Part shown: piece after piece, positions 1 through 26,175 of the stretch | How positions within the stretch are numbered: position 1 is the first letter of the stretch | Layout: each line of letters starts with the position of its first letter | Origin: a virus | Virus record (IMG/VR): IMGVR_UViG_3300047284_000471 | Location: 1-26,175 of that record | Direction: 5' to 3' (one strand) | Length of the DNA stretch: 26,175 bases | Program-made: the position numbers and the translations under genes | The notes under the pieces: generated by a model | Seen by the model: the letters and a program-made list of their open reading frames with translations, nothing else | Told to the model about the DNA's origin: nothing | Database searches by the model: none

Positions 1-1395
1 GTCATATATAAAAATATTAGTATAATTTGGAGTTAGATCAATATTTAAAAATCCACCTGCCGATAACTGAGCAGTATCTTCAGAGTAGATGTAGATTTGA
101 TTATTTGTTTGAATATTATCAGGACTCAAGTTAATTTGACTATATGCACCAGCAGATCCTGCTGTACCAGAAACAGTAACTCCAGTAGTAAACTCATTAC
201 CACCTCCCCATGTTCCATCTACAGACAGTGAAAATCTAAGGGTATTTCCAGTATTTGAAGAATCCGATTGATCAAATTTAACAATTCTTTCTGCATCAAC
301 AGAAATATTTTCAGGAAACTCATAATCAGTTCCGTTTAAGTCATAAACAAATCTGGAATTTTGTGAAAAGGGTAATGCAATTCCTGCTGCTACTACATTC
401 AAATCAACCGTAGCTCCAGATCCATTATCAACCTCTTCAGTAAAATTAAAAAATTGAAATGAACAAATTTGTGTAGTCTGATATACAGTGCAAGTAGCTC
501 CATCAGCATGAGTTGCAGCAGTTGTTCCTAGAGATGCTCTGGAAACACTCAAATCATTTCCATTTATGGATTGAATGGTTAAAATTTCATTATTAATTCT
601 CAAATAATCTCCAACTACAATAGATGCTGCACTACTTACAGTAAGAGTGGTATCAGAAGAATCAAATGGAGCTCCCTCATTAATTGTAGTTGTAGTTGCA
701 GACGCTCTAAAAATTATAGCATTGCTTCCTGGAGTTTGAGCAACTGCTGTTGTTCCGATTTGTGCTCTAGTCACTGTTGCATTGTATCCACTTAGAGAGG
801 AAATTTGCATAATTTCACCACCAGTGGAAATATAATCATTTGCAAGAACTCCACTTACATTATTGATATAAACACTTGTTGCAGAAGCACTTACTTGAGG
901 TATTTTAACTTGAAATGAACTGGTCGATACTCTATAAATAACGGCTGTAAGTCCAGTGGTTGCTCCAGTTATAGTATCACCAACAGAAAAATTTCCAACT
1001 AAACTAGTTGAATCTATGCTAAGTTCACCAATAGGTTCAACTTTTACAGCATATGTAATTACAGAATTGTTTTTTTCGATGTCGGAAATTATAAACGTTC
1101 CCTGATTATTATCAAGTTCAATAACGTCCCCTGGATCAAATTCATCTGAAGCAATACCAGGTGAAATAGATAATTTATAATTTGTAATTACATTTCCTCT
1201 TTGTAATGCATATGATGCTGAATCTAAGGTGAGAATTTGGTCATAATCTCTTAGAGCAGCTCTATATGTGGCAGAAGATCCGCTTTGATTGCATACTTCC
1301 AAAACCGTGCTTGCTGCCTCAGTGATAGGGCAACGATATAGAGTAGTATTTGTAATTGCTGCTGGTTTTGCAGCTGCTAATTTTCCTGCCGTCAT
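1..1395 (-). CDS. Virion structural protein, probable tail fibre component (C-terminus off window)
   Basis: An open frame on the minus strand starts with ATG at 1395 and runs off the left edge without a stop (465 codons seen). It begins MTAGKLAAAKPAAITNT. The protein is rich in Ser, Thr, Asn and Gly, with no membrane segment, and looks like beta-structured fibre or baseplate-periphery material. Two imperfect copies of a roughly 65-residue module lie in tandem, each ending in a motif like RA-x-x-GTTA (about 728-905 and 503-705). The start lies 3 bases after the stop of the preceding fibre-like gene, so the two are probably co-transcribed from the late promoter at 2724-2731. This type of repeat-rich structural protein is common in cyanomyoviruses; the exact role is not known to me. 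Confidence 0.7.
   Translation of the reverse strand, partial: MTAGKLAAAKPAAITNTTLYRCPITEAASTVLEVCNQSGSSATYRAALRDYDQILTLDSASYALQRGNVITNYKLSISPGIASDEFDPGDVIELDNNQGTFIISDIEKNNSVITYAVKVEPIGELSIDSTSLVGNFSVGDTITGATTGLTAVIYRVSTSSFQVKIPQVSASATSVYINNVSGVLANDYISTGGEIMQISSLSGYNATVTRAQIGTTAVAQTPGSNAIIFRASATTTTINEGAPFDSSDTTLTVSSAASIVVGDYLRINNEILTIQSINGNDLSVSRASLGTTAATHADGATCTVYQTTQICSFQFFNFTEEVDNGSGATVDLNVVAAGIALPFSQNSRFVYDLNGTDYEFPENISVDAERIVKFDQSDSSNTGNTLRFSLSVDGTWGGGNEFTTGVTVSGTAGSAGAYSQINLSPDNIQTNNQIYIYSEDTAQLSAGGFLNIDLTPNYTNIFIYD
503..905 (-). repeat. Two tandem protein modules in the fibre-like gene
   Basis: Translated on the minus strand, two adjacent segments share the pattern T-x-x-(V/I), DY(I/L), a (I/M)(L/M)xI-S-(L/I)-xG core, then V-x-RAxxGTTA. 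The first ends in RAQIGTTAVAQ and the second in RASLGTTAATH. The repeat is clear at protein level and diverged at DNA level. Boundaries are approximate. Confidence 0.5.
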
Positions 1396-1398
1396 TTT

Positions 1399-2697
1399 TT
1401 ACCAACCTGCTAAAAAGTGTGTTTTTAATCTGAGTCTTCCGCCAAACGATTCTGCCGAAATTGATCCACTAAATGAAATACCTTCAATTGAAGTTGTGTT
1501 GCTTGATGCTAATAGTGTAGCATTTTCATCGGGGAATGTAATGGTCCTAGTAGAAGTAATATTAGACAAATCAAATACAATTCTACGGTCTCCATCAGCA
1601 ATATCGACAAATTGTGGTTTATCGTAAGATTTATTTCTAAGAGTTTGTGATGCTCTTTCAGTGACTAAAATGCTAGTTCCTGAATTATTTAGCGTAATAG
1701 GAAAACTGAAAGAGTTATTTGTATTTGTAATAATATTACTCAGATCAAAATTAACTTTCTTAGTGGAATCTGTCGTATCAACAAATACAGCACCTCTATA
1801 AGATTTATTACTGAATGTTTGAGTGGAATCAGTTCCAGCAAGGGTTAAACTAAGATCTGGAAGTGTAATTGTTCTAGTTTGAGTTAATTGAGATGCATCA
1901 ACTAATGCTTTGTTAGAAGATCCAACGGTTGCAGAAATGCTTGGTTGAATAAAAGTTTTATTTGATAATGATTGTTCTGAAATATTGTCAATTAAATTAC
2001 TTTGAATAATACCTGGACCTGGATCTGGTAAGAAATAAGTCTTAGTTCCAGATGGAGTTAAAATCCAGTCAATTCCAAATTTAGCATCTTTAGTTCCGTC
2101 AGTCACAAAAAATTCATCTTCATCAACTCTGATGATTTTATTTGATAGAGTTTGTGGAGTATCTGCACCAACTAAAGTAGTACTATTACCAATACTAATA
2201 TTTGGAAGTGCAAATGTTTTAATTCCAGTTCCAATACCACTTACTTCAAATCTCGCTCTCCTGGAAGAACTAGTATCATCAACAATTTCAAATTGAGTAT
2301 CCTGCAATCTAAAAAGAGATCCAGTTTGTACGCTGACAATACCAGATCCCTTTGGCTGAAATGTAATATTTGCATTATCTACTGTAGATACTGCTTGTAT
2401 CTTATTAGTTACAAGAGTGGTAGATTCTTGAATTGAGGACAAATAAAATGCTGAACTACCAAAAGATAATCCCAATTCATTATAAGCATCTTGATATAAT
2501 CCAGTATCTCTATCAAGGTCAAAAGATAAACCTGGTGCAGATTTGGATCCTTGTGCTACTCCACGAAATAACTGATTTATCTTTGCCTTTCTGTTTGGGG
2601 TCAGTGGGTCGGCAATAACAACTGGAAGAATGGCTTCTCCAGTTATAATGTCATCAGTTAAATTATCTAATTGTGATATCTTTTTTGTTCCTGCCAC
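1399..2697 (-). CDS. Tail fibre-like virion structural protein with repeats
   Basis: A 432-aa protein starting at GTG 2697 (MAGTKKISQLDNL). The start follows a TATAAATA late promoter at the spacing used by other late genes here. From about residue 185 onward it is built of imperfect repeats of roughly 50 residues. Each repeat opens with a (T/S)LxNK boundary (SLSNKTF, TFSNKSY, TLRNKSY), passes through FVD...(K/R)xxFDLSNI, and closes with a TxTxTFP-like strand. Such repeats are typical of the shafts of phage tail fibres. The C-terminus ends FGGRLRLKTHFLAGW. The gene is followed 3 bases later by another structural gene. Attachment to the host surface is inferred from this repeat style, not from a recognised receptor-binding domain. 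Confidence 0.7.
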   Translation of the reverse strand: MAGTKKISQLDNLTDDIITGEAILPVVIADPLTPNRKAKINQLFRGVAQGSKSAPGLSFDLDRDTGLYQDAYNELGLSFGSSAFYLSSIQESTTLVTNKIQAVSTVDNANITFQPKGSGIVSVQTGSLFRLQDTQFEIVDDTSSSRRARFEVSGIGTGIKTFALPNISIGNSTTLVGADTPQTLSNKIIRVDEDEFFVTDGTKDAKFGIDWILTPSGTKTYFLPDPGPGIIQSNLIDNISEQSLSNKTFIQPSISATVGSSNKALVDASQLTQTRTITLPDLSLTLAGTDSTQTFSNKSYRGAVFVDTTDSTKKVNFDLSNIITNTNNSFSFPITLNNSGTSILVTERASQTLRNKSYDKPQFVDIADGDRRIVFDLSNITSTRTITFPDENATLLASSNTTSIEGISFSGSISAESFGGRLRLKTHFLAGW

Positions 2698-2723
2698 AAT
2701 TTTTTCAGACTGTTCTTCAGATT

Positions 2724-2731
2724 TATTTATA
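2724..2731 (-). promoter_or_regulatory. T4-type late promoter for the fibre genes
   Basis: The minus strand reads TATAAATA, the classical T4 late -10 element recognised by gp55/gp33/gp45-modified RNA polymerase. It lies 26 bases upstream of the GTG at 2697, the same distance as at gp5. Confidence 0.75.
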
Positions 2732-2737
2732 CGAGAA

Positions 2738-2761
2738 AAGGATCAGGAGATCCTGATCCTT
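2738..2761 (-). terminator. Hairpin terminator after the 70-aa gene
   Basis: A perfect 11-bp inverted repeat (arm AAGGATCAGGA, 2-base loop) is followed on the minus strand by only a short T run (CTTTTC). It lies between the stop of the 70-aa gene and the late promoter of the fibre genes, so it probably insulates the two. The T tract is weak. Confidence 0.5.
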
Positions 2762-2795
2762 GAGACTTCCTTCACACGGAAATTTTATTATAGCA

Positions 2796-3008
2796 TTAAA
2801 ATGGTGGTCCGTCAAACCCTTCCAGTTGATGTATGTGTTGCTTATGCTCTTTGATCAACTTTCGTACTTTTTCTGATTGAATTTCATAAAATGGATCGCC
2901 TGTGTCAATATAATACTCCTGCAACGTATCGATGTATTTCAACATTTGATAGATGAAGGGGTTCCAATCATTTCTAGTTTCAACGAAAAAAGTTCTTCTC
3001 TCCGACAC
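2796..3008 (-). CDS. Conserved-looking small protein, unknown function
   Basis: A 70-aa protein read from GTG 3008 (MSERRTFFVETRNDWNPF). It is rich in aromatic and charged residues, with no signal peptide or membrane segment. The next in-frame Met would remove about 20 residues. GTG is preferred because a stop lies seven codons upstream and a GATAAATA late-promoter-like element sits 25 bases upstream, matching other late genes; no good Shine-Dalgarno is present. It lies between tRNA-Thr and a hairpin terminator. I do not recognise a family; a late, virion-related or accessory role is only suggested by the promoter. Confidence 0.6.
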   Translation of the reverse strand: MSERRTFFVETRNDWNPFIYQMLKYIDTLQEYYIDTGDPFYEIQSEKVRKLIKEHKQHIHQLEGFDGPPF

Positions 3009-3033
3009 AGGAGGAAATGCAACGTGGCACTAT

Positions 3034-3041
3034 TATTTATC
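3034..3041 (-). promoter_or_regulatory. Probable late promoter (GATAAATA)
   Basis: The minus strand reads GATAAATA, fitting the NATAAATA late consensus of T4-like phages, 25 bases upstream of the GTG at 3008. It starts just 3' of tRNA-Thr. Confidence 0.5.
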
Positions 3042-3043
3042 TA

Positions 3044-3115
3044 AGCCCCCGACAAGATTCGAACTTGCGACCAGCGGTTTACAAAACCGCTGCTCTACCA
3101 CTGAGCTACAGAGGC
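3044..3115 (-). tRNA. tRNA-Thr (anticodon UGU)
   Basis: A complete cloverleaf on the minus strand: acceptor GCCTCTG/CGGGGGC with wobble pairs, D arm GCTC/GAGC, anticodon stem GCGGT/ACCGC with loop TTTGTAA (anticodon TGT), and T arm GCAAG-TTCGAAT-CTTGT. The discriminator base is T and no CCA is encoded. Its first 21 bases overlap the 3' end of the upstream 73-aa ORF, whose TAG stop is in the D-loop. Confidence 0.95.
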
Positions 3116-3316
3116 ATACATGATGGGGTAGATTGGCACCACATCATTATGTACAATCACATCCTTCCAATATGTATTGTGGCAAACCACGCAACAATCA
3201 AAATAGTTATCCCCATCATGGATATTAACACAGATGGAAATGTATTCGTCAGAAACGAATCGAACGTAACCTTTGACGTGTTTCCATTCGACGTAAGATC
3301 CAACGTTAAAACTCAT
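3095..3316 (-). CDS. Small unknown protein downstream of speD, ends inside tRNA-Thr
   Basis: A 73-aa protein, MSFNVGSYVEWKHVKG..., with three Cys in the centre (CCVVC). A longer frame runs up to 3376, but ATG 3316 is the likely start because it has a strong GAGGAGG Shine-Dalgarno just upstream (3319-3325). It overlaps the speD stop by 11 bases, suggesting coupled translation. The stop codon TAG at 3095-3097 is the D-loop of tRNA-Thr, so the last six residues (ASVAQW) are encoded by tRNA bases. No family recognised. Confidence 0.65.
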   Translation of the reverse strand: MSFNVGSYVEWKHVKGYVRFVSDEYISICVNIHDGDNYFDCCVVCHNTYWKDVIVHNDVVPIYPIMYASVAQW

Positions 3317-3671
3317 AGCCTCCTCTAGGGAATGATTTGGTTGAATGTGATTTGGGTTTAAATTGCTCGATAACATGCCACATGGCTGCTTCGGGATTAC
3401 TTAAACCACATGTGTAAATGTCAATTGCAGCACACTTTTTTTCAGGCCATGTATGGATTGAAATGTGTGATTCTGCAAGAAGTAGAACAAAGGTAATGCC
3501 TTGGGGTTCAAATTTGTGAAATACACTATCTAAGATAGTGGCACCAGATACGATTGCTGCTTGACGAAGAGTTGTATCGATGAAAACAAGATCATCTAAT
3601 AGTTCCTCTTTAACGCCATAAATTTCTAGGGTGCAATGTTTTCCTAAATTTTCCAAGGCATAATACCTCAC
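3306..3671 (-). CDS. speD: S-adenosylmethionine decarboxylase proenzyme
   Basis: A 121-aa class 1B AdoMet decarboxylase of the small prokaryotic type. It decarboxylates S-adenosylmethionine to supply the aminopropyl group for spermidine synthesis. The self-processing site is intact in LAESHISIHTWPE: cleavage is expected before Ser68, which becomes the pyruvoyl group. His73 and Cys88 (in IDIYTCG) match the catalytic His and Cys of the family. Length is normal and ATG 3671 has a GAGG ribosome site. It lies directly downstream of tRNA-Leu and upstream of a small coupled ORF. speD is a known auxiliary metabolic gene of marine cyanophages. The likely role is raising polyamine supply during infection, which is inference. 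Confidence 0.93.
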   Translation of the reverse strand: MRYYALENLGKHCTLEIYGVKEELLDDLVFIDTTLRQAAIVSGATILDSVFHKFEPQGITFVLLLAESHISIHTWPEKKCAAIDIYTCGLSNPEAAMWHVIEQFKPKSHSTKSFPRGGYEF

Positions 3672-3681
3672 TTCACTGGAC

Positions 3682-3702
3682 TTACCACTTATTTAGTGGT
3701 AA
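3682..3702 (-). other. Perfect hairpin between tRNA-Leu and speD
   Basis: An 8-bp inverted repeat (TTACCACT/AGTGGTAA) with a 5-base loop lies directly after tRNA-Leu and 10 bases upstream of the speD start. The loop region also spells ACTAAATA on the minus strand, close to the late -10 consensus. It has no T tract, so it is unlikely to be an intrinsic terminator. It could serve RNA processing of the tRNA-speD transcript or protect its end. Confidence 0.45.
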
Positions 3703-3786
3703 TAGGGACGGGGGGACTTGAACCCCCACGGGATTGCTCCCAACAGATTTTAAGTCTGGTGTGTCTACCACTTCCACCACATCCCC
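3703..3786 (-). tRNA. tRNA-Leu (anticodon UAA)
   Basis: A class II tRNA of 84 bases on the minus strand. Acceptor GGGGATG/CGTCCCT, anticodon loop CTTAAAA (TAA), a long variable arm between positions matching TTGGGAGCAATCCCG, and T arm GGGGG-TTCAAGT-CCCCC. Discriminator A, no encoded CCA. It starts 4 bases after tRNA-Asp ends, so the two are one transcript. Confidence 0.95.
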
Positions 3787-3790
3787 GAGG

Positions 3791-3862
3791 CGACCCCAAC
3801 GAGATTTGAACTCGTGATACTACCGTGACAGGGTAGCGTGATAACCACTTCACCATGGGGCC
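3791..3862 (-). tRNA. tRNA-Asp (anticodon GUC)
   Basis: A complete cloverleaf on the minus strand: acceptor GGCCCCA/TGGGGTC, D arm GTGA/TCAC, anticodon stem CTACC/GGTAG with loop CTGTCAC (GTC), T arm ACGAG-TTCAAAT-CTCGT, discriminator G. A sigma70-type promoter lies about 35 bases upstream. Confidence 0.95.
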
Positions 3863-3896
3863 AGAAATGTGCGGTCTCTCTCAACCGCATGAATGT

Positions 3897-3925
3897 ATGA
3901 TACCAGATTTAGAAGGGCATGTCAA
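3897..3925 (-). promoter_or_regulatory. Sigma70-type promoter for tRNA-Asp/tRNA-Leu/speD
   Basis: The minus strand reads TTGACA (3920-3925), a 17-base spacer, then TATCAT (3897-3902). It covers the 3' end of the 85-aa ORF and would start transcription near 3890, shortly before tRNA-Asp. One of four such promoters in the window. Confidence 0.75.
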
Positions 3926-4166
3926 GGGGTGGAGGACCAACAAGACCAGTCTCAGGAGACTCAAGAACTTTTTGCATCTGTTCCAACTCGGCCAAAACAT
4001 CCTCGGGAATAGGTGCTTTTTCAATTACAGGAACAAGAAGAAAATCTCCATGATCTTCAGTTGTCACCCGTAGAGACATACGATTACGTCCAACAAGAAC
4101 TTCACAGATAAACTCTGCATTTTCAGTAAGTTCTTGCACATTAATTACAGGTACTTGTGTATTCAT
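3909..4166 (-). CDS. Small unknown protein (85 aa)
   Basis: Begins MNTQVPVINVQEL and ends in a Pro-rich tail (VGPPPLDMPF). The middle is mixed alpha/beta by appearance; no Cys cluster beyond a single Cys, no signal peptide and no membrane segment. Its ATG overlaps the stop of the 65-aa ORF (ATGA), so the two are translationally coupled and driven by the promoter at 4402-4430. Not recognised. The early-type promoter suggests expression at the start of infection. Confidence 0.65.
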   Translation of the reverse strand: MNTQVPVINVQELTENAEFICEVLVGRNRMSLRVTTEDHGDFLLVPVIEKAPIPEDVLAELEQMQKVLESPETGLVGPPPLDMPF

Positions 4167-4360
4167 AGTTTGTAAATGCGTTGTTCAGCAGGAAGAACCT
4201 TTTGGCAAAATTCCACCATATTTTGAAATTGAATCAAACCCTCTTCAGTAAAAGGACAAGACTCAGACATAAATTCACCATCATGACCGTGCATTTCAAT
4301 TGTACGTTTGGTGAAATCTAGAACCACATGGTCTAGTTCAGAGAAGGCGTTAATATTCAT
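4163..4360 (-). CDS. Small unknown protein (65 aa)
   Basis: Starts MNINAFSELDHVVLDF at ATG 4360 and ends AEQRIYKL. It is the first ORF after the TTGACA/TATGAT promoter at 4402-4430, with about 35 bases of leader and no strong Shine-Dalgarno. It has a 4-base ATGA overlap with the next ORF. It is an acidic, small, soluble protein of no recognised family. Confidence 0.65.
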   Translation of the reverse strand: MNINAFSELDHVVLDFTKRTIEMHGHDGEFMSESCPFTEEGLIQFQNMVEFCQKVLPAEQRIYKL

Positions 4361-4401
4361 AGATAGTTTTTAAGAGAGTTCTTTTGAACCCTTACAGAGT
4401 T

Positions 4402-4430
4402 ATCATAGCACCCCATGGGGCCCCTGTCAA
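4402..4430 (-). promoter_or_regulatory. Consensus sigma70 promoter for the two small ORFs
   Basis: TTGACA (4425-4430), exact 17-base spacer, TATGAT (4402-4407) on the minus strand, immediately after the gp5 stop. The -35 box is flanked by CCCC and GGGG, so it could sit in the loop of a small hairpin. Confidence 0.8.
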
Positions 4431-4438
4431 GGGGTTTG

Positions 4439-6874
4439 TCAGTTTAATTTAATGGTTGCAGCGGTCAGAGTCATGATGGCAGACGCAGTAATGTTCAAAG
4501 TAGATCCAGAGAAAATAGCCATGGGCCCTGAAGTTGCACTGATTGAAAAAGCACCAGTTGCACAGGTTTGTATAAATGCTCCTGCCAAACATGTGAACTT
4601 CATATTTAAATTAGATGTAAGCCACAATGGACCAACAGTGTTATTTACAGTGAAACGAGGAACAGCATCTGCTCCAGATAAACCTGGGAGAAGTAGCATG
4701 TCATAAGAACCATGCATGATCGTAAAAATACCAGATTTAGCTCTTGGGAGAGGTGGCAAGTTAATCATTCTAACCAGGGAAGGTGTTTCAACATAAATTG
4801 CATTGCCTGCACATAGTTTTAAGTCATTAGTACAGTTAATATTCAATGATGGAGCATTTAAGTTTAGATTATCAGAAACTATCTTTACATCCGTTCCAGG
4901 TTTTGCTATAGTAGCAGCTCCAACTCCCTGAGTTTCCAATTTACCTCTCGATGAAATCTCAGTATCACCGTCAAAGAGAATCATATTTTTACTTTGCTTT
5001 AATGGAACTCCAGTAGGAACTCCAGTATTACCAGAAATCATCGGAGCATTCTTAGTGTGAATAGCAAGTCTTCCTTCGATCTCAATATCCATATTGCCTG
5101 CAACTTTTAACTTGTAGTCTCCATCAACAGTTTGAACAAACTTAGCTTTGTTGATGACGGCATGATCTTTTTGATAGGTATAACTTGCTGCTCCAGGGAA
5201 GACAAAATCATCACCAATAATAGTTTTATTTGGATCTCCTTCTTGATATGCTCTTGGATCACTTTTTGGATTTTTCTTTTGCCTCTCCATTTCACGCATG
5301 TAGTTTTGATATGTCTCAGAATTTTCACGAATGGATCTATGCTGTGCTCCAGATGGATAACGTGTAATAGTCGCATACTTTCCTGGAGTACCTAACTGCG
5401 CTTCTGCATATCCACTACTCGCGGTTTTTACTGCAGTTCTGAATGGATCTGCTGCCTTAACAACCGACTGCAATAAGTTTGCCGCTGCATTCAAACTGGC
5501 AATACCAGATCCGCCGCTATTGCATTGACCAGGACCAGAACCACCAGTAGTTCCAACAGAACATGGTGTAGAACCCATAAATGGTACAAACACATGCAAA
5601 TTATCTACTGGAACCGTTCGATCACACTGAGTAAGCAATAATCCTAATATCAATGAGATAATACTAGTAATACTTTGAATGCTATTCAGATCTAGTTTTT
5701 CTAAATTCTCGAAGAATGCCGTTCCTTTTTTGATAATATCTGCAACTACTTTAGCAACAGCAACAGCGGCCTTAATTGCACTAATAATAGATCGAATCGT
5801 ATTATATGCATTATTAATGGCACAAATAATACTATTAACTAGAGAACTGTAGGCATTATTAAGCATTGAAATGATACTATCTAATGCTTGACCAACTAAT
5901 CCAAGTATAAATCCTTCAAAGTTTGTGATGATGTCTAATGCAGCTCTTAACCAGCTTCCATCAATACTACAGATATATTGCAACACCAACTGAATGATTG
6001 CTTGAATTGCTGCAGTAACAATCAGAGGTAAACCAGTTTTACCAAACAATCTAATTGCCTTAAGTGCCTTAGAAATTTGTTGTAAAAATAATTCCTTAAT
6101 ACCAGCAAGAGCTTCAGAAAAAATACCCATGATTAGATTTTTTGCCTTGCCGATCAATGCATCGATGTTAGTTATTGTCCCATCAATAACATTTAAAAAA
6201 TCTCCGCCAGAAGGAACTAAGTGAGAAACTGTGTATGCCAGATCTCCAAACATTGCTTCTAGATGCTTTTCAAAATTGCTATCATTAGCATTTGCTTCTG
6301 GAGTTGCTGTAGTGACATGTGTCTGGTTTCCAATTGCCTGCATGATATTAGAAGCATTGGCAACCTGCTGTGTTCCTGGCGCGGCAGTATTTTCCGTTGC
6401 GGGCCCAGGTGGACCTGTCACAGTTTGATCAGTTCCAGTTATTGCTTTATTTGGTTCGTGGGCATCAGTATATTTTTGGCCTGTGATACCCTGAATTAAT
6501 CCTGCTTCTGTTGCCTGAGTTTTAGTTGCTCTTACAACTCCCATAACAACAGGAGATTGTGCTTCCTGACCATCTAGGAAAAATCCCATGACCATAGCAC
6601 CTTGCTGCAGCTGTCCTGCAGATTCTCCAGTCGATCCTACACCAGCTTGATTAGTCGGTTGAAGAACTACTGCCCAAGGTAAATCTTGATCGGGCATTTC
6701 ATCCCTAAAATTTGGATTGTTTCCTGTGTACCATCCCATGATACGGACACGAACTCTTCCGATCTTTAGAGGATCTCTATTATCTACTACTTCCCCAAAC
6801 CACCAAAAGAAACCATCTTTTCCAAGATAGTCTGTAGTTGGTTCATTAATAATACCATCAAAAGTAGCACGCAT
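4439..6874 (-). CDS. 5: Baseplate central spike gp5, lysozyme domain replaced
   Basis: An 811-aa gp5-type protein. Residues about 22-120 are the N-terminal OB-fold, seen in GEVVDNRDPLKIGRVRVRIMG. The C-terminal part (about 570-811) has the repetitive short-strand pattern of the gp5 needle (LKVAGNMDIEIEG, LNLNAPSLNINCT, TLTAATIKLN). In T4 a lysozyme domain lies between these parts. Here residues about 200-416 are instead a long hydrophobic helix-rich block (Ile, Leu, Ala, with NNAY repeats), and I see no GH24 motif. T4 gp5 is 575 aa. It forms the spike trimer that sits on gp27. A TATAAATA late promoter lies upstream. The family call is firm; the role of the insert is unknown. Confidence 0.88.
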   Translation of the reverse strand: MRATFDGIINEPTTDYLGKDGFFWWFGEVVDNRDPLKIGRVRVRIMGWYTGNNPNFRDEMPDQDLPWAVVLQPTNQAGVGSTGESAGQLQQGAMVMGFFLDGQEAQSPVVMGVVRATKTQATEAGLIQGITGQKYTDAHEPNKAITGTDQTVTGPPGPATENTAAPGTQQVANASNIMQAIGNQTHVTTATPEANANDSNFEKHLEAMFGDLAYTVSHLVPSGGDFLNVIDGTITNIDALIGKAKNLIMGIFSEALAGIKELFLQQISKALKAIRLFGKTGLPLIVTAAIQAIIQLVLQYICSIDGSWLRAALDIITNFEGFILGLVGQALDSIISMLNNAYSSLVNSIICAINNAYNTIRSIISAIKAAVAVAKVVADIIKKGTAFFENLEKLDLNSIQSITSIISLILGLLLTQCDRTVPVDNLHVFVPFMGSTPCSVGTTGGSGPGQCNSGGSGIASLNAAANLLQSVVKAADPFRTAVKTASSGYAEAQLGTPGKYATITRYPSGAQHRSIRENSETYQNYMREMERQKKNPKSDPRAYQEGDPNKTIIGDDFVFPGAASYTYQKDHAVINKAKFVQTVDGDYKLKVAGNMDIEIEGRLAIHTKNAPMISGNTGVPTGVPLKQSKNMILFDGDTEISSRGKLETQGVGAATIAKPGTDVKIVSDNLNLNAPSLNINCTNDLKLCAGNAIYVETPSLVRMINLPPLPRAKSGIFTIMHGSYDMLLLPGLSGADAVPRFTVNNTVGPLWLTSNLNMKFTCLAGAFIQTCATGAFSISATSGPMAIFSGSTLNITASAIMTLTAATIKLN

Positions 6875-6899
6875 GAATCATTCAATATCTCGTTAAAAA

Positions 6900-6907
6900 T
6901 ATTTATA
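6900..6907 (-). promoter_or_regulatory. T4-type late promoter for gp5
   Basis: TATAAATA on the minus strand, 25 bases upstream of the gp5 ATG and directly downstream of the rlpA terminator. Confidence 0.8.
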
Positions 6908-6914
6908 CAAAAAA

Positions 6915-6932
6915 AGAGGGGGTTCCCCCTCT
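6915..6932 (-). terminator. Rho-independent terminator of rlpA
   Basis: An 8-bp stem (AGAGGGGG/CCCCCTCT, 2-base loop) followed on the minus strand by a run of seven or more T. It lies 7 bases after the rlpA stop and just before the gp5 late promoter. Confidence 0.9.
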
Positions 6933-6939
6933 AGATCTA

Positions 6940-7299
6940 TTAGACTCTTGTATAACAAACACTTGCGACACCTTGCCCTGGATGAGCAATAGTAGAGAAT
7001 GCACCATACGACAGGTCAAGATCTCTGCCACCAACATAAGGTCCACGATCATTCACACGCACAATCACTGACTTACCATTTCGTTGATTGGTCACACGCA
7101 ATCTGGTTCCGAAAGGAAGCCATCGATGCGCCACTGATTTGCCATATGCATTAAATGATTCTCCGTTGGCAGTAGTCTGCCCATGATATCCATCACCAAT
7201 TCCATAATGTGATGCGAGGGAACATCCGCTCGCTGCCTTTGCTTGAAGGGGTGCCAGTCCTGCAGCGGCAATGGCAATAACTGAAAAAAGTTTAAGCAT
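6940..7299 (-). CDS. RlpA-like secreted lytic transglycosylase (double-psi beta-barrel)
   Basis: A 119-aa protein with an N-terminal signal peptide (MLKLFSVIAIAAAGLAPLQAKA, hydrophobic core about 4-17, AxA-type cleavage near 22). The rest is a single RlpA/DPBB domain, with TANGE, VAH-x-x-LPFGT, VTNxxNG and NDRGPYVGGR-x-DLS. Glu47, His58 and Asp84 match in type and spacing (11 and 26 residues) the residues important for Pseudomonas aeruginosa RlpA lytic activity. There is no SPOR domain. It may cleave naked glycan strands in the periplasm, in lysis or cell-wall remodelling; that role is inferred. It is downstream of two tRNAs and has its own terminator. It has no recognisable late promoter. 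Confidence 0.85.
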   Translation of the reverse strand: MLKLFSVIAIAAAGLAPLQAKAASGCSLASHYGIGDGYHGQTTANGESFNAYGKSVAHRWLPFGTRLRVTNQRNGKSVIVRVNDRGPYVGGRDLDLSYGAFSTIAHPGQGVASVCYTRV

Positions 7300-7419
7300 T
7301 AAAATCGATTGAACTCTACATCCGAATAGAAGGGGGGTACACCCAACTTCTCAGTGGGCACCTTCCTCGGCTCTAAATGGCAATACTCAAACTCTAATAA
7401 TAAAAATTGGTACTACCAA

Positions 7420-7491
7420 TGGGAACAGATAGATTTGAACTATCGACCTCTGCGTTATCAGCACATTGCTCTACCACTGAGCTATGCTCCC
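7420..7491 (-). tRNA. tRNA-Ile (anticodon GAU)
   Basis: A cloverleaf on the minus strand: acceptor GGGAGCA/TGTTCCC, D arm GCTC/GAGC, anticodon loop CTGATAA (GAT), T arm GATAG-TTCAAAT-CTATC, discriminator A. The top pair of the anticodon stem is an A-G mismatch and one pair is G-T, so this stem is weaker than in the other tRNAs. Confidence 0.92.
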
Positions 7492-7494
7492 ATA

Positions 7495-7566
7495 TGGGCA
7501 ATGTCGGATTCGAACCAACGACTTACTGCTTGTAAGGCAGCCACTCTACCGCTGAGTTAATCGCCC
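7495..7566 (-). tRNA. tRNA-Val (anticodon UAC)
   Basis: A cloverleaf on the minus strand: acceptor GGGCGAT/ATTGCCC, D arm ACTC/GAGT, anticodon stem GCTGC/GCAGT with loop CTTACAA (TAC), T arm GTTGG-TTCGAAT-CCGAC. It ends 3 bases before tRNA-Ile. The first 21 bases overlap the 3' end of the CpeT-like gene, whose stop is the D-loop TAG. Confidence 0.95.
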
Positions 7567-8004
7567 AAAATGATAGTAATCTTTACTACCCCAAATTATT
7601 TGGTTATTTATGTAACCCGCATCACGGGTTATTAATGATTCCTTTGATAGTTGGAACTCGGAACGGAGAACTGCACCTCTTACGATGCAATCCGTTCCGA
7701 TGTTTGTTCCAATCCATTTACCTTTGATTTCAGGAGTGACTATTGTATCACACCTTTCGTTCCTTGTCCAGTCTAAGTTCCAATTCTGGAGAAGAATTCC
7801 AGATTCAGTTTCGGTCATAGTGTAGTATTTTTCTCGATATGGGTTGTTCTTACCTTTGTAGTGATACCACTGCTTAGTATAGAACTTTCCATCATCGACT
7901 TGTTCCCAAGAGATTAGAATCCAGGCGAACATAGATGGGTTGCCGTATGCTTGTTGCTTGTTAGACCAAGTGCCAAGCAGGCAACTCAAGAACTCCGTTA
8001 TCAT
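7546..8004 (-). CDS. cpeT: CpeT/CpcT-family phycobiliprotein lyase
   Basis: A protein of up to 152 aa. The N-terminal FLSCLLGTWSNKQQAYGNPSMFAWI matches the CpeT pattern of a short helix, G-x-(F/W)-SN-x-x-Q and a P-x-(M/L)-(F/Y)-A segment. Later landmarks are YHYKGKNNPYREKYYTM, a paired Cys region, and a C-terminal WGS-x-x-YYHF. CpeT proteins are calycin-fold bilin lyases that attach chromophore to phycoerythrin, and cyanophages are known to carry them. The last eight codons lie in tRNA-Val. ATG 8004 lies inside a sigma70 -10 box, so the true start is uncertain; a TTG at 7989 after GGAG is another candidate. It suggests a phycoerythrin-containing host. Confidence 0.83.
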   Translation of the reverse strand: MITEFLSCLLGTWSNKQQAYGNPSMFAWILISWEQVDDGKFYTKQWYHYKGKNNPYREKYYTMTETESGILLQNWNLDWTRNERCDTIVTPEIKGKWIGTNIGTDCIVRGAVLRSEFQLSKESLITRDAGYINNQIIWGSKDYYHFGRLTQR

Positions 8005-8028
8005 AACACAAAAACTTCAGGTTGTCAA
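8000..8028 (-). promoter_or_regulatory. Consensus sigma70 promoter at the start of cpeT
   Basis: TTGACA (8023-8028), 17-base spacer, TATGAT (8000-8005) on the minus strand. It overlaps the last codons of the CP12-like gene, and its -10 box contains the first ATG of the CpeT frame. It should drive cpeT, tRNA-Val, tRNA-Ile and rlpA. Confidence 0.75.
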
Positions 8029-8237
8029 ACGTCGTAAATTCTACACTCATCTGCATGTGGATTTTCATTGCAAAATAGTTCTAAAGGAGTTGGATCCTTT
8101 ACTTTTTCTGGATTATTCTTTTTATATAGATTTAAAGAGTCTAATTCTTGTTGAGTATGTCTCCTAGCCTGAGGAGATGTAGTGGGATCCTCAAGAATTT
8201 TTAGATCCTTTTCTATGTGCTGATCAATGTTTTCCAT
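8025..8237 (-). CDS. CP12-like protein (C-terminal CP12 motif)
   Basis: A 70-aa protein starting MENIDQHIEKDLKIL. The C-terminus DPTPLELFCNENPHADECRIYDV has the hallmark CP12 pattern FC-x-x-NP-x-x-x-ECR-x-Y, with Cys56 and Cys65 able to form the C-terminal disulphide that binds GAPDH. CP12 shuts down the Calvin cycle by tying up GAPDH and phosphoribulokinase, and cyanophages are known to encode CP12 to redirect carbon into the pentose phosphate pathway. The N-terminal Cys pair and the AWDxVEEL core are absent; instead there is SPQARRHTQQELDSL. It lies between the hub gene and cpeT. The CP12 assignment rests on the last 20 residues. Confidence 0.75.
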   Translation of the reverse strand: MENIDQHIEKDLKILEDPTTSPQARRHTQQELDSLNLYKKNNPEKVKDPTPLELFCNENPHADECRIYDV

Positions 8238-8261
8238 TGATTGTATCCGAATGTACGCTAT

Positions 8262-8269
8262 TATTTAGG
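8262..8269 (-). promoter_or_regulatory. Late-promoter-like CCTAAATA upstream of the CP12-like gene
   Basis: On the minus strand CCTAAATA overlaps the stop of the gp27-like gene and lies 24 bases upstream of ATG 8237. One base differs from the NATAAATA consensus, so this is a weak candidate. Confidence 0.25.
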
Positions 8270-9599
8270 TTGGCGTTTTAATGCCTAAAGAATCTTTAAC
8301 TACAGTCATCTCTGTGAATAGAGTATTTCCATTGGCAAATCTATGCTTCACACCTGCAATAACATATTTTCCACTATAGATTCTATCCAATTCAATTTTA
8401 TTAGAAGATTTTTTTGTGTTCAACATTTTTGGTATTTCTATATACACACCCTGGCCAGGTGTTAGTTTTAAATTTCCTGGAACTCTAACTTCTAATTTAA
8501 TATGTTCAAAGTTATTTTTTCGGCAAAAATTGTATATCGCAGTTTCTTCCCATCTTACTGGAACTTCTCCTGTAGTTGGTCCAACACTTGAGGATGAAGA
8601 TCCTGTATTTTTATCCCAAAGATGCAGTTGATTTGTACGATATCTATTTCTTCGTATAGAGTTTATAAGTACATCATATTGTGGGCTAGCACTGGCATAT
8701 GGATTTTCATTACCAAGATGTTCCATTTTTGAATAGACATCAGAAATATAATATGCAGTTCCGCCGTAAGGGATCTGTTTATTTCCATTTGGAGTTGGAA
8801 CTTTTGATAATGGAATATAGTCCAGAGATACACCAGAAAATATGCCTGCCCAAGTTCCATTTCTGAGTGGTGTTAAACCATCAAAGAGTGCTGGATATGC
8901 CACAGATTCAATAGTATAAAGGTCAACACCATCACTTTTTTCTGAAGTATTTTTCATTGCATACTTATACTCAGGTATAGTAGCAGATTTAATATCAGTA
9001 ATAATTTTATCGAAGGATTTGAAATGATAACCTTCAGAATTTTGATAGAAAATAAATCCACCTTGCCTCTGATTAGATTCTCTAACTGCTCTACCGCCCA
9101 ACCAATTAATAACATCAAAAGGTCTCCAGTTTGGTATTACACATTTAACTTTATCATAAGTTGATTCTATCTTCAATTTACTAGATGGTATCAGTAATAT
9201 ATCAGTAGAAATTTCCTTAACAATTTGATGAGCTTTTTTATTTTTATATGACTTAAAAACATTACTTATCTCATTAATCATAAATTCTGGAGATACGCAC
9301 TCAATAGTATACGCTTCCTTTTTCTCAAAACGAATTCTATTTGATATTCTATATGCCCTAACTTCATAGGTAATAGATTTATTTGTTGTTTTAGGTTTAA
9401 CAATAATTCTTATTAGTTCATTTCCTCTTAATGAATCAATTAGATTCACAGAATCATTGATAGCCAAACTTATTCTTCTGCATGGAAAATCTAACGATTC
9501 GATAATATTGAATTCGGATACCAAAGGCATCAAATCAAATGTTGTCGATCCTTTTTGATCTATAATTGATACTTGCTCTACTTTTACTGGTGTTGACAT
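8265..9599 (-). CDS. Baseplate hub protein, gp27-like
   Basis: A 444-aa protein starting MSTPVKVEQVSIIDQKG. The order of features fits a T4 gp27-type hub. There is an N-terminal beta-barrel stretch (FNIIESLDFPCRRISLAINDSVNL), a block of the form FMINEISNVFKSY, and then CVIPNWRPFDVINWLGGRAV followed by GGFIFYQNSEGYHFKSFD, a signature shared with gp27/gpD-type hubs. The C-terminus has a second barrel with LTPGQGVYIEIPK and YVIAGVKHRF. Hub trimers join the tail tube to the gp5 spike. It lies 6 bases downstream of the second tape-measure-like gene, at the end of the tail-core run. T4 gp27 is 391 aa. Confidence 0.8.
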   Translation of the reverse strand: MSTPVKVEQVSIIDQKGSTTFDLMPLVSEFNIIESLDFPCRRISLAINDSVNLIDSLRGNELIRIIVKPKTTNKSITYEVRAYRISNRIRFEKKEAYTIECVSPEFMINEISNVFKSYKNKKAHQIVKEISTDILLIPSSKLKIESTYDKVKCVIPNWRPFDVINWLGGRAVRESNQRQGGFIFYQNSEGYHFKSFDKIITDIKSATIPEYKYAMKNTSEKSDGVDLYTIESVAYPALFDGLTPLRNGTWAGIFSGVSLDYIPLSKVPTPNGNKQIPYGGTAYYISDVYSKMEHLGNENPYASASPQYDVLINSIRRNRYRTNQLHLWDKNTGSSSSSVGPTTGEVPVRWEETAIYNFCRKNNFEHIKLEVRVPGNLKLTPGQGVYIEIPKMLNTKKSSNKIELDRIYSGKYVIAGVKHRFANGNTLFTEMTVVKDSLGIKTPT

Positions 9600-9605
9600 A
9601 AGATA

Positions 9606-12600
9606 TTACAGGTTAAATTTCCATCCATACTGAATCATCGAAGTTGGTGAATTGAATGCTTCGATTGGTAATGATTTGCTTGGTCCAGGAAGAATAATTG
9701 GTTGAGATTGAGCTCCTGCTTTATTTACTGTCGGTGATGGTTTTACACCAGAAAATGCTGCTGCAGCTGCACTATTTATTTTTCTTTGAGCGGTATCGCT
9801 AGCAATATCCTTTTGGTTTCTAACGCTTTCAGTTGCTTGAGTTAATTGTGCTCCAGTTTGACCAGTGAAAGAAGCAGATACAATTTGATTAGTTTTTTGT
9901 GGTGTAAGTTTTTCTTTAGCGGCTTTTCCTGCTTCTACACCAGCACCTTGAATCTGTGCTTGCTGTGCTGCCTGGTCTCCACCTAATCCAGTAGTATTTA
10001 ATTTGACAATATCTTCAGCAATCTTACTAATTAATCCCTTAACTTGTTCCTCTTTACTTTGCTCCTCGGTTTTTTCTCCATCACCTTCTTTATTTGGCGA
10101 ATCTCCTGGTGCTTGTACACCAGAAGAACTTACTTGCACCTTACCTCTTACAAGATTTGCTTCTGAAATACGTCTCTTCTTGTTAACACCAGCATCATCT
10201 GTTGCACGAGCTTCAATTGCTTTTGCTAATGCTTCTTTATCTCCAGTTTTTGCTGCCTTAATAACACTTGAAGGAACGGAACCATAGTTATATGCAAGTG
10301 ATGTAAGTGCCGCATGAGCATTATCATCTAACTTACTCCATCCTTCTCCTACTGCTTTCTTAGCACCGTCATAGAATGCCTTTGTTCTCCTTGCAAGATC
10401 TCTTTCAGCATCATCTTTAGTTGTTTTATAACCTTTGGTTACTCCTACAACTTTACCATCTGACTTAGTTTGAGTATCACTACCATATCCCACTCTGTAA
10501 GCATTTACATCCCAATATGCTTCTTCTCTATAACCTTCATGACTCTTCAACCAATTAACTGCTTTAGCAAAACCACCATCAGCCTTCTTAATTAAAGTTG
10601 TTCCTCCAAACGAGAACGAAGGTCTATAAACACTAGTAAATGCTTTTGGTCCACCTATACTAAAGTTTGGTAGAGCATATCCACCAGACTTTGCCTCTCT
10701 CAATCTTCGATTTGTTAAATTTGGACTGCCTTTAGTTGCTGGAGTATTGAATGGAACAACAAACGCTTGTCCACCAGATGCCTTTTTAAAACCTACCCAT
10801 TCCTTACCATGACCCTCAAATGCAATTGATCTTCCACCATCCAAAGATACTGGATAACCAGACATCGGACCATCAATCCATCCACCATTAGATCTACCAT
10901 CTAAAACTTGTAATGGGCCTCCGCCAGACTTTTTAGGTGCTTGTGGTTGTGCTTTTGGAAGTTGTTTTGTCCCACCTTCAGATTTTTGCCAATCTAAAAG
11001 TAAGAAAGTATTTTTAGCATCTTTAGTATCTACTGGTATTCTATCTTGTTGACCCGTTAAGAACCCACCAAGAGTATCCATGGCACCAGCAACACCAGTT
11101 CTAAAGAATTTGAAACCTTCTTTAGTCTTATGAGCCTTGTAATTATTACCATCACTAGCAGTAAATTCTCTTTCATCACCAACTTTCATTCCATAATTTT
11201 TATCAATGGATTGATCCTTTGATATTTTGGCATCCTTAACTTCAGTGTCAAACTTCGCCTTTAAAGTTGTATAATCTTTTGGATGTATTCCATCTTGTCC
11301 TGCTTCATAACCACCCATCCAGGATGCACCATACTGTTTAGCAAGTTCTTTCAGTTTATTATTGAGAGGTGCAAACTTTGGATTATTGGTAGGAACTCCA
11401 ACTAATTGAACCTTTGCACCAGCTTCCTTCAAATACTTAAGTTGTTCTTCAACACTCTTTAGATCACTAGGTGAATTTAATATACCAGAAGATAATCTAA
11501 TTGTTTTATCTTTAAAACTGCCTTTGTCTTGACTCTTAATATAATCTAGTACACCCTTCGATGATCTACCAACCATCTGAGCATCAGTTTCAGTTCCTGC
11601 TCCTTGCTTACCCTCTAAACCTCTAGCAACACTGTCACCAATTGTAGTGTCCGCTTTTCCACCACCAGTTCCATCTGATTTTGTTGGACCAGGACCACCA
11701 GTTGAAGTTCCACTACTCTTTCCAACTTTATTACCGATAACTAAGGCAGCACCTAGTAAGTCAGTAAGCAAACCTAGGACTGTAGTATCACCCTTTTTAT
11801 TGTATTTCTTCTGATCTTTTGGTATGGAAACTGATTTACCTTTACCAAAAAGTTTATCGAGAATTGATGGTTTACCCTTCTTCTTTTCTTCCGATGTTGG
11901 TGTTTTCTGTTTACCCTGAGCAGATTTAACTACTGTTGGGGGAACACCAAATGAGTTAGCAATTGGAGCAATGATACTACCAACTAAAGGTGTAATTGCT
12001 GCTCCAGCTGGACCTAAAGAACCAACAGTTTGTGTGATATTTGCGATAATACCAGCACCAATACCCTTGAATGGTGCCATGAACAACTTGGATAGATTAG
12101 ATGCCTGCTTAGGATCAGACTTGGCACCATCCTGCTTATTACCACCGAACATTCCACCGAGAGAAGATAGTGGTTTTATTCCAGCATCCTTTCTTCTCTG
12201 ATCATTATCAGCAGGAATTGGCATGTTGACACTAAGAGGCATCCTGACTTCAGGACCTCTTTCACCAACAATTGCTGGAGTTGGTTTTGTAAATACACCA
12301 CCTTCAGCAGCAAATGGTATGTTTGATTCTGCCGAAGGTGTTTGTGCTTTGTCTGTGGCACCCTGTAAAGAACCACTCTGAGGTGCTGGAGGTGCCTTTG
12401 CTTCGCCTCCTCCAGACATCATGCTACCGAGAGCCATTCCCCCGCCAAGGAGGGCGAGACCACCCAATACTGCTCCAGCTCTACCTCTTGGTTTTGCTTT
12501 AATATCACCTGCCTTAGCACTTTGCTCGGCAGACCAAGCACCAAAACCACCCTTAGCATTCGCAGCTGCGGCACCTGTACCAACAGCATTTAATGCCTTT

Positions 12601-13352
12601 GCCTGTTTACCAATACTCTTTTTAGATTTTGATAAACTATTCCATAAAGTTTCTAGTACCCACTTAAATGCCTTAATAACCGTTAATGGTTTTTTAAGGA
12701 ATGCCATTCCCAATAGAAGAGAACCAAATCCAACTATAAAATTACCAAAACCTTTTATCCTATCCCATAAACTCTTATCACTATCAAACATATCAACAAG
12801 ACCTTCAATAGCCTTGAATAAGTTTTCGGTAATAAATTTATACAACCATTGGAATATTTTTATTACTCCATTAACTATCTTCGCTAGTTTCTCCCCATTT
12901 TTAGGATCAGATATCCATCTGAGTATTGCTTGACCCAAAAACGCTCGCATAAAAAACTGTCCCAGTTGTGCGAGTCCTTGGAAGAAATCACTAGCAACAG
13001 TTACAGCAAATCCAGCAAATTTACTTGCCCAATCAATAGAACCTTCTTTTTGTACTTGTTTTCCCTTGTTTGCCTTTTCTTTTTGAAAAGACTTTTTCAT
13101 ATCATCAAGTTCAGCACCTTTTAATTTCAATCCCTCAACTAGGGTCTTTAAAATTTGCTGATTGACGATAATCATACTATTAACAGTACCGCCAAGTCTG
13201 TTAATAGATGTCAAAAATGCTCCATAACTTGAAGCAACTGCCTGAGATCCTGACGATTTTTTTACACCAGTTGCCATCTTTGCAGATGGTAGACTTACCA
13301 TTTTGTAAAGTGCTGGTTTGGTAGAACCTGTGGGTGCTTTTACTGCGGCCAT
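9606..13352 (-). CDS. Second tape-measure-like protein with SGNH and GH24 lysozyme domains
   Basis: A 1248-aa protein. Residues 1-250 are helical and match the 1516-aa neighbour (LRWISDPKNGEKLAKIV at 144-160). Residues 349-374 hold the tape-measure motif AEGG-x-x-TKPT-x-A-x-x-GERGPEV-x-x-PLS. An SGNH/GDSL-like domain follows at about 570-700 (GDS at 572-574, DGIHP at 687-691). A GH24 lysozyme domain is at about 930-1070, with Glu939 in SHEG and Asp948 in YWDVN; the usual Thr is Val954 in RVGYG. A spacer module EEQV...DIVKLNT lies at 1101-1120. Low-complexity Gly/Pro/Lys linkers separate the domains. It starts 3 bases after the previous gene. Enzymatic roles in wall penetration are inferred from the motifs. 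Confidence 0.82.
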   Translation of the reverse strand: MAAVKAPTGSTKPALYKMVSLPSAKMATGVKKSSGSQAVASSYGAFLTSINRLGGTVNSMIIVNQQILKTLVEGLKLKGAELDDMKKSFQKEKANKGKQVQKEGSIDWASKFAGFAVTVASDFFQGLAQLGQFFMRAFLGQAILRWISDPKNGEKLAKIVNGVIKIFQWLYKFITENLFKAIEGLVDMFDSDKSLWDRIKGFGNFIVGFGSLLLGMAFLKKPLTVIKAFKWVLETLWNSLSKSKKSIGKQAKALNAVGTGAAAANAKGGFGAWSAEQSAKAGDIKAKPRGRAGAVLGGLALLGGGMALGSMMSGGGEAKAPPAPQSGSLQGATDKAQTPSAESNIPFAAEGGVFTKPTPAIVGERGPEVRMPLSVNMPIPADNDQRRKDAGIKPLSSLGGMFGGNKQDGAKSDPKQASNLSKLFMAPFKGIGAGIIANITQTVGSLGPAGAAITPLVGSIIAPIANSFGVPPTVVKSAQGKQKTPTSEEKKKGKPSILDKLFGKGKSVSIPKDQKKYNKKGDTTVLGLLTDLLGAALVIGNKVGKSSGTSTGGPGPTKSDGTGGGKADTTIGDSVARGLEGKQGAGTETDAQMVGRSSKGVLDYIKSQDKGSFKDKTIRLSSGILNSPSDLKSVEEQLKYLKEAGAKVQLVGVPTNNPKFAPLNNKLKELAKQYGASWMGGYEAGQDGIHPKDYTTLKAKFDTEVKDAKISKDQSIDKNYGMKVGDEREFTASDGNNYKAHKTKEGFKFFRTGVAGAMDTLGGFLTGQQDRIPVDTKDAKNTFLLLDWQKSEGGTKQLPKAQPQAPKKSGGGPLQVLDGRSNGGWIDGPMSGYPVSLDGGRSIAFEGHGKEWVGFKKASGGQAFVVPFNTPATKGSPNLTNRRLREAKSGGYALPNFSIGGPKAFTSVYRPSFSFGGTTLIKKADGGFAKAVNWLKSHEGYREEAYWDVNAYRVGYGSDTQTKSDGKVVGVTKGYKTTKDDAERDLARRTKAFYDGAKKAVGEGWSKLDDNAHAALTSLAYNYGSVPSSVIKAAKTGDKEALAKAIEARATDDAGVNKKRRISEANLVRGKVQVSSSGVQAPGDSPNKEGDGEKTEEQSKEEQVKGLISKIAEDIVKLNTTGLGGDQAAQQAQIQGAGVEAGKAAKEKLTPQKTNQIVSASFTGQTGAQLTQATESVRNQKDIASDTAQRKINSAAAAAFSGVKPSPTVNKAGAQSQPIILPGPSKSLPIEAFNSPTSMIQYGWKFNL
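9993..10073 (-). repeat. EEQ...KLNT spacer module, copy in the 1248-aa protein
   Basis: Residues 1094-1120 encode KTEEQSKEEQVKGLISKIAE followed by DIVKLNT. The same 27-residue module occurs twice in the 1516-aa neighbour. In each case it lies just after an enzyme domain. Confidence 0.75.
12895..12920 (-). repeat. 26-bp exact repeat shared by the two tape-measure-like genes (copy 1)
   Basis: Identical over 26 bases to 17404-17429. It encodes RWISDPKNG in both proteins. The flanks are diverged, so the identity reflects strong conservation or recent local gene conversion. Confidence 0.85.
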
Positions 13353-13355
13353 CTA

Positions 13356-16300
13356 TCAGAATCCATATGTGATTGGGGTCTTAGAGCGAACTACCGTTGG
13401 TGGCGGTGGTTGCGAAGACGACATTCCACCACTATTTATTGGTAGTGGCACTGGCACAACACTTCTAGAAGTTTCTCTTTGTTCTTGTGCAGCTGCTGTA
13501 CTTTGAGACATTTGATTTACAGATGCTCCCGTAGATGTTGCACTTGGAGGTGGTGCTAGTTGTGCTGCAGATTTTTGAGGAACACCCATAACAGCATTTG
13601 CAACATATGATTCCAATTCCTTTCCAGACAATCCAGCAGCCTTACCCTCTGCTCTTGCCTTCTGAGCTGCTGCAAATTGCTCCTTATTCAATGCTTTATC
13701 GGATCTTTGCCCAGGTGCAAGTGCTCCTGGGGGATTGCCCGCTGCAGGCGATCCTGGTGCCGCTGATGGTGCTGTTTTTACTCCCGCAGAATCAGTTGCT
13801 GCTGCTTTGGTTTCCTCTGGTCTCATTCCAGTATTCAACTGAATAATATCAGAAGAAATCTTACTAATTAAATCTGCAATCTGCTCCTCTCTTGACTTTT
13901 CTGGTGCTTCCTCTTCGGTATCAGATCCTCCAGTTCCACCAGTATCTCCGCCACCACCTCCAGATTCTTTCATAGAATCATCAAATTTTCCACCAAGTTG
14001 CGTTGCAACCCATGCTCTATGATCACTAGGAGAAGCATCTAAGTGAACGTGAACTGCTCCACCAGGTTTATTTCCCTGCTTACCAATTACTGTAGATGCC
14101 TGTACTGCTTTACCAACAGTTGCAGCTATGCTATCGAAGTGGTGGAACTGCATCCTCTTTTTACCATTATTACCAGCAATTACAACTGTATGCCCGCCAG
14201 CAGCGACCACCTTTCCATCAACACCAGCTACAACAGGTGCTCCACGATCTAAAGATTGATTGCCAAAATCCCTAACAACGACATAATCTCTAGGAACAAC
14301 AGGAGGTCCACCTAGTCTACTATTATTATAGGAATTAGAATCTGATTTATTGTGATGTAATCTATAATCTTTAAATGGAGTGGATGGATTCAATTTCAAA
14401 TCACTGACAGATCCATTAGTCGATAAAACTCCACCTTTAGAATAACCTTTGAGAGTTTTAATATTCTCATCGATCTTTTCATACTCATGCAATGGTGGCT
14501 CACCTAATCCCATACGAGAATATCTCGTCTTCATTACCTTACCACCTTTCTTTGCTTGTGGTAAAGCAGATTGTTCTGATAGTGTATTTAATTTAACAAT
14601 CGAACTTGCAATCTGCCCAATAAAATCTTGGATTTGTTCTTCTCGCGTTTTTTCTGGTGCTTCTTGTTCTCCAGTTTGTGATTCATTTCCACCACCTGTA
14701 TTAGAAGGTCCTACTCCAGATCCTCCATCTATAGAACCTTTTCCAGAAACATTCTCCCAGTGCCACGCTTCATGACCATCTGGATTATCCGTTTCATAAC
14801 CAGGAATCTGTCTAAATCCAAACTTAGAAGCATTCTTCCTTAACCACTTATAACCAGCGTTAGTGTAGTTCAAATCGACAGCAAGACCCAAACCATGATT
14901 AGAAGTTCCTGGATATGCAGCAGTTCCTGGTCCTAAAGAAGCATATAATTCCTTTTGTCTCTGATATGATCTATAAGAAGAATTGATATTAAAATTATGT
15001 CCAGAACTCTTTGCCGATGCAATCATTGCCCTAAATTGCTTAGCAATAGATTTATGTAATTTATGTCCACTACCAACACTTTCAAGTTCATCTTCTGGCA
15101 ACAAACCATTCTTGTATTTTCCACCTGCAGCAAACTTAGTCCAAGACTCTGCTGGTTGTCTAGCTGCCTTACTTTCAAGTGTAATAACATCTTCCTTTGG
15201 TGCTCTATTTTTATTCCATTCACGAACAGCACCACCACCAGCCATCTTAGCAGGTTCACCCTTTACCTTTTTAAGAGCTTCTTTAACCTCTGAAGGTTTA
15301 TGACTACTACTTTGACCCTTATACTTAAACTTACCATCGGGACCAGGTAGTGATGCAAACTCAAATGCCAATCCATGCATAAAAGCATCATCAGATTTCT
15401 TACCTTGCAACCAAGATTTGCCACCACGATTCTGTTCTATATTAACTTTAGATACAATCAAATCCTGATTTTCTTTACTGTAAAGATCTTTATTAGGATC
15501 TAACCCAGCTGCCTTTGCCCTACTTACAAGATATTGTGGAAGTTGCTGATATTTTCCTACTGCTCCAGTTGCTTTCTTTGCAACTTCAGCAATAGTCATT
15601 TTTGTAGCACCTTTTAATGTAGTGCTAGGATACATTGCTTCATAATTACCACCAGACTCTTTAGCAGAAATCAAGTCTAATAATGGGCCCCACTCACCAG
15701 TAGCAGATCCTCCAGAAGAACCAGACGATCCATCAGCCGCACCAGAAGGTCCACCAGAAGATCCACCAGATTTACCTTTATCAGTAAATTTCATGTTGGA
15801 GACATCTATAAATGCCTTCGCAACATTTGCAAGAGCACCCCTAAGAGTGGTCATCTGAGCATTTCCACTTGTTGCTGGTGGTCTATCGCCAATCAGCTGG
15901 TTCATTAACGCTTCAGGATCATCTTCTTTACTGGACTTTAATCCCTTAACAACACTCTTAGATAATGTTTCTCCAGTTTGAGCAGGAGGAACAGAACCAA
16001 CTCCGAGTTGCATCTTTGCTTGTTGGAGATCTGCACCAATAACTTGTCTAGCAACTTCTCCTGCGGACCCCATTGCCTTTAGAGATCCTTCTAAAGCAGA
16101 AGCTATGGTAGTAGCAATAAAAGAAGAATCTCCACCTGCTCCCTGCATCTTAGATAAAGGAACTAGAACTTCTGGTCCTCTTTCTCCAAGAACTGCTTGA
16201 GTTGGTTTAGTAATGATACCACCTTCCGCAAGCATTGGAACCTTTGGAAGCATACTTTGTACTCCCTTAATTGGTCCTAGTATGGCATTTAAGGAGTTTT

Positions 16301-17906
16301 GGAATACCTCATTTTCCTTCTTAACAACATCTGGAAAGAAATCTCTACCAAACAAGTAAGCATCTAATGCTAAAGAAAGTGCTGGACCAGGAGCAAAACC
16401 AAATAGACCAGAGAGATCAAGAATAGCAGCAAGTGATTCCAGAACTGCACCCGATTTATCACCTTGTTTTAATCTATCATAAGCAAAGTAGAGATTTACA
16501 AGACCGCCAATAACAGGAATCGCTTTTCCACCTAGTTTTTTAAGTGCAGCAGGTCCACCTTCCTTGGCAACCTTTTTCATTATCTTATCATAACCAGGAA
16601 CTTTCTTGATCAAGTCAGTTGCTTTTTGACCAAGTTTCTTAGCAGTGGATATGATACCTTTCTTTTCTAAAAGATCATAAGCACCTTTCGCTAAAGGTTC
16701 CAGTCTCTTTTTAACTTGATCTTTTAGAAACTCGCCAGATTTTGCTAGTTTTTCTCTAGCACCTTTAGAGATGCTATTTCCAAATTTCTTAACGTTCTCC
16801 CATCCAGAAAGTAAACCCTTCTTAGTTCCTTCAGCAAAAGAAGATACCCCCTTTTGCATACCAGATAACTTATCCCCAAAGAATCCCTGCATCTTCTGGA
16901 GGGCATTCTGTGGTTTTGCTGGAATAGGTGGTAGTTTAGTAAATTTACCTCTGACTGCCTTCAGAGCATCTACTGGTTTTTTGCCTCTCTTTATAAGGTC
17001 ATCATAATACTTTGCTGCTTCATCGCCATAGTTCTCTGCAACTTTTTGTGCAGGTTTACTTAAGGCGGGTTTATTTGGAGTGGGGGCACCACCGCCAGAA
17101 GGAGGAAGTGATTCTGGTGTTGGTTGAGGTTTTCTATCGAATAAACCTCCCAATAATCCCAATACATCTCCAATCAGAGAGAATGGATTGAGTAAATAAC
17201 TTGCTGCTTTCAATGCAGCAATACCTAAAATTATTTGTCCTAGACCACCTAAAACCTCAGCGAATCTTGCGAATCCAGTTTTAGAACCATCACCAAATAG
17301 ATTGCTAACTCCACTCATGAACTGGTCTATAGACCAGGCAACAACTCCATATATAAACTTGAAAAACTTGGTGGCACCTTCTACTATCTTACCAAGTCTT
17401 TCACCATTTTTAGGATCAGATATCCATCTAAGAACACCTTGAACTAGTATCGTTCTTACAGCAAATTCAATAATACCCTTGAATGGGCCGAGTAATTTTT
17501 CAATCCAGGAAAGTTCTTTCTTCCCTTCTTCTTTTATTTCTTCCTGGTCAACAGCACCTTTACCTATCGATTCAGTATTTTCTTCTGACTGCTGATCCTT
17601 TAAATATTGTTCCTTTCTTCTTAAGAATGCTTTCTTAAGATTTGCAAGTGATGTCTCTGATGTAAGAACATCTCTAATTTGTCTTTGCGTATCTCCTAAA
17701 GAATAGATCGAAGCACCAAGTCTATTCAATCCCAAGAGAGTCTTTTTAGAAGACATGGTAGATGATGCTGCAGATTTTTCTTCTGCAGCATCATTTTTCT
17801 CGCTAGCAACAGATGCCTTAATAGCAGATGCCATCGCAAATCTAGGTACTTTAATTAGATTTGGATTGACAAACTTGTAGGGTTTTATCTTATTGCTGTA
17901 TAACAT
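13356..17906 (-). CDS. Tape-measure protein with three cell-wall-directed domains
   Basis: A 1516-aa protein placed directly after the predicted gp26 chaperone frameshift ORF, with the ATG overlapping its stop (TAATG). This is the tape-measure position. Residues 1-590 are mostly helical, with a charged coiled-coil-like start, LRWISDPKNGERLGKIV at 159-175 and the tape-measure motif at 560-585. After a Ser/Gly linker there is a lytic transglycosylase-like domain (about 740-850; Glu750 in AKESGG, then GAVGKYQQ). A VanY D,D-carboxypeptidase domain follows at about 935-1053 (SNHGLGLAVD with His1004 and Asp1011, EAWHW with Glu1046 and His1049). An M23/LytM-like domain lies at about 1205-1292 (HVHLD at 1286-1290). 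EEQI...LNT modules follow at 1082-1108 and 1333-1359. The C-terminus is Pro/Gln/Ser-rich. Confidence 0.85.
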   Translation of the reverse strand: MLYSNKIKPYKFVNPNLIKVPRFAMASAIKASVASEKNDAAEEKSAASSTMSSKKTLLGLNRLGASIYSLGDTQRQIRDVLTSETSLANLKKAFLRRKEQYLKDQQSEENTESIGKGAVDQEEIKEEGKKELSWIEKLLGPFKGIIEFAVRTILVQGVLRWISDPKNGERLGKIVEGATKFFKFIYGVVAWSIDQFMSGVSNLFGDGSKTGFARFAEVLGGLGQIILGIAALKAASYLLNPFSLIGDVLGLLGGLFDRKPQPTPESLPPSGGGAPTPNKPALSKPAQKVAENYGDEAAKYYDDLIKRGKKPVDALKAVRGKFTKLPPIPAKPQNALQKMQGFFGDKLSGMQKGVSSFAEGTKKGLLSGWENVKKFGNSISKGAREKLAKSGEFLKDQVKKRLEPLAKGAYDLLEKKGIISTAKKLGQKATDLIKKVPGYDKIMKKVAKEGGPAALKKLGGKAIPVIGGLVNLYFAYDRLKQGDKSGAVLESLAAILDLSGLFGFAPGPALSLALDAYLFGRDFFPDVVKKENEVFQNSLNAILGPIKGVQSMLPKVPMLAEGGIITKPTQAVLGERGPEVLVPLSKMQGAGGDSSFIATTIASALEGSLKAMGSAGEVARQVIGADLQQAKMQLGVGSVPPAQTGETLSKSVVKGLKSSKEDDPEALMNQLIGDRPPATSGNAQMTTLRGALANVAKAFIDVSNMKFTDKGKSGGSSGGPSGAADGSSGSSGGSATGEWGPLLDLISAKESGGNYEAMYPSTTLKGATKMTIAEVAKKATGAVGKYQQLPQYLVSRAKAAGLDPNKDLYSKENQDLIVSKVNIEQNRGGKSWLQGKKSDDAFMHGLAFEFASLPGPDGKFKYKGQSSSHKPSEVKEALKKVKGEPAKMAGGGAVREWNKNRAPKEDVITLESKAARQPAESWTKFAAGGKYKNGLLPEDELESVGSGHKLHKSIAKQFRAMIASAKSSGHNFNINSSYRSYQRQKELYASLGPGTAAYPGTSNHGLGLAVDLNYTNAGYKWLRKNASKFGFRQIPGYETDNPDGHEAWHWENVSGKGSIDGGSGVGPSNTGGGNESQTGEQEAPEKTREEQIQDFIGQIASSIVKLNTLSEQSALPQAKKGGKVMKTRYSRMGLGEPPLHEYEKIDENIKTLKGYSKGGVLSTNGSVSDLKLNPSTPFKDYRLHHNKSDSNSYNNSRLGGPPVVPRDYVVVRDFGNQSLDRGAPVVAGVDGKVVAAGGHTVVIAGNNGKKRMQFHHFDSIAATVGKAVQASTVIGKQGNKPGGAVHVHLDASPSDHRAWVATQLGGKFDDSMKESGGGGGDTGGTGGSDTEEEAPEKSREEQIADLISKISSDIIQLNTGMRPEETKAAATDSAGVKTAPSAAPGSPAAGNPPGALAPGQRSDKALNKEQFAAAQKARAEGKAAGLSGKELESYVANAVMGVPQKSAAQLAPPPSATSTGASVNQMSQSTAAAQEQRETSRSVVPVPLPINSGGMSSSQPPPPTVVRSKTPITYGF
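13830..13910 (-). repeat. EEQ...QLNT spacer module, second copy in the tape-measure protein
   Basis: Residues 1333-1359: EAPEKSREEQIADLISKI then SSDIIQLNT, directly after the M23-like domain and a Gly-rich linker. Confidence 0.8.
14583..14663 (-). repeat. EEQ...KLNT spacer module, first copy in the tape-measure protein
   Basis: Residues 1082-1108: EAPEKTREEQIQDFIGQI then ASSIVKLNT, directly after the VanY domain. It shares EAPEK-x-REEQI with the second copy. Confidence 0.8.
17404..17429 (-). repeat. 26-bp exact repeat shared by the two tape-measure-like genes (copy 2)
   Basis: Identical to 12895-12920; encodes RWISDPKNG in the 1516-aa protein. Confidence 0.85.
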
Positions 17907-18115
17907 TAGAGACTACTTCTGCCTTGTGCTTGCTGTTGTTGTTTCTTATATCGTTCTTCTTCCTTCTTCAAATGACCGATCAACATATCAACATACACTT
18001 CCTTTTCCCAAGGAACTAAATTGTCAAGATCAGACAAAGACCACTTATGATGATGCATCAAAGCAAAATTAGTCTCAAGATGATTCGCTAATGTAGTATG
18101 AAGAAGGGCTACTCG
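17906..18115 (-). CDS. -1 frameshift extension of gp26 (tape-measure chaperone, gpG-T-like)
   Basis: A 69-codon frame in -1 relative to gp26, open from just upstream of the gp26 stop to TAA at 17906-17908. It reads RVALLHTTLANHLETNF..., contains KWSLSDLDNLVPWEKEVYV, and ends in a charged/Gln-rich helix (EEERYKKQQQQAQGRSSL). Between an in-frame stop at 18140-18142 and TTG 18061/ATG 18058 there is no ATG, GTG or TTG, and these late starts lack a good ribosome site. Slippage on TTTTTTC at 18115-18121 would join it to gp26, giving a 305-aa fusion. Position directly before the tape-measure gene, with TAATG overlap, matches the gpG/gpGT chaperone pairs of many tailed phages. In T4, gene 51 occupies this slot. 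Frameshifting itself is predicted, not shown. Confidence 0.75.
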   Translation of the reverse strand, partial: RVALLHTTLANHLETNFALMHHHKWSLSDLDNLVPWEKEVYVDMLIGHLKKEEERYKKQQQQAQGRSSL

Positions 18116-18822
18116 AAAAAAGCGCCAAGTCCCTCTAACTTAACAGTGCTCTTTACACCAGTTTCAGGATTCTCAACTTCAATATCATATTCAAGTTTTG
18201 GCATATTGGCAAAAAATTCTTGAATCTTCAAGAACTGATCGCTTTTCATATTTTCTAGAAATTCATTCAGTTCCTTTTTCGTATAATTTTTAGTGTCATA
18301 TACTTCCTCACCATCATAAATCTGGTCAATACATGTTGTAGCAAGTTCAAATACATTATCAACAGTAATGTCATTGCCAGTGAAATTCAATTTCACAAAA
18401 GTATCAATCGAAGGATACTTCATAATTACACCAACAGTATCAGATAGTTCAATTTTTGTTGTTGCCTTTTCTGGCCATGTAATTTCTACTTCATTAAGAG
18501 GAACCTCAACCATAACTTGAGTTTCATTATCATCTGGACATGTAACTAAAATTTTAGAGACTTCTCCAACAGACTTCGAACGAATTCTCAAGAACAAATA
18601 TTCAATATCAAATGTTGCCAACTCATCAACTTTACCTTTCAAATTAGTGCAGTTTTTAATAATTGTTTTTACTGCATTGATCATTTCTTTTTCACCACCC
18701 ATCTCCATGGCAACAAGAAGAAGTTTTTCTTCTTTAACTAAAAATGGTCTATATTTAATGGTTTCTTTAGTAGATGGCAACTCCAGTTCATATTCAGGAA
18801 CCGCTAATTTAGGTAATGGCAT
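18109..18822 (-). CDS. 26: gp26-like baseplate hub / tape-measure chaperone
   Basis: A 237-aa T4 gp26-family protein starting MPLPKLAVPEYELELPSTK. Its pattern, with an N-terminal strand-rich region, KYRPFLVKEEKLLLVAMEMG and a central (F/Y)LFLRIRSKSVGE, is that of the T4 gp26 family. It has an acidic C-terminal half (ELNEFLENMKSDQFLKIQEF) and ends LEGLGAFFE. ATG 18822 has a GGAG ribosome site. It lies between gp54 and the tape-measure gene. The last codons contain the slippery site T-TTT-TTC; a -1 shift adds 69 residues. gp26 is needed for hub assembly in T4; its chaperone nature is inferred from gene order and the frameshift signal. Confidence 0.85.
   Translation of the reverse strand: MPLPKLAVPEYELELPSTKETIKYRPFLVKEEKLLLVAMEMGGEKEMINAVKTIIKNCTNLKGKVDELATFDIEYLFLRIRSKSVGEVSKILVTCPDDNETQVMVEVPLNEVEITWPEKATTKIELSDTVGVIMKYPSIDTFVKLNFTGNDITVDNVFELATTCIDQIYDGEEVYDTKNYTKKELNEFLENMKSDQFLKIQEFFANMPKLEYDIEVENPETGVKSTVKLEGLGAFFE
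18115..18135 (-). promoter_or_regulatory. Predicted -1 frameshift site with upstream Shine-Dalgarno-like element
   Basis: In the gp26 reading frame the sequence is GC-T-TTT-TTC-GAG-TAG: a perfect X-XXY-YYZ heptamer two codons before the stop. GAGGG lies 9 bases upstream, a spacing like the stimulatory Shine-Dalgarno of dnaX. I could not define a downstream pseudoknot by eye. Confidence 0.7.
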
Positions 18823-18854
18823 GATAACTCCTAATAATAAGTTTCAGATAAAAT

Positions 18855-18862
18855 TATTTAGC
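18855..18862 (-). promoter_or_regulatory. Late-promoter-like GCTAAATA upstream of gp26
   Basis: On the minus strand GCTAAATA lies 32 bases upstream of the gp26 ATG, in the short gap after gp54. One base off NATAAATA; a weak candidate. Confidence 0.3.
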
Positions 18863-18865
18863 TAG

Positions 18866-19756
18866 TTAAATTACAGTATATCCAGAAGCTGCTGCAAGAA
18901 CAGTAGGTGTAGCACCACCAAATCCTAATGGGGCGGCAGTCGCTGCAGAAATACCAGAAGAAGCAGATGATGATCCAGAACTTCCTAAAGTTACAGGAAT
19001 ATTAATATCTGCATCATTGGGTCTTGGTGGTGTGTAGAATCTGTATCTTTCATAATAAAAAGAAACCTCCATTTGCACTAAAGATGCTGGACCAGCATTA
19101 AGATTGATATTACTAATATTAAAAGGAAATGCATTTTTGAGTACCCAAACTCCAGAGCATCTATTAAACTTAATTTGATTGGCTAAAAATGCATCTCTTC
19201 CCGCTTTTCTTACAGTAGGAGATAAAACTGACGAATAAGATGACCAATCTACTGGAGTTGGTGTCATACCGCCCCTCTCATACTTAAAAATATCTAAATA
19301 TGGACAAACATATTGATCATAATATGCCACTTTTTGTGTAGCATCATTTGATGTATAATTCATCCATCTTTCGAAAAACATTCGAGTAAACAATGTTCTC
19401 GGAAGAATGAAAGAAATGCTAATTTCACTGAAGCTTGTTCCAGTGACATATCTGTACATACTTCCAACAGTTTTTGCATCGCCAGTAGTCAATTGTCTGC
19501 TTGGAATAGTTACATCAGTGGCATAATAAGTGAGGAGCCTTGCATTATCTACACCAGGTCCAGTCGTAATACCATTATTAAAAGCATCTATCCCATCTTG
19601 GTATCTGGGTGCTCCAGATGCATCATAAAAGACGCCAGGCGGTTCTCTAAACCTAACCCAATATAAGTTATTAGCCGAAGGCGTCGCCCTCGATACCATG
19701 GATCGAAATCCTTGAAAACTATTTGGGCCCGATAATGGGGTAAAAGATGCTGGCAT
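18866..19756 (-). CDS. 54: Baseplate tail-tube initiator gp54
   Basis: A 296-aa protein starting MPASFTPLSGPNSFQGF at ATG 19756 with a GGGAG ribosome site. It contains a tube-protein-like core: SANNLYWVRFREPPGVF, LTYYATDVTIPSRQL, FSEISISFILPRTLFTRMFFERWMNY, YVCPYLDIFKYERGG, and a late strand VLKNAFPFNISNINLNAGPASLVQMEVSF. This is the shared gp19/gp54 tail-tube fold, and the length (T4 gp54 is 320 aa, gp19 is 163 aa) favours gp54. Its place next to gp48, gp26 and the tape-measure gene agrees. gp54 forms the first ring on which tube and sheath polymerise. The C-terminus is a Ser/Ala-rich tail. Confidence 0.8.
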   Translation of the reverse strand: MPASFTPLSGPNSFQGFRSMVSRATPSANNLYWVRFREPPGVFYDASGAPRYQDGIDAFNNGITTGPGVDNARLLTYYATDVTIPSRQLTTGDAKTVGSMYRYVTGTSFSEISISFILPRTLFTRMFFERWMNYTSNDATQKVAYYDQYVCPYLDIFKYERGGMTPTPVDWSSYSSVLSPTVRKAGRDAFLANQIKFNRCSGVWVLKNAFPFNISNINLNAGPASLVQMEVSFYYERYRFYTPPRPNDADINIPVTLGSSGSSSASSGISAATAAPLGFGGATPTVLAAASGYTVI

Positions 19757-19764
19757 GTGCTCCC

Positions 19765-19772
19765 TATAAATA
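19765..19772 (+). promoter_or_regulatory. T4-type late promoter for gp4-gp48-gp53
   Basis: TATAAATA on the plus strand, 28 bases upstream of the gp4 ATG at 19801, located in the leader of the divergent gp54 gene. Confidence 0.8.
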
Positions 19773-19795
19773 TTACAGGATTTGTATTCTAAATA

Positions 19796-19803
19796 TATTT
19801 ATG
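19796..19803 (-). promoter_or_regulatory. Possible divergent late promoter for gp54 (CATAAATA)
   Basis: The minus strand reads CATAAATA, fitting NATAAATA, 39 bases upstream of the gp54 start. It overlaps the gp4 start codon. Confidence 0.45.
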
Positions 19804-20235
19804 AGCTATAAAGGAAGGTACAGTCCAAAAAATCCCCAAAAGTACAAAGGAGACGTTAAAAATATAATTTACCGTTCTTCATGGGAACTTAAATTTATGA
19901 TATATTGTGATAACAATGTAAATATATTGGAATGGGGAAGTGAGGAGATTTTTATACCATACATATCTCCTGCGGATGGAAAAAAACATCGCTATTTTCC
20001 AGACTTCTATATAAAAACAAAATCAAAAACGGGTGAAATAAAAAAATACTTAGTTGAAGTCAAACCAGAATACCAAGTAAGGGGTCCAAAGGTTCAACAA
20101 AGAAGGACAAAACAATATATAAATGAAGTGATTACATATGCTGTAAATCAAGCAAAGTGGAAGGCAGCAAAAGAATTTTGTAATGATCACCTGTGGGAGT
20201 TTATCATTTTAACCGAAAAAGAATTAAAGGTTTAA
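19801..20235 (+). CDS. 4: Head completion protein gp4 (nuclease-like fold)
   Basis: A 144-aa protein starting MSYKGRYSPKNPQKYKG at ATG 19801. An in-frame ATG further upstream at 19747 is rejected: it lies in the divergent gp54 start and ahead of the late promoter. The core IIYRSSWELKFMIYCDNN, EWGSEEIFIPY, HRYFPDFYI and YLVEVKPEYQ shows the acidic E...PD...EVK arrangement of TnsA/PD-(D/E)XK-like folds typical of gp4/gp50 head-completion proteins. It is needed to finish filled heads before tail joining; nuclease activity is only inferred. T4 gp4 is 150 aa. First gene of a three-gene plus-strand operon. Confidence 0.87.
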   Translation: MSYKGRYSPKNPQKYKGDVKNIIYRSSWELKFMIYCDNNVNILEWGSEEIFIPYISPADGKKHRYFPDFYIKTKSKTGEIKKYLVEVKPEYQVRGPKVQQRRTKQYINEVITYAVNQAKWKAAKEFCNDHLWEFIILTEKELKV

Positions 20236-20238
20236 TAA

Positions 20239-21216
20239 ATGCCAGCATCAACTATCCACATATATCCAAAAATTGCTCCAAATAAATCATCAAGAGCAGA
20301 TGGTTTAGCACCTTTAATGAGCAGTGGAGGAGAATATCCTACAGATACGATAGATTATATAAAATTTACTGAAATCGAAGTAAATTATTCTGGAGGAGGT
20401 GGTATTAGTTCAACCAAAACCACAATAAATTCTAAAGATCTAGATAGTTGCTATTTGTACATTCCCCAAAATATATCAACAGCATATGGAGTGCAATACA
20501 ATCCAGTTGCATTTGGAGCACTAGGAATTGAAGCTGCGAAAAATTTACAATCGACTAGCAATGAACAAATCGTTGCGTCATTGCAGGATGCGGCCTCGGC
20601 AGCAACACCAGAAGCCTTATTCGGAAGTATAGCAAGTGGCATTTCTGGCGTTAATAATTTATTAGGAGTTGGCGGAACTGTTTCCAATAATGCATTGTCT
20701 GCGGTTGGAACTGGAATGATTTTTAACCCATATCAAGAGCAAGTGTTCGAAGGACTAGGATTTAGAGAGCATAACTTTTCATTTAAGTTAGTAGCAAGAA
20801 ATTCAAATGAAGCAACTGAAATAAAAAATATAATTAAATTTTTTAAAAGGGGTATGCTTCCTTCTTTAGATGGAGGTCCATCTAAAGGAATCAGTGCAAC
20901 TGGAGGTGGTGCGGCAGGTGGTGGAGCAGGAGGACCAACATCATCAGCAAGATACTTAAAAGTTCCCAATAGATTTAAAGTAGAATTCAAAAGATTGAAT
21001 GTCAGAAGAAATGGAGTAGTATCATCTACCAGCTTATCTGATATACCTGGATTATATAGATTTAAAGACTGTGTATTGACAAATGTAAATGTTGCATACA
21101 CTCCAGATGGTCAGTATGTTTCAACAGAAGATGGAATGATACCAGCATTAAATATGGATTTGAGATTTGCTGAAACCGCAATGGTAACAAAAGAAGATAT
21201 CGACCAGGAGTTCTAA
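20239..21216 (+). CDS. 48: Baseplate tail-tube cap gp48
   Basis: A 325-aa protein starting MPASTIHIYPKIAPNKS, 3 bases after gp4. It contains FNPYQEQVFEGLGFREHNFSFKLVARN, a tube-like strand pair followed by EATEIKNIIKFFKRGMLP, a Gly-rich loop, then LKVPNRFKVEFKR and DCVLTNVNVAYTPDGQY. This layout is that of gp48, which shares the tube fold with gp54 and sits between the hub and the first tube ring. T4 gp48 is 364 aa. The neighbours gp4 and gp53 agree with the order seen in cyanomyoviruses. Confidence 0.82.
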   Translation: MPASTIHIYPKIAPNKSSRADGLAPLMSSGGEYPTDTIDYIKFTEIEVNYSGGGGISSTKTTINSKDLDSCYLYIPQNISTAYGVQYNPVAFGALGIEAAKNLQSTSNEQIVASLQDAASAATPEALFGSIASGISGVNNLLGVGGTVSNNALSAVGTGMIFNPYQEQVFEGLGFREHNFSFKLVARNSNEATEIKNIIKFFKRGMLPSLDGGPSKGISATGGGAAGGGAGGPTSSARYLKVPNRFKVEFKRLNVRRNGVVSSTSLSDIPGLYRFKDCVLTNVNVAYTPDGQYVSTEDGMIPALNMDLRFAETAMVTKEDIDQEF

Positions 21217-21218
21217 AA

Positions 21219-21878
21219 ATGTCAACATTTTTCTCAAATATACCAAACATACTTGTAGCAGACCCAACAGAAGATGCATCACCTTCAAATCATTCTGTAG
21301 TAAAAAATTTATTCAGAAGATCAAAAGTAATTCCAAACGTAGTCAAAAATTTCACATACTTTCAAAAGTATACAATACCTGGAAACGCAAGACCGTATCA
21401 AGTTGCATATGATGTATATGGAACTGCAGAGTATGAATGGGTAATTTTAATCTCAAATGATATTACAAATGTATACGAACAGTGGCCATTATCGCAACAA
21501 GAATTTCTCGCAAAACTCAGGGATGTTTATGGAACAAGAGAAACAGAAACAAAATACTGGAGAACAAAAGAAGTTAAAGATTCTAGAAATAATATAATAG
21601 TACCAGGTGGATTAATTGTTCCAGAAACATATACATACAGACTTCCGAATGGAGAATTCATTCCGAAAGATGTCCTAATTGAAAGAGTGACTAACTACGA
21701 ATACGAATTTGAACTAAACGAATCGAAGAGAAATATCTATCTAGTGTTTCCATCAGTAGTAGAGAGGTTTATCACTGAATATTCTGAGTTGATGCAATAT
21801 AGCAAACACGAAGATTTAATAGAAGGTGTGGACAACTTAAAAAGTCCAGGGACGGAATCATTCAAAAGAGTCGTATAA
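21219..21878 (+). CDS. 53: Baseplate wedge protein gp53
   Basis: A 219-aa protein starting MSTFFSNIPNILVADPT. The N-terminal half has NFTYFQKYTIPGNARPYQVAYDVYGTAEYEWVILISNDITNVYEQWPLS, the recognisable LysM-like gp53 core. A C-terminal charged segment follows, with YEYEFELNESKRNIYLVFPSVVERF. It joins wedges around the hub during baseplate assembly. T4 gp53 is 196 aa. It starts 2 bases after gp48 and is the last gene before the bidirectional terminator. Confidence 0.88.
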   Translation: MSTFFSNIPNILVADPTEDASPSNHSVVKNLFRRSKVIPNVVKNFTYFQKYTIPGNARPYQVAYDVYGTAEYEWVILISNDITNVYEQWPLSQQEFLAKLRDVYGTRETETKYWRTKEVKDSRNNIIVPGGLIVPETYTYRLPNGEFIPKDVLIERVTNYEYEFELNESKRNIYLVFPSVVERFITEYSELMQYSKHEDLIEGVDNLKSPGTESFKRVV

Positions 21879-21918
21879 AATAATTAACCTTTTCTTAACT
21901 TTTGGTTTTAGACAAAAA

Positions 21919-21945
21919 AATGGGGCGTTTTTGAAGCGCCCCATT
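21919..21945. terminator. Bidirectional terminator between gp53 and gp32
   Basis: Stem AATGGGGCG/CGCCCCATT with a 9-base loop. A T-rich tract follows on the plus strand (GCTTTTTA) and a run of seven T follows on the minus strand, so it can end both the gp53 and the gp32 transcripts, which converge here. Confidence 0.92.
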
Positions 21946-21969
21946 GCTTTTTAATAGGTGATTTTGGTT

Positions 21970-22920
21970 TCAGTCCTCTTCAGCAAGGCGAGCAAAATAA
22001 CTCAGGTCATCATCTTCGTCATCACTGAAGGTAGGAAGAGAAGGTTCAGGAGCAGGAGTCGAAGAACCCATAGAAGAACGGAAAGAACTTACCTCTTCAT
22101 TCCAGCTGGAAGGAGCGGCAGCAGGACGGGAAACAATCTCATCCTCTTCAGTCTCTTGATCAACACGGCGAGCAGGAGCACGGGTGTTGAGTACAGTGTT
22201 CAGTCGTGCTTCAAGTTCCTCATAGGTCTTGAAGTTTTTCTCATCAGTGAATTCCATCAAAGAGTATTCTTTCTTCCAGATTGCTTCCAGTTGATCATCA
22301 CTGAAATCACCAAGAGTACCAGGACGAGAGAACTCAGACTTGTCGTAGTTCCAGTATCCATCCACCTTGCGGATCTTCACCTTGAAGTCAGCACCTTGCC
22401 AGAAATCAAAGGGGTTGATGGGGGTTTCATCTTTGAATTCTGGTTGCATTGCTGCCATAACTTTATCAAAGATTTTCTTGCCAAACTTATAGAGGAAGAC
22501 TCGTCCTTCATTCTCTGGATGTGCTGGATCTTCCACAACATAGATGTTAGCATAGTAGCTCAGTTTTCGCTTTTGTTTACGAGCAATTTCTTTATCAGCA
22601 TCACTTCCGCTATTCCAAAGTTGACGATTCATTTCGCCAACAGGATCCTTCTTATTGAGAGTCGTCAGACTATTCTCAATATACCAACCACCAGGACCTT
22701 GGAACGCATGACTCCAAATCTTTGCCCAAGGAAGATCTTCACCTTCAGGGGCAGGCAGGAATCGAATAACTGCATAACCATTACCCGACTTATCCATTTC
22801 AGGTTTCCAGAGTCTCTCATCAGCACCAGAACCAGATTCAGGATTAGAGATCTTCTCGACCTCTTTAGTCAGTTTCTCGAAGACAGAATTGGACTGCTTC
22901 TTGAGGGATGCAAAAGACAT
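21970..22920 (-). CDS. 32: Single-stranded DNA-binding protein gp32
   Basis: A 316-aa protein starting MSFASLKKQSNSVFEKL, with the basic N-terminal LAST-like region that drives cooperative binding. The OB-fold core contains WKPEMDKSGNGYAVIRFLPAPEGE, IWSHAFQGPGGWYIENS and KLSYYANIYVVEDPAHPENEGRVFLYKFGKKIFD. It ends in a Ser/Pro linker and an acidic tail (DDEDDDLSYFARLAEED), as in T4 gp32. It coordinates replication, recombination and repair. The whole protein has no Cys: His71 is kept, but the three Cys zinc ligands of T4 gp32 are missing. It has its own sigma70-type promoter and a repeat-bearing leader, consistent with autogenous control. Confidence 0.95.
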   Translation of the reverse strand: MSFASLKKQSNSVFEKLTKEVEKISNPESGSGADERLWKPEMDKSGNGYAVIRFLPAPEGEDLPWAKIWSHAFQGPGGWYIENSLTTLNKKDPVGEMNRQLWNSGSDADKEIARKQKRKLSYYANIYVVEDPAHPENEGRVFLYKFGKKIFDKVMAAMQPEFKDETPINPFDFWQGADFKVKIRKVDGYWNYDKSEFSRPGTLGDFSDDQLEAIWKKEYSLMEFTDEKNFKTYEELEARLNTVLNTRAPARRVDQETEEDEIVSRPAAAPSSWNEEVSSFRSSMGSSTPAPEPSLPTFSDDEDDDLSYFARLAEED

Positions 22921-22921
22921 T

Positions 22922-22980
22922 TGTATTTCTCCGTATTTGTTGTATTTGTTTGGATTGGTGGGGCGTGACCCCCCTCACCC
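22922..22980 (-). promoter_or_regulatory. gp32 mRNA leader: hairpin plus A-rich repeat operator (predicted)
   Basis: The leader holds a GC-rich hairpin (about 22957-22979, GGTGGGG paired to CCCC-T-CACC). It is followed, toward the start codon, by an A-rich unstructured stretch with three copies of AAATAC (about 22923-22928, 22933-22938, 22942-22947) around a GGAG ribosome site at 22929-22932. T4 gp32 represses its own translation by binding such a structure-plus-unstructured leader. The function here is inferred. Confidence 0.5.
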
Positions 22981-22990
22981 GAACCATCAT

Positions 22991-23019
22991 ATCATACAGT
23001 ATTTAGGCTGCCTTGTCAA
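22991..23019 (-). promoter_or_regulatory. Consensus sigma70 promoter for gp32
   Basis: TTGACA (23014-23019), 17-base spacer, TATGAT (22991-22996) on the minus strand, overlapping the last codons of the DUF1825-like gene. The spacer also contains CTAAATA, near the late -10 consensus. Confidence 0.8.
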
Positions 23020-23335
23020 GGGACCTGAGCACGTTGTCCAGGTAGACAGTCATGGAGTCCAGGGACTCGGACAGGGTGTTGTACCCGAACATATTTGTAA
23101 TCAGATCAATTCGATGCTTCATGTCAGCAGCATCTTCATCTTCAGCAGCAGATAATTGAAGTCTAACATAAAAAAGTTTTTGTTTTTCGATGAGATTTTT
23201 GGTCTTTTCTATGTGTCTAATTGCCTTTTCTTTTGGCATTTGACCGATTGCTTCGGCAGTTGTTTGAAGGTCTACGTAGGTATCGTAAATTGACTGTAGT
23301 TGCTCTTGTACTATATCCGAATTAAAAAAGCTCAT
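23003..23335 (-). CDS. DUF1825-like protein
   Basis: A 110-aa, all-helical protein starting MSFFNSDIVQEQLQSIYDTY. The opening FF-x-SDIVQE and the later RLQLSAAED and MFGYNTLSESLDSM match the DUF1825 family, which is otherwise typical of cyanobacteria, so this is probably a host-derived gene. The function is unknown. Its ATG overlaps the stop of gp59 (ATGA). The gp32 promoter overlaps its 3' end. Confidence 0.68.
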   Translation of the reverse strand: MSFFNSDIVQEQLQSIYDTYVDLQTTAEAIGQMPKEKAIRHIEKTKNLIEKQKLFYVRLQLSAAEDEDAADMKHRIDLITNMFGYNTLSESLDSMTVYLDNVLRSLDKAA

Positions 23336-23943
23336 ACCTTTTCTTTTACTACTTTTAAAATGATTGCCTTATATTTCTTACAATCAATCTTTAGAAAGGG
23401 AGCATACTTTATTACTTGAGTTCTAACTTGTTTCCAAACGGGGTCTGTTAATACTTGGTCGAATCGTTTGATATACCCCAGACAATTCTCAAAAATAATT
23501 AATGTCTCTACACTTATCTCTTTCCTCAAATAGGACGTAAGAAGAATTGGATGACGACCCTTTGAACAGACGAATAACTGATCAAAGTTTTCATCATAGG
23601 GAGATTCAATATTGTCTAATAGACTACAAACTTCTTCCCTAAAATTATATAGGAAACTCTCTCTTTTCTTTTTCCAATCTGCGTAATTGGATTCTCCTAT
23701 AGGACGAATAATGTCCTTGATGTATCCCTTGTTATCACTTATAAAGTTAGACACGAAATACTCTTCAATTCTATCACGATCGTACTTAGATGCAAGTTTC
23801 TTAAAAAAATAAGCGTCATTCCGTTTATCGAATGACGCTTGACTTGCTCTAGTTTTTCCATTGAATCTAAAGTAATCGTAGTCATCTTTAGTAAAGTGAA
23901 GTTTAAGAGACAGATACATCTGATAAACTTCAAAACCAGTCAT
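23332..23943 (-). CDS. 59: Helicase loader gp59
   Basis: A 203-aa basic protein starting MTGFEVYQMYLSLKLHFTKDDYDYFRF. This opening, then KTRASQASFDKRNDAYFFKKLASKY and a helical basic C-terminal half, matches T4 gp59 (217 aa). gp59 loads the gp41 helicase onto gp32-covered forks. It lies between gp33 and the gp32 gene with a 4-base overlap to gp33, the T4 order 32-59-33. Confidence 0.87.
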   Translation of the reverse strand: MTGFEVYQMYLSLKLHFTKDDYDYFRFNGKTRASQASFDKRNDAYFFKKLASKYDRDRIEEYFVSNFISDNKGYIKDIIRPIGESNYADWKKKRESFLYNFREEVCSLLDNIESPYDENFDQLFVCSKGRHPILLTSYLRKEISVETLIIFENCLGYIKRFDQVLTDPVWKQVRTQVIKYAPFLKIDCKKYKAIILKVVKEKV

Positions 23944-24224
23944 AACGGTAAGATTCCTCTAGAGGTTTTCTTCATGTAATTTAGGCTTTGTGCCTGATAT
24001 TTAATTTTTTCTTTCAGAGGTTTTGAGATGAGTTTCGATACTGTCTCAATCTCAATATCATTCTCTTCACAGTAAGATACTATAGCTTCAATATAATTTA
24101 CAAGTCCATCCGATTCCTTTACAATTCTCTCAATATCTTCAGAAAATTTTGCAGAATTTAAAAACTTTTCGCTATAGTCTCCTACTTTACTATCCAATTG
24201 TCTCTCTCCTAGTAAAAGCATCAA
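23940..24224 (-). CDS. 33: Late transcription co-activator gp33
   Basis: Up to 94 aa. The C-terminal part LVNYIEAIVSYCEENDIEIETVSKLISKPLKEKIKYQAQSLNYMKK is the conserved gp33 body, and the last residues ILPL match the hydrophobic clamp-binding tail. gp33 bridges RNA polymerase and the gp45 clamp for late promoters such as those found here. TTG 24224/ATG 24221 have no clear ribosome site; TTG 24197 is preceded by AGGAGAG at good spacing and may be the true start (about 86 aa). It overlaps the exonuclease gene in any case. Confidence 0.8.
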   Translation of the reverse strand: MMLLLGERQLDSKVGDYSEKFLNSAKFSEDIERIVKESDGLVNYIEAIVSYCEENDIEIETVSKLISKPLKEKIKYQAQSLNYMKKTSRGILPL

Positions 24225-24861
24225 TATACTCCTTTAATAATGTAAAATAATAATCTAGGTTTGTTTTTTCAATCACCTGACAATGACCTTCTTCAGTTGC
24301 GATAATGATGACGATCTTCTTTGGTTGAATACCAGTCAGTTCGTAAAACATAACTGCATATGCAGTTGCTTGTACAAAATAATTTTCAATCCATTCTTCT
24401 TTCTTTTCCTTATCGGAAGTTTTAAAGTCGATTACTGCTAAATCCCCATCAAATTCAGCAATGCAATCAACCCTACCAGCAATACGAAGATAATCGGAAT
24501 ATAAAGCACCTTCAAGAAGATGAATATTATTAATGCGATTAAGAATAGGTTTCGCAACTTGAAATAGCGTGAGAGGAAGAGGAGCAAAACTATCAGAATC
24601 AATGTGCTCATTTTTTAAATAATGTTCAACGATACTGTGAAAAGCAGTTCCTCTTCCCGTTGCTCTTGCTGTCTTCCTGTCTGCAACTTCTTCACCAACC
24701 TTCCTTCTCCATTCCTTAAAGAATGCTGCCTTTTTGAATGAAGTGACTGTAGTGATAGAAGGATAAAACTCTCCACTTGGTACAGGATAATACCTTTCTC
24801 CATTTTTGTCAATAGACTCAATATCGGAGAGTTTTGCAGGAAGATCAACAAAATTAAACAT
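24190..24861 (-). CDS. PD-(D/E)XK exonuclease, RecB/Cas4-like
   Basis: A 223-aa protein starting MFNFVDLPAKLSDIES. Nuclease motifs run in order: GTAFHSIVEHY (His75), LEGALYSD (Glu117), AGRVDCIAEF (Asp132), LAVIDFKTSD (Asp145 and Lys147), and QATAYAV (motif with Gln164). This is the RecB-type nuclease family found in many cyanophages. It probably degrades or processes DNA during recombination or host DNA breakdown. It overlaps the phoH stop (TGATG) and the gp33 start, so the genes are one operon. No Fe-S Cys cluster of true Cas4 is seen. Confidence 0.85.
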   Translation of the reverse strand: MFNFVDLPAKLSDIESIDKNGERYYPVPSGEFYPSITTVTSFKKAAFFKEWRRKVGEEVADRKTARATGRGTAFHSIVEHYLKNEHIDSDSFAPLPLTLFQVAKPILNRINNIHLLEGALYSDYLRIAGRVDCIAEFDGDLAVIDFKTSDKEKKEEWIENYFVQATAYAVMFYELTGIQPKKIVIIIATEEGHCQVIEKTNLDYYFTLLKEYIDAFTRRETIG

Positions 24862-25616
24862 CAGAAACCTAAATTCAATTTACTAATAATGTAGCTACGG
24901 ACTAAACCAGAACGAACAATGTCATCAACACCAAACTCAATACAACAGAATTCTTCCATTGTTTCAAGAATTTTCATGAAATCTAAAACACCATTTTTCT
25001 CATTCTGTTTTACAAGATCAGATTGGGTAACATCCCCAGAGAATACAATTTTAGCATCTTGACCTACACGGGTGATCATAGAATCTAGTTCATGGAAATT
25101 AAGATTTGCAAATTCATCAACGATGATGATGCAATTATCTAAAGTTACACCACGAATATAAGAAGTACTCCAGAATGAAATGGTTTCTTGAGTTCTTAGA
25201 TTATTATATAGCATTTCAAAGGCATTATCGTCAGGCATTTCAAACATAAACTTTACCATATTCTTATATGGAATCTGATAAAGTGCTGACTTATCTTCAT
25301 GATCACCAGGGAGGAATCCAATTTCTCTAGTTGGAACTAAAGAACGAACGATATAAATTTTATCGTATGGTGTATTTGGATTTAATACTTCTCTAAGTGC
25401 TAGATAAAGACTGATAAAAGTTTTACCTGTTCCTGCACATCCGTGAAGAACTAAATGTTTATCATCAGTCCAACAGTCAAAAACTGCTTTCTGACTATCT
25501 GTTAGTGGTTCGATGTTTAGAAGATGCTCATTATTAATGGGCTTCTTCCTTCTCATCTGCTTTGCACTCATTCCTGCAGGTACGACTGCATTGTTATTCC
25601 TCTTTTTTACTGGCAT
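24861..25616 (-). CDS. phoH: PhoH-like ATPase
   Basis: A 251-aa P-loop protein. The N-terminus is basic (KKRNNN, MRRKK). Walker A is GCAGTGKT at residues 59-66, with IYIVRSLVPTREIGFLPGD next, Walker B is IIIVDEFANL (Asp167, Glu168), and sensor-like VFSGDVTQSDL follows. PhoH is widespread in marine phages; in E. coli it is phosphate-starvation induced, but the phage role is unclear and may be RNA-related. It ends by overlapping the exonuclease start and lies just after a small gene. Confidence 0.92.
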   Translation of the reverse strand: MPVKKRNNNAVVPAGMSAKQMRRKKPINNEHLLNIEPLTDSQKAVFDCWTDDKHLVLHGCAGTGKTFISLYLALREVLNPNTPYDKIYIVRSLVPTREIGFLPGDHEDKSALYQIPYKNMVKFMFEMPDDNAFEMLYNNLRTQETISFWSTSYIRGVTLDNCIIIVDEFANLNFHELDSMITRVGQDAKIVFSGDVTQSDLVKQNEKNGVLDFMKILETMEEFCCIEFGVDDIVRSGLVRSYIISKLNLGF

Positions 25617-25617
25617 A

Positions 25618-25848
25618 CTAGGTATATCGAGAAAGGTTTGATCGTGGATGGGCAGCCTGCACTTTAGACATTACTTCTTTAAAACCATCAGACTGTTTAG
25701 GCAATCCATATGTAACTCCACCTACACCAGCAGACCAATCTTTCTCCCAGTCAGGATTATCTTTCCTCCACTGATCATATTCGGCCATAGTCATATAGAT
25801 TTCTTTAGTTTCACCAGTCTTGGTGTTTTTGACGGGATATGTTGGCAA
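25618..25848 (-). CDS. Small conserved phage protein, FmdB-like without zinc Cys
   Basis: A 76-aa protein read from TTG 25848 as MPTYPVKNTKTGETKEIYM. TTG is supported by a perfect AGGAGG ribosome site 6 bases upstream (25855-25860). The MPTY...TGE...M start and the DGFKEVMSKVQAAHPRSN end resemble a small phage family related to FmdB-type zinc-ribbon proteins, but there are no Cys, so no zinc site. The function is unknown. It ends one base before phoH and follows a 46-aa ORF. Confidence 0.75.
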   Translation of the reverse strand: MPTYPVKNTKTGETKEIYMTMAEYDQWRKDNPDWEKDWSAGVGGVTYGLPKQSDGFKEVMSKVQAAHPRSNLSRYT

Positions 25849-25854
25849 GATGCA

Positions 25855-25860
25855 CCTCCT
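25855..25860 (-). promoter_or_regulatory. Strong Shine-Dalgarno deciding a TTG start
   Basis: AGGAGG on the minus strand, 6 bases before TTG 25848. No ATG lies at a workable distance, so TTG is the start of the FmdB-like gene. Confidence 0.8.
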
Positions 25861-25861
25861 C

Positions 25862-26002
25862 TTATTTAGTATTAAGTACTTCGGTTTGAAACTCTTTCTT
25901 CAGTTCTTTACGAATCCGTTGATAGAATTCAAGAATGTCATGATTATTATTGTAGACCAAACCACATTCTTTTGCAATTTGGATTACCTCTTGATTGTTC
26001 AT
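25862..26002 (-). CDS. Small unknown protein (46 aa)
   Basis: Starts MNNQEVIQIAKECGLVYN at ATG 26002, one base after the stop of the thyX-like gene, and ends EFQTEVLNTK. The frame stays open further upstream, but that part would overlap thyX in another frame and is rejected. It is a soluble helical peptide with one Cys; no family recognised. It is probably translated by coupling with the upstream gene. Confidence 0.6.
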   Translation of the reverse strand: MNNQEVIQIAKECGLVYNNNHDILEFYQRIRKELKKEFQTEVLNTK

Positions 26003-26003
26003 T

Positions 26004-26175
26004 TTAATCGATCCTAATACAAGGTTGTACATCTTCGCATTCACACTTTCCAGGACACCATCCAAGTGCTTCGGAAACACTAGGAAACTGACAGATAAAG
26101 ATCTTCTTTGCTGCTTCAGCAATTTCCATATGCTCTTTCTGAGTGCCATTCGCAGAGCGAAGATTAATATAATGG
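26004..26175 (-). CDS. thyX: Flavin-dependent thymidylate synthase, C-terminal part
   Basis: The 5' part is off the window; 56 residues are seen. HYINLRSANGTQKEHMEIAEA followed by AKKIF...FPSVSEAL lines up without gaps with the ThyX C-terminus (NLR-x5-Q-x-E...A-x-A-x-x-x-IF, then P and EA). ThyX makes dTMP from dUMP with FAD and methylenetetrahydrofolate. Many cyanophages carry it. After the ThyX core comes an unusual Cys-rich tail (GWCPGKCECEDVQPCIRID). The assignment rests on the C-terminal pattern only. Confidence 0.72.
   Translation of the reverse strand, partial: HYINLRSANGTQKEHMEIAEAAKKIFICQFPSVSEALGWCPGKCECEDVQPCIRID

Follow-up and report, generated by a model that had tools for sequence, protein, structure and literature searches.

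A probable programmed -1 ribosomal frameshift at the end of gp26 in a T4-like cyanophage and its conservation among relatives

Background

Phage lambda makes a short and a long tail assembly chaperone, gpG and gpGT, from one gene by -1 slippage near the 3' end of that gene. Its slippery sequence is G_GGA_AAG, the T part has no start of its own, and the genes follow the order V-G-T-H (tube, G, T, tape measure). For T4-like phages, Vladimirov, Gautam and Davidson (Virology 566:9-15) reportedly described gp26 (TAC-N) and gp51 (TAC-NC) as the tail assembly chaperones in 2022, and their abstract is said to report conservation of frameshifting across several T4-like groups and the use of genes 26 and 51 by T4. 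The concept of a frameshift in T4-like phages is therefore not new, given that these authors proposed it in that year.

Two papers that cite Vladimirov et al. state that a poly-T slippery signal is present in the TAC-N genes of T4-like phages (PMC12846349) and that, in some of these phages, a dedicated gene for the long fusion takes its place (PMC10274946). A 2016 recoding review describes the frameshift as a widely conserved feature of long-tailed phages "except T4" (PMC5009743). Among the closest described cases are Pakpunavirus (phage Adele) and Andersonviridae, where, according to PMC12846349, a poly-T -1 site ends TAC-N and is followed by a long -1 frame that is open in all relatives. Our literature search found no cyanophage-specific report of this frameshift.

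Here we describe a corresponding site in the window, by which we mean the whole 26,175-base virus record analysed, in which gp26, its -1 extension, the tail tube gene and the large downstream gene are read on the minus strand. Like lambda and the Pakpunavirus and Andersonviridae phages, it appears to encode a short and a long chaperone from one gene with a -1 site at its 3' end. Its heptamer, T_TTT_TTC, differs from the GTTTTT motif given for the latter groups (PMC12846349). It also differs from the lambda heptamer, and the likeness to lambda described here is one of scheme and gene order.

Results

The first ORF of the pair, gp26 (18109..18822, 237 aa), is the predicted short form (TAC-N) and belongs to the T4 gp26 family (Pfam T4_baseplate PF12322, E 7e-72; phrog_150, E 2e-80). 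Its 3' end reads GGC GCT TTT TTC GAG TAG, which bears out the exact X-XXY-YYZ heptamer that a preliminary description had claimed: T_TTT_TTC occupies 18121-18115, one codon before the zero-frame stop TAG (18109..18111). The GAGGG reported in the same description, a Shine-Dalgarno-like putative stimulator, lies at 18135-18131, 9 nt 5' of the heptamer. The -1 frame is bounded by TAA 18142-18140 and TAA 17908-17906; as had been proposed, it is open for the 69 codons that would be read after slippage (18115-17909), and its terminal TAA overlaps the ATG (17906-17904) of the next gene. This extension (17906..18115 with its stop) is a gp51-like C-terminal domain (TAC-C), matching phrog_634 "baseplate hub assembly catalyst" (gp51) from residue 2 on (E 7e-27). 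The frameshift fusion (17906..18822), the presumed long form (TAC-NC), would comprise 305 aa, 236 from gp26 and 69 from the extension.

No ATG, GTG, or TTG was found in the -1 frame from the stop at 18142-18140 to TTG 18061, a span that takes in the first 18 codons of the extension, in agreement with the preliminary description; by reading, ATT, ATC, ATA, and CTG are also absent 5' of TTG 18061. The first possible starts are this TTG and ATG 18058 (together 18056..18061), and no ribosome-binding site was seen for them. Because conserved residues sit upstream of both, we judge from the sequence that neither is the true start.

Upstream of gp26 lies a tail tube gene (18866..19756; phrog_45 tail tube, E 2e-42), and downstream lies a large gene (13356..17906, 1516 aa) that is the probable tape-measure protein. 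The order in the window is thus tail tube, gp26, -1 ORF, and large tape-measure-like protein, which is the order seen in lambda. The preliminary description called the downstream gene the tape measure, and position and size agree with this, but its only tape-measure match is phrog_34082 (tail length tape measure) at E 4e-4, so the identification is weak. The same protein also matches phrog_790 "endolysin" and has a peptidase-like segment near residues 950-1030; its N-terminal part and that of the 1248-aa protein at 9606-13352 match overlapping "endolysin" PHROG families. Separately, four distant relatives (L084, L149, L153, and L155) carry an extra small ORF of 82-141 aa between gp51 and the large downstream gene.

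An AlphaFold model of gp26 was confident (pLDDT 87), and its predicted fold is suggestive of the HK97 tail assembly chaperone. With residues 1-85, the top VIA-align match was that chaperone (2ob9, Z 7.7, rmsd 4.1 over 83 residues), followed by 3fgx (Z 7.6) and others at 5.5 and below, the top Z being within the chance range. A Foldseek search of the model against the PDB returned nothing significant (HK97 chaperone E 2.4), so we treat the resemblance as a hint only, and the gp26 profile gave no useful match among PDB sequences.

To place the window among its relatives, 153 loci were analysed, 80 of them collected with gp26, 42 with the -1 ORF alone, and the others from distant phages; removal of duplicates left 134 distinct loci, and L093, for which a later stop had been used, was excluded from the counts. 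Since the query for the 42 loci was the -1 ORF protein by itself, they were not selected for gp26 or for the heptamer. When viral contigs were scanned using the gp26 proteins of Caulobacter, Stenotrophomonas, and Vibrio phages, few loci were recovered, and no relative was found in the bacterial genomes scanned with the -1 ORF.

T_TTT_TTN was in frame at 132 of the 134 distinct loci, 0 to 2 codons 5' of the gp26 stop, in the form TTTTTTC at 127 loci and TTTTTTT at four. It is kept in phages of Caulobacter, Stenotrophomonas, Vibrio, Rhizobium, Sinorhizobium, Pseudomonas, and Methylophilales. This site is far beyond chance. Within the window's genes, in-frame XXXYYYN heptamers number 46 across about 7,546 codons, and the single T_TTT_TTC and the single case one codon from a stop among them are both the gp26 site; elsewhere in gp26 of 131 relatives, T_TTT_TTC is in frame a single time across 29,691 codons, against 127/134 at the site. 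The codon preceding TTT is AGT, GCT, TCT, GAT, or AAT, so that the residue varies among S, A, D, and N while the third base T is constant (66/66 clusters at 75% identity). Synonymous constraint at the three heptamer codons (z 3.7, 4.9, and 4.2, in codon order) places them second to fourth among 232 gp26 columns. The top column, gp26 residue 3, was set aside, as it is represented by 81 sequences near the trimmed start and may be an edge effect. Because the sequences share ancestry, all of these conservation figures describe constraint, not independent probabilities.

The two loci without the heptamer are the Ackermannviridae phages L087 and L088, which read GAG/GAA ATT TTC ATT TAA. A gp51-related -1 ORF still follows gp26 in both, and in L088 an ATG overlaps the gp26 stop (TAATG). 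Perhaps these phages use re-initiation instead of frameshifting. Loss of the heptamer with the downstream ORF kept, which the preliminary description had named as evidence against its proposal, was seen only in these two phages of a different lineage, and conservation of the heptamer and the -1 ORF, which it had suggested checking, was otherwise recovered.

The -1 frame itself carries a coding signal. It is free of stops for 54 codons in 131/131 testable loci, while the other two frames are always interrupted. L026 seemed to have a -1 stop, but we did not accept this as a frame break, as the contig ends 43 nt past gp26. For the 28 loci, window included, that lack ATG, GTG, and TTG in the first 18 codons, pN/pS of this start-less stretch was 0.36 when read in the -1 frame, against 1.02 for the zero frame and 1.87 for the +1 frame, so that only the -1 frame shows purifying selection there. 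The -1 ORF overlaps gp26, is without its own start, and is conserved as a protein. In six relatives the first ATG comes at codon 33 or beyond, well within the conserved domain.

Comparison with T4 changes two points of the preliminary description. T4 gene 51 is not placed after gene 26 as stated there, since it adjoins gene 26 on the opposite strand. Nor is T4 gp51 the counterpart of the -1 ORF alone: it matches both PF12322 (1-201) and phrog_634 (147-246), and a profile built from the frameshift fusions can be aligned to it through the FF junction, whereas the alignment of T4 gp26 is confined to the short part. Being collinear with the fusion across the junction, T4 gp51 is the long form encoded as a separate gene, and T4 gp26 is without the heptamer (TTC TTT). 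T4 would then be of a two-gene type, with the long form in its own gene, and the window of a frameshift type with the same gp26/gp51 pair.

Candidate stimulators were evaluated on both sides of the heptamer. Upstream, the Glu codon of GAGGG is GAG in 45/58 cluster representatives, compared with 32% over the whole of gp26 (p 2e-12 with each cluster counted as independent), and the next codon is GGA or GGG in 37/65 against 40% usage (p 0.004), among 66 cluster representatives. Downstream, folding relative to synonymous resampling peaked precisely over the 48 nt that follow the heptamer (mean z -1.86; neighbouring windows -0.7 to 0.0). At 31/132 loci, an 11-bp stem, of which 9 to 11 pairs form, begins 5 nt past the heptamer, and its 5' arm contains an ATG that is likely to be called as the gp51 start. 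Stem pairs covary, with cells changed on both sides numbering 10 against 2.4 in shuffles and a covariation score of 0.182 against 0.105 (equalled in 0/500 shuffles), but the double changes fall in only two pairs, and the sequences, which are related, had been selected for pairing. In one pair, a silent Ala change (GCT, GCG, GCA) on one side of the loop is tied to a residue replacement (GAG, GCG, GTG) on the other.

The loci with this stem-loop, within the first 40 nt past the heptamer, include L015, L021, L025, L031, L034, L053, L070, L151, and L152. A different short hairpin was observed 10 nt past the heptamer in a second group of relatives (L013, L043, L049, L062, and L069), with the variants GGTCC ACAT GGACC, GATCC ATAT GGATC, and GGTTC ATAT GAACC, which seem to covary. 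A downstream stem-loop was sought in the window itself and not found (folding z +1.0). The 11-bp stem thus cannot be claimed for the window, and stimulation there would come from the upstream GAGGG alone.

Discussion

The comparisons above support the lambda-type scheme that the preliminary description proposed: a start-less -1 frame evolves as a protein, within the order tube, gp26, -1 ORF, and tape-measure-like protein. This reading stands because the frame, the heptamer, its spacing, and the missing starts are conserved, together with the selection in the -1 frame, the gene order, and the homology to T4 gp51 across the junction. On the sequence evidence, we consider it very probable that a programmed -1 frameshift at T_TTT_TTC, close to the 3' end of gp26, yields a long tail chaperone, gp26-gp51.

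Three other explanations of the two frames were weighed. That gp51 is a separate small protein, re-initiated inside the -1 frame after gp26 termination (in the window at TTG 18061 or ATG 18058), seems to us improbable. In its favour, public records do place the beginning of gp51 at such codons. The -1 frame of many relatives also has an ATG only a few codons after gp26 terminates, so that separate initiation could occur in them, and the Ackermannviridae phage L088 offers TAATG with no heptamer. Yet the starts in the isolate records examined are inconsistent, lying 20, 29, or 89 nt past gp26 where the gene is called at all (the joined gene is annotated in none), the residues 5' of any start are conserved as protein, the third bases of the heptamer are fixed, and T4 gp51 is itself a long fusion. 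A separate gene fails to explain the data, since the start-less stretch is coding and the ATG comes so late in six relatives.

Even less probable is transcriptional slippage, in which bases would be added to or dropped from the mRNA on the six-T run, giving the fusion without ribosomal slippage. Such a run exists and reaches TTTTTTT in four loci, but it ends at six T with a fixed C in 127/134, which suits X_XXY_YYZ decoding, and polymerase slippage usually requires longer runs; the GAG GGR bias at a Shine-Dalgarno-like distance and the downstream structure signal likewise suit ribosomal slippage. An assembly or sequencing indel that split one gene into two frames has the frame break itself in its favour and nothing more. 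With an identical frame relation in 132 distinct metagenomic and isolate sequences, it is refuted by the relatives, and we give it next to no credence.

In the ribosomal frameshift that we infer, from the slippage itself and its efficiency to the action of the stimulators and the chaperone role, the majority of ribosomes would terminate at TAG and release gp26. A minority would move back by one base while the two phenylalanine tRNAs re-pair (TTT TTC to TTT TTT), bypass TAG, and add 69 residues to give the 305-aa gp26-gp51. The purine-rich GAGGG probably assists through pairing with 16S rRNA. Short and long forms would both assist tail assembly as chaperones of the neighbouring tape-measure-like protein, and the tail domain of the long form probably recruits tail-tube subunits, as in lambda gpGT.

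For the relatives with the 11-bp stem, we see an even chance that the stem both stimulates the frameshift and hides the gp51 ATG, so that gp51 would be made almost only as the fusion, with the window's clade and others using GAGGG instead. If this is true, lineages have swapped stimulators while retaining one heptamer. The breadth of the evidence and the covarying stem-loop in one group of relatives may be new.

Because the cyanophage records examined either call a separate gp51 or omit it, a likely real product is missing from annotation. The gp51 stretch is unannotated or present only as a 37-aa fragment in L157 (ACG-2014d), L152 (S-PRM1), L087 (Klebsiella 0507-KN2-1), and L159 (S-H38). The cyanophage data join gp26 and gp51 as the predicted short and long forms of one chaperone, and the gp26 site, being compact and conserved, would lend itself to measurements of frameshifting in cyanobacterial hosts.
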